Assembly (NCBI GenBank): GCA_027038295.1
Contig: JALVXD010000053.1
Coordinates: forward strand, 1-59,467
From: Campylobacteraceae bacterium
GTDB lineage: Bacteria > Campylobacterota > Campylobacteria > Campylobacterales > Sulfurovaceae
DNA: 59,467 nucleotides
Reading direction: 5' to 3'
Shown here in pieces: positions 1-59,467 of the stretch (its first letter is position 1; the number at the start of each line of letters is the position of its first letter). The notes below the pieces were generated by a model, which was not told the origin of the DNA, made no database searches, and saw only the letters and a list, made by a program, of their open reading frames with translations. The position numbers and the translations under genes are program-made.

Positions 1-69
1 ACCTTTGGCTACATTGGTTTTATATGTTGTTATTGCATGGGTAGGGAATGAACATGTTATTTGGTTTTC

Positions 70-168
70 GTAGGGTGTAGACCCTGTCTACACCGTGTTA
101 TAGATATTTAGTATTCTATAAAATTTATGGTTTGGTTTTGATGGTGTAGTCGGGGGACTACACCCTAC
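70..168. repeat. REP/BIME-like inverted pair, GGTGTAG stem
   Basis: Two hairpins in inverted orientation. The left unit has the head GTAG (70-73) and a 9-bp stem GGTGTAGAC/GTCTACACC with loop CCT (74-94). The right unit has stem GGTGTAGTC/GACTACACC with loop GGGG (143-164), followed by CTAC (165-168), the reverse complement of the head. The roughly 48-bp spacer is AT-rich. A tetranucleotide GTAG next to an imperfect palindrome is the known signature of REP units mobilised by RAYT (Y1-type) transposases. A closely related pair lies at 54630-54734. It sits directly downstream of the tpiA stop codon. Confidence 0.75.
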
Positions 169-174
169 GGATTT

Positions 175-864
175 TTAATGTAAAACCAACTCTAAAAAAG
201 TTTCTGTTTTCAGGGATGCTCCACCTACCAAAACACCATCTACATTGTCTATAGCAGCTATCTGGGCAATATTTGCTCCTTTTACACTTCCACCATAGAG
301 TAGGGGTTTGTCAACAACTTTTTTAAGTGCATCATGGGTCATGGTGATCTCTTCTACAGAAGCCGTACGACCTGTACCAATAGCCCAGATAGGCTCATAG
401 GCAACCATGAAGTTTTCGTAAGTAGTGTCGATGCCTTCAAACTGAGAAACCAAATGTTCGATGACAGCTTCAAGTCCTTGTTCTCTTATCTCTAGTGATT
501 CACCAATACAGTAGATGATTTCAAAGCCTTGCTCTTTGAAGAAAGCAAATTTTTTAGCTACTGCCTCTTGTGATTCACCTAAGATATCACGTCTTTCAGA
601 GTGACCAATAAGAATGGTATTGATATTGAACTCTGCAAGTTGCTCTACACCTACTTCACCAGTGTATGCACCACTCTCTACAGGATAAGCATTTTGAGCT
701 CCTATAATAAAGTCTCCCTCGTAGGCATCGAGTGCTGTTAACGGTGGGAAGATAAAAACTCTATCCTCTTCATTTTTATCTACCAGTTTTCTTTGTAGGT
801 CTTCAATATAGTTTTCAGTTGATTTTCTAGTATGGTTTGTTTTAAAATTTGCTGCGTATATCAT
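175..864 (-). CDS. tpiA: Triosephosphate isomerase
   Basis: Interconverts dihydroxyacetone phosphate and glyceraldehyde 3-phosphate in the cytoplasm. At 229 residues it is at the short end of the family. The N-terminal NFKTN carries the substrate lysine, GHSERR the electrophilic histidine, and VAYEPIWAIGTG the catalytic glutamate with the flexible phosphate loop. LYGGSVKG and GVLVGGASL are the C-terminal phosphate-binding loops. It lies 8 bp downstream of pgk on the same strand, so gap-pgk-tpiA is very likely one operon. In a chemolithoautotroph this set would run mainly in the gluconeogenic direction (inference). Confidence 0.97.
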   Translation of the reverse strand: MIYAANFKTNHTRKSTENYIEDLQRKLVDKNEEDRVFIFPPLTALDAYEGDFIIGAQNAYPVESGAYTGEVGVEQLAEFNINTILIGHSERRDILGESQEAVAKKFAFFKEQGFEIIYCIGESLEIREQGLEAVIEHLVSQFEGIDTTYENFMVAYEPIWAIGTGRTASVEEITMTHDALKKVVDKPLLYGGSVKGANIAQIAAIDNVDGVLVGGASLKTETFLELVLH

Positions 865-872
865 GTTATCCC

Positions 873-2066
873 TTAAGCTTTTAATGCTTCAATTCCAGGA
901 AGTGTTTTACCTTCTAAAAGATTTAAACTTGCTCCCCCACCTGTACTAACAAATGTCATCTCTTCAACATCTCCTGCTCTTAGAGCAACATCTGCTGTAT
1001 CTCCACCACCTACAATGGTTGTTGCATTTGCATCAGCAATATTATGAGACATTTTTAGGCTACCTTTAGCATATTTATCCATTTCATAAACACCCATTGG
1101 TCCATTCCAAATAATAGTTTGTGCATCATTTAAAACGGTACGGAAGAGTCTTGATGATGCTGGTCCAATGTCTAATCCCATCCAGTTATTAGGAATTTCT
1201 TGTGATGAAACGTATTTAGAAGGGACAGTATCTGAGAATTCAGGTGCAACTATGATATCAACAGGTAGGTAAAACTTTACCCCTTGTTTTCTAGCTTTTA
1301 TCATAATGGTACGTGCTTCATCAAGCAGTTCATCTTCAACCAATGAGTTACCAATTTCATAACCTTGTGCTTTTAGGAAGGTAAATGCCATTCCTCCACC
1401 AATGATTACTTTGTCTACTTTGTCGAGAAGTTGTCTTAGTGCTTCAAGTTTACCTGAAACTTTAGAACCACCTACCACTGCTACAAATGGACGAATAGGG
1501 TCAGCCAATGTTTTGTCAAAAAAGTTTACCTCTTTAGCAAGTAGAAATCCAGCTGCTTTGTGGTCAGCATCAAAAAGTCTAGCCATTGCATCTATGGAGG
1601 CATGAGCTCGGTGACAAGCACCAAAGGCATCGTTAATGTAAATGTCTACCATAGATGCTAACTCTTTTGCCAACTCTATATCATTACTTGTTTCACCAGC
1701 TTCATAACGAAGGTTTTCGAGTACAAGTACTTCACCAGCTTCAAGTGCCGCTGCTTTTGCTTTTGTATTTTCCCCAATGACATCTTTTGCTAAAGTAATA
1801 TTATCGGCTATTTTAAGTAGAGTTCTAAGTCTTGTAACAACCGTTGCTAAAGAGTATTTTTCTTGATATACTCCAGGTTCTGGTCGTTCATAATGTGAAG
1901 CTAAAATAACTTTACAGTCACGGTCTAAACAGTAACGAATACTCTGTAATGCCCCACGAATTCTTCTGTCATCAGTAATATTTCCATCTTCATCTTTTGG
2001 AACGTTAAAGTCACATCTTATAAATACAGTTTTACCTGTTATATCTAAATCTTTAATTGTTTTCAA
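873..2066 (-). CDS. pgk: Phosphoglycerate kinase
   Basis: Transfers phosphate between 1,3-bisphosphoglycerate and ADP, cytoplasmic. Length 397 residues is normal for bacterial PGK. The N-terminal RCDFNVP motif binds 3-phosphoglycerate. Further family signatures are [27 protein letters not shown], the nucleotide-site stretch WNGPMGVYE, and the C-terminal GGGDTADVA and [13 protein letters not shown] loops. It is middle gene of gap-pgk-tpiA, 28 bp after gap and 8 bp before tpiA. The antisense open frame across 1402-1605 is a shadow. Confidence 0.97.
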
Positions 2067-2094
2067 TGTTTTTCTCCTTTGTAATAGAATGTAT

Positions 2095-3087
2095 CTATTT
2101 TGAAATGTGTACAGCCATGTCTACCAAACGTACAGAGTAACCCCATTCGTTGTCATACCATGATAGTACTTTTACCATATTCCCACCGATTACCTGAATG
2201 GTATCCATGGCTACTACCGAACTCTGCTCTTCACCTACAAAATCCTGAGAGACTCTATACTCAACATCTACACCTAAAATTCCTTTGTGTGAACCTTCAC
2301 TGGCTTTTGTAAAGGCAGCTTGTACCTCTTCTACGGTTACCTCTTTTTCAAGGTTTACGGTTAAATCAACCATAGAGACATCAGGCGTAGGAACACGAAT
2401 GGCTTGACCGTTAAGTTTTCCTTTTAATTGTGGTAAAACTTTTGCAATAGCTTTTGCAGCACCCGTAGTTGTTGGTACCAAATTGGTTGCACCAGAACGA
2501 CCTTTTCTTGGGTCTTTTTTATGTTTACTATCTAAAATTGGCTGAGAAGCTGTATAGGAGTGGATAGTAGTCATAAGCCCAGACTCAATTTTAAAAGCAT
2601 CATCTAAAACTTTTGCTACAGGAGCTAAACCATTGGTAGTACAAGAAGCGTTTGATACTACAGTTTGACCTGCATACTCATCTTCATTTGCACCAATTAC
2701 AAAGGTTGCTGTGTCATCTTTTGCAGGAGCAGAGAAGAGAACTTTTTTGATTCCAGAGTCAAGGTATGGTTGTACTGATTCTTCTGTTAAAAATACACCT
2801 GTACACTCTATAACCACTTCTGCACCACAACCTACAAAGTCAATTTTTGCTGGTTCACGCTCTCCAAAAAGTTTTGCTTTGGTATCACCAATATAGACAT
2901 ATCCATCTTTTACAGAGACATCTTTTCTTGTACCGTGAACAGAGTCATATTTAAGACCATATTCAATAATATTTTCAGCTCCACTGGCGTTAACAGCTAC
3001 CAACTCAATATCATCTCTATCAGCAATAATTCTTGCGACACATCTACCTATTCGTCCTAATCCATTTATAGCAACTTTAACAGCCAT
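2095..3087 (-). CDS. gap: Glyceraldehyde-3-phosphate dehydrogenase, possibly NADP-preferring
   Basis: Phosphorylating GAPDH of 330 residues. It has the nucleotide-binding INGLGRIGR motif, the catalytic [13 protein letters not shown] cysteine and the C-terminal WYDNEWGYS signature. Two cofactor-specificity positions look unusual. The acidic residue at the end of beta-2, normally VND in NAD enzymes, is replaced in VAVNAS. The usual LDLPHKD loop reads LDSKHKKD, so the Leu-Pro pair is Ser-Lys. Both are the direction of change seen in NADP-using GAPDHs such as Bacillus GapB, so anabolic use is likely (inference). It is the first gene of the minus-strand gap-pgk-tpiA operon, divergent from nadD-rsfS with a 64-bp intergenic region. 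Confidence 0.95.
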
Positions 3088-3151
3088 TTATTTACACCTT
3101 TAGTTTAATATGATAAAATTCTTTATAGTTTACATTAGTTGAGGTTATTGG

Positions 3152-4018
3152 TTGTTTAAAAATACTAAAGAGAGTGTTGCAGTTTTTGGGGGGAGTTTCG
3201 ACCCTCCACACATTGGACATAAAAAGGTTGTTTCGGAGGCATTAAATGTGTTGAAAATTGACACAGTAATCGTGGTTCCTACATTTTTAAACCCGTTTAA
3301 AACGGGTTCATATTTTAATACTGAACAACGGCTGAAAATGACAAAAGAGATGTTTGAAGAGTTTTCAGATGTAAAAATAAGTGATTTTGAAATAAATGAG
3401 GGTAAGGCAACACCCACAGTAAAGAGTTTAGCCCATTTTCAAAAAGAATATGAGGTTAAATATTTAATAATTGGAGCTGATAACCTTGCTTCAATTGATA
3501 AATGGTATAATTTTAAAAGTATAAACGAGCAAATTACATGGGTAGTTGCTACAAGAAGAGGGTATAGTGTAGATACCTCAAAATTAAGAGCTTACAAAAT
3601 TTTAGAGATAGATGCAGATATAAGCTCAACACAAATACGAAAAAACATCGTGAAGGACAGACCATATATGAACATGGATGAAAGAGTAGAAAGAATAGTG
3701 GCTTTTTTAGATAGTAAAAAAGCAGAAGAGATAGAGTCATTTAATTTAGAAAATGTAGATTATTTAGCAAAAAGAGTAATTATTGCAAACTCTTTAGGTG
3801 CGAAACATTCAGTATCATTAGCGACACAGTTAAAAGTAGAGCTTAAACCTTTGGGTGAAGATTTTTTACATGTAGATGAGAGTGAAGATTGGGTGGTAAT
3901 CGACTTGGGTGATATTTTGATTCACCTTATGACCAGTGAAGCCAGAGAAATTTACTCTTTAGAAGATTTTTTAACAGAACTTTCAGCAGGTAAATTTAAG
4001 ACACAACAGCTTACATAA
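3152..4018 (+). CDS. nadD: NadD-RsfS fusion: nicotinate-nucleotide adenylyltransferase plus ribosomal silencing factor
   Basis: One continuous frame of 288 residues starting at TTG (3152). Residues 1 to about 180 are NadD, which makes nicotinate adenine dinucleotide in NAD synthesis. They contain the nucleotidyltransferase motif GGSFDPPHIGH near residue 13 and the ISSTQIR signature near residue 156. From about residue 194 the sequence is RsfS/Iojap, which binds ribosomal protein uL14 and blocks subunit joining. Its signatures are DWVVIDLGDILIHLM and SEAREIYSLEDF. In most relatives these are two adjacent genes; here no stop or restart separates them. Proteolytic or translational separation cannot be excluded. 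Confidence 0.93.
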   Translation: MFKNTKESVAVFGGSFDPPHIGHKKVVSEALNVLKIDTVIVVPTFLNPFKTGSYFNTEQRLKMTKEMFEEFSDVKISDFEINEGKATPTVKSLAHFQKEYEVKYLIIGADNLASIDKWYNFKSINEQITWVVATRRGYSVDTSKLRAYKILEIDADISSTQIRKNIVKDRPYMNMDERVERIVAFLDSKKAEEIESFNLENVDYLAKRVIIANSLGAKHSVSLATQLKVELKPLGEDFLHVDESEDWVVIDLGDILIHLMTSEAREIYSLEDFLTELSAGKFKTQQLT

Positions 4019-4179
4019 GACCAGTCATATCTTTTAGTCAATAAAACGATCTATCTAATTTCTAGCTTTAGGTCGTATCTTTAATTCTCAATTTAAACAG
4101 CAATATAGGATAAATTAATCTAGCACAAACTTGTTTTTATATATACTTTGTAATGCAAAGTACTTTGAAAAGGAAAATA

Positions 4180-4815
4180 ATGAGTGAAAAAGATGAGGTT
4201 TTACGACAGATATCAGAGATAAAGCACCATTTAATAGATAAAGAGAGCTTTTTTCCTTATAACTACAACGCTTGTCATGTTTGGTCTTTGATTGCAGTGG
4301 TTTTAACTTTTTTGATGATACCAAGTTATGAAAATAGCGTGACTTTTGGAACAATAGTTGTTACAAGTTTGGTTCTTATAGGTTTTGTAATAGAGGGTGT
4401 TCTAACAAAAAAAGTAAATGAAAGCTACGATATAGATGACTGTACTCGTCGTCAAGCGTTTATAATGAAAAATTTTATTATGATTTCATTCTTTGCGATT
4501 GTCTTTAGTGCAGTTTTAGCAATGATGAAGCTCTATATACTTATTTTTATTTTATGGCTCTTTCTTATCTCTTTGGGGTATTTTGCCATTAGTTTTGTAC
4601 TCAATGTCAAAGCGTATGAGAAAGTAGCCATGTTCAATGTTTTGAGTTCTGTGGCACTTTTGAGTTACGGGGCTTACTTTGGACTTTTAGAGGGTAGGGG
4701 GGCTTTTTTGAGTGTTGTGCAAGGTGTGGTTATCTTGGGTTTAGCAGTTCTTCCCACTTTAGTCGCACTACAACAGCAAAAAATTGAAAAATTAGATAAG
4801 GCTTGTGGTGTTTGA
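4180..4815 (+). CDS. Uncharacterised multi-pass membrane protein upstream of an HTH regulator
   Basis: I do not recognise a named family. I chose the ATG at 4180 because AAGGAAA lies just upstream; an in-frame ATG at 4153 lacks a comparable site. This gives 211 residues. A hydrophilic N-terminus of about 40 residues (MSEKDEVLRQISEIKHHL) precedes about six hydrophobic segments. The C-terminus LQQQKIEKLDKA is charged. Its end overlaps the next gene, a winged-helix regulator, by 11 bp, so the two are translationally coupled. A membrane partner or sensor for that regulator is plausible but unproven. Confidence 0.75.
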   Translation: MSEKDEVLRQISEIKHHLIDKESFFPYNYNACHVWSLIAVVLTFLMIPSYENSVTFGTIVVTSLVLIGFVIEGVLTKKVNESYDIDDCTRRQAFIMKNFIMISFFAIVFSAVLAMMKLYILIFILWLFLISLGYFAISFVLNVKAYEKVAMFNVLSSVALLSYGAYFGLLEGRGAFLSVVQGVVILGLAVLPTLVALQQQKIEKLDKACGV

Positions 4816-5086
4816 CCCTCTTTTACATCAACCTGTGCGTTCAAAACTGCTCTCACTGTTGATTGCTAACGATGAGTTGCCTTTTAAGGCTCTAAAAGAG
4901 TCGCTCTCTGTGACCGATGGAAATCTCTCTAGCCATCTAAGTAAGTTAGAAAAAGAGAAGTATGTACTGATAGAGAAACTTTTTGAGGGGAAGCGACCTA
5001 AGACGGTGGTACATATTACCTCGAAAGGGCGAGAGGCTTTTTCTTTGTATATTGAAGCATTACGAAAATTTATTGAAGATAACTAA
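4805..5086 (+). CDS. Winged-helix transcriptional regulator, ArsR/MarR-like single domain
   Basis: A 93-residue DNA-binding protein with GTG start at 4805 (GTG at 4808 is an alternative). The pattern HQPVRSKLLSLL, ALKESLSVTDGNLSSHLSKLEKEKYVLIEK and KTVVHITSKGREAFSLYIEAL matches stand-alone winged-helix proteins of the HTH_34 type: helix-turn-helix near residues 30-55, then a beta wing near 60-75. No metal-binding cysteine motif or extra ligand domain is visible. It overlaps the upstream membrane protein gene and precedes the lolA-like/porin/RND genes, so it probably controls that cluster (inference). A REP-like pair begins 9 bp after its stop codon. Confidence 0.85.
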   Translation: MVFDPLLHQPVRSKLLSLLIANDELPFKALKESLSVTDGNLSSHLSKLEKEKYVLIEKLFEGKRPKTVVHITSKGREAFSLYIEALRKFIEDN

Positions 5087-5094
5087 AAAAAAAC

Positions 5095-5201
5095 GTAGGT
5101 TTGACCATGTCAAACGTCTAAATCAAATTTGAACCTATTTTAAAATTCAAAATTCCATTTAATTTAAACGGAGATTTGGTGTTTGACATGGTCAAACCTA
5201 C
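5095..5201. repeat. REP/BIME-like inverted pair, GTTTGAC stem
   Basis: Left unit: GTAG (5095-5098) and a 7-bp stem GTTTGAC/GTCAAAC with loop CAT (5099-5115). Right unit: the same stem with loop ATG (5181-5197), followed by CTAC (5198-5201). The spacer is 65 bp and AT-rich. The same stem occurs as a single unit at 24622-24646. It separates the regulator gene from the LolA-like gene, so any transcript crossing it would form strong hairpins. Confidence 0.75.
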
Positions 5202-5222
5202 GGAAACTAAAGGATTAAAAAA

Positions 5223-5975
5223 ATGAAAAGAATAATACTGACAACACTACTAACAGCAACAAGCCTAATGGCATTAACCAATATGGAAATAGCTCAAAAA
5301 TCAGATAATGTAACTGATGGTTTTGAGAGTTCTATTGCTCAAACGGAGATGATACTTATTAATGCCTCGGGGCAAAAGAGTACTCGTGAATTAGAAATGA
5401 AAACTTTAGAGGGCGAGAATGGAGATAAGACCATTTCAACTTTTTTGACCCCTGCTGATGTTAAGGGAACTAAAACTTTAACACATGAACATGTAGATAG
5501 AGATGATGACCAGTGGTTGTATTTACCAGCACTTAAGCGTGTAAAGAGAATCGCCTCTTCTAATAAGTCGGGTTCATTTATGGGGTCGGAGTTCTCTTAT
5601 GAAGATATAGGAAACCAAAACTATAACAAGTTTACTTATGATGAAAAAGTGGAAGAGGTAGATTTGAACGGGGTTAAGTGCTATAAAGGTACACGTATTC
5701 CAAAAGATGAAAACTCAGGTTATACAAAGCAGGTTTCATGGGTAGCGATGGATAGTTTTTTACTTCAACAAGTAGAGTATTATGACCGTAAATCAGAGCT
5801 ACTTAAAACGGCTGTTTTCTCTGACTATAAGCAGATTGATGGTGTCTGGAGAGTAGGTCGAATTGAGATGAAAAACCATCAAAATGATAAAAGTACCATT
5901 TTAATTTGGAAAGATGAAAAAATTAAGGCTGGGTTAACAGATAAAGAGTTTAATAAAAGAGTTTTAAAACAATAA
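5223..5975 (+). CDS. LolA-like outer membrane lipoprotein-sorting protein
   Basis: A 250-residue periplasmic protein with an N-terminal signal peptide (MKRIILTTLLTATSLMA). The mature part matches the LolA_like family (PF17131 type): TEMILINASGQKSTRELEMK, the turn TLTHEHVDRDDDQWLYLPAL, then KRIASSNKSGSFMGSEFSYEDIG. Such proteins have the half-barrel fold of LolA/LolB and bind lipids or lipid anchors. They are commonly encoded beside MMPL/RND exporters and a beta-barrel protein, as here. The cargo is unknown. The next gene starts about 48 bp downstream, so co-transcription is likely. Confidence 0.85.
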   Translation: MKRIILTTLLTATSLMALTNMEIAQKSDNVTDGFESSIAQTEMILINASGQKSTRELEMKTLEGENGDKTISTFLTPADVKGTKTLTHEHVDRDDDQWLYLPALKRVKRIASSNKSGSFMGSEFSYEDIGNQNYNKFTYDEKVEEVDLNGVKCYKGTRIPKDENSGYTKQVSWVAMDSFLLQQVEYYDRKSELLKTAVFSDYKQIDGVWRVGRIEMKNHQNDKSTILIWKDEKIKAGLTDKEFNKRVLKQ

Positions 5976-6022
5976 GCATTATTATGTTAACATTGTTCAC
6001 ATTTAAACAAAAGAGGCATATT

Positions 6023-7198
6023 ATGAAAAAAATATTACTACTATCTACACTATTATCAGGATATTTACTTGCTGATGGATTAGAATATAAGGGAAACATA
6101 GGTTTTGAAAGTGGATATGTTGACCACGATATGAAAGATAAACGAGACCATCAAAATGCAGTACGTTTAGAAGTTGAGTTAAAACAAAAAATGAAAAATG
6201 ATGAGTTTGTCTTTTCAGGTGAAGCAATAGTTGATGCAGATGATAAAAATCGACGTTATCTTAATGTTAAAGATTTGTACTATAAACACAATTTTGAAAA
6301 CTCCGATTTACTCATAGGACGTAATACCCGTTTTTGGGGTGCAATGGAGTTCTATAACCATACCGATACTTTTAATACCAAAGATTGGCGTGATGACCCA
6401 TTTGATTATGATGCAAAGATAGGGGCAAATAACATTGCCTATACACAGTACTTTGAAAACTCTGAATTTTCAGTGATTGCTAAAGTTCATGAAGAGAGAC
6501 AACGGGTACAAGATAGTGAGTCGGTGAATAACTTTATGCCTTCTATTTATAGTGATACTCTTGTAACCCAAAAAGATAGAGACAGACCAACTCTATACTT
6601 GAAATACTCAGGTTCAGGTGAAGATACACAGATAGATTATTCGTTTATCTATCAAAATGGTTATGATGAGCAACGCTATTTGGCACCAGTTGGAGCAACG
6701 CTACAACAACATGCCTATTTGGTTGATAAAGTGATGGCATATGCCACTTTGGTGAGTGGTTCTACTATCTACAAAACAGAACTGGCACATACCAAGAGTG
6801 ATGATGATAAAGTTTCAGACTACTCTCAACTCTCTCTTGGTCTTGAACATACGCTTTATGGTGTAGTAGGCAAGGCAGATATTGGTTTACTCGCAGAGTA
6901 CTATAAGTATAAAGAGCGAGACGATAGTAAGTTGGGAGCCAAAGAGTTTGGAAACCTTTTTGCTGATGATGTAGTAGTCGGATTTAGATACAGTTTTAAT
7001 GATTCAGCTGATTCAGATATTTTAGGTGGTGTGGCAGTTGATAGAGATAACAAAGAGAAGATGATTTCTTTGGAGTACAATACACGACTCTACAATAAAT
7101 ATAAGTTAGGCTTGAGTTATCAGCACCTTTCACCTAAAGAGGATTCGTTGTTTAAAGAGTTGGATTCGGTGAAATTGGATTTTGGATATTATTTTTAG
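6023..7198 (+). CDS. Outer-membrane beta-barrel protein (porin-like)
   Basis: I prefer the ATG at 6023, where a signal peptide (MKKILLLSTLLSGYLLADG) starts, over the in-frame ATG at 5984. This gives 391 residues. The mature protein alternates hydrophobic and polar residues in strands such as FVFSGEAIVDADDKNRRYLNVKDLYYKH and ends KLDFGYYF, a C-terminal aromatic typical of BAM substrates. No specific porin family is recognised with confidence. It is flanked by the LolA-like and RND genes, so it may be the outer-membrane component or receptor of that system. Its stop codon directly abuts the REP-like pair at 7200. Confidence 0.8.
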   Translation: MKKILLLSTLLSGYLLADGLEYKGNIGFESGYVDHDMKDKRDHQNAVRLEVELKQKMKNDEFVFSGEAIVDADDKNRRYLNVKDLYYKHNFENSDLLIGRNTRFWGAMEFYNHTDTFNTKDWRDDPFDYDAKIGANNIAYTQYFENSEFSVIAKVHEERQRVQDSESVNNFMPSIYSDTLVTQKDRDRPTLYLKYSGSGEDTQIDYSFIYQNGYDEQRYLAPVGATLQQHAYLVDKVMAYATLVSGSTIYKTELAHTKSDDDKVSDYSQLSLGLEHTLYGVVGKADIGLLAEYYKYKERDDSKLGAKEFGNLFADDVVVGFRYSFNDSADSDILGGVAVDRDNKEKMISLEYNTRLYNKYKLGLSYQHLSPKEDSLFKELDSVKLDFGYYF

Positions 7199-7199
7199 G

Positions 7200-7296
7200 G
7201 TAGGGTGCGATTGCTATCGCACCGTTAAAACAAAATTTGAGATTGTATAAAAATAATAAATATGATAAAAACGGTGCGATAGCAATCGCACCCTAC
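7200..7296. repeat. REP/BIME-like inverted pair, GGTGCGAT stem
   Basis: Left unit: GTAG (7200-7203) and an 8-bp stem GGTGCGAT/ATCGCACC with loop TGCT (7204-7223). Right unit: stem with loop AGCA (7273-7292), followed by CTAC (7293-7296). The left head begins one base after the porin stop codon. The right end runs straight into the AGGAG ribosome-binding site of the RND gene. Confidence 0.75.
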
Positions 7297-7306
7297 AGGA
7301 GAAAAG

Positions 7307-9574
7307 ATGCAAAACTACATAAAATTTCTACAAAAGTTCAGATGGGTTATAGCCTTTGCTGTACCCCTTATTGTTTTTGCTTTAGCTTCAAGTTTAAAGC
7401 ATGTTGAAATGGATGGAAGCTATCGTATTTGGTTTGGTGAAGATTCAAAAATCTTAACCGATTACGATGACTTCCGTAAAACTTTTGGGAACGATGATGG
7501 CGTGGTGATAGTATTTAAAGACAAGAATGGAATCTTTAACAAAAAAGCACTCTCTTCTATTGAGCGAATTACTGATGCTCTGTGGAAAACAAAGTATATA
7601 GCCAGAGTGGACTCTTTGACCAACTATCAGTATGTACATGCTAATCCTGATGAACCAGATGATATTGTGGTAGAGGATTTTATTAAAAACATAGATAAGG
7701 CTACTCCTAAATATTTAGAAGAGCGAAAGTTTATAGCAACTCATGACCCCTTGGTGGTCAATGCTTTTATCTCTAAAGATGGAACCACTACCATGATATC
7801 GGCTCGTTTAACACCAAAAGTCAATGATGAGTCAGATAAAAGTTTAGAGATTATGGAGTATATAGATAAAATTTTAGCTCCAGAAGTAGAGAAGACAGGT
7901 TATAAATATTGGGTCAATGGTGGACCAGCACTTAACAAAGCGTTTGTCGTGATAGGAACAAATGATGCAATGACTTTTACACCACTAATATTATTAGCCT
8001 CTATGATTTTACTCTTTTTACTTTTTCGTAGAGTTTCAGGCTCACTGATTCCTATTGGTGTGGTTATTTTTACCTTTTTAACGGTATTAGCTGTTCAAGT
8101 GTTGTTGGGTTATAAACTCAATAACTTTACAGCAAACTTACCCGTTTTTGTGGTTGCCATTGGGATTGCCGATGCTGTGCATATTTATAGCATATGGTTA
8201 CTCTACAGACAAGAAGGAGAGGAGAATGAGGAGGCTGTCTTCCATAGTCTAAAAAGAAATTTCTTACCAATCTTTCTAACCTCTCTTACTACAGCTATAG
8301 GCTTTGCTACTTTGATTATATCTGAAGTGATTCCAGTTTTAACTTTGGGCATTGCTACTGCTTCGGGTGCTGTTTTGGCATTTATTATCTCTGTGGTATG
8401 GATGCCATCTATTCTTCTTATCCTGAACAAGCCTATTAAAAAAGGGGCGATAGAAACGGTTAAAGAGAAAAAAACTTTAGGTTATGGAAAATTTATCGTT
8501 AAAAATAATAAAAAGATTATTCTTATTACTACAGCCATATTTGTTTTCTTAGGAGCAGGGCTGTTTAAAGTAAAGGTAGACTCCAACACCATTCGATACT
8601 TTGACAAGAGTGTAGAAATACGTAAGTCTACAGAGTTTATGATGAAAAATTTAACGGGACCTATGGCATACGAGATAGTCGTAGATTCTAAAGTAAAAAA
8701 TGGAATAAAAGACCCAAAATTTATGAAAACCGTAGAGTCTTTCTATAAAGATTTTCAATCCAAATTCCCAGCTGTTCAGCACTTAGCTTCACTAATGGAT
8801 ACAGTCAAACGTTTTAACAAAGTAGTAGATGGTAGAGATGAGCTTCCAAAGAGTCAAAACCTTATAGCCCAATATTTACTTCTGTACTCACTCTCACTCC
8901 CACAAGGAATGGAGATAAACGATAAGATGGATATTGACGAGCAGAAGTTACGTATTACAGGACAAGTGGACATAGTAGATACCTCTAAAGATTTGGAGAT
9001 GATGCAGTATGTTGAAGATTGGTGGGCAAAAACAGACTACTCTGCTACCGTGCAAGGTCAAACAGCCATGTTTGCACACATGCAAGAGGATGTAACCAAT
9101 ACACTTATATACTCTTTGAGTTTGGCTATTTTCTTTGTGACATTGGTGATGCTTATGATTTTTAAACGTCTTAAGCTTTTATGGGTTTTTATCTTACCCA
9201 ATATTTTACCAGTTATCTTAGTTGTAGGTCTTATGGGCTGGATAGGCATTAACATAGACATTGGTGTAGCCATAGCAGGAGCCATCATCATCGGTGTGGC
9301 TGTTGATGATACCATTCACTTTTTGGTCAAATATTTTGACGCAAAAAAACGTGGTCTAAATATGGAAGATACCTTTGATGAAGTGCTACGATATGCAGGA
9401 AAAGCTATTTTGTTTACAACTATTATTTTAACAGTTGCCTTTTCTCTGTTTGCCTTTTCAGACTTCTCTCCAAATCAAAACTTTGGGATTGTGACTGCAT
9501 TTGCCTTGATGGTTGCATTTGTAGTTGATTTGTTGTTGCTTCCTGCATTGTTATCTTTGGCAGATAAGGAGTAG
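7307..9574 (+). CDS. MMPL/RND-superfamily exporter
   Basis: A 755-residue inner-membrane protein with the duplicated layout of the MMPL/HpnN branch. There is one TM helix near residues 14-31, a periplasmic domain, a block of five TM helices (about 218-375), then a second TM helix near 402-420, a second periplasmic domain and a second TM block (about 610-752). VVAIGIADAVHIYSIWLL and AIIIGVAVDDTIHFLVKYF are the paired TM4-type segments with conserved acidic residues used in proton coupling. No membrane-fusion protein or TolC gene is adjacent. Relatives move lipids such as hopanoids or mycolates; a lipid-like substrate is inferred from the LolA-like neighbour. The AGGAG site is at 7297-7301. Confidence 0.9.
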   Translation: MQNYIKFLQKFRWVIAFAVPLIVFALASSLKHVEMDGSYRIWFGEDSKILTDYDDFRKTFGNDDGVVIVFKDKNGIFNKKALSSIERITDALWKTKYIARVDSLTNYQYVHANPDEPDDIVVEDFIKNIDKATPKYLEERKFIATHDPLVVNAFISKDGTTTMISARLTPKVNDESDKSLEIMEYIDKILAPEVEKTGYKYWVNGGPALNKAFVVIGTNDAMTFTPLILLASMILLFLLFRRVSGSLIPIGVVIFTFLTVLAVQVLLGYKLNNFTANLPVFVVAIGIADAVHIYSIWLLYRQEGEENEEAVFHSLKRNFLPIFLTSLTTAIGFATLIISEVIPVLTLGIATASGAVLAFIISVVWMPSILLILNKPIKKGAIETVKEKKTLGYGKFIVKNNKKIILITTAIFVFLGAGLFKVKVDSNTIRYFDKSVEIRKSTEFMMKNLTGPMAYEIVVDSKVKNGIKDPKFMKTVESFYKDFQSKFPAVQHLASLMDTVKRFNKVVDGRDELPKSQNLIAQYLLLYSLSLPQGMEINDKMDIDEQKLRITGQVDIVDTSKDLEMMQYVEDWWAKTDYSATVQGQTAMFAHMQEDVTNTLIYSLSLAIFFVTLVMLMIFKRLKLLWVFILPNILPVILVVGLMGWIGINIDIGVAIAGAIIIGVAVDDTIHFLVKYFDAKKRGLNMEDTFDEVLRYAGKAILFTTIILTVAFSLFAFSDFSPNQNFGIVTAFALMVAFVVDLLLLPALLSLADKE

Positions 9575-9593
9575 TTATTTTCTGAAAATGTCA

Positions 9594-9615
9594 GGGCAGA
9601 CTGAGCTGTCTGCCC
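9594..9615. terminator. Hairpin between convergent RND and metY genes
   Basis: GGGCAGAC (9594-9601), six-base loop, GTCTGCCC (9608-9615): a perfect 8-bp GC-rich stem between two convergent genes. It is best explained as a bidirectional terminator. It lacks both a clean T-tract and a GTAG head, so it could also be a decayed REP unit. Confidence 0.55.
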
Positions 9616-9622
9616 AATATGT

Positions 9623-10882
9623 TTACCCTAATGCTTTTTCTAAATCAGCAATTAAATCTTCCGTATCTTCTAATCCTACGGATAACCTTATAAGTCCAGC
9701 AGGAATACCAGCATCTATAAGCTCTTGTGCTGAGAGTTGTTGATGGGTTGTACTTGCAGGGTGAGTTATGATTGATTTACTATCTCCAATATTTACAACT
9801 ACTTTAAAAATATCTGTAGCATCTGCTATAGCTTGAGCCTCCTCTTTGGTTTCAACCTCAAATGAGAGAAGTCCCGATTGACCTTTTGGGAAGTACTTTT
9901 GAGCTAAGGCATAATTACTGTTTGATTCCAATCCAGGGTAGTTTACTTTTTTTACTTTTGGATGGCTCTCTAAGTATTTTGCAATTTTTAAAGCAGAGCT
10001 TGAGTGTTGTTTCATTCTAAGAGGTAGAGTCTCTAAGCCTTGAATATAGAGCCATGAGTTAAATGGACTAGGTGTTGCACCAAGGTCACGAAGTAGGGCA
10101 AGGCGAATTCTTAAGGTAAAGAGGGGGAGAGGTAGGTCAGAGTAGATCAACCCATGGTAGCTTTCATCTGGTTCATTAAAGTGAGCGTAACGAGGGTTCC
10201 CTTTAATCTTCTCAACCAAATTTTCTCTCTCTATCACTATTCCCCCAATAGCAAGACCTTGACCAGTGGTATATTTACTCGCACTATGAACCACAACATC
10301 ACAAGCTAAAGTAAGTGGCTTACAGTAGATAGGTGTGGCTACGGTGTTGTCTACACAGGTAATAATGTTGTGTTTTTCTGCAATGGCTACAATGGTTTCA
10401 AAATCTGCCACATCAATGCTTGGGTTGGTAATGCTTTCAAAAAGAATAATTTTTGTTTTTTCATCAATCAATGCTTCTATTTGAGAAGGTTCATTTATAT
10501 TAAAGTAACGCGTCTCAATACCAAAGCGTTTAATGGTATGACCCGTTAACGTGGTTGTCCCCCCATAAACTTGTTTGGCTACGATAATGTTGTCCCCAGC
10601 TTCAGCTACATTGGCAATAGCATAAAAAATAGCAGCCATTCCAGATGCTGTTCCTACAGCTCCACCACCATGCTCTAAAGCATTAAAACGTTTTTCAAAA
10701 ACATCAGTTGTAGGATTCATTAATCGAGTATAAATATTCCCCAACTCTTTCAGTGCAAAAAGATTTGCTGCATGTTCCGTATCTCTAAATTCATAAGCTG
10801 TAGTTTGATAGATAGGCACAGCCATAGTTCCTTGTGCATCTTTTTCATATCCTGCATGGATAGCGAGTGTCTGTTCTTGCAT
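9623..10882 (-). CDS. metY: O-acetylhomoserine aminocarboxypropyltransferase (sulfhydrylase)
   Basis: A PLP enzyme of 419 residues, typical for MetY. It makes homocysteine directly from O-acetylhomoserine and sulfide in the methionine pathway, in the cytoplasm. The N-terminal TLAIHAGYEKD, YTRLMNPTTDVFEKR, the phosphate-binding SGMAAIFYAI, VDNTVATP and the lysine-bearing SASKYTTGQG are Cys/Met-metabolism PLP enzyme signatures. The about 60-residue insertion relative to MetB/MetC (GNPRYAHFNEPDESYHGL region) is characteristic of the MetY branch. It is a single gene, convergent with the RND exporter. Direct sulfhydrylation suits a sulfide-exposed lifestyle (inference). Confidence 0.93.
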   Translation of the reverse strand: MQEQTLAIHAGYEKDAQGTMAVPIYQTTAYEFRDTEHAANLFALKELGNIYTRLMNPTTDVFEKRFNALEHGGGAVGTASGMAAIFYAIANVAEAGDNIIVAKQVYGGTTTLTGHTIKRFGIETRYFNINEPSQIEALIDEKTKIILFESITNPSIDVADFETIVAIAEKHNIITCVDNTVATPIYCKPLTLACDVVVHSASKYTTGQGLAIGGIVIERENLVEKIKGNPRYAHFNEPDESYHGLIYSDLPLPLFTLRIRLALLRDLGATPSPFNSWLYIQGLETLPLRMKQHSSSALKIAKYLESHPKVKKVNYPGLESNSNYALAQKYFPKGQSGLLSFEVETKEEAQAIADATDIFKVVVNIGDSKSIITHPASTTHQQLSAQELIDAGIPAGLIRLSVGLEDTEDLIADLEKALG

Positions 10883-10937
10883 AGTAAATCCTTATAACCT
10901 GAGTTTATATTTGAAACGATTATAACTAAATATTTGT

Positions 10938-11543
10938 TTACAGTTTCCACTCTAGCTTATTAATATCTACTTTTTTATTTTCAAATGGTTCAATTATAGC
11001 TTGAATTTCATTAAGTTTATAGTGCAAAGGAAAACCAATAGTGGAGTTTTTTGCTGTACTTTCTAAAATATAGTATTTTTTGCCATTGACATAGAGACCT
11101 TTTTTAAAGTGATTGAGATGAACTTCATCAAGAGAGACGATAACAAAAATATGTTTTGGTACGAGTACAAAATAACTCTCTATTTTTAACTCATGAAGTA
11201 GAGATATAAGAAGGTTACTCTTATCATCACAGTCACCAAAGTTCATCTGAATGGTTTTTTGTGGAGAGTGTGCTTGAAAATTATTAATTTTATAAGGAAT
11301 ATTTGTAATATAATTTAAAATAGTTTGAACACGACATAGGTTAGTTTTACAGTGTTTTGTCAATTCATGAGCCATTTTTTCAATATAAGGTGAGTCACTA
11401 GTACTGTTAATGTAGATTCCATCATTAGTCGATATGTGCCGACGATTAACAATAGTAATGGCTTTTGAAAAGAGATAAAGAAAATATAGAGCAGAAATGC
11501 CCAAAACAATCTTGGCGAATGTTTGAGCAAATTTAGATTGCAT
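10938..11543 (-). CDS. Membrane-anchored transglutaminase-like protein
   Basis: A 201-residue protein with one N-terminal TM helix (about residues 10-28), then a transglutaminase/papain-like domain. The candidate triad is Cys in FGDCDDKSNLL, His in VPKHIFVIVS and an acidic residue in YILESTAKN. The DCDDKS motif is shared by bacterial transglutaminase-like proteases and amidases. Orientation suggests the domain lies outside the inner membrane. Its stop-proximal neighbour is metY; its start abuts the ridA stop codon (11543), so it is likely translated from the ridA transcript. Substrate unknown. Confidence 0.75.
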   Translation of the reverse strand: MQSKFAQTFAKIVLGISALYFLYLFSKAITIVNRRHISTNDGIYINSTSDSPYIEKMAHELTKHCKTNLCRVQTILNYITNIPYKINNFQAHSPQKTIQMNFGDCDDKSNLLISLLHELKIESYFVLVPKHIFVIVSLDEVHLNHFKKGLYVNGKKYYILESTAKNSTIGFPLHYKLNEIQAIIEPFENKKVDINKLEWKL

Positions 11544-11932
11544 TAGATAGGATAGTCTGCATTAGCAATCGCCATGCATTCAATCTCTATAAGTACATTT
11601 TTAGGTAAAGTTTTAACGGCAATGGTACTACGAGCTGGTTTATGATGACCAAAGTAGTGAGAATAAACTTCATTTACTTTATCAAAATCATCCATATCTG
11701 TTAAGAAAATAGTTGTTTTTACAACATCATTAAAGTGGGCATTTGCAGCTTCAAGTACATAAAAAAGATTTTTCATAACTTGGTGAGCTTGATTGACTAC
11801 ATCTGTAGCTTCAACAACTCCTTTTTCATTCATAGGGATTTGTCCTGATGTATATATCATACCGTTAGCTACTACTGCTTGTGAATATGGTCCTATGGCT
11901 GCTGGTGCTTCTTTTGTTGAAATGAATTTCAT
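11543..11932 (-). CDS. ridA: RidA family enamine/imine deaminase
   Basis: A 129-residue YjgF/YER057c/UK114 protein that hydrolyses reactive 2-aminoacrylate-type intermediates made by PLP enzymes. Family signatures are EAPAAIGPYSQAV, NGMIYTSGQIPM, the catalytic arginine in KPARSTIAVKTLPKNVLIEIECMA, and a trimer-forming length. It lies upstream of a transglutaminase-like gene and, further on, metY, a PLP enzyme. That proximity fits its detoxifying role, although a functional link is only inferred. Confidence 0.95.
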   Translation of the reverse strand: MKFISTKEAPAAIGPYSQAVVANGMIYTSGQIPMNEKGVVEATDVVNQAHQVMKNLFYVLEAANAHFNDVVKTTIFLTDMDDFDKVNEVYSHYFGHHKPARSTIAVKTLPKNVLIEIECMAIANADYPI

Positions 11933-11953
11933 TAATTGTTTTCCTTTGTAGTG

Positions 11954-12289
11954 TTATTTGCTTTCATAAAAGACATAAGAGGTAGAATAGTCTGAAAATT
12001 CAAAATATACTTTCTGCTCCCCTGCATCTTTTTTACCATTAAAGTTTTTGTCATCATATCCATATCCAAAACGGTAAGGACGTTGAGTATCGACATCTGT
12101 TCCTGAAGCTGTGGTTAGTTTATCAATTTTAATAAATCGTTTGACCAATTTATTTCCTGCATAAATATCAAGTGTTCCATTTGTTCCTGTCCAGTTTTGG
12201 ATAGAACGGCTAAGTTTATTTTGGGTCTCTTGTGTACAACCCACAAAGAGTCCAAGAAAGAGTGTAAGCGTAAGTAATTTCAATTTCAT
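11954..12289 (-). CDS. Small hypothetical lipoprotein
   Basis: A 111-residue protein with a lipoprotein signal peptide; the lipobox is LFVGC with the cysteine near residue 18. The mature part is about 93 residues and predicted beta-rich (LDIYAGNKLVKRFIKIDKLTTASG, YRFGYGYDD, KVYFEFSDYSTSYVFYES). It includes an Asp/Asn-rich turn DDKNFNGKKDAGE that resembles a calcium-binding loop without a clear EF-hand partner. I do not recognise a family. It is 21 bp upstream of ridA on the same strand. Confidence 0.75.
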   Translation of the reverse strand: MKLKLLTLTLFLGLFVGCTQETQNKLSRSIQNWTGTNGTLDIYAGNKLVKRFIKIDKLTTASGTDVDTQRPYRFGYGYDDKNFNGKKDAGEQKVYFEFSDYSTSYVFYESK

Positions 12290-12350
12290 AATTATATTGT
12301 CCTTGTTTAATTATTTTGTTATTTTATCACAATATGTTTTAAGCATAATA

Positions 12351-13028
12351 CTAATTTGTTGGCATATTGAACTTTTGTGTAATTAACTCACCCTCTTTAT
12401 TAAAGTAGAGATAGTAAAGCTTGTCTTTTACAATAGGTAAATTGGCTAAATATCTAATGGCTAAGTTTGATTGAAGTGAAGCGATATGCATCACCATAGG
12501 AGCAATATTTCCTCCTACTTTATGGTCTGACTGGTTAAAAACTTGAAAAGAGGCTTTATCAAAAAAACAGACTTGTCCATTAAATTCTTCAACAGAACCG
12601 TAGACCCAAGGAGTAGTTGTTGCTTTTGCATGATTGTCTATCTCTTGTCTAACTAAAAGATTATCGGTAGCATCTAAAATTAAATCATATTCAATATTTA
12701 GATTTTTAAACTCTTCAAACTTCATTAAATAAGCATTGGTTTTGATAAATGGATTTTTATCTTTTATAAGCTCTACGACTACTTTGGCTTTATATTGACC
12801 ATCATCTTTTAATTTAAAAGCGATTTGCCTATGAATATTGTGAAGAGCTATTGTATCAAAATCAACCATATCTATTTGACCAATTCCTGATGTTCCTAGA
12901 GCCATAGCAAGGCTACAACCAAGACCACCAGAACCGATAATGGCAATTTTTTTCTCTTGGAGTAGGGCTTGTCTCTCTTCTCCCCAAAGCTGAATTTGTC
13001 TGTTAAAATATTCTTCTGTAGTTATCAT
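12351..13028 (-). CDS. ThiF/MoeB/HesA-family adenylyltransferase (E1-like)
   Basis: A 225-residue single-domain E1-like enzyme that adenylates the C-terminal Gly of a small sulfur-carrier protein such as ThiS or MoaD. The nucleotide-binding motif IIGSGGLGCS, the acidic VDFDTIALHNIHRQ stretch and the ATDN segment are clear. The paired CxxC zinc motifs of MoeB are absent; only one cysteine (QVCFF) lies in the corresponding region, and no rhodanese domain follows. Its carrier protein is not nearby, so thiamine or molybdopterin use cannot be decided. Confidence 0.82.
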   Translation of the reverse strand: MITTEEYFNRQIQLWGEERQALLQEKKIAIIGSGGLGCSLAMALGTSGIGQIDMVDFDTIALHNIHRQIAFKLKDDGQYKAKVVVELIKDKNPFIKTNAYLMKFEEFKNLNIEYDLILDATDNLLVRQEIDNHAKATTTPWVYGSVEEFNGQVCFFDKASFQVFNQSDHKVGGNIAPMVMHIASLQSNLAIRYLANLPIVKDKLYYLYFNKEGELITQKFNMPTN

Positions 13029-13054
13029 GACGCTAGTTTAGCAAAAATAAACTC

Positions 13055-13078
13055 GTAGGGTGCTGTTTTCAACGCACC
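13055..13078. repeat. Single REP-like unit upstream of the thiF-like gene
   Basis: GTAG (13055-13058) followed by GGTGC, a bulged T, GTT, loop TTC, AAC and GCACC (13059-13078). The outer stem matches the start of the 7200 family. No inverted partner is visible nearby, so it is a solitary or decayed unit. It lies 27 bp from the start codon of the minus-strand ThiF-like gene. Confidence 0.5.
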
Positions 13079-13160
13079 ATATAATAAAATCGGTACAAAA
13101 AGTATACTTCTTCCGAAATGGTTCTTTATATTGAGTTGTTTTGATTAAAAAAAGAAGCTA

Positions 13161-13237
13161 TGGCGCGGTGGACGAGACTCGAACTCGCGACCCCCTGCGT
13201 GACAGGCAGGTATTCTAACCAACTGAACTACCACCGC
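13161..13237 (-). tRNA. tRNA-Asp (GTC), promoter-distal copy
   Basis: The 77-base cloverleaf read on the minus strand begins GCGGTGGTAGTTCAG and ends in encoded CCA. The acceptor GCGGTGG pairs with CCACCGC. The anticodon loop CTGTCAC gives GTC. It is the last gene of the array and identical to the copy at 13840-13916. Confidence 0.97.
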
Positions 13238-13284
13238 ACCGATAAAGAAAAAATGTAAAAGCCACTAAAAAAGTAACAAGTTAC

Positions 13285-13311
13285 GTGAGCCGTCTGCTGA
13301 AGACAACTTTA
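13285..13311. repeat. tRNA trailer box, copy 1
   Basis: This is one of four copies of a roughly 27-base box in the tRNA array. On the transcript it follows the CCA of tRNA-Val and forms TGTCT-TCAGC-AGACG, then a second small palindrome GTAAC-TT-GTTAC. Other copies are near 13541, 13675 and 13806. Confidence 0.7.
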
Positions 13312-13387
13312 TGGTGGTCGCTACAAGACTCGAACTTGTGACATCTACCTTGTAAGGGTAGCGCTCTACCAACTGAGCTAAGCGACC
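13312..13387 (-). tRNA. tRNA-Val (TAC), copy 1
   Basis: A 76-base gene with acceptor GGTCGCT/AGCGACC and encoded CCA. The anticodon loop CTTACAA gives TAC, which reads GTA/GTG codons. The sequence is identical to the copy at 13569-13644, pointing to recent duplication or gene conversion. Confidence 0.97.
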
Positions 13388-13418
13388 GTATATTATTGTT
13401 TTAATTTAAAGGAAACTT

Positions 13419-13494
13419 TGGCGACCCCTAAAGGATTTGAACCTTTGTTTTTGCGATGAAAACGCAATATCCTTGGCCACTAGATGAAAGGGTC
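13419..13494 (-). tRNA. tRNA-Glu (TTC)
   Basis: A 76-base gene with acceptor GACCCTT/AGGGGTC (one G-T pair), D-arm CATCTAGTGG typical of glutamate tRNAs, anticodon loop TTTTCAT (TTC) and encoded CCA. It lies between the two valine copies and is the only single-copy gene in the array. Its trailer lacks the box seen behind its neighbours. Confidence 0.95.
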
Positions 13495-13540
13495 ATCTTG
13501 ACCGAACAATAACAAAAATGTTAAAAACAAAATAAATTTT

Positions 13541-13567
13541 GTGAGCCGTCTGCTAAAGACAACTTTA
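13541..13567. repeat. tRNA trailer box, copy 2
   Basis: GTGAGCCGTCTGCTAAAGAC (plus strand) and following bases, directly after the CCA of the second tRNA-Val in transcript orientation. It differs from copy 1 at one visible position in the box. Confidence 0.7.
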
Positions 13568-13568
13568 A

Positions 13569-13644
13569 TGGTGGTCGCTACAAGACTCGAACTTGTGACA
13601 TCTACCTTGTAAGGGTAGCGCTCTACCAACTGAGCTAAGCGACC
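13569..13644 (-). tRNA. tRNA-Val (TAC), copy 2
   Basis: Identical in sequence to 13312-13387, with anticodon TAC and encoded CCA. The flanking trailer box is also duplicated, so the duplicated unit was tRNA plus trailer. Confidence 0.97.
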
Positions 13645-13674
13645 AAAATTTTTGCTCTAATATGAAACAAGTTT

Positions 13675-13702
13675 CATGAGCTGTCTGTTGAAGACAATAT
13701 TT
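13675..13702. repeat. tRNA trailer box, copy 3
   Basis: CATGAGCTGTCTGTTGAAGA and following bases lie in the trailer of tRNA-Lys copy 1. The adjacent TGAAAC-AA-GTTTCA (13662-13675) forms the second small hairpin. Confidence 0.7.
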
Positions 13703-13709
13703 ATAATTG

Positions 13710-13785
13710 TGGTGACCCTTCATGGATTCGAACCATGGGCCCACTCCTTAAAAGGGAGTTGCTCTACCAACTGAGCTAAAAGGTC
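13710..13785 (-). tRNA. tRNA-Lys (TTT), copy 1
   Basis: A 76-base gene beginning GACCTTTTAGCTCAG. The anticodon loop CTTTTAA gives TTT, and CCA is encoded. It is identical to the copy at 13944-14019. Confidence 0.97.
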
Positions 13786-13805
13786 ATAAAATGAAACTTA
13801 TATTT

Positions 13806-13832
13806 CATGAGCTGTCTGTTGAAGACAACTTT
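13806..13832. repeat. tRNA trailer box, copy 4
   Basis: CATGAGCTGTCTGTTGAAGA and following bases lie in the trailer of the promoter-proximal tRNA-Asp, next to a TGAAA/TTTCA palindrome. Confidence 0.7.
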
Positions 13833-13839
13833 AATATAG

Positions 13840-13916
13840 TGGCGCGGTGGACGAGACTCGAACTCGCGACCCCCTGCGTGACAGGCAGGTATTCTAACCA
13901 ACTGAACTACCACCGC
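13840..13916 (-). tRNA. tRNA-Asp (GTC), promoter-proximal copy
   Basis: A 77-base gene with anticodon GTC and encoded CCA, identical to 13161-13237. The two Asp copies have different trailers: this one carries the box, while the promoter-distal copy runs into an unrelated sequence at the end of the array. Confidence 0.97.
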
Positions 13917-13943
13917 ATATCTAAAAACACTATATTGTATAAA

Positions 13944-14019
13944 TGGTGACCCTTCATGGATTCGAACCATGGGCCCACTCCTTAAAAGGGAGTTGCTCTA
14001 CCAACTGAGCTAAAAGGTC
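13944..14019 (-). tRNA. tRNA-Lys (TTT), promoter-proximal copy
   Basis: This is the first gene of the array on the transcript, with anticodon TTT and encoded CCA. About 28 bases of leader separate it from the predicted transcription start behind the consensus promoter at 14055-14083. Confidence 0.97.
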
Positions 14020-14054
14020 ACATTTTTAACTTACCTTTGCGATAAGTGGACGGA

Positions 14055-14083
14055 ATTATAGCCTATGATAAATTATATGTCAA
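14055..14083 (-). promoter_or_regulatory. Perfect sigma-70 consensus promoter of the tRNA array
   Basis: On the minus strand TTGACA (14083-14078) is followed by exactly 17 bases and TATAAT (14060-14055). This is full consensus, rare in these genomes, whose -35 boxes are usually weak. The bases after the -10 box read TCCGTCC, a GC-rich discriminator of the type linked to stringent (ppGpp) control of stable RNA promoters. Confidence 0.88.
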
Positions 14084-14098
14084 GAGTTTTTTGATAAA

Positions 14099-14578
14099 TT
14101 ACAAATTATTTTTAAAAAGGGCTATGGCTGTATCAGTTGCTTGTTCTTGAATAGCCTCTCTATCTCCTACAAAAAGATGATGTTCTACTATTAGCTTATT
14201 TTTTATATAGACTCCTAAATAGACAGTCCCTACAGGTTTTTCATCTGTTCCACCTGTTGGTCCTGCTATGCCACTAACAGCTATGCTATGGTCTGCATTT
14301 GCCATTTTTTTAATACCTTTAAGCATCTCTTCCACACACTCTGCACTGACAGCACCATATTTTATGAGTATCTCTTCTTTTACTCCTAACCATGATGATT
14401 TTATCTCATTGGCATAACTGACAACAGAACCATTTAATACAGAAGATGCTCCTGATATGGCTGTAAAAGCTGAGGCGATGCGTCCACCTGTGCAAGACTC
14501 GGCAAAGGTTATGGTTTGATTTCTCTCTTTTAAAGTTTCTATTATATACATTGTGTTTTGTGTTGTATTATTTTTCAT
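14099..14578 (-). CDS. pncC: Nicotinamide-nucleotide amidase, CinA C-terminal domain only
   Basis: Converts nicotinamide mononucleotide to nicotinate mononucleotide for NAD recycling. The protein is the stand-alone CinA C-terminal domain, 159 residues from ATG 14578 (MKNNTTQ). An upstream in-frame ATG at 14617 would run into the ileS promoter region, so I prefer the shorter form. Signatures are TFAESCTGGRIASAFTAISGASS with the catalytic serine, VVSYANEIK and AVSGIAGPTGG. The N-terminal molybdopterin-binding-like domain of full CinA is absent, as in E. coli PncC. It is divergent from ileS. Confidence 0.92.
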   Translation of the reverse strand: MKNNTTQNTMYIIETLKERNQTITFAESCTGGRIASAFTAISGASSVLNGSVVSYANEIKSSWLGVKEEILIKYGAVSAECVEEMLKGIKKMANADHSIAVSGIAGPTGGTDEKPVGTVYLGVYIKNKLIVEHHLFVGDREAIQEQATDTAIALFKNNL

Positions 14579-14608
14579 GCTATTATTATACACAAAACAA
14601 CTTTTAGC

Positions 14609-14614
14609 TATAAT
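14609..14614 (+). promoter_or_regulatory. -10 box upstream of ileS
   Basis: TATAAT at 14609-14614, 32 bp before the ileS start codon, with no recognisable -35 box. Only the -10 is conserved, as is common in Campylobacterota. Confidence 0.6.
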
Positions 14615-14645
14615 CACGCCAATTAATATATTAAGGTATATATCT

Positions 14646-17399
14646 ATGGAATTTAAAGATACACTTCTACTACCAAAAACAAAATTTCCTATGCGTGGAA
14701 ATCTCCCAAATAACGAACCAAAACGATACCAAGCATGGTATGATGCAAATATGTACGAGCAGATGAAAACGAAGCGTGAAGGTGCTGAAATGTTTACCTT
14801 GCACGATGGACCTCCTTATGCTAATGGTGATATTCATATTGGTCATGCTCTAAATAAGACACTTAAAGACATTATTTTAAAATACAACTATTTTCAGGGT
14901 AAATCGGTACGTATGACTCCAGGTTGGGACTGTCATGGGCTTCCTATTGAGCAAAAAGTTGAAGATAAAATGGGCACGGCTAAAAAAGAGACACTTTCTA
15001 TCTCTAAGTTTAGAGAGATTTGTCGTCTTACAGCTCAAAAGGCTGTTGATGGTCAAAGAAAAGGATTTAAACAGCTTGGAATCATGGCAGATTGGGAAAA
15101 CCCTTACATTACTATGGATTTTAAGTTTGAAGCCAATATCTATAGAACTCTTTGTGAAGTGGCAAAAAAAGGTCTGCTTGTAGAACGTCATAAACCTATC
15201 TTTTGGTCATGGGCTGCAAGAACTGCTCTGGCTGATGCAGAGGTAGAGTATGAAGACAAAGAAGACTACACCATGTACGTAAACTTTGAGCTTTCAGATA
15301 TGGCTAAAGAGAAACTTGGTATTGAGGGTGATGCAGGTGTGGTTATTTGGACAACTACGCCTTGGACACTTCCAGCAAATACAGGTATTTCTTTAAATCC
15401 TGAAGAGATGTATGTTCTCGGAGAGCATGGGCATATCGTAGCAGAAGCTCGTTATGATGCTATGATAGAAGAGGGTGTTGTAGCAGGTCATTCAAGTAGA
15501 AAAATATCGGCTAAAGAGCTTGATGGACTTTTAGCGATTAACCCTTTAAATGGACGAAGTTCAAAAATTGTTCTAGGTGACCATGTTTTAATGGATGGTG
15601 GTACAGGTTGTGTTCATACAGCTCCAGGGCATGGTGAAGATGACTACAAAGTAGGGCTTAAAAATGGACTAGAAGTTGTAATGCCTGTAGATGAGCGTGG
15701 ATGTTACGATGAGTCAGTAGTAGGGCTTAACCTGCTTCCAAATGCCGAAGAATTTGTGGGAATGCACATTTTTAAAGCCAATGAGAAGATTTTAGAGCTT
15801 CTTGGTGATTCACTTCTTAAAGTAGGGAAATTTACGCACTCATACCCACACTGTTGGAGAACTAAAAAACCTCTTATCTATAGAGCAACAAACCAATGGT
15901 TCATCTCTGTAGATGATAAGCCAGAGGGTTCAGATGAGTCACTTAGAGCGTCGGCACTTAGCTCACTTGAAGAGGTTAAATTTTACCCTAAAAGTTCAGA
16001 AAACAGATTAAAACCTATGGTAGAGGGACGACCTGACTGGTGTATCTCTCGTCAGAGAAGTTGGGGGGTGCCAATAGCATTCTTTAGAGTGAAAGCAACC
16101 AAAAAAGTAATTTTTGATGAGAAAGTTTTAGACTTCATCGCTGATATTTTTGAAGAGAAGGGAACAGATGTTTGGTACGACATGGAGATAGAAGAGCTTC
16201 TTCACCCTGAGTGTGCGTACAAAGCAGATGAGCTTGAAAAAGTAGGGCATATTTTAGATGTATGGTTTGACTCAGGTTCTACATGGAATGCTGTTTTAGA
16301 GTCTGGAAACTATGATGCTGGTGAGTATCCAGCTTCACTTTACATTGAAGGGTCTGACCAACACAGAGGTTGGTTTCAAACTTCACTGCTCTTAAGTTCT
16401 GCTATTCATCAGAAATCACCATACAAAACATTGATAACCCATGGTTTCACTGTTGATGCTAAGGGTGAGAAGATGTCTAAATCAAAGGGGAATGTTATCG
16501 CTCCTGATAAAGTTATTAAGCAGTATGGTTCAGAGATTTTACGTCTTTGGGTTGCATTATCTGACTATCAACATGACCTTAAAATCTCCGATGGGATTTT
16601 ACAGCAGACAGCTGAACAGTATAGAAAACTGAGAAATACATTTAGATTTTTAATGGCAAATGTTGATGGTTTAGAGAGAGTAGTAGAGCCAAGTGAATAT
16701 AATGAGATAGATAGATGGATTTTATCAAAAGCTACAGAGGTATTTGCTTCTGTAAATGCTTCATTCCAAGAGTATGATTTTTTAAGAGGTTTTGCTACAC
16801 TAAACAACTTTGTAACCAATGAGTTAAGTGGAATCTATATGGACATCACTAAAGACAGACTCTATTGTGATGGTCAAAACTCTGCTACTAGAATGTCAAC
16901 ACAGTCAGCAATGGTGCTTATCTCTAAAGCGATGATGGCATTGGTTGCTCCTGTTCTTACTTATACTGTAGATGAGGTGTTGGACTATGCACCTGATATT
17001 GTAAAAGGTGACATGGAGAGTGTATTTGACTTGGTATATGAAGCGTTACCAGATGTTGGTGAAGCTTTTGATGACACACTTCTTGTAGAAGCTAGAGGTA
17101 AATTTTCAGAGTCTATTGATAAACTCAAAAAAGAGAAACTTATTAAGTCTACACTAGAGCTTGAAATTCAAGGTGATGCAGGTGCATTTGCTATTGAAGA
17201 TGCTAAAAACTTAGAAGATTGGTTTATGGTTTCAGCTATTAAAAGTAGCTGTTCTGGTGAGCAAGTAGGGTCGTTTGAGCTTGATGGTATGAGTTTTACA
17301 GTACATAAAGCAGAAAAAGCCAAGTGTCCAAGATGTTGGAGATTTACTTCAACCCATGAAGAGTCTGCTTGTGAAAGATGTGCTGAGGTAGTGGCTTAA
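14646..17399 (+). CDS. ileS: Isoleucyl-tRNA synthetase
   Basis: Charges tRNA-Ile. The start at ATG 14646 (MEFKDTLLLPKTKFPMRGNLP) fits family N-termini and has AAGG upstream; a longer frame from 14553 would add a spurious hydrophobic extension. Length is 917 residues. The class I HIGH motif is in NGDIHIGHA near residue 61. The editing domain contains VIWTTTPWTLPANTGI and GTGCVHTAPGHGEDDY. KMSKS lies in GEKMSKSKGNV near residue 608. The C-terminal zinc site has cysteine pairs in CPRCW and CERC. Its stop TAA shares its last base with the ATG of the next small ORF. Confidence 0.98.
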   Translation: MEFKDTLLLPKTKFPMRGNLPNNEPKRYQAWYDANMYEQMKTKREGAEMFTLHDGPPYANGDIHIGHALNKTLKDIILKYNYFQGKSVRMTPGWDCHGLPIEQKVEDKMGTAKKETLSISKFREICRLTAQKAVDGQRKGFKQLGIMADWENPYITMDFKFEANIYRTLCEVAKKGLLVERHKPIFWSWAARTALADAEVEYEDKEDYTMYVNFELSDMAKEKLGIEGDAGVVIWTTTPWTLPANTGISLNPEEMYVLGEHGHIVAEARYDAMIEEGVVAGHSSRKISAKELDGLLAINPLNGRSSKIVLGDHVLMDGGTGCVHTAPGHGEDDYKVGLKNGLEVVMPVDERGCYDESVVGLNLLPNAEEFVGMHIFKANEKILELLGDSLLKVGKFTHSYPHCWRTKKPLIYRATNQWFISVDDKPEGSDESLRASALSSLEEVKFYPKSSENRLKPMVEGRPDWCISRQRSWGVPIAFFRVKATKKVIFDEKVLDFIADIFEEKGTDVWYDMEIEELLHPECAYKADELEKVGHILDVWFDSGSTWNAVLESGNYDAGEYPASLYIEGSDQHRGWFQTSLLLSSAIHQKSPYKTLITHGFTVDAKGEKMSKSKGNVIAPDKVIKQYGSEILRLWVALSDYQHDLKISDGILQQTAEQYRKLRNTFRFLMANVDGLERVVEPSEYNEIDRWILSKATEVFASVNASFQEYDFLRGFATLNNFVTNELSGIYMDITKDRLYCDGQNSATRMSTQSAMVLISKAMMALVAPVLTYTVDEVLDYAPDIVKGDMESVFDLVYEALPDVGEAFDDTLLVEARGKFSESIDKLKKEKLIKSTLELEIQGDAGAFAIEDAKNLEDWFMVSAIKSSCSGEQVGSFELDGMSFTVHKAEKAKCPRCWRFTSTHEESACERCAEVVA

Positions 17400-17542
17400 T
17401 GTTTGATTTAAGCCAACCCATAGGTAATGAAGTCATTATCGGTTCTATAGTTTTCATATTGCTTGTTGTGGGTGTTGGACTGTTGGTTGTTGAATATTAT
17501 AAAAAGAGACAAAATAGTTTAGAGATAAAAGATAAAAAATGA
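17399..17542 (+). CDS. Small single-pass membrane protein, 47 aa
   Basis: ATG at 17399 overlaps the ileS stop codon (TAATG), and its TGA overlaps the next start (ATGA at 17539). Both junctions are translational-coupling arrangements. The protein begins MFDLSQPIGNEVIIG and has a strong TM helix (about residues 14-33), followed by a basic tail YYKKRQN ending in KDKK. No family is recognised. Tight coupling on both sides makes it a credible gene despite its size. Confidence 0.65.
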   Translation: MFDLSQPIGNEVIIGSIVFILLVVGVGLLVVEYYKKRQNSLEIKDKK

Positions 17543-18066
17543 ATGAAATAGTAAATAACTATAAGCTCTTTGGAGTGATTTTTATAACTGTCTTATTGAT
17601 AGTTATCGTGGTTTATAAATTTCTTTTTGAAAAAGATAATAGAATTCAAGAATCTGATTTCGATTCTGAAGAGAGTGAAATTTCTAATCCTATTAGTGAT
17701 GATAAAAAGATGTTTAATAAATTCTATAAACTTTTACCTCCTGCAGCAGGGAGTATTTTCTTTTTAAGAAACAATAGTATGACGATGGTGTTTCATATAC
17801 GTAGCCTTGATGGTATCTATACATTTTATGAAGAGTGCAAAAATAATGTATATGTGTTTATGGATGAAGAGCTAGAGGCGTTAAAAAAAGATTTTTATCT
17901 TGCTGTTGAACAATATTTGTTCACTTTTGAGCTTAACTCTAAAGAGACCAGTAGTGGTTATTATAAGGTACGTTATAATGTAGATGGATTACATATTCTT
18001 ATAGATGATCTTCTCAAAAAATATGATAAATTCGCTTACCTGGGACAAAAGAAACTAATTTTGTAA
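17539..18066 (+). CDS. Uncharacterised membrane-anchored protein
   Basis: A 175-residue protein with one N-terminal TM helix (about residues 10-28, GVIFITVLLIVIVVYKFLF). An acidic linker follows (EESEISNPISDD), then a soluble domain of about 120 residues of mixed alpha/beta composition (FFLRNNSMTMVFHIRSL, VYVFMDEELEALKKDF, GYYKVRYNVDGLHILIDDLL). I do not recognise the family. It is coupled through ATGA to the 47-aa membrane protein and follows ileS. Confidence 0.75.
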   Translation: MNEIVNNYKLFGVIFITVLLIVIVVYKFLFEKDNRIQESDFDSEESEISNPISDDKKMFNKFYKLLPPAAGSIFFLRNNSMTMVFHIRSLDGIYTFYEECKNNVYVFMDEELEALKKDFYLAVEQYLFTFELNSKETSSGYYKVRYNVDGLHILIDDLLKKYDKFAYLGQKKLIL

Positions 18067-18171
18067 TGATAAAAGGAAAAAAATGTTGAAAAATAGAGTT
18101 CGCAGTATAGACACTTCAAGGGAATTATGAATCTATTTTTTTATAGGTAAAGTAGCTAAAAAGGAACTTTT

Positions 18172-18336
18172 GTGATACGTAAAATATTTTTAATAACAAT
18201 GCTCTCTTCTGTATACCTCTATGCCTCATTAACTCCTGAGCTTTACTTGACCTATGCCATACCTGTGTTGTTGTTACTTATTTTAGTTTGGGCAGTCGAT
18301 AAGGTATATAAAATTTGGAAAGATATGCGTAGTTAA
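18172..18336 (+). CDS. Small membrane protein, 54 aa
   Basis: GTG at 18172 preceded by AAGGAA at the proper distance, with stop TAA at 18334. The N-terminus MIRKIFLITMLSSVYLYAS looks like a signal peptide or TM helix. A second hydrophobic segment (YAIPVLLLLILVWAV) precedes the basic C-terminus KVYKIWKDMRS. No known family is recognised. The same strand and the site between ileS and gatA suggest co-transcription with the preceding genes. Confidence 0.6.
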   Translation: MIRKIFLITMLSSVYLYASLTPELYLTYAIPVLLLLILVWAVDKVYKIWKDMRS

Positions 18337-18380
18337 TATGTGGATATTGTTCTTTTAGAGAAACTATTATTATAATTTGG

Positions 18381-18386
18381 TATAAT
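18381..18386 (+). promoter_or_regulatory. -10 box upstream of gatA
   Basis: TATAAT at 18381-18386, 44 bp before the gatA GTG start. A second TATAAT at 18371-18376 overlaps the same region. No clear -35 box is seen. Confidence 0.55.
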
Positions 18387-18429
18387 CACGCAATTTTTAT
18401 ATTTAGCATAATATAGGTTAGGAAAAACA

Positions 18430-19770
18430 GTGATTACATTAAAAGAAGCATTAACAAAAAGCAATGAAGAGCTTGAAGCACTCAAAGTTGAGATGGAAGC
18501 CAAAGCCAAAGAGGGTGGGCTGAATGCCTATATTGACTTCGCTTCGGCTGGTGAGGGTGTGCCTATTCTTATTAAAGACAACATTCAAGTAAAAGATTGG
18601 TCTGTAACTTCTGGTTCGCAGATTCTTCAAGGGTATGTGGCTCCTTATAATGCGACAGTTATAGAAAACCTAAAAGCAAAAGGTTTCTCTGCCTTTGGAC
18701 GTGCAAACATGGATGAGTTTGCTATGGGGTCTACTACCGAGAGCTCTTTTTATGGTGTGACAAAAAACCCTTATGGAGATGACAGAGTTCCAGGTGGGTC
18801 ATCGGGTGGTTCTGCTGCTGCTGTAGCAGGGGGAATTGCTATTGCTGCTCTTGGTTCTGACACGGGTGGCTCTATTCGTCAACCTGCTGCTTACTGTGGT
18901 TGTGTGGGAATGAAACCTACTTATGGTCGTGTAAGTCGTTTTGGTTTAGCCTCTTATGCTTCAAGCCTTGACCAGATAGGTCCCATAACTCAAAATGTGG
19001 AAGATGCAGCCATTTTATATGATGCTATTGCTTCACATGATGAAAAAGACTCAACCTGTTCAACTTTGGAGTTGACACCTGTTACTGAAAATTTAAATCC
19101 TGATAGAAAGCTTACTATCGCTGTTATTGATAATTATGTTTCAGAAGCGAGTCAAGATATTCAAGATGCTTATGCTAAAACAGTTGAGGTGTTAAAAGAG
19201 GCTGGTCATACCATTGTTCATAAAGATATGGCAAATACGAAGTATGATATTGCTACTTATTACATTGTAGCAACAGCAGAAGCAACAACAAACTTGGCAC
19301 GTTATGATGGTATTCGTTATGGTAAACGTGTTGAGGGTGCAAACCTTGAAGAGACGTTTAGAAATACCAGAGCACAATTTGGTGATGAGGTAAAACGAAG
19401 AATTATGCTGGGGAACTTTGTTCTTTCAGCTGGTTACTACGATGCCTACTATGTAAAAGCTCAAAAAGTAAGACATCTGATTCGTGATGAGTTTAATGCT
19501 ATTTTTGAAGAGGCAGATTTGATTTTATCTCCTGTGGCTCCTACGGTTGCACCTAAAATAGGTTCCATTCATGACCCACTAGAGATGTATAAGTCTGATA
19601 TGTATACCATCGCAATTAACCTTGCTGGTCTTCCTGCACTCTCTTTACCTGTGGCAAAAGATACCCAAGGTATGCCCATAGGTCTTCAACTAATAGGAAA
19701 AGCATTTAACGAACAAGCTGTGTTTGATGGGGCGTTAAGCCTTGAGAACGCTATAAATTACACAAAATAA
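18430..19770 (+). CDS. gatA: Aspartyl/glutamyl-tRNA amidotransferase subunit A
   Basis: The glutaminase/amidase subunit of GatCAB, which converts misacylated Glu-tRNA-Gln and Asp-tRNA-Asn. It has 446 residues with GTG start at 18430. The amidase-signature catalytic set is present: Lys in [12 protein letters not shown], and serines in [16 protein letters not shown] and [16 protein letters not shown]. The tail [14 protein letters not shown] is typical. gatB and gatC are not adjacent, a common split in this phylum. It sits 14 bp upstream of guaB and is probably co-transcribed with it. Confidence 0.97.
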
Positions 19771-19784
19771 AAGGAAACCTCTAC

Positions 19785-21230
19785 ATGAATATTAAGAAAA
19801 AAGCATTAACATTTGAAGACGTACTCTTGGTACCACAACACTCGACAGTACTTCCTAAAGAGGTTTGTATCAAGACCAATTTGACTAAACGTGTAACGTT
19901 AAATACACCTTTAGTATCAGCAGCCATGGATACGGTAACTGAGTACAAAGCAGCTATCGCTATGGCTCACCTTGGTGGGATTGGAATTATTCATAAAAAT
20001 ATGGATATTGAAGCTCAAGCAAAGCAGATTTCAAAAGTGAAAAAGTCTGAGAGTGGAATTATTATTGACCCTATCTATATATCAGCCAACAAAACAGTAG
20101 CTGATGCCGATGCTTTAATGGGTGAGTATAAAATTTCAGGTGTACCTGTGGTTGATGAGAACATGAAGCTTCTTGGAATTATTACCAACCGTGATATGCG
20201 TTTTATTACTGATATGTCAGCAATGATAGAAGATGTAATGACCAAAGCACCATTGGTAACTGCAAAAGCAGGAACAACACTCGATGAAGCAAGTAAGATA
20301 TTACAAGAACATAAGATTGAAAAGTTACCAATTGTTGATGAGGATGATGTGCTTCAAGGTCTTATTACCATTAAAGATATTGAAAAAAGAGAAAAGTTCC
20401 CAAATGCTAACAAAGATGAGCATGGACGACTTAGAGTAGGAGCAGCCATTGGTGTTGGTCAACTTGACCGTGCAACTGCCTTGGTTGAAGCTGGTGTTGA
20501 TGTTATTGTACTTGACTCTGCTCATGGACATTCTCAAGGGATTATAGACACACTTAAAGAGATAAAAGCAAACCTTGATGTAGATGTTATTGCAGGAAAT
20601 ATCGCCTCTGGTGCTGCTGCAAAAGATTTAATCGAAGCTGGTGCTGACGCTGTTAAGGTGGGGATTGGACCTGGTTCCATTTGTACTACTAGAATTGTAA
20701 CAGGTGTTGGTGTACCTCAAATTTCTGCTATTGACGAGGTCGCACAGGTAGCCAATGCTTTAGGTGTTCCTGTGGTAGCTGATGGTGGAGTTCGTTTCTC
20801 TGGTGATGTGGCTAAAGCATTAGCAGTAGGTGCAAGTTCTATTATGCTTGGTTCAGCATTAGCTGGAACCTATGAAGCTCCTGGTGAGATGATTTTGTTC
20901 AACGGTAGACAGTTTAAAGAGTACCGTGGTATGGGAAGTATTGGAGCCATGAGTAAAGGAAGCACCGACCGTTATTTCCAAGAGGGTACAGCTGCCGATA
21001 AGCTTGTTCCAGAAGGAATAGAAGGTCGTGTACCTTATAGGGGTAAAATAGCTTCTGTGGTTCACCAAATGATTGGTGGTTTACGGTCATCTATGGGGTA
21101 CTGTGGTTCAAAAGACATTAAAACATTTTGGGAAAAAGCAGAGTTTGTTGAGATTACTTCAGCAGGTTTAAGTGAAAGTCATGTTCATGATGTTACCATT
21201 ACGAAAGAGTCACCTAATTATCACTCATAA
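19785..21230 (+). CDS. guaB: Inosine-5'-monophosphate dehydrogenase
   Basis: Oxidises IMP to XMP with NAD, committing purines to GTP. It has 481 residues. The barrel begins [14 protein letters not shown]. Two CBS domains occupy about residues 95-205 ([31 protein letters not shown]). The catalytic cysteine is in [19 protein letters not shown], and the mobile flap carries [10 protein letters not shown] and [12 protein letters not shown]. It follows gatA and precedes the rplU promoter. Confidence 0.98.
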
Positions 21231-21286
21231 ATAAGGAAATAAGCTCTTTATGCGTATCTTTAAAACAAAATTAAAAATGTTTTGGG

Positions 21287-21292
21287 TATAAT
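21287..21292 (+). promoter_or_regulatory. -10 box upstream of rplU-rpmA
   Basis: TATAAT at 21287-21292 in the context TTTTGGGTATAAT, 43 bp before the rplU ATG. The preceding sequence is A-rich, consistent with the phylum's -10-driven promoters. Confidence 0.65.
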
Positions 21293-21334
21293 CTCAAACT
21301 TTTTAAAATAACAACAATTACTGAAGGGTTTGCA

Positions 21335-21640
21335 ATGTACGCAATCATTAAAGCAAGTGGTCAACAATTTAAAGTTCAAGAGGGTGATATCATCTGTTTT
21401 GACAAAATGAGTTTAGAACCAAAAAGTGCTGTAGAATTCAAAGAAGTTCTAGCACTAGACAACGGTGACTTAACTGTAGGTACTCCTTTTGTAGAGGGTG
21501 CAGTGGTTAAAGGTGAGGTGATTAACGAAGGTCGTGACAAAAAAGTTATCATCTATAAAAAACGAAGAAGAAAAGATTCAAAGCTTAAAAGAGGTTTCAG
21601 AAGAGACTTTACTAGAGTTAGAATTACATCTATAGCATAA
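21335..21640 (+). CDS. rplU: 50S ribosomal protein L21 (bL21)
   Basis: A 101-residue ribosomal protein that binds 23S rRNA. The start [18 protein letters not shown] and the basic C-terminal [15 protein letters not shown] stretch are characteristic. It is first gene of the rplU-rpmA pair, with the usual 10-bp gap, and normally lies upstream of obg; here an extra gene and an AT-rich stretch intervene. Confidence 0.98.
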
Positions 21641-21650
21641 GGAGCATAAT

Positions 21651-21905
21651 ATGGCACACAAAAAAGGTCAAGGTTCTACACAGAATAACCGTGATTCAGC
21701 TGGACGTCGTCTAGGTGTTAAGAAATATGGTAGTGAATCAGTAATTGCTGGAAATATCATTATTAGACAAAGAGGAACAAAAGTTCACCCAGGTACTGGT
21801 GTTGGTATGGGTAAAGACCATACAATTTTTGCACTTGTTGATGGTGTTGTTAAATTTAGCAACGTTTCACGTGGTAAAAAAAGAGTTTCTGTAATACCTG
21901 CATAA
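21651..21905 (+). CDS. rpmA: 50S ribosomal protein L27 (bL27)
   Basis: An 84-residue protein near the peptidyl transferase centre. [20 protein letters not shown], the core [12 protein letters not shown] and the tail KRVSVIPA are diagnostic. The N-terminus begins directly with AHKKG, without the cleavable extension found in Firmicutes. It ends 40 bp before a convergent small gene, with a hairpin between them. Confidence 0.98.
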
Positions 21906-21917
21906 TCTTTAAATTGG

Positions 21918-21945
21918 ATAGATGGAGTTTTAAACTCTCATCTAT
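21918..21945. terminator. Hairpin between rpmA and the convergent PG-binding gene
   Basis: ATAGATG-GAGTTT pairs with AAACTC-TCATCTAT with one bulged base. It ends flush with the stop codon of the minus-strand gene. It is placed to terminate both convergent genes. Confidence 0.6.
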
Positions 21946-22197
21946 TTATACAGCTTTTGAATGCTGTCTCTCATACTCTAAATCAATCTCTATCATAGTT
22001 TTATAATCAACTATTCCATTAACCTTTAAGTTATGCATTGATTGAAACTCTTTTACAATTCTATTGGTCTCTTTTCCAAAAATACCATCTTCCACCAGAT
22101 TTTCTCCGATTTCATTTAGATTTTTTTGTAAAATATACACCATAATACCTTTGGTACCAATGTTTAAATTTTGAAAATCATAGTTCTTGTTTTGCAT
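21946..22197 (-). CDS. Orphan peptidoglycan-binding-domain (PG_binding_1) protein without signal peptide
   Basis: I chose ATG 22197 (MQNKNYDFQNLNIG) because AAAGGAG lies just upstream; an in-frame ATG at 22251 lacks one. The protein is 83 residues and almost entirely one PG_binding_1 repeat: LNIGTKGIMVYILQKNLNEIG, VEDGIFGKETNRIVKEFQSMHNL, VNGIVDYKTMIEI. No signal peptide, TM helix or catalytic domain is present, so how it would reach the wall is unclear. It interrupts the usual rplU-rpmA-obg order and has a very AT-rich upstream region. Confidence 0.78.
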   Translation of the reverse strand: MQNKNYDFQNLNIGTKGIMVYILQKNLNEIGENLVEDGIFGKETNRIVKEFQSMHNLKVNGIVDYKTMIEIDLEYERQHSKAV

Positions 22198-22660
22198 AAT
22201 AAATCTCCTTTGTAATTTTTCTTTAAATATAACTCCATCTGAATAATACATAAAAGATATCTGTTTATCTATAAAGCGATATTGGTATATTAAATATAAA
22301 ATAAATTCTAAAGTTTTTATCTATGTGAAATCTAATTAAATATAATTATTATAAAAAAATATGTTATTTTATGTGAAGTTATTTTCTATTCATGAGTAAA
22401 AATAAACCAATATGGTAGTAAATGTGAAATTTTTTTATAAACTAATGGTTGTTTTTTTTAAATATGAAAAAAAATTTCTTTTTTTAGTTTTGAAAATATT
22501 TTAAAAAATATTAAAAATGTTTCAAATTTTCTCAAAAAGTTACACTTTTGTTACAAATATATATTTTTTACATTATTTTATTGACAATTTATAACAAATT
22601 ATATAGCAAAAAGTTTGTTAGAGTAGTTTTAGTTTCAATACACCTACATGCTCTTTTAGA

Positions 22661-22666
22661 TATAAT
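22661..22666 (+). promoter_or_regulatory. -10 box upstream of obg
   Basis: TATAAT in TTTTAGATATAATTCC, 51 bp before the obg start codon. A small GTAG-headed palindrome (22679-22701) lies between this box and the start, so it would be in the 5' leader. Confidence 0.55.
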
Positions 22667-22678
22667 TCCATAATTATA

Positions 22679-22701
22679 GTAGGGTAGACATATATGTCTG
22701 C
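22679..22701. repeat. Possible REP-like unit in the obg leader
   Basis: GTAG at 22679-22682, then GTAGACATA/TATGTCTGC (22684-22701), a near-perfect palindrome with one G-T pair and no dedicated loop. The head matches the other REP-like units, but the stem is AT-rich and weaker. It lies 15 bp before the obg start codon. Confidence 0.35.
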
Positions 22702-22716
22702 TCATGAAGGAAGTTT

Positions 22717-23838
22717 ATGTTCGTAGATAGTGTAGATATAATGCTAAGTTCAGGTAAAGGTGGAGCAGGTTGTGTTTCATTCTGGACAGAGAAGTTTGTA
22801 GCCAAAGGTGGTCCAGATGGTGGTGATGGTGGAAAAGGTGGTAATGTCTATTTTGTTGTAGATAATAATACCGATACTTTATCTGCCTTAAGAGGTCGTA
22901 ACCATATAAAAGCAGAAAATGGTCAACCTGGGGAAGGTCGTAAATGTTATGGTCGTAAAGGTAAAAGTGTAGACATTATAGTTCCTCCAGGAACACAGGT
23001 GGTAGATGCTTTAACAGATGAAGTATTGTATGATTTGGTAGAAGAGGGAGAGAGAGTTCTTTTTCTAGAAGGTGGGAAAGGTGGTCTTGGAAACATGCAC
23101 TTTAAAAATGCTTCTAATCAAAGACCAACCTATGCTCAACCAGGGCTTCCTGGGGTAACCAAAGAGCTTAGACTTGAAATGAAACTCATAGCTGATGTTG
23201 GTTTGGTAGGGTATCCAAGTGTAGGGAAATCTACACTTATTTCAGCTGTTTCAAATGCACGTCCTAAAGTTGCTTCTTATGAGTTTACAACATTGACTCC
23301 AAATCTTGGTGTGGTAATGGTTGGTGAGTATGACTCATTTATGATGGCAGATATTCCAGGAATTATAGAGGGTGCAAGTGATGGTCGTGGTTTAGGTCTT
23401 GAGTTTTTAAAACATATTGAGAGAACCAAAACACTACTTCTACTTGTAGATGCAGCGAACTATCGTGACATGAAGTATCAGTATGAAACTTTATTAGTAG
23501 AGTTAGAGCGTTATTCTGAAGAGTTGGCTGGAAGAAGGTTTGCTGTTGCTATTACAAAATGTGATACTTTTCCTGTTGAAGAGGTCAATGAATTAACAGA
23601 ACAGTTTTTAGCAGATATAGGTTTAGAAGTAAATAAAACACTTAATAAATATAAAGCCAATAAAGAGTATAGCTCTTATGGTTTCGTGGAAGACTTTGGT
23701 GTAAACTTACCAAAAGATGAACCTCTTTTTGTTTTACCAATTTCATCTATTTCTCACCTAAATACAGAAGCTTTACGTTATACACTTAAATCTTTTGTTA
23801 ACTCAGTTACAGAACAAGAGAAAGAGGACCATGAGTAG
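22717..23838 (+). CDS. obg: Obg-family GTPase
   Basis: Essential GTPase acting in 50S ribosome assembly and stress signalling. It has 373 residues. The glycine-rich Obg fold occupies about residues 1-158 ([42 protein letters not shown]). The G domain follows, with G1 GYPSVGKST, switch [11 protein letters not shown]3 DIPGIIEGA and G4 TKCD. The C-terminus is shorter and more acidic than a full OCT domain. Its end overlaps proB by 8 bp. Confidence 0.97.
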
Positions 23839-24610
23839 GTCTAATGAGTATCAACGGATTGTTATAAAAGTTGGTTCTCATGTATTGACTGAAGAGGGAA
23901 ATGTTTCAAAAGAGAGAATGAGTGACTTTGTTGAACTTGTTGCCTCTATTATGGCAAAAAGTATAGAGGTCATTGTTGTTAGTTCGGGAGCTGTTTCAGC
24001 AGGATATACGGTTTTACCTTTAGATAGATGGTCTGTAGGAAATAAGCAAGTACTTGCTGCCATAGGTCAACCACTCCTACTCAAAATGTATCAAGAGAAG
24101 TTTGCAAAACATAATATCATCTGTTCACAAGTTCTTTTGAGTGCAGCTGATTTGGACTCTAAAAAACGAACACATTTAGCACAAGTTGCAATGGATGGTC
24201 TACTCTCTAATGGTGTGGTGCCTATTATCAATGAAAATGATGTGATAGCTACAGAAGAGTTAGAGTTTGGAGACAATGACCAGCTCTCTGCATATGTGGC
24301 AGAAAATTTTAATGCAGAGTTGTTGGTGATACTTTCAGACATAGATGCTCTTTATGATAAAGACCCCCATAAGTTTGATGATGCAGTCATCCGTAAAGAG
24401 GTTTCGGCTCTTACGGAAGAGGAGTTAACTGCTCCAACCACAGCAAACAATGAGTTTGCAACAGGTGGAATAGTAACCAAACTAAAAGCTGCAGATTTTT
24501 TACTACATAATGGTAAAAAAGTATTTTTAGCAACAGGATTTGGATTGGAAGATGCAAGAAGTTTTTTACTTGATGGTGTTCAGAAGGGTGGAACGCTTTT
24601 TTCTAATTAA
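23831..24610 (+). CDS. proB: Glutamate 5-kinase, short form without PUA domain
   Basis: First step of proline synthesis: phosphorylates glutamate. I place the start at ATG 23831 ([19 protein letters not shown]), with AGAGGACC upstream, overlapping obg by 8 bp; the 259 residues match an amino-acid-kinase domain alone. Signatures are [47 protein letters not shown] and the [12 protein letters not shown] site. The C-terminal PUA domain of E. coli ProB is absent, as is usual in this phylum. proA is not adjacent. Confidence 0.96.
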
Positions 24611-24621
24611 AATATATCTTG

Positions 24622-24646
24622 GTAGGTTTGACATGGTCAAACCTAC
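24622..24646. repeat. Single symmetrical REP-like unit
   Basis: GTAG (24622-24625), stem GTTTGAC/GTCAAAC with loop ATG (24626-24642), then CTAC (24643-24646). The whole 25-mer is palindromic, so it has a head on both sides. The stem is identical to that of the pair at 5095-5201. It lies between proB and fmt. Confidence 0.7.
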
Positions 24647-24675
24647 GTAAATTTAAATAAAAAAGAAAAAATAAA

Positions 24676-25587
24676 ATGAAAAAAATAGTCTACATGGGAA
24701 CTCCCCATTATGCAAAAGAGATTTTACAAACACTTATAGATGATGTTAATGTAGAAGTTCCATTGGTTATAACTCAGCCTGATAGAAAAGCAGGACGTAA
24801 AAATGAGCTAAAAGCTCCTGATGTTAAAGTTTTAGCTTTGGAGCATAATCTAAAAATTTTACAACCAGAAAAACTTTCTGATGATGGAATTTATGAAGCA
24901 ATAATAAATGCCAACCCCGATTATATTGTTGTAGCTGCATTTGGACAGCTTTTACCAAAAAATATTTTAGATATTGCACCATGCATTAACTTACATGCTT
25001 CTCTACTCCCTCAGTATAGAGGGGCGAGTCCTGTTCAACAATCTCTACTTAACAGTGATGAGTTCACAGGAGTAACAGCAATGCTTATGGAAGAGGGATT
25101 AGACTCTGGTCCTATTTTAGGGTATCGTTATTTTAAAATTCCTCCAACTATGCTTTTACCTGAACTAATGAATAGATTGAGTGATGATGCTTGTGCTTTG
25201 ACCACTGATATTATTCACCGTTTTGAGAGTATTGCTCCACTAGAACAGAACAGAGCAATGGCTACACATTGTAAAAAGATTAAGAAGAGTGATGGCTTGG
25301 TTAATTTTTCTTCTGCTTCAGAATTTTATGACAAATATAGAGCATTTGAAGGTTGGCCTGGGATTTTTGTTGAGGGTGGTATGAAAGTTAAAAATGTACA
25401 ATTACTTGAAACAAAGAGTCAGAATGAAGAAGGTAAAATCTTAGAAATTAAAGATGAATCAATAGTGATAGGTTGTAGTAAAGGTAGTTTAGAGATAGGA
25501 GTTTTACAACCAGCATCTAAAAAAGCTGTTAATGCTAAGGCATATTGTGTAGGAAGAGGATTAAAAGTTGGAAATTCTTTACTTTAA
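24676..25587 (+). CDS. fmt: Methionyl-tRNA formyltransferase
   Basis: Formylates initiator Met-tRNA using 10-formyl-tetrahydrofolate. It has 303 residues. The start IVYMGTPHYAKEIL, the folate-binding VVAAFGQLLPKNIL, the catalytic INLHASLLPQYRGASPVQ and the aspartate-bearing EEGLDSGPIL are clear. The C-terminal domain begins near residue 200 (KSDGLVNFSSASEFYDKYRAF). It overlaps birA by 20 bp. The order fmt-birA-parA-parB-atp is the conserved Campylobacterota arrangement. Confidence 0.97.
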   Translation: MKKIVYMGTPHYAKEILQTLIDDVNVEVPLVITQPDRKAGRKNELKAPDVKVLALEHNLKILQPEKLSDDGIYEAIINANPDYIVVAAFGQLLPKNILDIAPCINLHASLLPQYRGASPVQQSLLNSDEFTGVTAMLMEEGLDSGPILGYRYFKIPPTMLLPELMNRLSDDACALTTDIIHRFESIAPLEQNRAMATHCKKIKKSDGLVNFSSASEFYDKYRAFEGWPGIFVEGGMKVKNVQLLETKSQNEEGKILEIKDESIVIGCSKGSLEIGVLQPASKKAVNAKAYCVGRGLKVGNSLL

Positions 25588-26215
25588 TGAGTTGGAATCA
25601 ACTCAAACGTATTTACAAACATATTTAATAGAAGAGGTAAAAAATAAAAAACTTACTCTTCCCTTTACTGTTATGGCAAAAAAACAGACAAAAGGTATAG
25701 GTAGCAGAGATAACTCTTGGGAAGGTGGAGAGGGGAATTTATTTTTTTCTATAGCTATTTCAATAGATGATTTACCCGATGATTTACCATTAAGCTCTGC
25801 TTCTATCTATTTTTCCTATATTATGAAAAAAGTTTTGTCTGAATATGCTGAAGATATTTGGGTAAAATGGCCCAATGATTTATATAAAAATAAGGATAAA
25901 ATTGGTGGAACCATAACAAAAAAAATAGATAATATTCTTCTTTGTGGAATGGGTATAAATTTACAAAAAAATTCAAATAGCTTTGAAGCTCTAAATCTCA
26001 ACGTTGAGCCAATGGTTTTATTGAAAAAGTATCTTTTTACTCTTGAAAACTACCCCTCATGGAAGCATATATTTAGTCAATATAGGATAGAATTCGGAAG
26101 AACGAAAGAGTTTTTTGCACATGTTGATGGGGACTATAAATCCCTTGATAAGGCTATTCTGTCAGAAGACGGTTCACTAATAATAGATAATAAGAGAGTA
26201 TATAATATAAGATGA
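25568..26215 (+). CDS. birA: Biotin-protein ligase without DNA-binding domain
   Basis: Activates biotin and attaches it to acceptor lysines (biotin carboxyl carrier proteins). It has 215 residues with TTG start at 25568, inside the fmt end. The catalytic core has the biotinyl-AMP loop KQTKGIGSRDNSWEG, NLFFSIAIS, the WVKWPNDLYKNKDKIGG motif and GMGINL. No N-terminal winged helix is present, so unlike E. coli BirA it cannot repress bio genes directly. The stop overlaps the parA start (ATGA). Confidence 0.94.
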   Translation: MEILYFNELESTQTYLQTYLIEEVKNKKLTLPFTVMAKKQTKGIGSRDNSWEGGEGNLFFSIAISIDDLPDDLPLSSASIYFSYIMKKVLSEYAEDIWVKWPNDLYKNKDKIGGTITKKIDNILLCGMGINLQKNSNSFEALNLNVEPMVLLKKYLFTLENYPSWKHIFSQYRIEFGRTKEFFAHVDGDYKSLDKAILSEDGSLIIDNKRVYNIR

Positions 26216-26997
26216 GTGAAGTAATTGCAATAGCAAATCAAAAGGGTGGAGTCGGGAAGACAACAACAGCTGTCAATCTCGCTGCAGCATTAGCAAGTAA
26301 TGGAAAAAGAATACTATTAATTGATGCAGATCCTCAAACTAATGCGACTACTAGTTTGGGTTTTAATCGAAATGATTATGAGTATAATATTTATCATGTG
26401 TTGATTGGTATCAAAAAGATGTCTGAGGTTATCTTAACCTCAAAATTTAAAAACCTAGATATGGTTCCTGCAAATATTGGATTAGTAGGTGTTGAAAAAG
26501 AGTTTTATGATCCATCAAAGAAAAATCGTGAACTGTTATTGAAAAAAGCAATTAAGCCAATTAAAAATAACTATGACTACATTATTATAGATTCACCTCC
26601 TGCTTTAGGACCTATTACCATTAACTCTTTAGGTGCTGCTGATTCGGTTATTATTCCTATACAGTGTGAGTATTTTGCTTTGGAAGGTTTGGCACAACTG
26701 CTTAATACCATTAATCTTCTCAAGAAGTCAATTAATCCTAAGTTAGAGATTAAAGGTTTTTTACCTACGATGTACTCTGTACAAAATAATCTCTCTAAGC
26801 AAGTGCTTGAAGATTTGGCTCATCATTTTAAAGATAATCTTTTTTTAGATAAGAAAAAAGAGTTTATTATTGTCCCACGTAATATAAAAGTAGCAGAGTC
26901 TCCAAGTTATGGAAAACCTGTAACTGAGTATGCACATAAATCAAAAGGTGCTATTGCCTATAATAATTTGGCAAAATGCATTTTAAGAGGTAAATAA
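26212..26997 (+). CDS. parA: Chromosome-partitioning ATPase ParA/Soj
   Basis: Walker-type ATPase that drives origin segregation with ParB. It has 261 residues, the size of chromosomal Soj proteins without an N-terminal HTH. The deviant Walker A is NQKGGVGKTTTAVNLAAALA, Walker A' is LLIDADPQTNATTSLG and Walker B is DYIIIDSPPALGP. It overlaps birA by 4 bp and is separated from parB by 1 bp, so expression is coupled. Confidence 0.96.
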   Translation: MSEVIAIANQKGGVGKTTTAVNLAAALASNGKRILLIDADPQTNATTSLGFNRNDYEYNIYHVLIGIKKMSEVILTSKFKNLDMVPANIGLVGVEKEFYDPSKKNRELLLKKAIKPIKNNYDYIIIDSPPALGPITINSLGAADSVIIPIQCEYFALEGLAQLLNTINLLKKSINPKLEIKGFLPTMYSVQNNLSKQVLEDLAHHFKDNLFLDKKKEFIIVPRNIKVAESPSYGKPVTEYAHKSKGAIAYNNLAKCILRGK

Positions 26998-26998
26998 G

Positions 26999-27850
26999 AT
27001 GGCTTTAGGTAGAGGACTCGGTGCAATATTAGAAGAGGTTGGTCAATCGTATGATAATGAGATGTCTACTAACAGTACATCGGCTGATCAGATACAAGAG
27101 ATTGATGTTGATGAAATATCACCCAATCCTTATCAACCAAGAAAAACTTTTGACCATGAAGCACTTACCGAGTTAAGTGAGTCTATTAAACGAAATGGTT
27201 TACTTCAACCCATTGTTGTTCTCCAAAGAGATGAAGGCTACTTGCTTGTAGCAGGAGAGAGAAGACTTCGAGCCCATAAATTGGCTGGTTTAGACACTAT
27301 AAAAGCTATTATTGCAGATGTTGATATTGACGATGCTAAACTTCGTGAATTGGCTTTAATAGAAAATATTCAAAGAGAAAACTTAAACTCGATGGAGTTG
27401 GCTCACTCCTATGATGAGTTAATTAAAGTCTATGAGATTACACATGATGAGCTTTCACATGTTGTCAATAAAAGTCGTTCTCAAATTACCAATACATTAA
27501 GACTTTTAGGACTCTCTAAATATGTTCAAAAAAAATTAATAACAGGAGTTATTTCACAAGGTCATGCTAAAATTTTGGTTGGTTTTGATGAACCAGAGCA
27601 GAAGGTTTTAGTGGATACAATTATTGGGCAAAAACTCTCTGTAAGAGAGAGTGAACTCTTAGCAAAAAGTAAAAAGAATGTTGAAAAGGAAGAAGTTAAA
27701 AAAGAGAAAAAAGGAGTTTTTATAAACAGTTATAAAAACTCCTTTAAAGACAAACTTCCTTTTGCCTTTAAGATTAAAAATAATAGTTTAGAGATAAACT
27801 TTAAAGATAATGAAGAAATAGAAAAATTTTTAAAAATGCTACAAAAATAG
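26999..27850 (+). CDS. parB: Chromosome-partitioning protein ParB/Spo0J
   Basis: CTP-dependent DNA clamp that loads at parS and stimulates ParA. It has 283 residues. The N-terminal ALGRGLGAILEE binds ParA. The ParB/Srx fold contains ISPNPYQPRKTFD, LLQPIVV and the CTP-binding GERRLRAHKLAG; ENIQRENLNSMELAHSY precedes the HTH VNKSRSQITNTLRLLGL. The C-terminal dimerisation segment is Lys-rich. A hairpin overlaps its stop codon. Confidence 0.96.
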   Translation: MALGRGLGAILEEVGQSYDNEMSTNSTSADQIQEIDVDEISPNPYQPRKTFDHEALTELSESIKRNGLLQPIVVLQRDEGYLLVAGERRLRAHKLAGLDTIKAIIADVDIDDAKLRELALIENIQRENLNSMELAHSYDELIKVYEITHDELSHVVNKSRSQITNTLRLLGLSKYVQKKLITGVISQGHAKILVGFDEPEQKVLVDTIIGQKLSVRESELLAKSKKNVEKEEVKKEKKGVFINSYKNSFKDKLPFAFKIKNNSLEINFKDNEEIEKFLKMLQK

Positions 27851-27876
27851 ACAAGTTTTCATTTTGAAACTTGTCT
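27849..27876 (+). terminator. Hairpin at the parB stop codon
   Basis: AGACAAGTTT and AAACTTGTCT form a roughly 10-bp stem around a T-rich loop. It begins within the parB stop codon and separates parAB from the ATP synthase promoter. There is no strong T-tail. Confidence 0.55.
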
Positions 27877-27965
27877 CTGCTACCAATCTACCCAATGCCT
27901 TTTTTTAATCTCTTCAATCCCTCTTATATAACAATTTATTAATCAAATTATTACATGTTCCAAGT

Positions 27966-27971
27966 TATAAT
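27966..27971 (+). promoter_or_regulatory. -10 box of the ATP synthase operon
   Basis: TATAAT at 27966-27971 in AAGTTATAATACGC, 27 bp before the first atp start codon, with a strong GGAGGAG ribosome-binding site in between. The short leader makes this the likely operon promoter. Confidence 0.65.
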
Positions 27972-27997
27972 ACGCAAAATTTTTTGGAGGAGTTTGA

Positions 27998-28420
27998 ATG
28001 CTTGACTTGAATCCCGGTTTGATGTTGTTCGTTCTTATTGTTTTCTTCTCTCTTCTCTTTTTGTTAAATACTATGTTGTTTCAACCATTACTAAAGTTTA
28101 TGGATGATAGAGATGCAACAATAGAAGCTAATTTAAAAGATGCAGAAGAGATGGCAGGAAATAATGATGAGCTGAATACAAAAGCTGATACGCTACTAGG
28201 TGAGGCAAGAGCCGAAGCTAATGAAATCAGAGAGAAAGCTACTTCTGAAGCGAAAGCTTTAGCAGAGAGTAAAATTGAAAGTAAAGTAAAAGAACTTGAT
28301 GATAATTACCATAAATTCTTAGCAGAACTTACAACAGAGCAAGAAGAGTTGAAAAAATCACTTGCTACTGAGTTACCTCAATTAAAAAAGAGTTTAGAGA
28401 CTAAACTCAGTAGTTTATAG
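27998..28420 (+). CDS. atpF': F-type ATP synthase subunit b'
   Basis: A peripheral-stalk subunit of 140 residues. One N-terminal TM helix (LMLFVLIVFFSLLFLLNTMLF) is followed by LLKFMDDRDATIEANLKDAEEMA and a long alpha-helical, Ala/Glu/Lys-rich coil. It is the first gene of a b'-b-delta-alpha-gamma-beta-epsilon cluster; a and c subunits are elsewhere, as in other Campylobacterota. Assignment as b' rather than b rests on position and short length. Confidence 0.92.
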   Translation: MLDLNPGLMLFVLIVFFSLLFLLNTMLFQPLLKFMDDRDATIEANLKDAEEMAGNNDELNTKADTLLGEARAEANEIREKATSEAKALAESKIESKVKELDDNYHKFLAELTTEQEELKKSLATELPQLKKSLETKLSSL

Positions 28421-28430
28421 GAGATGTTGA

Positions 28431-28967
28431 ATGAGAATTAAAAGTATAGCTCTATTTGCAACTGTTCTTGTACCATCATTGGTACTTGCTTCAGGTGCTG
28501 AGCATCACACCGTAACTATGTGGGACTCTGATTTTAAATACAGAGTTTTAAACTTTGCTATTTTTGCAGGTCTTGTGTATTATTTGGTAGCTAATCCTAT
28601 TAAAGATTTCTTTAGAGGACGTTCCGAAGGAATAGCCAATAGACTTAAAGAGATAGAAGAGAAGTTACAGGCTACTAAAGATGCTAAAAAAGAGGCTGAA
28701 GCTAATTTATTAAAAGCTGAATCTAAAGCAGAAGAGATTGTTACAGATGCTGCCAATGAAGCAAAAATTTTATCTAGTAATATTGCTGATAAAAACAGTA
28801 CTGCTTTAAGTATGATGGAAAAACAAGCTCTTGATAAACAAGCTTTAGAGTCTAAAAAAGCTACAAGAACAACGATTGATAACTTACTAAATGATGGTTT
28901 TGAAAATGATGATATTGCTATTGACGAAGCTAAAGTTGTTTCATTAATCTCTAAAAAGGTGGCGTAA
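28431..28967 (+). CDS. atpF: F-type ATP synthase subunit b
   Basis: A 178-residue stalk subunit. It has an N-terminal signal-like hydrophobic stretch (SIALFATVLVPSLVLAS), then the membrane helix FAIFAGLVYYLVANPIKDFF and a long helical stalk (EGIANRLKEIEEKLQATKDAKKEAEANL). The extra N-terminal hydrophobic segment is frequent in this phylum's b subunits and may be cleaved. It is directly adjacent to atpH (no gap). The minus-strand open frame through it is a low-complexity shadow. Confidence 0.93.
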   Translation: MRIKSIALFATVLVPSLVLASGAEHHTVTMWDSDFKYRVLNFAIFAGLVYYLVANPIKDFFRGRSEGIANRLKEIEEKLQATKDAKKEAEANLLKAESKAEEIVTDAANEAKILSSNIADKNSTALSMMEKQALDKQALESKKATRTTIDNLLNDGFENDDIAIDEAKVVSLISKKVA

Positions 28968-29501
28968 ATGGAAGAGTTAATTGCAAACAGATATGTTAAC
29001 GCTTTAGTTGACATCACAACTTCTGAAGAGAGAGTTGCTTTTTCAGAGAAACTTTCGGCTATTGCAGACGCTTTTTCTGACGATAGTGTTGCTGAGATGT
29101 TAACCTCTCCATTGGTTCCAGCTGATAAAAAAACTTCATTTGTACTTGATGGCTTAGGTGAAGATAGTGATGTTAAATTACAAAACTTTATCAAAATTAT
29201 TGGTGAAAATAGTCGTTTAGACCTCTTGCCAGTTGTGGCGAAGAGATTAAATCAAGCAATTCAAAAAGAGACAAATGAGTATGAAGGTGTTGTGAAAAGT
29301 TCAAACACTTTAGGCGATGCAGAACTTGCAGAGCTTGAAACTTCATTAAAAACATATACAGGCTCAACCATTAAATTGACTCAAGAACAATCTGATCTTG
29401 ACGGGATCAAAGTGTCAGTTGAAGATTTGGGTATAGAGGTAAACTTCTCTAAGCAGAGAGTTAAAGAACAGTTAATTGATTTCATTACGAAATCATTATA
29501 A
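28968..29501 (+). CDS. atpH: F-type ATP synthase subunit delta
   Basis: Links the F1 head to the peripheral stalk. It has 177 residues. Signatures are the N-terminal NRYVNALVD, SPLVPADKKTSFVLD, the mid-region FIKIIGENSRLDLLPVVAKRL and the C-terminal VKVSVEDLGIEVNFSKQRVKEQL-type segment. It starts immediately after the atpF stop codon and is followed by atpA after 27 bp. Confidence 0.94.
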   Translation: MEELIANRYVNALVDITTSEERVAFSEKLSAIADAFSDDSVAEMLTSPLVPADKKTSFVLDGLGEDSDVKLQNFIKIIGENSRLDLLPVVAKRLNQAIQKETNEYEGVVKSSNTLGDAELAELETSLKTYTGSTIKLTQEQSDLDGIKVSVEDLGIEVNFSKQRVKEQLIDFITKSL

Positions 29502-29528
29502 AATAGTAATCTAACGGAAGGAGTTGCA

Positions 29529-31043
29529 GTGGCAAACAAATTACAAGCAGACGAAATCTCTTCAATAATTAAAGAGAGAATCGCAAATTTTGAGATTGAT
29601 GTAGATATCAACGAAGTTGGTAAAGTAGTAGGGGTTGCAGATGGAATTACATCTGTATACGGTCTTAACAATGTTATGGCAGGAGAAGTAGTAGAGTTTG
29701 AAACAGGTGTTCAAGGTATGGTACTTAACCTAGAAGAGGCGAGTGTAGGTATCGTTGTTCTTGGTTCAATGGCTGGTATTGTTGAGGGAATGAGCGTTAA
29801 GAGAACTGGTGAGCTTTTAAGAATGCCAGTTGGAGATGCGATGGTAGGTCGTGTTGTTAACCCACTTGGAGAGCCAGTTGATGGTAAAGGTCCAATTGAA
29901 TCAGCAGAATCTCAACTTATTGAGACAAAAGCACCAGGGATTATGGCTAGAAAATCAGTTCATGAACCACTTCAAACAGGTATTAAAGCGATTGATGCAT
30001 TGGTACCAGTTGGACGAGGACAAAGAGAGCTTATTATTGGTGATAGACAAACAGGTAAGACTACCTTAGCAATTGATACTATTATCAACCAAAAAGGACA
30101 AGATGTTATCTGTGTCTATGTAGCGATTGGTCAAAAACAATCAACCGTTGCATCATTGGTTAAAAGACTTGAAGAAGCTGGAGCGATGGAGTATACAATT
30201 ATTGTTAATGCTTCTGCTGCTGACTCTGCAGCGTTCCAATTCTTGGCTCCTTATGCAGGTGTTACTTTGGCTGAGTACTACATGAACTCTAGCAGACATG
30301 CAGTTATCTTTTATGATGATTTAACTAAACATGCTGTTGCATACAGAGAGATGTCATTGATTTTAAGAAGACCTCCAGGTCGAGAAGCGTACCCAGGGGA
30401 TGTTTTCTATCTTCACTCAAGACTTCTTGAAAGAGCAGCTAAACTTTCTGATGCAAATGGTGCAGGTTCAATTACAGCTTTCCCAATTATTGAAACACAA
30501 GCAGGTGATGTTGCTGCGTACATTCCAACCAACGTAATTTCTATTACTGATGGACAGATTTTCCTTGAAACTGACCTCTTTAACTCAGGTGTAAGACCTG
30601 CGATTAACGTTGGACTTTCAGTATCAAGAGTTGGTGGTGCTGCACAGATTAAAGCGACTAAGCAAGTTGCAGGTACACTTAGACTAGACCTTGCTTCTTA
30701 CCGTGAGCTTCAAGCCTTTGCACAGTTTGCTTCTGACCTTGATGAGCATAGTAGAGCTCAACTTGAAAGAGGTGGTAGAATGGTTGAGGTTCTTAAACAA
30801 GGGCCATATTCTCCAGTGCCAATTGAGAAACAAGTTATTATAATTTTTGCAGGGGTTAAGGGTTACCTTGATGATATTCCTGTTGATGCAGTAACTAAGT
30901 TTGAAGCTGAGCTTTATCCATTTATGGATGCTAAGTATGCTTCTGTTGTAGAGAGCATTAAATCTGAGAAAAAAATCACTGATGATAATGAAGCAGAGTT
31001 GAAAAAAGCGATTGAAGATTTCAAAGAATCTTTTTCAGCGTAA
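29529..31043 (+). CDS. atpA: F-type ATP synthase subunit alpha
   Basis: Regulatory nucleotide-binding subunit of F1, 504 residues, normal length. The P-loop is [29 protein letters not shown], the catalytic-interface arginine region [16 protein letters not shown], and [23 protein letters not shown] are conserved. Start ATG/GTG context: the annotated start is a GTG at 29529 preceded by CGGAAGGAG. Confidence 0.98.
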
Positions 31044-31055
31044 GAAGGTTCAATT

Positions 31056-31946
31056 ATGGCTAATTTAAAAGAGATAAAGCGTAAAATTGCGAGTGTTAAA
31101 GGTACTCAAAAGACCACGCGTGCGATGAAACTTGTTTCATCGGCTAAACTTAAACGTGCAGAAGAGATTGCTACACGTTCTAAAGTTTATGCTACGAAGT
31201 TAACAGAGTTGTTAACGGAGATTGCACAGAAGATGTCTCAAAACAATGCAGAGGGGATTGATAATGTTTTCATGAAAGAGAACAAAAATCCTAAAAAAAT
31301 TGACATTGTGTTTGTAACATCGGACAAAGGTCTTTGTGGTGGATTCAACCATCAAACCATTAAACAAGCGAATAAAATCATGCAAGAGTATGTTGATGCA
31401 GGTATTGAAGTTCGTCTAAGTGGTGTGGGTAAAAAAGGTATTGCCTTTTTCAAATATAACCAAGTTGAGATGTTAAATCAGATTGATGACTTAAGTTCAA
31501 AACCTGACTATGCACGTTCAACAGAGTTGATTTCATCATTGGTTGAAGATTATGTGGCTGGAGAAACTGATAAGATTATTCTTATTCATAATGGATATGT
31601 AAATATGATACTGCAAAAAGTTTATACACAACAACTTCTTCCAGTAGATACATCTACGCTTGAACTAACAGAGAGTGTTTCTCTATCAGAGATGGATGTA
31701 GAACCAGATGATGATGACACATTATTAAATGCATTGGTAGAAAAGTATGTTGAGTATACAATGTACTATTCATTGTTAGATTCATTGGCTGCTGAGCATT
31801 CTGCTCGTATGCAAGCAATGGATGCAGCGACGAACAATGCAGGTGATATGGTTAAGAAGTTGAGTGTTAAATACAACAAAGCAAGACAAGAAGCGATTAC
31901 GACTGAACTCATTGAGATTATCAGTGGTATGGAATCGTTGAAATAA
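31056..31946 (+). CDS. atpG: F-type ATP synthase subunit gamma
   Basis: Central rotor shaft of F1, 296 residues. The N-terminal NLKEIKRKIASVKGTQKTTRAMKLVSSAKLKRA helix, the SDKGLCGGFN motif and the C-terminal ARMQAMDAATNNAGDMVKKL helix are diagnostic. It sits between atpA (12-bp gap) and atpD (18-bp gap). Confidence 0.97.
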   Translation: MANLKEIKRKIASVKGTQKTTRAMKLVSSAKLKRAEEIATRSKVYATKLTELLTEIAQKMSQNNAEGIDNVFMKENKNPKKIDIVFVTSDKGLCGGFNHQTIKQANKIMQEYVDAGIEVRLSGVGKKGIAFFKYNQVEMLNQIDDLSSKPDYARSTELISSLVEDYVAGETDKIILIHNGYVNMILQKVYTQQLLPVDTSTLELTESVSLSEMDVEPDDDDTLLNALVEKYVEYTMYYSLLDSLAAEHSARMQAMDAATNNAGDMVKKLSVKYNKARQEAITTELIEIISGMESLK

Positions 31947-31952
31947 TAATAG

Positions 31953-33359
<1,407 letters not shown>

Positions 33360-33376
33360 GTAGAAGGAGTTTAACT

Positions 33377-33754
33377 ATGGAACTCATGAAACTTGAAATT
33401 GTGACACCAAACGGTGTCATTTTTGATGATGAAGTAAAACAAGTTACCGTACCTGGTGGCGAGGGCGAGTTTGGTATTTTAGCTGGACATGCTGCTGTTG
33501 TTTCTCTTTTAGACACAGGTGTAATTAGCATTGAACGTACAGATGGCAAAGTTGTCTCTGTGGCTATAAATGGTGGTTATGTTAAAGTTGATGAAGAGAA
33601 GACTTTATGTATGGTTGACGGTGCAGTAGCACTCTCAGGAGACGATACAAACCTTGCTAAAGCCATTGGTGAAGCAAAAGAGCTACTAGAAAAAGCTCAA
33701 TCTACAAGTACTACTATTGCAGCTGCAATTTCTAAAGTAGAGAGTATTAAGTAG
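33377..33754 (+). CDS. atpC: F-type ATP synthase subunit epsilon
   Basis: Rotor-tip subunit of 125 residues. The N-terminal beta-sandwich contains MKLEIVTPNGVIFDDEVKQV, VPGGEGEFGILAGHA and VAINGGYVKV. The C-terminal helical hairpin is EAKELLEKAQSTSTTIAAAI, slightly short relative to E. coli. AGAAGGAG precedes the start at 33377. It is the last gene of the atp operon and is followed by a strong hairpin. Confidence 0.96.
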   Translation: MELMKLEIVTPNGVIFDDEVKQVTVPGGEGEFGILAGHAAVVSLLDTGVISIERTDGKVVSVAINGGYVKVDEEKTLCMVDGAVALSGDDTNLAKAIGEAKELLEKAQSTSTTIAAAISKVESIK

Positions 33755-33762
33755 TAATATTA

Positions 33763-33786
33763 TTTAGTCGGGTTTTCCCGACTAAA
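33763..33786. terminator. Bidirectional terminator hairpin after atpC
   Basis: TTTAGTCGGG (33763-33772), loop TTTT, CCCGACTAAA (33777-33786): a perfect 10-bp stem between the atp operon and the convergent NlpC/P60 gene. A long T-tail is missing on both sides. Confidence 0.8.
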
Positions 33787-33807
33787 CTAAATTGGTAAAC
33801 TATAATC

Positions 33808-34551
33808 TTATAGAGATGCCATATGCGTATTATCTCTAATCACTCTTCTTCCCCATAAAAAACGTTTTTTATAAAAATCTTTTTCATTGAAGTTAAATAT
33901 TACAACTTTTTTTGCACCAGAACTTGCATGGATAAAGTTTCCAGAACCTAAATAGATTCCCACATGTGAAACTCTTCCTGTTCTTTTTTTATGTGTATCA
34001 AAAAAGACCATGTCCCCTTTTCTTAGATTTTGGTAGTTTACATATTGTCCCACCTTCGCTTGGTCACGAGATACTCTTGGTATATTTATTCCTGCATCTC
34101 TATATACTTTTTGAGTAAAACCAGAACAGTCATAGTTATAAGGACCAGTCGCTCCCCATACATATTTTTTTCCTAAAAGTTTTTTAGAGTTATTTTCTAT
34201 TAGACGAGTTATATTATACAAGTTATTTCTATAGTTGGTATATGCAAGATGTTGTGCTTGTGGCTGAAAATGTTGACTTCTATGATAATTGGAGTATCGT
34301 CTTGGTGGAGTAGGTACATCTATAACTTCTATATGTTGCATCTCATAAGAAGGAGCTGTATCATAATGAGTTATAGTTGCTGTTCCATTTATTGGGTATG
34401 TGGTAGCCAATGGAAGTTGTGCTATTTGTTCTTGTTGAAGTTGAAAGAGTTCAGCTCTACTTTTTGGTTTTACAGTATCTTTACCTGAACAGGCACTGAA
34501 AAGAGTGGCAGAGGTGACTAGCATTAGATTGATTAAAGTTGTTTTTCTCAT
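33808..34551 (-). CDS. NlpC/P60-family lipoprotein endopeptidase
   Basis: A 247-residue envelope hydrolase. The lipoprotein signal is TLINLMLVTSATLFSAC with the cysteine near residue 21. A linker of about 90 residues rich in Gln/His/Tyr follows, then the NlpC/P60 domain from about residue 130. The catalytic Cys is in YNYDCSGFTQKVY, His in RVSHVGIYLG and the third polar residue in NFIHASSG. It would cut D-Glu-diaminopimelate bonds in peptide stems (family knowledge). It sits between atpC and the Tol genes, on the opposite strand. Confidence 0.92.
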   Translation of the reverse strand: MRKTTLINLMLVTSATLFSACSGKDTVKPKSRAELFQLQQEQIAQLPLATTYPINGTATITHYDTAPSYEMQHIEVIDVPTPPRRYSNYHRSQHFQPQAQHLAYTNYRNNLYNITRLIENNSKKLLGKKYVWGATGPYNYDCSGFTQKVYRDAGINIPRVSRDQAKVGQYVNYQNLRKGDMVFFDTHKKRTGRVSHVGIYLGSGNFIHASSGAKKVVIFNFNEKDFYKKRFLWGRRVIRDNTHMASL

Positions 34552-34924
34552 GTATTATTCTCCCTAGAATTAAAATATTAGTATAGTTTGTTTTCCTAAA
34601 TTTAGTATAGCAATAAAGTTGTGATGTAAATGTGAAAAAAATAGAAAAAATTATTTTTATAGACTCTTTTGAAAGCTCATTATTATGGGCTGTTAAATAG
34701 TATTTTCTATACAATAATGATTGTTTTTTTATAATTAATATGATTATGTAAACTTTTTATTTCTTTAAATAAAAATATTAAATTGTGAACTTATTATTTA
34801 CAATAGATGTTCATACGTGTTAATTTAAGACATAATTAGAAAAATATATATTTATATAAATTAACAAGCCTTTAGAGAGGTCAAATATGTTAATATTTTT
34901 TAGATTGAAAAAAAGGAAATAAAT
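34552..34924. other. AT-rich divergent intergenic region (nlpC-like / tolQ)
   Basis: 373 bp without a supported gene apart from an 11-codon leader ORF at 34887. The region is very AT-rich, with A/T tracts around 34725-34780, and must hold the promoters of both divergent units. I see no hairpin, operator repeat or RNA gene that I can support. Confidence 0.55.
34887..34922 (+). CDS. Possible 11-codon leader ORF before tolQ
   Basis: ATG at 34887 with AGAGAGG just upstream encodes [11 protein letters not shown] and stops at 34920-34922, two bases before the tolQ ATG. Its last codons (AAA AGG AAA) coincide with the tolQ ribosome-binding site. It could couple or attenuate tolQ translation, but chance is not excluded. 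Confidence 0.3.
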
Positions 34925-35506
34925 ATGGGACTTTTTGATAGCCTCTTTGCCTATCTTGATAAGAGTTCGGCCATTACAATTTTTGTTTTAGCTCTACTCT
35001 CTATTTACCTCTTTCTGGTACTTTGGATTTTTATATATAGATATTTTTCATTAAAAAGTAAAATTGCAACAGAAGAGAAATCTTTAAAAAAACTCTATAT
35101 GGGACGCTCTAAAAGTGTAGAGAAAGACTCTCTACTTTTTATTTATCTCTCTAAAGTACTGGTTCCTAATAGCTCAATATTCTCAGTTGCCAAAAATGAT
35201 GCCATAAAGGATGCTACAGGGGGTCTTACAGCTCTTTCTATCATAGCTTCCACTTCACCTTTTATTGGACTGTTTGGTACGGTTGTTGCAATTTTAGAGA
35301 CCTTCTCGAAATTAGGTGGGCAGAGTGGAGGCTCTTCTATTGCGATTGTAGCACCTGCTATTTCAGAGGCATTGGTAGCGACTGCTGCTGGTATTGCTGT
35401 AGCTACATTTGCTTACTCTTTTCACTTGATTTTAAAACGAAAAGCCTATGAGTTAAATGTACTGTTAGATAGTCAAGCTGACTTGATTCTTTCTCAAAAG
35501 GCTTAA
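34925..35506 (+). CDS. tolQ: MotA/TolQ/ExbB proton channel family protein (TolQ-like)
   Basis: Inner-membrane protein of 193 residues with three TM helices (about 16-36, 98-125, 140-170). The conserved family stretch runs from [28 protein letters not shown] to [18 protein letters not shown], with the Thr/Ser-lined channel. With the ExbD/TolR-like and TonB/TolA-like genes it forms a proton-motive-force energised complex. TolQ rather than ExbB is chosen because the position after atpC is the usual Tol locus in this phylum; the tolB-pal half is missing here. Confidence 0.85.
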
Positions 35507-35508
35507 TT

Positions 35509-35895
35509 ATGTATGAGTGGGATGAAGCTCCTGATTTAAACATTACACCATTAATTGATGTGATGTTGGTACTTATGGCAATATTTATGATTACCATTCC
35601 TGTTATGCAGTATGAAGAGAAGATTAATCTTCCTGATGGCTCTCAAAAAGCTGCTGTTTCAGACAGTAAAGCTATAACCATTAGAATTGATAAAGAGTTG
35701 ACCATCTATTATAAAGATGATACTTTTACTTTAGACTCTTTTCCTGATGCATTTAGACTGAAGGCAGCCGATATAGATAAAAAACAGGTGATTTTTATTA
35801 ATGCTGATAAAGATATAGCCTATGAAAAAGTAATTTTTTTACTTAAAGTTGTTAAGCAGAGTGGTTTTACTAAAGTATCACTATTGACACAGTAG
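35509..35895 (+). CDS. tolR: ExbD/TolR family protein (TolR-like)
   Basis: A 128-residue protein with a short cytoplasmic tail (MYEWDEAPDLNITPLIDV) whose ITPLIDVMLVLMAIFMITIP helix carries the proton-binding aspartate. A periplasmic domain follows (AITIRIDKELTIYYKDDTFTL, VIFINADKDIAYEKVIFLL). It starts 2 bp after the tolQ stop codon. Partner of the TolQ-like channel. Confidence 0.87.
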   Translation: MYEWDEAPDLNITPLIDVMLVLMAIFMITIPVMQYEEKINLPDGSQKAAVSDSKAITIRIDKELTIYYKDDTFTLDSFPDAFRLKAADIDKKQVIFINADKDIAYEKVIFLLKVVKQSGFTKVSLLTQ

Positions 35896-35967
35896 ATTAA
35901 AATTTTTCTACACGAATAGATGTTAAAATTTAATAAGTATGATAATTTATAATAGAAGGGAGAGATA

Positions 35968-37101
35968 ATGAATCGTGGCAAGATATTTTCAGGTGTTGCA
36001 GCACTTTTTATTTATATGTTCATCCTTTTAACTATTCTCTTTTTTTATAATATTCATCAAGTTAAAGCGAAAAATTATGTAGAGAAAAATGAGAATAGGG
36101 TTACGGTAACTCTAGTAAATAGTGATAAAACAGTTTTAAATAGAAGTGATAAGTCTTCAAATAAAAATAAACCAACACCACTTGTAACTCCACCTGTACC
36201 TTTAAAAACTCCCCAAAAGAGCGTTCCTAAAAAAGTAATGCCCAAAAAACTAATTCCTAAAAAGCTAATACCACGAAAAATAGTTATACCCAAAAAAGTA
36301 GAACCAAAAAAAGTTGTTAAGCCTAAACCTAAAAAAAGAGTTATTGTAGCAAAGAAGATACCTAAAAAAACGGTTCCTAAAAAAGTTGTTCCTAAAAAAG
36401 TTATTCCTAAAAAAATAGCACCTAAGAAAAAAATACCGAAAAAGGTTATAAAAAAAATTCCTAAAAAAGTTGTACCCAAAAAGGTTGTTAAAAAAGTACC
36501 AAAGAAAAAAGTACCAAAGAAAGTTGTCAAAAAAGTTCCTAAAAAGGTTGTTAAAAAAGTACCGAAGAAAAAAGTTCCTAAGAAAGTTGTTAAAAAAGTA
36601 CCAAAGAAAAAAGTACCTAAAAAAGTGGTGCCAAAAAAGAAAGTTCCTAAAAAAAGTGCTAAAGATTTATTCTCTTCTGTAAAGACAAAAAATGTAAAAA
36701 AGAGACCTAGTAAAAATAGACCAAAAAGTAGAACAGTTAGACCAAAGCAACCGAGTAGTTCTATTAAGCATCGTTCTTCAGTGGCAGATAGAATTAAAAG
36801 TTCACATCAAAGTGGTAGAACTTCTAATGCAAACCGTGATAAAGGAATTAAAAACGCTTATATTTCTAAAGTTAAGCGTTATATGAATAATTGGAATGCA
36901 GCATCTGCCCATAAAGGTCAACGTGTGACTATTGCTTTGACCATCTATAATAGTGGTAAGTTTTCTTATAGGATTATACAAGGTAGTGGTAGTATACGAG
37001 GAAGTTTATCTCAATATTTAAATCAGTTAAAAAAGATAGGATTAGGAAGACATAGTAAATCAACACCTTACTCTATAAAGGTTTCATTTACAGTTAGATA
37101 G
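35968..37101 (+). CDS. TolA/TonB-like periplasm-spanning protein with extreme Lys-Pro repeat
   Basis: A 377-residue protein. One N-terminal TM helix (about 8-28, GVAALFIYMFILLTILFFY) precedes a roughly 160-residue low-complexity tract (about 70-235) built from PKKV/PKKVVKK/VPKKK units, which replaces the helical or proline-rich spacer of TolA/TonB. The C-terminal domain (about 285-377; AYISKVKRYMNNWNAAS, VTIALTIYNSGKFSYRII, YSIKVSFTVR) resembles TonB/TolA C-terminal folds. It is the last gene after tolQ-tolR and presumably couples the motor to the outer membrane. The repeat DNA is prone to slippage. Its stop codon touches the 3' end of rnpB. Confidence 0.82.
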   Translation: MNRGKIFSGVAALFIYMFILLTILFFYNIHQVKAKNYVEKNENRVTVTLVNSDKTVLNRSDKSSNKNKPTPLVTPPVPLKTPQKSVPKKVMPKKLIPKKLIPRKIVIPKKVEPKKVVKPKPKKRVIVAKKIPKKTVPKKVVPKKVIPKKIAPKKKIPKKVIKKIPKKVVPKKVVKKVPKKKVPKKVVKKVPKKVVKKVPKKKVPKKVVKKVPKKKVPKKVVPKKKVPKKSAKDLFSSVKTKNVKKRPSKNRPKSRTVRPKQPSSSIKHRSSVADRIKSSHQSGRTSNANRDKGIKNAYISKVKRYMNNWNAASAHKGQRVTIALTIYNSGKFSYRIIQGSGSIRGSLSQYLNQLKKIGLGRHSKSTPYSIKVSFTVR

Positions 37102-37501
37102 GTGTGACGATAAGCCGTGTTCTGTCGTGGGTAGTTATTTATCTAGGCGTATGGTTGCCCATACGCTCAAGCGAAGCAGTTTTGCCAATCCAATGACTTA
37201 ATGAGACTTTATACCATTACTTCTTGCTACGAACAGGGTTTACCTAGCTACCTATGTTACCATAAGTACTGGTGAGCTCTTACCTCACCCTTTCACCATC
37301 ACCATCTATCTACTAATTCAGGAAATAGGGAAGAAAAAAGCAAAATGCTTTTGTCATTTTGTTCAATAGATGGCTGTCTACTCTCTGTTGCACTTGCCCT
37401 CAGATTACTCTGGCCATCCGTTAGATGGAGTCCTGTCTCATATGTAGCACGGACTTTCCTCTCGTGGTACATGTACCACCAGCAACTACCTGTCACACCT
37501 G
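37100..37501 (-). ncRNA. rnpB: RNase P RNA (M1 RNA)
   Basis: Catalytic RNA that matures tRNA 5' ends. The universally conserved 5' segment GAGGAAAGTCCGTGCT is read on the minus strand near 37448-37464, and the 3' region contains AGAACACGGCTTATCG near 37108-37123. The terminal P1 helix AGGTGTGAC (near 37492-37500) pairs with GTCACACCT (37100-37108), which fixes both ends to within a few bases. About 400 nt fits type A. The 3' end overlaps the last bases of the convergent TolA/TonB-like gene. Confidence 0.93.
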
Positions 37502-37533
37502 AGCGAATTATAGCAGAAAACTCTTTTTATAGA

Positions 37534-38994
37534 TTAAAATAGGTAGTTAAATTCTAAACGTAGTTCATTATAAGATGGGTCTGATTTTTTAGAGTTGTCT
37601 TGGGCAATAGTATTTTTATCTCCATTGACAAATGCTGCACGTAATTTTGTTCTAAAGTTTGGTATAGAGGTAAAACGTTTAACAATATCAAAAGTAAGAA
37701 CTCTATTATCTGCTTGAACACCAGCTTTGTTATCGTCAAAATTCTGAATGGCATAACGCATCATGGCTCTTACTCCTGGAAGAAGTTTGGCTTTTGAAAA
37801 GTCATAGTCCATACGTACCATATAAGTCTCTGTATTGGCATACCAGTTGGTTTGTCCCATTGCTCTGGTATATCCTGCTGTAGGAAATGAACGCCATGGG
37901 GTCACAAAGTCTCCTTTATCGGCTGTTTTAGAATATCCTAAACGTAGACTGTATGAATCTTTAACAATATCGAGACGACCAGCTATAAGTGTAGCATTTA
38001 AGCTATCTATATCGTTATAGCCAACGGTGTTATTTTTTAAGTTTGCTCCACCAATAGCTCCTGCACCATTATCAAATTGTTGCATGTAGTGGAGGGCAGG
38101 TATAATCATTAAATCATTAGAATTTATCTTATATTTAGTATCAAAGATAGCATAAGAGAGTAACTCTGGAAGCTCTGTGTAGTTAAGCTTTATGGTTAAG
38201 TTGTCTACTGTAGTATTTTTGACCTCCATTAAAAACATTTCATCTTTAATGTTTTTTGCTTTTAATTTGCTAAGTGTTAGCCCTCTATGCATCGCACTAT
38301 CATCATTTTGAGTCCATTTACTGTAACTGTCTGTAGGGTCATCACCGTAGGCTAGTATGTGATGAAAACGGGTATGGTCTCTTAGTTTTTGCTTTTGTAG
38401 AAAGGCTGTTTTAATAGATGTTTTTGGTAGAGATAGGTTTTTGTAATAGATACCCTCAAAAGTATTCGGTATCATCTTAGTATCATTACTCTTAGCAATC
38501 ATGGTCTCAATAGGAAAATCCCCAATTTTTAGTTGGTTTTTACTTGTTCTATACTCAGCATAGAGTTGAGCTAAAGCAGTTAATCCAAATTTATCATCTG
38601 TTGCTACATCATATCGGTTTAGTAAATCTTTTGCAGAACGATAGTCAGCTACCAAATCTTGCTTTTTATCTCCTATATTTTGTGAGGTATAGAGTCCAGC
38701 TGTTAAGCCTATATTGTTTAAATAAGCACTTTTGTATACGAGACTTCCACCAAGACCAGCAATAAAGAAATCTTTATTATCATTTGTATTGTCAAACTTA
38801 AAACTGTTTAGGCGTATTCGACCATAGAAGATACCTTCTCTAATGAAGTCGTTTAAGTTATCTACGTTTTTAGGTCTTTTTATATATTTTACCGTCATAT
38901 TACAGTTGAGTTTATGTTTTATAGTTGTTTGTTCATCTGTTTTAGCATTTAAGATAGTATGAGTTAGAATAAATGCAATGAGTATAAATCTCAT
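37534..38994 (-). CDS. OprD-family-like outer membrane porin
   Basis: A 486-residue protein with signal peptide MRFILIAFILTHTILNA. Many amphipathic beta strands end at NELRLEFNYLF with C-terminal Phe. The start of the mature part (IREGIFYGRIRLNSFKF) and internal arginine-rich strands (NTFEGIYYKNLSLPKT, TKMIPNTFEG) resemble Campylobacterota Opr/OprD porins, which import small solutes. The gene is divergent from the sodium:solute symporter-anmK-amgK-murU group, 217 bp apart, so a shared substrate is possible. It lies 33 bp upstream (in coordinates) of rnpB on the same strand. Confidence 0.82.
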   Translation of the reverse strand: MRFILIAFILTHTILNAKTDEQTTIKHKLNCNMTVKYIKRPKNVDNLNDFIREGIFYGRIRLNSFKFDNTNDNKDFFIAGLGGSLVYKSAYLNNIGLTAGLYTSQNIGDKKQDLVADYRSAKDLLNRYDVATDDKFGLTALAQLYAEYRTSKNQLKIGDFPIETMIAKSNDTKMIPNTFEGIYYKNLSLPKTSIKTAFLQKQKLRDHTRFHHILAYGDDPTDSYSKWTQNDDSAMHRGLTLSKLKAKNIKDEMFLMEVKNTTVDNLTIKLNYTELPELLSYAIFDTKYKINSNDLMIIPALHYMQQFDNGAGAIGGANLKNNTVGYNDIDSLNATLIAGRLDIVKDSYSLRLGYSKTADKGDFVTPWRSFPTAGYTRAMGQTNWYANTETYMVRMDYDFSKAKLLPGVRAMMRYAIQNFDDNKAGVQADNRVLTFDIVKRFTSIPNFRTKLRAAFVNGDKNTIAQDNSKKSDPSYNELRLEFNYLF

Positions 38995-39175
38995 CTAATA
39001 TCCTTAAAATTAATAATAAATTAGATTTTATCCATAAAGTAATTAGTCTCTCTCTATTTTGTATGAAAAAGGATTAAAATAGTAAAGTTAGAGTGCTTGT
39101 GTAACTCATTTAAAACCCTAAATAACAATATTTAGTAGAGTTGTGGAATTTATTTAAAGAGCCTATTTTTTCTGT

Positions 39176-39181
39176 TATAAT
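39176..39181 (+). promoter_or_regulatory. -10 box upstream of the symporter-anmK-amgK genes
   Basis: TATAAT at 39176-39181 (TCTGTTATAATAGC), 31 bp before the symporter start. It lies within the 217-bp divergent intergenic region shared with the porin gene. No operator-like dyad was found. Confidence 0.6.
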
Positions 39182-39211
39182 AGCAAAAAAACTACAATTA
39201 TAAGGGCATAA

Positions 39212-40723
39212 ATGCAATCAAATTTTTCTTCACTGGATTGGATGATTTTCGCTTCATACTTTTTAATACTTATTTTAACTTCGGTATTACTAAGCCAGAC
39301 AAAGGTTAAAACTTCAAGAGATTATTTTACAGGAGGAAATAGTATGCCTATGTTGGCTGTTGCTATTTCCGTTTTGGCTACCTCTCAGTCAGCTGCTACT
39401 TTTTTGGGAGGACCTGAGTCCTCTTATAAAGGAGACCTTACTTTTTTAGGGTTTTATGTTTCTGCATTTTTGGCTGTTGTTTTTGTAGCCAAAGTCTTAG
39501 TTCCTAAGTTTTATGCAGTTAATGTAATTACTGTTTATGAATACTTAGAGTATCGCTATGGTGAGAGTTCTAAACGTTATGCAGGAGTAATGTTCCTAGT
39601 AGGAAGACTTTTTGCATCGGGTGCTAGACTTTACATAGGTGCATTGGCTATCTCGATGATTCTGTTTTCAGATATTGCCGTAGGACATATGGCAATATCT
39701 ATAGCAGTCTTAATGATAGGTGCTTTAGGATATACCTATTTTGGTGGCGTAAAATCGGTTATATTTTCAGATATTATTCAAGCTATTACTTACATAGGTG
39801 CTGGTATAGCTGTTTTGGTCTATCTTTATACTAGTCTCAATACAGACTTCTCAACCATAATAACAACTTTAAATGAGAATCATAAACTTAACTTGGTGAA
39901 TTTTTCATTTACGGGCTCTTTTAATATTTGGACACTCTTTGTAGGCTTTTTTCTTCTAAATATAGCAGCATATGGACTTGACCAAGATATGACACAGAGG
40001 GTTTTAACTTGTAAAAACAAAAAAGAGGGTGAAAAGTCACTGATATACTCTATTATTTTTACCGTTCCTGTAGTAATGATTTTTTTAGCTATTGGTTTAC
40101 TTCTCTACCTCTTTTATCAACATCCAGAAATTTCAGGTATAAAATCTGCTTGTATTGACCAAAATGTAGATGGTCAGAGTGTGACTATCTTTATGCTCTA
40201 TATTTTAAATGAGATGCCAGAGGGGTTACGAGGTTTGGTAACCGTAGGTGCTGTTGCAGCTGCACTTTCATCGAGTAATTCTGTTCTTTCAGCCATGTCA
40301 TCGGTGGCTGTGGAAGATATCTATAGACCTCTTATGGTATCAAAAAATAAACCAGAAGCACACTTCTTAAAAGCAGGGCGTATTATGGTGGTTGTTTTTG
40401 CAGTTTTACTCTCCATTATGGCTCTTTTCTCTTACTATTGGCAGCAGTATACACAGTTAGACTTACTGAGTTTTGCTTTGGGTGTTATGGCATTTGCTTA
40501 TGCCCCTCTGTTAGGAGTTTATGCTGCAGCCATATTTACTAAACGTGGCTCAGAAGAGACAGTTAAGTATGCACTAATAGGAGGTTTTTTAATGGTTTTA
40601 ATATCTCAACCTTATGTAATAGGTAAACTACTGGATTATAAGATAGACTATTCGGTAATGATGGTAGCTGGAACTTTAGTCTCCTTTTTAATGATGATGA
40701 CACAGAAAAATAAAAATGGCTAA
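39212..40723 (+). CDS. Sodium:solute symporter (SSS family)
   Basis: A 503-residue inner-membrane transporter with about 13 predicted TM helices. The N-terminal TSRDYFTGGNSMPMLAVAIS, the ATSQSAATFLGGPESSY helix, and GALGYTYFGGVKSVIFSDI with AAALSSSNSVLSAMSSVAVEDIYRP (the sodium-site helix 8 region) are SSS signatures. Its stop overlaps the anmK start by 8 bp, so the two are translationally coupled. The coupling suggests a cell-wall sugar such as MurNAc or anhydro-MurNAc as substrate; this is inference, as SSS members carry many solutes. Confidence 0.9.
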   Translation: MQSNFSSLDWMIFASYFLILILTSVLLSQTKVKTSRDYFTGGNSMPMLAVAISVLATSQSAATFLGGPESSYKGDLTFLGFYVSAFLAVVFVAKVLVPKFYAVNVITVYEYLEYRYGESSKRYAGVMFLVGRLFASGARLYIGALAISMILFSDIAVGHMAISIAVLMIGALGYTYFGGVKSVIFSDIIQAITYIGAGIAVLVYLYTSLNTDFSTIITTLNENHKLNLVNFSFTGSFNIWTLFVGFFLLNIAAYGLDQDMTQRVLTCKNKKEGEKSLIYSIIFTVPVVMIFLAIGLLLYLFYQHPEISGIKSACIDQNVDGQSVTIFMLYILNEMPEGLRGLVTVGAVAAALSSSNSVLSAMSSVAVEDIYRPLMVSKNKPEAHFLKAGRIMVVVFAVLLSIMALFSYYWQQYTQLDLLSFALGVMAFAYAPLLGVYAAAIFTKRGSEETVKYALIGGFLMVLISQPYVIGKLLDYKIDYSVMMVAGTLVSFLMMMTQKNKNG

Positions 40724-41807
40724 AGGTTTGTATATAGGTATTATGTCTGGTACCTCTTTAGATGGTGTAGATGTAGCACTATGTCAAATATCAGAAGAGA
40801 CATGTAGTTTAGAAGCTTCATCTTTTATGCCCTTTGAGAACGCTTTAAAAGAGGAGATATTGGCTGTTATAAATGGTTTAACTACTATAAAACAGATAGG
40901 AGAGATAGACCATCGTTTAGCACTTGCTTTTGCCAGAGCTGTTAATGACTTACTAAACAAAGAGAATATAAAGTCAGAAGATATAATAGCCATTGGTTCA
41001 CATGGTCAAACCCTTTGGCATGAGCCTAATGGAGAACATCCGTTCTCTATGCAGTTGGGTAATCCTTCTGTGTTGGCTGTAGAAACAGATATAAATGTAG
41101 TTACAGATTTTCGAGCTAAAGATGTGGCACAAGGAGGGCAGGGGGCTCCTTTTGCTCCTGCATTTCATCAATTTCTTTTTTCTCATATCAAATCTTGTGC
41201 TGTACTTAATATTGGAGGTATGGCAAATATATCTATTTTAGGTGAAAATTTAATAGGGTACGATACAGGCTGTGGAAATGTACTGATGGATATGTGGATA
41301 AATGAGCATAAAAACCTTGCATATGATAAAGATGGGGAGTGGGCAAAATCAGGAACTGTTCATGGTGAATTGTTAAAAAATATGTTGAATGACAACTACT
41401 TTAACTTAAATTATCCTAAAAGTACAGGAAGAGAATATTTTAATAAGAAATTTTTAATAAACTATTTAGAAACATTTGGTAAAATAGCCTCTAAAGATAT
41501 TCAAGCAACCCTATTAGCAGTAACAGTACACTCTATTGCTAATGAGGTAAAAAAATTTAATATTCAAGAGTTATTAGTCTGTGGTGGTGGTGCTAAAAAT
41601 ATTTTTTTAATGAGTGAACTACAAAAAGCATTGCCAACCATTAAAGTAAGAACAACAAATGATTATAATATAAGTAGTGACGATTTAGAAGCGATGATAT
41701 TTGCATGGTTTGCATTTATGCGTTTAGAGGAGAAACCTGTAGCATTAAAAAGTGTAACAGGAGCAAAGAGAAGTACTGTTTTAGGAGGGGTATATGCAAA
41801 AAGTTGA
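40716..41807 (+). CDS. anmK: Anhydro-N-acetylmuramic acid kinase
   Basis: Cleaves and phosphorylates 1,6-anhydro-MurNAc to MurNAc-6-phosphate in peptidoglycan recycling, cytoplasmic. It has 363 residues, normal length. The N-terminal phosphate loop GIMSGTSLDGVDVALCQI, IGSHGQTLWHEP, TDFRAKDVAQGGQGAPFAPAFH, NIGGMANIS and DTGCGNVLMDMWI are family signatures. It overlaps both neighbours (8 bp with the symporter, 14 bp with amgK), so the three genes form one operon. Confidence 0.95.
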   Translation: MAKGLYIGIMSGTSLDGVDVALCQISEETCSLEASSFMPFENALKEEILAVINGLTTIKQIGEIDHRLALAFARAVNDLLNKENIKSEDIIAIGSHGQTLWHEPNGEHPFSMQLGNPSVLAVETDINVVTDFRAKDVAQGGQGAPFAPAFHQFLFSHIKSCAVLNIGGMANISILGENLIGYDTGCGNVLMDMWINEHKNLAYDKDGEWAKSGTVHGELLKNMLNDNYFNLNYPKSTGREYFNKKFLINYLETFGKIASKDIQATLLAVTVHSIANEVKKFNIQELLVCGGGAKNIFLMSELQKALPTIKVRTTNDYNISSDDLEAMIFAWFAFMRLEEKPVALKSVTGAKRSTVLGGVYAKS

Positions 41808-42735
41808 AGCATGGATAGAGAGTTTAGGATATAGTGATTGTAAGTTAGAAGTGGTTTCTGCTGATGCGAGTTATAGAAAATATTATCGTCTTTTTATAAA
41901 AGATAGAACCTATATTGTGATGGACTCATCTATGCAGGTTGAGAGTATTTACCCTTTTATAGATGTGAGTGTGCGACTACTTAAGGCTGATGTTCAGATA
42001 CCAAGAGTCTATGCACAAAACTTAACACTTGGATATCTTCTAATAGAAGATTTAGGTGATATCCACCTTATCAATGTACTAAATGAGATGAGTTGTAAGT
42101 TACTTTATACCCGAGCCATTTATGAAATTTTAAAGATGCAAAAGGCAGATACATCAGGTTTAGATGTGTACGATGAAAAGTTCTTAATGTTTGAGATGAA
42201 TTTAATGCAGGAGTGGTATCTTGAACGACATTTGGGTATTAGGTTAACACTTCAAGAGCAACAGGAACTTGATAAAGTATTAAATCTTATAAAAGATGAA
42301 GTGATTGCTCAACCTCAAGGTTATTTTGTGCATAGAGATTTTCACTCTCGTAACATTATGTTTGCAGGAAGAGGGAAAGTTTGGGTTATTGACTATCAAG
42401 ATGCTCTTATAGGTTCTATTACTTATGATTTGGCTTCACTTCTTAACGATGTCTATGTTAAATTTGATAGAGAAAAAATAGTAGAACTGGTCTTAGAGTT
42501 TAAAATTTTAAAGGGTATTAAAGATATCAGCGATGAGCAGTTCATCCGTTGGTTTGACTTTATGGCAATGCAGAGACATATTAAAATTTTAGGTATTTTT
42601 GCTCGTTTAAAGATTAGAGATAATAAACCTGCATATATAGAAGACATTCCTATGACATTGAGTTATATACGAGAAAATATTGCTCGGTATGATGAGTTTA
42701 AGTCTTTAGGGAAGATTTTAGATAAGATAGTTTAA
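41794..42735 (+). CDS. amgK: N-acetylmuramate/N-acetylglucosamine kinase, AmgK-like
   Basis: Aminoglycoside-phosphotransferase-fold sugar kinase of 313 residues. It is expected to phosphorylate MurNAc at C1. The catalytic Brenner-type motif is FVHRDFHSRNIMFAG and the metal-binding motif VIDYQDALIG. ASYRKYYRL and LLIEDLGDIHL are also typical. AGGAGGGG gives a strong ribosome-binding site inside the anmK end. Position between anmK and murU supports AmgK rather than a generic phosphotransferase. Confidence 0.82.
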   Translation: MQKVEAWIESLGYSDCKLEVVSADASYRKYYRLFIKDRTYIVMDSSMQVESIYPFIDVSVRLLKADVQIPRVYAQNLTLGYLLIEDLGDIHLINVLNEMSCKLLYTRAIYEILKMQKADTSGLDVYDEKFLMFEMNLMQEWYLERHLGIRLTLQEQQELDKVLNLIKDEVIAQPQGYFVHRDFHSRNIMFAGRGKVWVIDYQDALIGSITYDLASLLNDVYVKFDREKIVELVLEFKILKGIKDISDEQFIRWFDFMAMQRHIKILGIFARLKIRDNKPAYIEDIPMTLSYIRENIARYDEFKSLGKILDKIV

Positions 42736-42755
42736 TAGATTGAGATAAAAAAGAA

Positions 42756-42761
42756 TATAAT
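42756..42761 (+). promoter_or_regulatory. -10 box upstream of murU
   Basis: TATAAT at 42756-42761 (AAGAATATAATTACG), 29 bp before murU. It implies that murU has its own promoter in addition to possible read-through from amgK. Confidence 0.5.
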
Positions 42762-42789
42762 TACGTCATATTAAAATAAGAGAGAGAAT

Positions 42790-43437
42790 ATGACAGCAAT
42801 GATACTCGCAGCAGGGTTAGGGTCAAGAATGCGACCACTGACCAACCATACTCCAAAACCACTTTTAGAGATAGGAGGGAAACCTCTTATTGTTTGGCAT
42901 ATAGAACGTTTACGTGATGCTGGATTTAAGCATATAGTTATAAATGTAGCCTACTTAGGTCAAATGATTATAGACTATTTAGGTGATGGCTCAAAGTATG
43001 GAGTAGAGATAACTTTTTCAGATGAACAAAATGAGGGTGCTTTAGAGACGGCAGGGGGTATTGTTAAGGCTTTGCCACGCTTAAGTGATACTTTTTTAGT
43101 TGTCAATGGTGATGTATGGACTGATTACTCTTTTGAGAGTAATTTTACTCTCTCTGCTGGTAGCTTGGCTCATTTAATATTGATAGATAATCCTGAACAT
43201 AATTTAAAAGGAGATTTTCTTTTAGATGATACAGATGAAAAATATACTTTTTCAGGTATTGGTTACTATTCAAAAGAGATGTTTAGAAGTTTGCCTTATG
43301 GAAAACAAGCATTAGCTCTTTTACTTTTGAAGGCTATAGAGGCTAATCGTTTAACAACAGAGTATTTTTCTGGTGCTTGGTACGATATTGGAACACCTGA
43401 ACGATTAGGGAGCTTAAATAGAGAGTTGAGTAGTTAA
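42790..43437 (+). CDS. murU: N-acetylmuramate-1-phosphate uridylyltransferase, MurU-like
   Basis: Nucleotidyltransferase of 215 residues. It is expected to make UDP-MurNAc from MurNAc-1-phosphate and UTP, bypassing de novo MurA/MurB. The signature LAAGLGSRMRPLTNHTPKPLL, IVINVAYLGQMIIDYLGDGSKYGV, ALETAGGIVKALP and FLVVNGDVWTDY closely follow MurU proteins. The short length argues against a full GlmU or RfbA. It follows amgK by 54 bp. The MurNAc-6-phosphate phosphatase (MupP) needed between AnmK and AmgK is not in this cluster. Confidence 0.82.
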   Translation: MTAMILAAGLGSRMRPLTNHTPKPLLEIGGKPLIVWHIERLRDAGFKHIVINVAYLGQMIIDYLGDGSKYGVEITFSDEQNEGALETAGGIVKALPRLSDTFLVVNGDVWTDYSFESNFTLSAGSLAHLILIDNPEHNLKGDFLLDDTDEKYTFSGIGYYSKEMFRSLPYGKQALALLLLKAIEANRLTTEYFSGAWYDIGTPERLGSLNRELSS

Positions 43438-43455
43438 TATATATAAAAAATGTTA

Positions 43456-43461
43456 TATAAT
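43456..43461 (+). promoter_or_regulatory. -10 box upstream of the histidine kinase
   Basis: TATAAT at 43456-43461, 28 bp before the kinase start codon, with GGGGAG as ribosome-binding site. Confidence 0.5.
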
Positions 43462-43489
43462 GCTTTAAATAGTTTATATTGGGGAGATA

Positions 43490-45406
43490 ATGCAAAAGGC
43501 ATTCTTACTAACGTTGCTCTTTTTGTTTCATTTTCTTCATGCTGAAATATTAGAGATTGGCTCTGAAGATTTTTATAAAACCAAAGGGTATATACTTTAT
43601 ACATTGGCAGAAGATTTAAATGAAACTCCTGATATGTTAGCTACAAAAAAATGGGAACAGAGTAAAAAATCTTTTAATACGCTCTCCAATTATGGTAAAG
43701 CCTATTGGGCCAAATTAGAGTTAAAAAATAGTTCCTCTAAGAGAAAAACATATTATCTTAAATCTGAAAATCAATTTACTTATCATATTGAGTTTTTTTT
43801 ATCTAAATCAGGTAAAGTGGTTGATTATATAGAAGATGGGGTTATCTCTAAAAATCAAAACCGAGAGTTTAATGTAAACCATATAATTTTCCCTTTTACT
43901 TTAGAACCTTATGAAGAGGCTAAAGTTTTTTTTAAAATACGAAATTATAACAAGGTAGATATTAATTTTTTTTTAGTGACAAAAGAGTATCTTATAGATT
44001 TTTATCAGACCTATAATCTTGTTGAAGGTATTTTTTTTGGTGGAATGTTAATCATGATGTTCTATAATCTTTTTCTTTATTTTCTTTTAAAATTTCGAGC
44101 CTATTTGTATTATGTTTTTTATACTTTTTGGTTAACGGTTTATTTCACTGGTCTTTTTGGTTTTTCTCAACGTTATTTTGCTGGGTATACTTTGATATTT
44201 TATCTCAGTGCTGGAGCATTTTTTGTCTCTATGACGCTTTTTGTACAATCTATTTTAAATTTAAAAGAGCAGTTACCTAAGATAAATAGAATTTTAAATA
44301 TTTTTATAGGTTATTTTATTGTATCAACCGTTATTAATATTTTTATGCTTGAGTTTCAACAGTTTATTTATGCTCAAATGCTCTTTAACCTATTTTTTGT
44401 ATTGGTTCCCCTTTATGTAATAATAGTTATTTTTTCAACGTACTATTTGGCTTATTTTAGAAAAGATGTAATAGCTAAATTTTATTCATTAATTTGGACA
44501 ATGATATCTGCTATTGGCATGTTTCTTCCTCTTATCTATTTAAATATTCTAAAAACTGATATTCCTTTTAATCTCTCTTTTGACTATATTTTTCAGTTCT
44601 TAACACTATTTGAGGTTTTATGTTTTTCATTTATATTGGCATATAAAATTAAAATGATGCAAAAGAAGAAGTCAGAACAAAAGTTGATGTTGGTGGAACA
44701 AAGTAAGTTGGCTTCTATGGGGCAGATGATATCTACTATTGCACATCAATGGAGACAACCATTGACAGAAATTAATGGTATTGTTATCAATATGGATATG
44801 GATTATAAAAAAGATAAATTAACTTATGAAAGATTGAATGTTCATCTAAATAATATAGAAGATGTTACCTCTTACCTTTCTCGAACTATTCATGATTTCA
44901 TGAATCTTTTTTCACATAGAAAAGAGTTAGAAGAGTTCTTTTTGAATGATGCTATAACAAGCTGTAAAAGGTTAGCATCAATGTCTGTTAAGGAAGAGCT
45001 TACACTTTCTTGCACTCAAAATCTTAATATCAAAATGGTTGGATATGAATCAGAACTTATACAGGCACTATTAATCTTGATTCATAATTCCATAGATGCT
45101 GCTAGAGAGAAAGGTATTGAGGCTATTATCACAATAGATATTAAGGAGCTTAATAATAGAGTACATATAGATGTTGAAGATAATGGTGGTGGTATTTCAA
45201 AGGAGATACTAAAAGATGTTTTTAACCCATACTTTACAACCAAACATGAATCACAAGGGACAGGTTTAGGACTTTATATATTAAAAATGATTATAGAAGA
45301 GAGCATGTCTGGTTCTGTTCGAGTTTTTAATAAAAATAGTGGAGTTAATTTTAAAATTATAATACCTAAGAATTTGAAAAATGTGGGAAGTAAACTGGAA
45401 ATATAA
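43490..45406 (+). CDS. 7TM-DISM sensor histidine kinase
   Basis: A 638-residue membrane sensor. It has a signal peptide (residues 1-18), a periplasmic beta-sandwich of the 7TMR-DISMED2 type (about 20-160; YWAKLELKNSS, FPFTLEPYEEAKVFFKIRN) and seven TM helices (about 178-385; EGIFFGGMLIMMFYNLFLYFLL). A short coiled coil and a HisKA/HATPase core follow. The H-box is SMGQMISTIAHQWRQPL, the N-box LILIHNSIDAAREKG, and the G boxes VEDNGGGIS and GTGLGLYI. The periplasmic domain family tends to bind carbohydrates, so a sugar ligand is possible given the neighbouring salvage genes (inference). Confidence 0.92.
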   Translation: MQKAFLLTLLFLFHFLHAEILEIGSEDFYKTKGYILYTLAEDLNETPDMLATKKWEQSKKSFNTLSNYGKAYWAKLELKNSSSKRKTYYLKSENQFTYHIEFFLSKSGKVVDYIEDGVISKNQNREFNVNHIIFPFTLEPYEEAKVFFKIRNYNKVDINFFLVTKEYLIDFYQTYNLVEGIFFGGMLIMMFYNLFLYFLLKFRAYLYYVFYTFWLTVYFTGLFGFSQRYFAGYTLIFYLSAGAFFVSMTLFVQSILNLKEQLPKINRILNIFIGYFIVSTVINIFMLEFQQFIYAQMLFNLFFVLVPLYVIIVIFSTYYLAYFRKDVIAKFYSLIWTMISAIGMFLPLIYLNILKTDIPFNLSFDYIFQFLTLFEVLCFSFILAYKIKMMQKKKSEQKLMLVEQSKLASMGQMISTIAHQWRQPLTEINGIVINMDMDYKKDKLTYERLNVHLNNIEDVTSYLSRTIHDFMNLFSHRKELEEFFLNDAITSCKRLASMSVKEELTLSCTQNLNIKMVGYESELIQALLILIHNSIDAAREKGIEAIITIDIKELNNRVHIDVEDNGGGISKEILKDVFNPYFTTKHESQGTGLGLYILKMIIEESMSGSVRVFNKNSGVNFKIIIPKNLKNVGSKLEI

Positions 45407-45514
45407 TAATTTTTAATATATTTTTATGTTTTTAATATAAGGTTTCACTTTTATCTCACATTATTATGTAATTATATTGGGAAATAAATTATTAGTCATC
45501 TAGGAATAAGAATA

Positions 45515-46192
45515 TTGAAAACTTTAAAGAATTTAACCATATTATATGTTGAGGATGAAGAGTCAATTATTGATAAATATGCATACTTTTTAGAAGATTG
45601 TTCTAAAGTTTTACATGTTGCACGTGATGGAGAAGAGGCATTAGCACTTTATAAAGAGCATAAGCCTCATCTTATTGTTATGGACTTACTCATTCCTAAG
45701 TTAAATGGTATAGGATTGGCTAAAGAGATTAGAAAAATAGATGAAGATGTATTTATAATTGCATTAACAGCACACTCAGATAGAGAGATTCTTTTAGAGA
45801 TTGTTGAGCTTAATTTCTCGTCTTATCTTATAAAGCCTGTGGGGAGAAGTGATTTAATGAAAGCACTTTTAAAGGTTTCTAAAAAGATAGATGGTGGACA
45901 TAATGTTCCTTTACCTTGCGATTCTATGTGGGATGGAAAGAGTAAAACGTTGTTTGTCAACAATAAATCTATAATGTTAACTAAAAGAGAATCAAAACTT
46001 TTTGAACTTTTAGTTAAAAAAGCAGGTGTGCCTTGTAGCGATGATGAAATTTTCTTTTATGTATGGGGTGATGAGTTTGATAAAACCATTACCAACTCAT
46101 CTATTCGTACTTTAGTAAAAAATTTACGAAAAAAAATTCCCAAAGATTTACTGAAGAATCAGTATGGAGTAGGGTATAAAATCAACTTTTAA
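45515..46192 (+). CDS. OmpR-family response regulator
   Basis: A 225-residue regulator with TTG start at 45515 and AGGA upstream. The receiver domain has the acidic YVEDEES, the phospho-acceptor Asp in LIVMDLLIPKLNG, ALTAHSD and the switch Lys in LIKPVGR. The C-terminal winged helix is LTKRESKLFELLVKKAGVPCS and NSSIRTLVKNLRKKIP, ending YGVGYKINF. It follows the kinase by 108 bp and is its probable partner. Its 3' end overlaps the convergent HAD gene by 11 bp. Confidence 0.93.
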   Translation: MKTLKNLTILYVEDEESIIDKYAYFLEDCSKVLHVARDGEEALALYKEHKPHLIVMDLLIPKLNGIGLAKEIRKIDEDVFIIALTAHSDREILLEIVELNFSSYLIKPVGRSDLMKALLKVSKKIDGGHNVPLPCDSMWDGKSKTLFVNNKSIMLTKRESKLFELLVKKAGVPCSDDEIFFYVWGDEFDKTITNSSIRTLVKNLRKKIPKDLLKNQYGVGYKINF

Positions 46193-47015
46193 CATGCTGT
46201 TGTAGATATTTGGCAACGGCATCTTCATCATTGTTTTCATTTAGAACAATATCTGCTTCATCTTTAACCTCATTTAAGGCATTCGCCACAGCAATGGCTG
46301 TACCAGCCAACTTAAACATTCCTATATCGTTTAGTCCATCCCCAAAAACAGTAGTGTTTATTGGCTCTTTGCCTAAATACTCTAAAACTTTAGTCAGTGC
46401 ATGTGCTTTATCGCTTAGAGGATGAAGTATGGTTAAGAAATAACATTGCATGTAGTTCTCAGGAGCCAATTTTACTTCGATAGCATCTCCAAAAAATTTT
46501 GTAAGATGTTGGGCTAAAGGGCGTAAAACTTTCTCTTCACCCATATAGACAAGTTTTAGTGTATCTTTCGCACCTTCTATTTTCTTTTTATAACTTAGAC
46601 GTTTGTCTGAAGTATAGTTCTCTTTGATAAGAAACTCTTGGTAGTTGTTTAAAATAGGAGGAATAGCAAAAGTCTCATCGAGTGTTTTATGGTTATTAAG
46701 TGATATAATATAGGGAAAAATCCCAAACTGTATACTCTCCTCTATAATGGCATCACCAATCTCTTTGTTCAGTGTTTTTAAATCGATAAGTTTTTGTTCT
46801 GGACTTACAACCATGGCTCCATCCATTAGAATAAGGGGTGCTTTGAGGTGTAGACCTTCTAAAAATTCACTGGTTTTAGAAAAACTTCTAGCTGTAGCAA
46901 TAGATAGTAGAGCATGATGAGACTTCTCATTCCAAATCTCTTTGGAGAAGTTACTTACAGTCTGTGTACTACGTAAAAAGGTATGGTCTAAATCGGTTAT
47001 ATAGAGTTTTGGCAT
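46182..47015 (-). CDS. HAD-superfamily phosphatase, Cof/IIB type
   Basis: A 277-residue hydrolase. Motif I is ITDLDHTFL (DxDxT nucleophile), motif II SIATARS, motif III a lysine in LSDKAHAL, and motif IV FGDGLNDIGMF. The C2B cap lies at about residues 85-190. Cof-type enzymes act on sugar phosphates, nucleotides or flavin phosphates; the substrate is not predictable. It is not a MupP-type (class I) HAD, but its position a few genes from anmK-amgK-murU makes it one candidate for the missing MurNAc-6-phosphate phosphatase (inference). Confidence 0.88.
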   Translation of the reverse strand: MPKLYITDLDHTFLRSTQTVSNFSKEIWNEKSHHALLSIATARSFSKTSEFLEGLHLKAPLILMDGAMVVSPEQKLIDLKTLNKEIGDAIIEESIQFGIFPYIISLNNHKTLDETFAIPPILNNYQEFLIKENYTSDKRLSYKKKIEGAKDTLKLVYMGEEKVLRPLAQHLTKFFGDAIEVKLAPENYMQCYFLTILHPLSDKAHALTKVLEYLGKEPINTTVFGDGLNDIGMFKLAGTAIAVANALNEVKDEADIVLNENNDEDAVAKYLQQHVKS

Positions 47016-47080
47016 GAATATTTTCTTCTTTTTAAAGAATTATACCTATTTGCTATTAATTATCTGATACTATTCTGAGC

Positions 47081-47473
47081 ATGGACATGGTAACTCAACT
47101 GATAATAATTATGATTTTTTTAGAATTGATAGAAGCACATTTTCAAAGGGCAAGTACACTGGGTGAAATGATAGATAGGCTCTATGGCTATTACCATAAG
47201 AGTATTTTTCTGTTTTTTATTGCTCATCCTACTTTCTATTTTGTATTGTGGGTTGCTATTTATTTAAATATTTTTAACTTTTTTATTATTGCAATTTTAC
47301 TTTTTAAACTGTTTGATATATTCTTTAAAATAGAGATGATTAAGCAACGTTATTTATTTAAAGAGATGGATAGTGAGTTGGGCCAGATGTTAAATGCTAA
47401 ATTGGCTCCATGGATGAGTTTTCTAGGGGTTTTTACCTATGTACCTCTACTATTTATGGCAATATCATCATAG
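47081..47473 (+). CDS. Uncharacterised membrane protein upstream of rho
   Basis: A 130-residue protein with three to four predicted TM helices (about 4-18, 42-62, 64-82, 110-128). A conserved-looking amphipathic stretch AHFQRASTLGEMIDRLYGYYHKS follows the first helix. I do not recognise the family. It lies 94 bp upstream of rho and ends before the rho promoter. Confidence 0.75.
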   Translation: MDMVTQLIIIMIFLELIEAHFQRASTLGEMIDRLYGYYHKSIFLFFIAHPTFYFVLWVAIYLNIFNFFIIAILLFKLFDIFFKIEMIKQRYLFKEMDSELGQMLNAKLAPWMSFLGVFTYVPLLFMAISS

Positions 47474-47490
47474 ATTAACAAAAAGTTTAT

Positions 47491-47496
47491 TATAAT
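47491..47496 (+). promoter_or_regulatory. -10 box upstream of rho
   Basis: TATAAT at 47491-47496, 72 bp before the rho start codon. The long leader could allow autoregulation, which is known for rho in other bacteria; no attenuator structure was identified by eye. Confidence 0.45.
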
Positions 47497-47567
47497 GACA
47501 CAACTACAAGTAAAAAATACTTCAATACATTTCAAGATAGCTTTTAACATAGCACTCAAGAGGACTT

Positions 47568-48887
47568 ATGAGCGAACAACAAAACAAAAAACGTAATCAC
47601 AATAAAAAGAGCAATAGAACACATATACCCGTAGATGGATACAAGGTTGAGAATCTTCAATCGAAGCCATTAGAAGAGCTGGTAGCTATTGCTGATAAGG
47701 TAAAAGTTGAAAACCCGAATGAGTTTAAACGAAAAGATTTAATTTTTGAAATTTTAAAAGCACAAGTATCTCAAGGAGGATTTATTCTCTTTACAGGTAT
47801 TTTAGAAGTGATGAACGATGGTTATGGTTTTTTACGTTCAGAGGACGGAAACTTTGCTAACTCGTCTAACGATACCTATGTGAGTGGCACACAAATTAAA
47901 CGTTTTGCACTTAGAAATGGTGACATTGTTACAGGTCAGGTTAGGCAACCGAAAGAACAAGAAAAATATTTTGCTCTACTTAAAATAGAAGCCATTAACT
48001 ACCTGCCACCTGAAGAGTCTAAAAAAAGACCTCTTTTTGACAACCTTACTCCTCTTTATGCTACTGAACAACTCAAACTTGAGTACAACCCAATTAAACT
48101 TACAGGACGTGTACTTGACCTCTTTACGCCTATTGGTAAAGGACAAAGAGCATTAATTGTTGCACCTCCACGAACTGGTAAAACCGAACTTCTTAAAGAG
48201 TTGGCTCATGGAATTTCTCATAACACACCAGATGTTTCGCTTATGGTACTTTTGGTTGATGAGCGACCAGAAGAGGTTACTGATATGCAAAGAAGTGTAA
48301 AAGGGGAAGTTTACTCTTCAACTTTTGATTTACCTGCACAAAATCACGTTAGAACAGCAGAGATGGTTATAGAAAAAGCAAAAAGACGTGTAGAGAGTGG
48401 TAAAGATGTTGTCATTCTTTTAGATTCTATTACAAGACTTGCACGTGCTTATAACACCGTAACCCCAAGTTCAGGAAAAGTACTCTCTGGTGGTGTCGAT
48501 GCCAATGCACTTCACAAACCAAAACGTTTCTTTGGGGCTGCTAGAAACATAGAAGAGGGTGGTTCTTTGACCATTATTGCTACAGCTCTTATTGACACAG
48601 GAAGTAGAATGGATGAGGTAATTTTTGAAGAGTTTAAAGGTACAGGTAACTCAGAAGTTGTCTTAAATCGTTATGTATCTGAAAGAAGAATTTACCCTGC
48701 TATAGATGTCACAAAGTCAGGAACTAGAAAAGAAGAGCTTATGGTCGATGCAGAAGTAATGCAAAAAGTATGGGCTATTAGAAATGCCATGCAAGGCATG
48801 GAAGATGTAGAAGGATTAAAGTTCCTGTTTTCTAAAATGAATAAAACTAAAAATAATGAAGAGTTTTTGGCAATAATGAACGGCTAA
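47568..48887 (+). CDS. rho: Transcription termination factor Rho
   Basis: Hexameric RNA helicase that terminates transcription. It has 439 residues. A basic, Asn/Lys-rich N-terminus (about 1-20) precedes the Rho N-domain. The RNA-binding cold-shock-like region has [12 protein letters not shown] and [11 protein letters not shown]. The P-loop is [15 protein letters not shown], and [17 protein letters not shown] with [14 protein letters not shown] completes the ATPase core. The R-loop region [16 protein letters not shown] is intact. It is followed 12 bp later by murI. Confidence 0.98.
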
Positions 48888-48899
48888 GAGCCTTACTTT

Positions 48900-49691
48900 A
48901 TGAAAATAGGTGTTTTTGATTCTGGTCTAGGTGGTTTGACCGTGGTTCAAGCCATGTTGGGCATTATTCGAGACGCAGATATTTTTTATGTAGCTGATAC
49001 ATTCAATGCCCCTTATGGAGAGAAAACATCTAAAGAGATTTTAGATTACTCTCTAAAAATAACGAATTATCTTATAGTTCAATATCAAATTGAAGCTTTG
49101 GTTGTTGCTTGTAATACTGCAACTTCTGCTTCGATTAAACAACTTCGTAAAAAATATCCCAAGCTTGTTATTATAGGTACTGAACCAGCCGTTAAGTCGG
49201 CTCTTGAGTTAACTAAAACATCTAAAATTGGTGTACTTGCAACTCCTGCCACGCTATCTGGAGACAAATATCAATGTTTGCTTGATAACCTTGTAAAAGG
49301 AAGAGATATTAAACTCTATGAACAAGCCTGTGCAGGTTTGGTTGAACATATAGAGAATGATACATTAAAGAGTGAAGAGAGTCTGCGTTTACTTGAAAAA
49401 TGGCTAAAGCCCATGCGTGAAGCTAAGGTAGACAGCATGGTCTTGGGCTGTACCCATTACCCTTTAGCACGTAAAGTTATAGAAGATATTATGGATAATG
49501 GGGTAAAGTGTATAGATTCGGGTCATGCCATCTCAAAACATCTTTTAACTCGTCTAAAAGAGCAGGGGCATAAAAATGAAGGAAAGTTAACGCTTCATCT
49601 TTTTCATACGGGAGAGATAAATCAGATATTGATTCAGAAACTCTTTCCCTATGTGTGTAGTGAATATATTGGTAAAATAGAGAAAAACTAG
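48900..49691 (+). CDS. murI: Glutamate racemase
   Basis: Makes D-glutamate for peptidoglycan stems. It has 263 residues. Catalytic cysteines lie in VVACNTATSASIKQL and VLGCTHYPLARKVI. The N-terminal GVFDSGLGGLTVVQAM and VADTFNAPYGEKT are family motifs. It is downstream of rho on one likely transcript. Its stop TAG interlocks with the trpS stop on the other strand in the tetramer CTAG. Confidence 0.97.
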   Translation: MKIGVFDSGLGGLTVVQAMLGIIRDADIFYVADTFNAPYGEKTSKEILDYSLKITNYLIVQYQIEALVVACNTATSASIKQLRKKYPKLVIIGTEPAVKSALELTKTSKIGVLATPATLSGDKYQCLLDNLVKGRDIKLYEQACAGLVEHIENDTLKSEESLRLLEKWLKPMREAKVDSMVLGCTHYPLARKVIEDIMDNGVKCIDSGHAISKHLLTRLKEQGHKNEGKLTLHLFHTGEINQILIQKLFPYVCSEYIGKIEKN

Positions 49692-50653
49692 AGTATTCCT
49701 ACAGCTTCACGAACCTGTACCATTTTAGCATCGGCAATGATTCTCATTTTCTTCGCTCCGTCAGATAAAATATCTTTTACTACGTCAGGGTTGTTAATGT
49801 ACTCCTCACGCTTTGCTCTAGCTTCTGCAAACTCATCCCAAATGAGTCCTTTTAAGTACTGTTTAAAGTGTCCATAACCCTCTTCACCAGTTTTGTAACG
49901 GGCTTGAAGTTCTGCTTTTCTATTGTCGTCTAAAAAGAGAGAAGCCAAGTTGTAGATGTTGCACCCCTCATACTCCAGTGGTTCACCAAGTGGGGTAGAT
50001 GAACTGACTATTTTATTACAACGTTTTTGAAGTTTCTTCTCTGTCTCCATAAAAATATCTATGGCATTGTCATAAGATTTTGACATTTTTTGTCCATCTA
50101 TCCCTGGAATGGTAGCAACGTTTTCATTGACCACATGTTCAGGTAGTGTAAAAATCTCTCCATACTCATTGTTAAATTTAGTAGCAATATCACGGGTCAT
50201 CTCAACGTGTTGAATTTGGTCTTTCCCTACGGGTACTTTCTGGGTATCTAAGAGTAAAATGTCTGCAGCCATAAGCACAGGGTAAGAAAATAGAGCATGG
50301 TTAGCTGTAATTCCTTTAGCAACCTTGTCTTTGTACGAGTGAGCCCTTTCAAGCAGTCCCATAGGGGTAAATTTAGAGAGTATCCAGTAGAGTTCTAATA
50401 CTTGAGGAACATCACTTTGAACCCAAAATGTTGTTTTGTTTGGGTCTATTCCCAAAGCCAAATAATCTACAGCAGCATCAAAAGTGAGCTGTTTTAAAAG
50501 TTTTGCATCTTTAGAGGTAGTCAAAGAGTGATAGTTGGCGATAAAAGTAAAAAGCTCCTCTTTCTCTTGAAGCTCTATCATGGGTTTCATGGCTCCAAAA
50601 TAGTTACCTATATGAAGTTTTCCTGAGGCTTGGATTCCTGTTAATACACGCAT
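49688..50653 (-). CDS. trpS: Tryptophanyl-tRNA synthetase
   Basis: Class I synthetase of 321 residues, typical for bacterial TrpRS. The HIGH-type motif is SGKLHIGNYFGAMKPM, the KMSKS motif is GQKMSKSYDNAI, and AADILLLDTQKVPVGKDQIQHVE is the family-specific ATP/Trp-binding stretch. It is convergent with murI, sharing 4 bp. A minus-strand TATAAT at 50685-50680 lies 27 bp upstream of the start. Confidence 0.97.
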   Translation of the reverse strand: MRVLTGIQASGKLHIGNYFGAMKPMIELQEKEELFTFIANYHSLTTSKDAKLLKQLTFDAAVDYLALGIDPNKTTFWVQSDVPQVLELYWILSKFTPMGLLERAHSYKDKVAKGITANHALFSYPVLMAADILLLDTQKVPVGKDQIQHVEMTRDIATKFNNEYGEIFTLPEHVVNENVATIPGIDGQKMSKSYDNAIDIFMETEKKLQKRCNKIVSSSTPLGEPLEYEGCNIYNLASLFLDDNRKAELQARYKTGEEGYGHFKQYLKGLIWDEFAEARAKREEYINNPDVVKDILSDGAKKMRIIADAKMVQVREAVGIL

Positions 50654-50679
50654 TTAAATCCTTGATTAAATAATATTGG

Positions 50680-50685
50680 ATTATA
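50680..50685 (-). promoter_or_regulatory. -10 box upstream of trpS
   Basis: ATTATA on the plus strand (TATAAT on the minus), 27 bp before the trpS start codon. Confidence 0.45.
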
Positions 50686-50783
50686 TCAAAATATTTTAGA
50701 AATTAACAATTTTAATTTTAAATTCTTTAATGTTTAATCATATTTTATGATGTTCTATTGTATTATTTTATTAAGGATACATT

Positions 50784-51203
50784 ATGAAAAAAACAATGGT
50801 TATGTTTTTATTTTTACCAATAGTAACTTTTGCAGGATTAGATATGAATGAAGTAAGCAGGGTGCTTTTAGGGATTCATGCTTCAAAAGAATTAAAATAC
50901 TATAGTGCTAAAATAAATAATAGTATTGATGAAAAAATAAAATTTACTTCATTGGAAGATGCAGATATTGTTCTTTTCCCTAGAGAAAACTTTAACAATA
51001 ATATAATGATTGTTAATAGTTATGAAGCATTAAAAGAGAATAAAAACAGTATAGGTGCTATCTATTTAAAAAAAGATAGAACACAAGTTGTTTTTATTAA
51101 AGAGCGATTAGAAGATAAAGGTATAAGTTTAGAAAAAAAATTTAATAATTATATAGTATCTATCTGCCATCTTTACTCTAATTGTGTATGTGAAAATCAA
51201 TAA
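50784..51203 (+). CDS. Putative periplasmic regulator, YfiR-like fold
   Basis: A 139-residue secreted protein with signal peptide MKKTMVMFLFLPIVTFAG. The mature part has the Rossmann-like alternation of YfiR/DUF4154 proteins: DADIVLFPREN, IMIVNSYEALKENKNSIGAIYLKKDRTQVVFIKERLEDKGISL and KKFNNYIV. Three cysteines occur near the C-terminus (ICHLYSNCVC). It lies 99 bp upstream of a membrane EAL-domain phosphodiesterase. In YfiBNR-type systems such a periplasmic protein controls the membrane enzyme; that link is inference here. Confidence 0.6.
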   Translation: MKKTMVMFLFLPIVTFAGLDMNEVSRVLLGIHASKELKYYSAKINNSIDEKIKFTSLEDADIVLFPRENFNNNIMIVNSYEALKENKNSIGAIYLKKDRTQVVFIKERLEDKGISLEKKFNNYIVSICHLYSNCVCENQ

Positions 51204-51302
51204 AATTAGCTAATTTCTAAAACATTTACCCCATTTATTCACGTTTAGGCACATTATTATGTTAAAATCCCATAAATATAAAAATAGTCTTAGGAAATAA
51301 AT

Positions 51303-53192
51303 TTGAATAATAATTTAATTATATTAAAAAACAATAAACATTATTACTTTTTGTTCTTATTTGTGATTACTGTTTCTATCCTATTTTTATACTTTTTTCA
51401 AAATTTAGACAGTTATGAAAGTAAATTAAAAAATTTACTTTTAAACCACTCTATTGAGATTGTTGATAAAACTTCAGAAAATATTTTAGATAAAATTATT
51501 GAAAAAAACTTAGATTTTGTTCAAACAAATCTGAAAAGTCAAGAACTAAGAGCTAAAAATGAAAAAACTTTATCACTTCTACGTAATAAAGACATTCAAG
51601 AACTTTATGTCCTTTACCCTTCTAATAATCAACTTTTTTTCCTTCTTGATACAGCCAAAGAGGATAGAGGAGAAGTAGATGAACTTTTTAGTCCAAAAGT
51701 TTCAAGTGCATTTATTGAGGTATTAAATACAGGAAAAAAAACAACATATATTCAAGAAAATACTGAAAGTTTAGGATTTACATTAATTAAACCAATTATT
51801 CAAAATAAAAAGGTTAAAGCTTTTCTTGTTGTTGATTATACTAAAAAAAGTTTGTCTTCATTAAGTAAGTTACTTACCTTAAGTGTAAACAGTATCAATA
51901 TGGCACTCTTTTTTATATTTGTTATTTTTTTACTTATTATCTATTATCTGGGCTATCGTAAATATGTAAAATATAAAATTTATTATAATACCAATACCAA
52001 CACATTAAATAGAGTCTATTTGAGTGAAAATTACGAAAAAATTGAATTTGAAAAATATTATGTTGCTTTAGCTGATTTAGATTTTTTTAAACGTATCAAT
52101 ACAATGTATGGTAGAAAAAATGGAGACATTTTAATTGATTCTGTTATAAAAACCATTAATGTTTTATTGAAAAAAGATGATGTCTTTATTGAGTATAGTG
52201 GTGAATCTTTTTTACTATTTATTTTGAAAATTAAAACAAGTGAAAAAGAGTTTAAAGAACTTTTGGAAACCATTTGTCTTCATGTTGAAAGAAAAAGCTT
52301 TAGGCTTCCCAATAATAGAGTGAAGCTAACCATATCTATTGGTGCTTTGATAGAGACAGATTTAGAAAAATCACTACAAGATGTCATTCATAAAGCAGAT
52401 ACGGCACTCTATGAGACAAAGCATGGTGGACGAAATTCTGTTGCTTATTTTGATATGACACAGAGTCAAAAGCTTTACCGTAATAGACTAAAAGAGTTAA
52501 TAGAGTCAGATAAATTGATTTGTCACTATCAGCCTATTGTTGATTTAGATAATGGATTAATACACCATTACGAAGCATTATTGCGTATAGAAGATGGTGA
52601 TAATATAATTTTCCCCGATAAAATCTTACCTGACTTAGAAGACAGTTACCTTTATAGTTTTCTTTCAAAGAGAGTGATTGAGTTTAATGTAAAAAAATTA
52701 AGAGAATATATAAATATGAAAATCTCTATTAATTTAAGTGTTGATGATTTGTTAAATGATAGTGTTCTTGCCTTACTTGCAGAAAATGCTGATTTGGCTG
52801 ATAGACTTCAAATAGAGATTTTAGAAAATAAAAGTATAGATTATATTAAACTTGAAGTCTCTATTCAAAAACTAAAAATGTTTGGATATAAGATAGCTAT
52901 TGATGATTTTGGTGCTGGTTATGCCAATATGAGCCACCTGTTAAATCTTTCTATTGATTTTTTAAAGATAGATGGTTCGCTTATTAAAGAGATACATCAT
53001 AATAAACGTGCCCATACACTGGTCAAAGCTCTGGGACTTTTCTGTAAAAATAACAACATGAAGGTTATTGCTGAATTTGTAGAGAATGAAGAGATAGTAG
53101 AGGTTTTAAAAGAGATGCATATTGACTATGGACAAGGGTGGTACTTCTCTAAAGCACTCCCTTTTGATGAGTTAGATAAAACTCATCTTTAA
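51303..53192 (+). CDS. Membrane c-di-GMP phosphodiesterase with degenerate GGDEF and intact EAL
   Basis: A 629-residue protein with TTG start. TM helices near 16-33 and 197-217 flank a periplasmic sensor domain of about 165 residues. The GGDEF domain follows (about 225-385); its signature reads SGESF near residue 298 instead of GGDEF, so cyclase activity is doubtful. The EAL domain (about 395-625) keeps its key residues: YEALLR, SINLSVDD, EILENKS, AIDDFGAGYANMSHL, FLKIDGSLI, AEFVEN and YGQGWYFSKAL. It should therefore hydrolyse c-di-GMP. Its TAA interlocks with the der stop in TTAA. Confidence 0.9.
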   Translation: MNNNLIILKNNKHYYFLFLFVITVSILFLYFFQNLDSYESKLKNLLLNHSIEIVDKTSENILDKIIEKNLDFVQTNLKSQELRAKNEKTLSLLRNKDIQELYVLYPSNNQLFFLLDTAKEDRGEVDELFSPKVSSAFIEVLNTGKKTTYIQENTESLGFTLIKPIIQNKKVKAFLVVDYTKKSLSSLSKLLTLSVNSINMALFFIFVIFLLIIYYLGYRKYVKYKIYYNTNTNTLNRVYLSENYEKIEFEKYYVALADLDFFKRINTMYGRKNGDILIDSVIKTINVLLKKDDVFIEYSGESFLLFILKIKTSEKEFKELLETICLHVERKSFRLPNNRVKLTISIGALIETDLEKSLQDVIHKADTALYETKHGGRNSVAYFDMTQSQKLYRNRLKELIESDKLICHYQPIVDLDNGLIHHYEALLRIEDGDNIIFPDKILPDLEDSYLYSFLSKRVIEFNVKKLREYINMKISINLSVDDLLNDSVLALLAENADLADRLQIEILENKSIDYIKLEVSIQKLKMFGYKIAIDDFGAGYANMSHLLNLSIDFLKIDGSLIKEIHHNKRAHTLVKALGLFCKNNNMKVIAEFVENEEIVEVLKEMHIDYGQGWYFSKALPFDELDKTHL

Positions 53193-54595
53193 TCGTCATC
53201 CATTCTCTGTCCACGTTTACGTCCACCTATATCTAGTGGGACACCCACAAAGTCAAATTTTTCTCTAAATATATTGGTTAAATAGCGTTTATATGAAAAA
53301 TGTAAACCATCAGGTCGGTTCATAATAATGGCTATTTTAGGTGGTTTTGTCTCATATTGTGTTGCAAATTTAATCTTTACAACCCCACCATTTACCGTAG
53401 GGATATGGTGTCTATTGATAGCATATTTCAGTACCTCATTTAGTTTAGATGTTGGGATTCTTTGTTTGTATCGTCCATAAATATCTACTATTTCATCGAG
53501 TATTTTATGTACCCTTAACCCTGTTTTTGCTGAAATAGTGATCAGTGGTGCATAGTGTAAAAAACGCAGTTCATCACGGATATCTTCTACTGCTTTGGTA
53601 TAAGTCTCTTCATCATCTTTATGTATGTCCCATTTATTTAGAACAATAAGACAACCAAGCTTATATTTTTCTATTAAGTTTGCAATTCTTTCATCGAGTT
53701 CAACAACACCAACGGTTGAGTCTATTATGAGTAGTGCTATATCTGCTTCTGCTAACATTGCCTCTGTACGTTCAAAAGCATATTTTTCAATGCCTAAAAT
53801 TCTACTACGTTTTCTAACCCCTGCTGTATCAACAAAAGTAATCTTATGGTTTCGGTATTCCATCTCTTCATCAATAGGGTCAATGGTGGTTCCCGCAACA
53901 GGTGAGACAACAGCACGTTCTTCTTTTAGAAGGGCATTTAGAAGAGAACTCTTACCAGTATTTACCCGTCCTATAATGGCTACTTTTATCTCATTGTCCT
54001 CCTCTTCTTCCTCTGCAACATGAACCATTTCAACAATATCTTCAAAGCTTAAATCTTCATCTTCATCAGGTTCTGAATGATCTTCCTCTTCACGCTCAGG
54101 AATATATTCCTCTAACCAAGCATAAAAGTCATTCATATAACGGTTGTGACTGACCGACATAGGAAAAGTTCTCTCTGCTCCAAACTCCAAAAAGTCCCAA
54201 TAACGTAAAGCTTCATCTTTATCATTATCTATTTTATTCACAACCAAAGCAATAGGTTTTCCTAATTGTTGTAGACTGTAAAAGAGCTCTCTGTCTTCTG
54301 CCTCGGGAATATTTTTACCATCAACAACATAGATAATAATATCAGCTTCATCAGCAGCCCGAAGAGATAGTTTTTTTACAGTTGAAAACATCTCTGTTGA
54401 GTCATCTATCCCCCCTGTATCTATAATTTCAAAGTCACGATTACCCGAGATGGTAACTTGGCGTTTTTTGATGTCACGGGTTGTTCCAACTACATCGGAA
54501 GTGATAGCATCACGTTGTCTTAGAAGTCTATTGAAAAGGGAACTCTTCCCTACATTTGGTCGCCCTAAAATGGCTACTTTTTTTAGTTGTGTCAT
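53189..54595 (-). CDS. der: Ribosome-assembly GTPase Der (EngA)
   Basis: Double-Era GTPase for 50S assembly, 468 residues. G domain 1 has GRPNVGKSSLFNRL, DTGGID and NKID. An unusually acidic linker follows (REEEDHSEPDEDEDLSFED and AEEEEEDNE, about residues 170-202). G domain 2 has GRVNTGKSSLLNAL, DTAGVRKRSR and NKWD. A C-terminal KH-like domain ends GGRKRGQRMDDD. It is convergent with the EAL gene. Confidence 0.97.
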   Translation of the reverse strand: MTQLKKVAILGRPNVGKSSLFNRLLRQRDAITSDVVGTTRDIKKRQVTISGNRDFEIIDTGGIDDSTEMFSTVKKLSLRAADEADIIIYVVDGKNIPEAEDRELFYSLQQLGKPIALVVNKIDNDKDEALRYWDFLEFGAERTFPMSVSHNRYMNDFYAWLEEYIPEREEEDHSEPDEDEDLSFEDIVEMVHVAEEEEEDNEIKVAIIGRVNTGKSSLLNALLKEERAVVSPVAGTTIDPIDEEMEYRNHKITFVDTAGVRKRSRILGIEKYAFERTEAMLAEADIALLIIDSTVGVVELDERIANLIEKYKLGCLIVLNKWDIHKDDEETYTKAVEDIRDELRFLHYAPLITISAKTGLRVHKILDEIVDIYGRYKQRIPTSKLNEVLKYAINRHHIPTVNGGVVKIKFATQYETKPPKIAIIMNRPDGLHFSYKRYLTNIFREKFDFVGVPLDIGGRKRGQRMDDD

Positions 54596-54629
54596 GCTTA
54601 TATCTTTCTATGTTTGTTTCTATATTTGT

Positions 54630-54734
54630 GTAGGGTGTAGTCCCCGACTACACCATCAAATAAGAATTTATTATTTAAAAATTGAGTTTTGTTTGAGTTT
54701 GGTTTTAACGGTGTAGTCGGGGACTACACCCTAC
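54630..54734. repeat. REP/BIME-like inverted pair, GGTGTAGTC stem
   Basis: Left unit: GTAG (54630-54633) and 9-bp stem GGTGTAGTC/GACTACACC with loop CCC (54634-54654). Right unit: the same stem with loop GGG (54710-54730), followed by CTAC (54731-54734). The spacer shares TTGGTTTT-like bases with the pair at 70-168. It lies between the der start and the end of the mscS-like gene. Confidence 0.78.
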
Positions 54735-54769
54735 GGTTAAAAATTATTGAAATTATAGCAGACTTTTAG

Positions 54770-55954
54770 TTATTTTTGATTATCTAAAACTTTAGGCATA
54801 CTTTCAATATAAAGAGATTGAGAAGGAAAAGCAAAAGCCACTTTATTATTCTCTACTATTTTCATAATATTGATATTGACCTCTTCTTTAATTTTTAAGT
54901 ACTTTTCCCACTTTGATGTTTTGGTAAATGTATAGACTAGAATTCCTAATGAACTGTCATCAAAGGTAGTAAATTTGACCAGCATGGTCTCATTTTGGGC
55001 TATACCATTATGATTTCTTAATATGGTTTTTATATCAGCAATTACTTGTTCTATCTGCTCACTACTAGCATCATAGGTAAGTCCCAGTTTTATTTTAATT
55101 CGTCTTATTCCACGTCTTGAAAAGTTCTCAATGGGGCTGTTGGCTATGACTTGGTTAGGTAAGGTAATAAGTGACTTTTTGAAAGTACGAATTTTAGTGG
55201 TACGCATACCTATATCTTCAACTACTCCCTCTACTCCATCTATTTTTATCCATTCCCCTATGCGTATAGATTTGTCTAAAAGTAGGGCGATGGAGCCAAA
55301 AAGATTGGCAGCAGTATCTTTAGCAGCTAAGGCAAAGGCTAAACCACCAATCCCTAAACCTGCCATGAGACCTGCAACATTAACACCCCAAAGTTGTAAA
55401 ATAGCACCCAACCCAATAGAGAGTACAATGACTCTTATAACGGTTAACAAAAAGTTACCCATTTCATGGGACAACTCAGGGTTAAACCGTTCTGTAAAGT
55501 GGTAGATAACCCCTCTTAGTGCATGTACCATAGCATAAATAGCCCAAAAGAGGTTAAACATAATCATGGTACTAATTATTTTCTCAATAATAGGTGTCTC
55601 CAGAAAAAGTAGGGCAAAAAATAGTCGTACCCCTATAGTGAAAAATACAAATGAAAGTGGTCCTCTTAGTGCCGAGAGAATACGGTCATCATAATAAGTC
55701 TGTGTCTGTTTTGCTAAAGGTTGAAGTACTTGAATGACTAATTTTGCAAACATTTTTCTAAGCAGAAGAAAGAAAAAGAGTGAAAATATGGCTGCAAGAA
55801 TATTACCTAAAGGGATATCAAAATATAGTTTACTAAAGAAAGTACCCTTTTCTGATAAGTAAAGCTCATTCAAATAGCTCTGTATTTGAGGGAAGAAATT
55901 AATATCTAATTGTTTAATAATCTCTTCTGTATTTGTAGTATTGTGTTCATTCAT
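54770..55954 (-). CDS. MscS-family mechanosensitive channel
   Basis: A 394-residue membrane protein. An N-terminal segment of about 45 residues precedes about five TM helices. The pore-lining helix and beta domain follow in the canonical order: NVAGLMAGLGIGGLAFALAA, KDTAANLFGSIALLLDKSIR, GEWIKIDGVEGVVEDIGMRTTKIRT, and LITLPNQVIANSPIENFSRR. The C-terminal domain is typical. Longer than E. coli MscS (286) because of extra TM helices, resembling YnaI/MscM-type channels. It opens under membrane tension (family knowledge). Confidence 0.93.
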   Translation of the reverse strand: MNEHNTTNTEEIIKQLDINFFPQIQSYLNELYLSEKGTFFSKLYFDIPLGNILAAIFSLFFFLLLRKMFAKLVIQVLQPLAKQTQTYYDDRILSALRGPLSFVFFTIGVRLFFALLFLETPIIEKIISTMIMFNLFWAIYAMVHALRGVIYHFTERFNPELSHEMGNFLLTVIRVIVLSIGLGAILQLWGVNVAGLMAGLGIGGLAFALAAKDTAANLFGSIALLLDKSIRIGEWIKIDGVEGVVEDIGMRTTKIRTFKKSLITLPNQVIANSPIENFSRRGIRRIKIKLGLTYDASSEQIEQVIADIKTILRNHNGIAQNETMLVKFTTFDDSSLGILVYTFTKTSKWEKYLKIKEEVNINIMKIVENNKVAFAFPSQSLYIESMPKVLDNQK

Positions 55955-56093
55955 AATTTTTCTTTAATTTATTAGTAGTTTTATTAGATTAATTTTAATT
56001 TTAGCAAAATAAACTATGATGTCATATCATATTGACACGGTTTATACACATATATATGATTAAATGCACATATTGAAATAATAAAGGATTATT

Positions 56094-56840
56094 ATGAAAC
56101 AGTTATTAATATTATTGAGTGCTTTTGCACTATTTAGCACAAGCGTACATGCTGAAACAATAGAAGCAAACTATAAAGTTGAGTTTGGAATTTTTGGTGA
56201 AATAGGAGTCGCCAATGCAATATTGACTAGAGATGATAACTCTTATACCATAGATGTGGAGTTAGAAGCAACAGGACTGGCTAAAAAACTTTCTGGAAAT
56301 AGAAAAGAGCATCATATTTCAAAAGGACATATAGAAAATGGCGTAATGGTTTCAGATCTTTATCAAGTTATTAAATCACATGGTGATAAAACAACCAATA
56401 AAATTTACTATATAGACCATAAGAATAAAAGTGTAATAAAGAGTTATAAGCATTGGAAAAATGGGAAATTAAGTGATGATTCAAACACTACAATGGACTA
56501 CTACTCTAAAAATGACCTACTAACACTCTATTTTAATTTAGATAAAATGATTCAAGATAAACAAAAGAGTGCCTCTTATACATTTACTGCTGTAGGTGCA
56601 GAGAAGCAAAATGGTTCAGTAGAGGTTATTATTCCTGAAAGTAATGAGTTAAATGAGTTTAAAGAGTCAGTAGGTGCTAAAGATAAAAATGGATGGTATG
56701 CAAGAGCTGTTATTAATCAAGATATATTTTCAAGTGACAAAGGTGAACTTTTATTACGTATAGGAGAAGATGGTATAACTCAAAAAGCAGTTTTAAAAGA
56801 TTTAATTCTATTTGGTGATGTAAGAGCAGAAAAAATATAA
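56094..56840 (+). CDS. DUF3108-family periplasmic protein
   Basis: A 248-residue protein with signal peptide MKQLLILLSAFALFSTSVHA. The beta-rich mature part begins ANYKVEFGIFGEIGVANAIL, followed by YTIDVELEATGLAKKLSGNR and the FTAVGAEKQNGSVEV stretch, matching DUF3108 domain proteins. Function is unknown; an envelope role is likely. It is convergent with an M23 peptidase gene and separated from it by a symmetrical terminator. Confidence 0.82.
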   Translation: MKQLLILLSAFALFSTSVHAETIEANYKVEFGIFGEIGVANAILTRDDNSYTIDVELEATGLAKKLSGNRKEHHISKGHIENGVMVSDLYQVIKSHGDKTTNKIYYIDHKNKSVIKSYKHWKNGKLSDDSNTTMDYYSKNDLLTLYFNLDKMIQDKQKSASYTFTAVGAEKQNGSVEVIIPESNELNEFKESVGAKDKNGWYARAVINQDIFSSDKGELLLRIGEDGITQKAVLKDLILFGDVRAEKI

Positions 56841-56846
56841 TAGCTG

Positions 56847-56873
56847 AAAAGAGAGTTTTAATTACTCTCTTTT
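56847..56873. terminator. Bidirectional terminator hairpin
   Basis: AAAAGAGAGT (56847-56856), loop TTTAATT, ACTCTCTTTT (56864-56873): a perfect 10-bp stem that supplies its own A/T tails in both orientations, between convergent genes. Confidence 0.82.
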
Positions 56874-56877
56874 AATA

Positions 56878-58059
56878 CTAATGTTTTAAACAATTCAAAC
56901 ACTCTTCACTTTTCTTTTTTAAAATGGTTTTGTTTTTTGATTCTTTAAATTGAGGTCTATATTTCTTTACTAATTTTCTTAATTTTTTATACTTTTTACC
57001 TTTTAGTCTTACTCTTGTAGCTGTTTTCTTTTTTATATATCGACCAGGGTTAACAGCTTTACCATTTTTATAAAGACCAAAATGTAAGTGAGGACCAGTA
57101 CTTCGCCCCGATGTTCCTACATAACCAATGGTTTGCCCTTGTTTAACCTTTCTACCTTTTCTCATCCCCTTAGCAAAAGCTCTCATGTGTGCATATAGAG
57201 TTTCAATTCCATTAGAATGTTTTATTTTAATGGCTCTACCATAGCCACCCTTCCAACCTTTAAAAGAGATGGTTCCTGAAGAACTAGCAACAATGGCACG
57301 ACCAGGTCTAGCTGCATAATCTATTCCCAAATGGGCTCTATATCTCTTTAAAATAGGATGAAAACGTTTATAGGTAAAGTAGCTAGATATACGTTTAAAC
57401 TGTCTTAATGGACGAATAAAACTTGAGTGATAGGTACGTTCATATTTTCTACCTAAAGAGTCATAATATTTTTCATCATCCAATAAAAATCCATAAAATG
57501 GTTTTTTATTTATTTCAATTAAACAGGCTTGAATAACAGGACTAGAGAAGACTTTCCCATTTCTATATTTTTGCGTATAGAAAATAATAACTCTATCACC
57601 TTTTTTCATCTTTTTAAAAGGTATTGCTTTAGAGTAGACCTCTTTTAACTCTCTACTATAATAAGAAGTTTTAGTAGCGTCATCTAAATCTTTTTCAAAT
57701 GATCTTTTAATTTTAATGGAAATAGTCTTTTCTACGGTAGCATAAGGGATAGGTATATATTTGGCAACGTACCCTTTTTTAGTATTTTTAAGTTCCAACA
57801 TTAATTCATCTGAAACAGGAATATTGATAGTGGTTATCTTACCGTTCTTTTTGTTGATACTATAGTTTTGACCAGAACGAATCTCTTGTATTAACTCTTT
57901 ATCTTCACTGTCCATGCTGTAGTAGGTTTTTAGAGGAATATTATGCTTTTCTAAAAAGTTTAAGAACGTCATGTTTGAGTTCCATTTGTAATCTTTAGCA
58001 GAGAGGTTTTGGGCAAAAAGGATAAGGGAAACAAGTGTAAGTAGTAATTTTTTGGGCAT
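56878..58059 (-). CDS. M23 (LytM) peptidoglycan endopeptidase, Csd3/HdpA-like
   Basis: A 393-residue secreted zinc hydrolase with signal peptide MPKKLLLTLVSLILFAQNLSA. An N-terminal region of about 215 residues precedes the M23 domain. Zinc ligands are His and Asp in RAHLGIDYAARPGRAI (near residue 238) and His in GPHLHFGLY (near 323), with the first His of IETLYAHMRAF. Length and layout match Csd3/HdpA of Helicobacter and Pgp3 of Campylobacter, which trim peptides and set cell shape. The C-terminus is very basic and carries ECLNCLKH. Assignment to that orthologue is inference. Confidence 0.88.
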   Translation of the reverse strand: MPKKLLLTLVSLILFAQNLSAKDYKWNSNMTFLNFLEKHNIPLKTYYSMDSEDKELIQEIRSGQNYSINKKNGKITTINIPVSDELMLELKNTKKGYVAKYIPIPYATVEKTISIKIKRSFEKDLDDATKTSYYSRELKEVYSKAIPFKKMKKGDRVIIFYTQKYRNGKVFSSPVIQACLIEINKKPFYGFLLDDEKYYDSLGRKYERTYHSSFIRPLRQFKRISSYFTYKRFHPILKRYRAHLGIDYAARPGRAIVASSSGTISFKGWKGGYGRAIKIKHSNGIETLYAHMRAFAKGMRKGRKVKQGQTIGYVGTSGRSTGPHLHFGLYKNGKAVNPGRYIKKKTATRVRLKGKKYKKLRKLVKKYRPQFKESKNKTILKKKSEECLNCLKH

Positions 58060-58220
58060 ATATGCTCTTTCATTTTTTTAAATTTTAGATAATTCTAGCT
58101 CAAATATTCTTATTGTTTTATTGAAATATGAAAATACTTTAAAAATAGACTGTTTTTTATTGTTCATAATCTGAAATCTATTCTAATATGATAGTATTTC
58201 AAAAAATTAAAAGGTAATCG

Positions 58221-59126
58221 TTGAAAAAATATATTTTAGGCATGGACAGAGGGGTTCTTTTTATGCTTTTAGCCTCTCTTTCATTTGCTGTTATGGGTGG
58301 GTTTGCTAAAACAGTTAGTGAGGTACTTCCTCCTGTTGAAGTAACCTTTTTTAGAAACGTTTTTGGTGTTGCTTTGGTTGGATTTGCCATCTATAAATCT
58401 CCTCTAAAACAGATAGGTGGAAAACCTTTACTCTTACTTTTTCGTGGGAGTATGGGCTTTGTTGCACTTTTGGCTTATTTTTATATAATAGCTTTTATCC
58501 CCCTTGGAGAGGCTGTGACCTATAATAAAACTTCACCCATATTTGTGGCTATTTTTGCCTATCTTTTTCTAAATGAAAAACTAAATAAATCAGCTATTGT
58601 GGCTATTATATTAGGTTTTATTGGTATGGCATGTATCTCATTACCAGAAGAGGGAGCTAGTTTTAGTAAATATAGTATGTTAGGAATTTTTTCAGGAGTA
58701 GGGGCAGCGTTAGCCTATACTTCCATTCGAGAGCTTAGAGCCTATTATGATACACGAGCAATTGTTATGAGCTTTATGGGAATAGGAACCTTAGCACCTA
58801 TGCTTTTAATGGCTCTTTCACCCTATGTCGAACCTCCAAAATATTTAGAGTTCATGTTTGATGAGTTTGTTATGCCTACAGGAATTTTGTGGTTATATTT
58901 AGTGATTATGGGCTTATCAGCAACAGCTTCACAAGTTCTTATGACCAAAGCGTATGAGTATACTAAAGCAGGAATTGTTGGGACTATCTCTTATTCCAAT
59001 ATTGTCTTTGCTCTTATTATAGGTATCGCTTTGGGTGATCCTATACCAACACCTTTGAAAGTTTTAGGTATAATTTTGGTCATAATTTCAGGGCTTATAG
59101 TCGCCTTGGTAAAGGATAAAAAATGA
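58221..59126 (+). CDS. DMT-superfamily transporter (EamA)
   Basis: A 301-residue inner-membrane protein with about ten TM helices in two EamA repeats. TTG start at 58221, with AAAAGGT upstream. Repeat 1 contains [20 protein letters not shown] and [38 protein letters not shown] is the typical TM3-4 motif. Repeat 2 begins [17 protein letters not shown] and contains [20 protein letters not shown]. The substrate is unknown. Its TGA overlaps the kdsA ATG (ATGA). Confidence 0.92.
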
Positions 59127-59467
59127 TATTAATTGCAGGACCATGTGTTTTAGAGAGTCGTGACAGTGTTATGAGAATTGCAGAGAGCTTAAATAAATAT
59201 CATGAAGATTGTACTAAAGATTTTTATTTTAAAGCAAGTTTTGACAAAGCTAATAGAACAAGCCTTGACTCTTTTAGAGGGCCGGGGCTTGATGAGGGCT
59301 TAAAGATGCTTCAAGAGGTGAAAGAGCAGTTTGGATATAAACTCTTAACCGATGTACATGACTACACTCAACCCCAAGCTGTGGCAGAGGTAGTAGATGT
59401 ACTTCAAATTCCTGCATTTTTATGTCGTCAGACCGATTTGTTAGTCGCTGCTGCTAAAACAGGAGCT
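59123..59467 (+). CDS. kdsA: 3-deoxy-8-phosphooctulonate (KDO-8-P) synthase, 5' part
   Basis: Condenses phosphoenolpyruvate and arabinose 5-phosphate for the KDO of lipopolysaccharide. The window ends after 115 codons, and the frame is open at the edge. The start [21 protein letters not shown] is characteristic. [21 protein letters not shown] binds substrate, and VHDYTQP and [16 protein letters not shown] follow in the expected order. It is translationally coupled to the preceding transporter gene through ATGA. Confidence 0.96.

Follow-up and report, generated by a model that had tools for sequence, protein, structure and literature searches.

Textbook peptidoglycan recycling imports whole cell-wall fragments, and in Pseudomonas the anabolic recycling of MurNAc runs through AmpG, NagZ, AmpD, AnmK, MupP, AmgK and MurU. 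How muramic acid is recycled without AmpG is largely open, most work having been devoted to gamma- and alphaproteobacteria. We analyzed here a 59,467-nucleotide stretch of DNA (the window) from a Sulfurovaceae-like genome of the Campylobacterota, which harbors a gene cluster sharing with Pseudomonas the cytoplasmic AnmK, AmgK and MurU enzymes that would lead to UDP-MurNAc, as well as the absence of MurQ. Unlike in Pseudomonas, however, AmpG is absent, NagZ and an amidase are predicted to be exported, the imported species would be a free sugar, and the genome carries no MupP above the curated cut-off. We propose, with a probability of roughly 0.8, that the cluster encodes the cytoplasmic half of a pathway that recycles peptidoglycan sugars without AmpG.

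In Bacillus subtilis, NamZ/YbbC, NagZ and AmiE degrade muropeptides extracellularly, followed by the action of MurP and MurQ (PMC5061867). The window system is similarly predicted to place NagZ, an amidase and a NamZ-type enzyme outside the cytoplasmic membrane and to import a monosaccharide, but it would do so in a Gram-negative background and with a secondary symporter and a UDP-MurNAc route in place of the phosphotransferase (PTS) transporter MurP and MurQ-dependent catabolism. The Tannerella forsythia MurT-MurK-MurQ system features a MurNAc transporter, MurT, described as belonging to the sodium symporter superfamily (PMC5790795, PMC7670621) and termed an MFS protein in one passage of the same Tannerella paper; by this description it is a precedent for the window symporter as a putative non-PTS MurNAc transporter, although T. 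forsythia, unlike the window system, possesses AmpG and is auxotrophic for MurNAc, AnmK and MurA/MurB being missing. A signal-bearing NagZ, AnmK and the lack of AmpG are common to the window system and Rhodothermus marinus, where neither AmpG nor AmpD was found and periplasmic breakdown was suggested by the authors (PMC6987092); in the latter, however, the authors identified neither a transporter nor a downstream cluster, and NagZ is fused to a beta-lactamase-like domain rather than to an amidase. AmpG is likewise replaced in Agrobacterium, where the ABC importer YejBEF-YepA takes up intact muropeptides and NagZ and AmpD are cytoplasmic (PMC9790009), whereas NagZ and the amidase of the window system are predicted to be exported. 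Finally, SiaT is a sialic acid symporter of the SSS family (PDB 5nv9, PMC5931594), from which the window symporter differs in gene context and in the loss of the Arg135 and Gln82 equivalents. We found no literature on Sulfurimonas AnmK or Sulfurovum recycling.

Gene cluster and its distribution

The assembly of the window's genome comprises 293 contigs (96.6% complete, 3.1% contamination), and its host group is described as sulfur-vent bacteria. A preliminary description of the locus had reported a porin gene divergent from a symporter-anmK-amgK-murU series with overlapping reading frames, and both the ORFs and their families were confirmed (Table 1), with overlaps of 8 nt between the symporter gene and anmK and of 14 nt between anmK and amgK, and a gap of 54 nt between amgK and murU.

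Table 1. Features of the cluster and its flanks, with predicted assignments and profile scores.
Feature	Coordinates	Strand	Details
OprD-like porin	37534-38994	-	486 aa; PF03573, 48 bits (cut-off 25)
Divergent OprD/SSS intergenic region	38995-39211		217 bp
SSS symporter	39212-40723	+	503 aa; SSF PF00474, 115 bits
anmK	40716-41807	+	363 aa; AnmK PF03702, 453 bits; NCBIfam, 473 bits (cut-off 367)
amgK, anomeric MurNAc/GlcNAc kinase, APH fold	41794-42735	+	313 aa; PF01636; best model NF045759, 217 bits, below its equivalog cut-off of 550
murU, MurNAc-1-phosphate uridylyltransferase	42790-43437	+	215 aa; NF045761, 270 bits (cut-off 250)
7TMR-DISM sensor histidine kinase	43490-45406	+	PF07695, PF07696, HATPase
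Response regulator paired with the histidine kinase	45515-46192	+	adjacency kept in close relatives
Cof-type HAD phosphatase	46182-47015	-	PF08282, TIGR00099

AnmK aligns along its length with the solved AnmK structure 3cqy, the closest solved relative of AmgK is 3csv, and MurU matches PDB entries 4y7t and 8hhd; from these sequence relationships, the three proteins are predicted to have the enzyme activities of the AnmK-AmgK-MurU pathway. When locus order was checked in 26 fetched relatives of the window, anmK, amgK and murU were found together in every one, and the symporter gene was found within the anmK stretch in 23 (in one relative, it is merely a fragment), a conservation that argues against a chance assembly. 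The scattered positions that the preliminary description had named as evidence against its reading were thus not seen, and the symporter ortholog is confined to genomes with anmK. In a survey of 298 Campylobacterota genomes, it was present in 26 of the 27 with anmK and in none of the 271 without (Fisher 1.6e-36), where the next best symporter match reaches 30% identity; counted by genus, symporter and anmK occur in the same 6 of 59 genera (2e-8). MurU scored above its cut-off in 27/27 anmK genomes versus 0/53 others. One anmK genome with a fragmented assembly (G284) contains anmK-amgK-murU and lacks the symporter, NagZ and the amidase. Carriers of the system among the 298 genomes belong to only two families and six genera, so independent gains of the system are few.

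Symporter clade and predicted extracytoplasmic hydrolases

The predicted model of the symporter (pLDDT 84) adopts a LeuT-type fold with SiaT (5nv9) as its best PDB match (TM 0.82-0.83). The equivalents of the carboxylate-binding Ser60/Thr63 and of the Na-site Asp182 of SiaT are retained, as are, largely, the Na2/Na3 residues A56, S/T353, S354, S357 and D187 in Campylobacterota (mapped on PMC5931594); positions 353-354 vary in sphingomonad symporters. The latter are the nearest homologs beyond the phylum (36-43% identity), form one 100/100 clade with the Campylobacterota proteins, and adjoin anmK and/or murQ, nagA and genes for lactate-oxidising enzymes, while more distant symporters have sialic acid, galactose or serine genes as neighbors. 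From these gene contexts in two phyla the window protein is proposed to transport anhMurNAc/MurNAc, presumably together with Na+, a proposal by which the "sodium:solute symporter" annotation would gain a likely substrate in both. The earlier suggestion that MurNAc-type sugars are imported by an SSS symporter rather than by AmpG is supported by the distribution of the ortholog and by the absence of AmpG.

Export of NagZ and amidases was called by hydropathy and lipobox. An exported amidase was found in 26/27 anmK genomes versus 21/271 others and a signal-bearing NagZ in 25/27 anmK genomes, with NamZ in a few, and all 36 NagZ proteins examined feature an N-terminal hydrophobic segment. The preliminary description had asked whether nagZ is present: the window's genome does encode NagZ (L075), with a lipoprotein-type signal and closer to YbbD, a lipoprotein of B. 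subtilis, and to another GH3 protein than to Gram-negative cytosolic NagZ. Both NagZ and the amidase are located on contigs other than the window's, and a namZ-Amidase_3-Amidase_2 locus (L105) is found on contig C89, the NamZ start being split across two contigs. In about ten relatives, a NagZ-amidase fusion lies beside the symporter gene, directly upstream of the symporter-anmK-amgK-murU genes and an MltB-like transglycosylase, and in 40 of the 80 related loci whose neighborhoods were compared an amidase, NamZ or NagZ is encoded directly upstream of the symporter. Exported NagZ is also present in many relatives without anmK and is therefore not specific to the route.

AmpG, MurQ and the phosphatase step

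The preliminary description had treated AmpG as a finding that would count against it; neither the window's genome nor any of the 27 with anmK gave a match to AmpG (TIGR00901), and the canonical AmpG route is rejected on these grounds. The description had also asked about murQ and mupP. No MurQ scored above cut-off in the 27 anmK genomes, where just weak SIS-domain matches were seen, leading us to reject the MurQ catabolic route in Campylobacterota. Canonical MupP was not found in the window's genome, whose three HAD-IA proteins all stay at or below 101 bits against the MupP model NF009696 (cut-off 359); the top scorer is the phosphoglycolate phosphatase Gph, not supported as MupP by that score. 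A Cof-type HAD protein, in turn, is found in 27/27 anmK genomes (47-58% identity) versus 12/53 others (mostly 40-48%) and shares a stretch with murU in 16 of 27 loci, the window included, making it a candidate MurNAc-6-phosphate phosphatase in MupP's place.

Proposed route, alternatives and regulatory neighbors

In the proposed pathway, lytic transglycosylases, exported amidases and exported NagZ would degrade turnover fragments outside the inner membrane, joined in the window's genome by the exo-muramidase NamZ, to yield free 1,6-anhydro-MurNAc and MurNAc. Uptake of both acidic amino sugars would fall to the symporter, presumably coupled to Na+. In the cytoplasm, AnmK would turn anhMurNAc into MurNAc-6-P, from which MurNAc would be released by a phosphatase, most probably the neighboring Cof-type HAD; AmgK would then form MurNAc-1-P, and MurU would produce UDP-MurNAc, a new wall precursor. 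In the window's lineage, the OprD porin is proposed as an outer-membrane entry for acidic sugars and may admit those of MurNAc type. The most likely source of the sugars is breakdown within the periplasm of the cell itself, uptake from outside being one option. A wider proposition, that a Gram-negative lineage dismantles muropeptides completely in the periplasm, imports anhMurNAc by a dedicated SSS clade and reaches UDP-MurNAc via a MupP-unrelated Cof-type HAD, with the same clade feeding a MurQ route in sphingomonads, stands evenly balanced in our judgment; if true, recycling without AmpG would have a general mode of this kind, in which both the specificity of the transporter and the phosphatase would be new. 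The specific claim for Campylobacterota is that breakdown precedes import, with an anhMurNAc/MurNAc symporter clade and a candidate phosphatase named, and AmgK/MurU-dependent MurNAc probes are predicted to label Sulfurovum and Sulfurimonas.

Import of intact muropeptides by some other transporter, of ABC or MFS type, with the symporter serving another solute such as NagZ-freed GlcNAc that AmgK would phosphorylate, appears distinctly improbable. AmpG-less Alphaproteobacteria do use YejBEF-YepA (PMC9790009), and AmgK-type kinases carry the name MurNAc/GlcNAc kinases, but the export signals of NagZ and the amidases mean that intact fragments need not cross the membrane, AnmK requires anhMurNAc inside and the transporter tied to it is the symporter, and same-clade sphingomonad symporters adjoin murQ and anmK. 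A sialic acid or other acidic-sugar transporter located here by chance is hardly credible: SiaT is the closest solved relative by sequence as well as by fold, yet its substrate contacts Arg135 and Gln82 are replaced (A135 in all aligned rows; F81 in the window and F/G/S at this position overall), Q59, R132, R139 and D257 are common to the Campylobacterota family and murQ-linked symporters and absent from the sialic-type protein, the cluster contains no sialic acid genes, and the symporter co-occurs near-perfectly with anmK. Both residues and gene context thus disfavor sialic acid as the substrate.

It is unlikely that the system mainly scavenges MurNAc-type sugars from other bacteria through the porin and symporter, with own-wall recycling secondary. 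The divergent OprD-symporter pair is kept in 13 of the 80 related loci, all close ones, even where anmK is elsewhere (several have no anmK nearby), and in sphingomonad relatives the symporter is paired with a TonB receptor, both consistent with uptake from outside. The OprD partner, however, is confined to the group to which the window belongs and was not found in most of the 80 loci, where the usual neighbors are periplasmic hydrolases; UDP-MurNAc as the pathway end implies anabolic use; and MurB is present in 14/14 genomes checked, making MurNAc auxotrophy unlikely.

Within the divergent intergenic region, a promoter-like TTTAAA-17-TATAAT element with a TG motif (39153-39181, + strand) is a weak assignment, since a sigma-70 promoter scan was no richer than shuffled sequences (22 found, 21.0 expected). 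At the other end of the cluster, the 7TMR-DISM histidine kinase gene starts 52 nt past murU, and several close relatives likewise carry a histidine kinase and/or response regulator gene after murU or amgK, pointing to a possible pathway sensor that is possibly co-transcribed with the cluster.

Gene cluster and its distribution across Campylobacterota

ORF reading bore out the positions of the five genes in the preliminary description, and Pfam and NCBIfam profiles confirmed their families, AmgK being the weakest call (its model is the top NCBIfam match, yet under the equivalog cut-off). The symporter and anmK genes overlap by 8 nt and anmK and amgK by 14 nt, murU starts 54 nt past amgK, and the OprD-like gene is divergent from the symporter gene with 217 bp between them. 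The closest symporter sequences are from MAGs (96-97% identity), and wider relatives carry the names Sulfurovum and Sulfurimonas; judged by these relatives, the window derives from a Sulfurovaceae-like genome of the Campylobacterota.

AnmK is patchy in the phylum (27/298 genomes, six genera, two families), and its partners follow it: MurU scored above cut-off in 27/27 anmK genomes versus 0/53 anmK-less genomes tested, and a symporter ortholog (60-69% identity) is present in 26/27 versus 0/271, the best match beyond orthologs in the 298 genomes being 30% identical. The symporter-anmK association (Fisher) gives 1.6e-36 when genomes are counted and 2e-8 when genera are (both genes in the same six out of 59); as genomes are related the latter is fairer, and even it overstates independence. 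The sole exception, G284, is a fragmented assembly also without NagZ and the amidase. The preliminary description had set the system apart from AmpG muropeptide import, and all 27 anmK genomes indeed lacked an AmpG match, while murQ searches in them returned only weak SIS-domain matches; MurB was found in 14/14 genomes checked.

The sensor kinase and response regulator 3' of murU also adjoin it in a number of close relatives and could be a sensor of wall sugars. In L148, L150-L152 and L156, where no anmK lies close by, a relative of the NlpC/P60 endopeptidase near the window's cluster shares a stretch with the OprD-symporter pair, and the TonB/TolA-like gene, in a TolQ-TolR-type operon, is kept in the closest relatives (loci L146, L147, L149).

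Features of the window and related loci (G, genome, G000 being the window's own; C, contig; L, fetched locus)
Feature	Location	Strand	Remark
tRNA genes	window 13161-14019	-	seven, clustered; Asp, Val, Lys repeated
NlpC/P60 endopeptidase	window 33808-34551	-	
TolQ/TolR-like	window 34925-35895		
TonB/TolA-like	window 35968-37101	+	long Lys-Pro-Val repeat run (PKKVVKK); no Pfam match
OprD-like porin	window 37534-38994	-	
SSS symporter	window 39212-40723	+	
anmK	window 40716-41807	+	
amgK	window 41794-42735	+	
murU	window 42790-43437	+	
7TMR-DISM sensor kinase, response regulator	window 43490-46192	+	immediately 3' of murU
Cof-type HAD	window 46182-47015	-	candidate phosphatase
NagZ	G000:C6, L075:3752-5068		lipobox-like LGLNGC
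Small membrane protein	L039:4538-5086	+	just upstream of exported amidase and symporter; no Pfam/NCBIfam match
GH20 hexosaminidase	L236:1382-3010		by Pfam
GH20 hexosaminidase	L237:4760-6436		by sequence similarity
Partial second symporter	G288:C1:1704927-1705229 (L040)		near anmK; intact copy ~3 kb further on
Cof-type HAD ortholog	G177:C48:19071-19883		52% identity; internal stop codon

Symporter clade and probable substrate

By sequence and predicted fold the window symporter is closest to SiaT, whose structure paper (PMC5931594) was the source of our residue mapping: equivalents of the carboxylate-binding Ser60 and Thr63 and of the Na-site Asp182 are invariant in the symporter alignment, and Arg135 and Gln82 are not conserved. 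Among plasmid-collection symporters, those above 30% identity (36-43%) came only from Novosphingobium, Sphingopyxis and Croceicoccus, and gene tables or BLAST checks place the symporter in every one of these loci among murQ, nagA, a SIS-domain gene and a TonB receptor, in several with a lactate dehydrogenase or FAD-linked oxidase nearby, the set that MurNAc breakdown to GlcNAc-6-P and D-lactate requires. The Novosphingobium and Croceicoccus loci also hold anmK, which was not found in the symporter stretch of the Sphingopyxis loci, where murQ and nagA are present. Campylobacterota and sphingomonad symporters form one group in the tree (100/100 support), and symporters whose neighbours are genes for sialic acid, galactose, serine or trehalose lie outside it; as some outgroup branches are long, we use this grouping and not the branching order of the rest. 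That two different downstream routes share one symporter clade points to the input they have in common, (anh)MurNAc. The proposed import of MurNAc-type sugars is supported by AmpG absence and clade context, the substrate itself being predicted from gene context. In Sphingopyxis, the symporter-murQ-nagA breakdown cluster lies on mobilizable plasmids (L240, L246, L247).

Exported hydrolases

NagZ-type GH3 proteins, named for checking in the preliminary description, occur in 25/27 anmK genomes. An N-terminal hydrophobic segment was present in 36/36 NagZ sequences read, and the own-genome protein is nearer exported B. subtilis YbbD than cytosolic Gram-negative NagZ; because anmK-less families carry signal-bearing NagZ too, this predicted signal is a phylum-wide property. 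An exported Amidase_2 protein is more specific to the anmK system, being found in 26/27 anmK genomes versus 21/271 others, and within the window's own family in 11/12 versus 0/8. In one family NagZ and this amidase form a single fusion protein (~560 aa, GH3 then Amidase_2), whose gene immediately precedes symporter-anmK-amgK-murU, an MltB-like transglycosylase gene following murU, and most of the window's own family has the unfused amidase directly upstream of the symporter. Across 80 related symporter loci, the same-strand gene at that position codes for the amidase 34 times, for NamZ three times and for NagZ three times. In the own genome the hydrolases lie apart from the window, including a namZ-Amidase_3-Amidase_2 cluster (contigs C107/C89). 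NagZ, amidase, NamZ and transglycosylase would all lead towards free MurNAc/anhMurNAc outside the inner membrane. Exported-looking GH20 hexosaminidases beside namZ in two relatives might release free wall sugars as well. Small membrane proteins (about 180-240 aa) similar to that of L039 occur in 32/80 related loci.

Known routes and the phosphatase step

The downstream half resembles the Pseudomonas route, from which the system departs in AmpG, MupP and cytosolic NagZ; the upstream half resembles the B. subtilis extracellular route, whose MurQ is not used here. Periplasmic NagZ was suggested earlier for Rhodothermus marinus, with AnmK, without AmpG and with no transporter named (PMC6987092), and the known MurNAc transporter MurT of Tannerella is described as sodium-symporter-like (PMC5790795). 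The literature searched contained no description of this system for Campylobacterota. The cluster is assembled from known enzyme types in a new organisation, and it gives this clade of symporters a likely substrate and the phosphatase step a candidate enzyme.

AnmK yields MurNAc-6-P, and AmgK acts on MurNAc. MupP, also named in the preliminary description, had no own-genome match above the curated cut-off among three HAD-IA proteins scanned. The best candidate for converting MurNAc-6-P to MurNAc is the Cof-type HAD, present in 27/27 anmK genomes (47-58% identity) versus 12/53 other genomes (mostly at 40-48%), and sharing a stretch with murU in 16/27 loci. The one case at 52%, in the anmK-less relative G177, has an internal stop, as if decayed after pathway loss.
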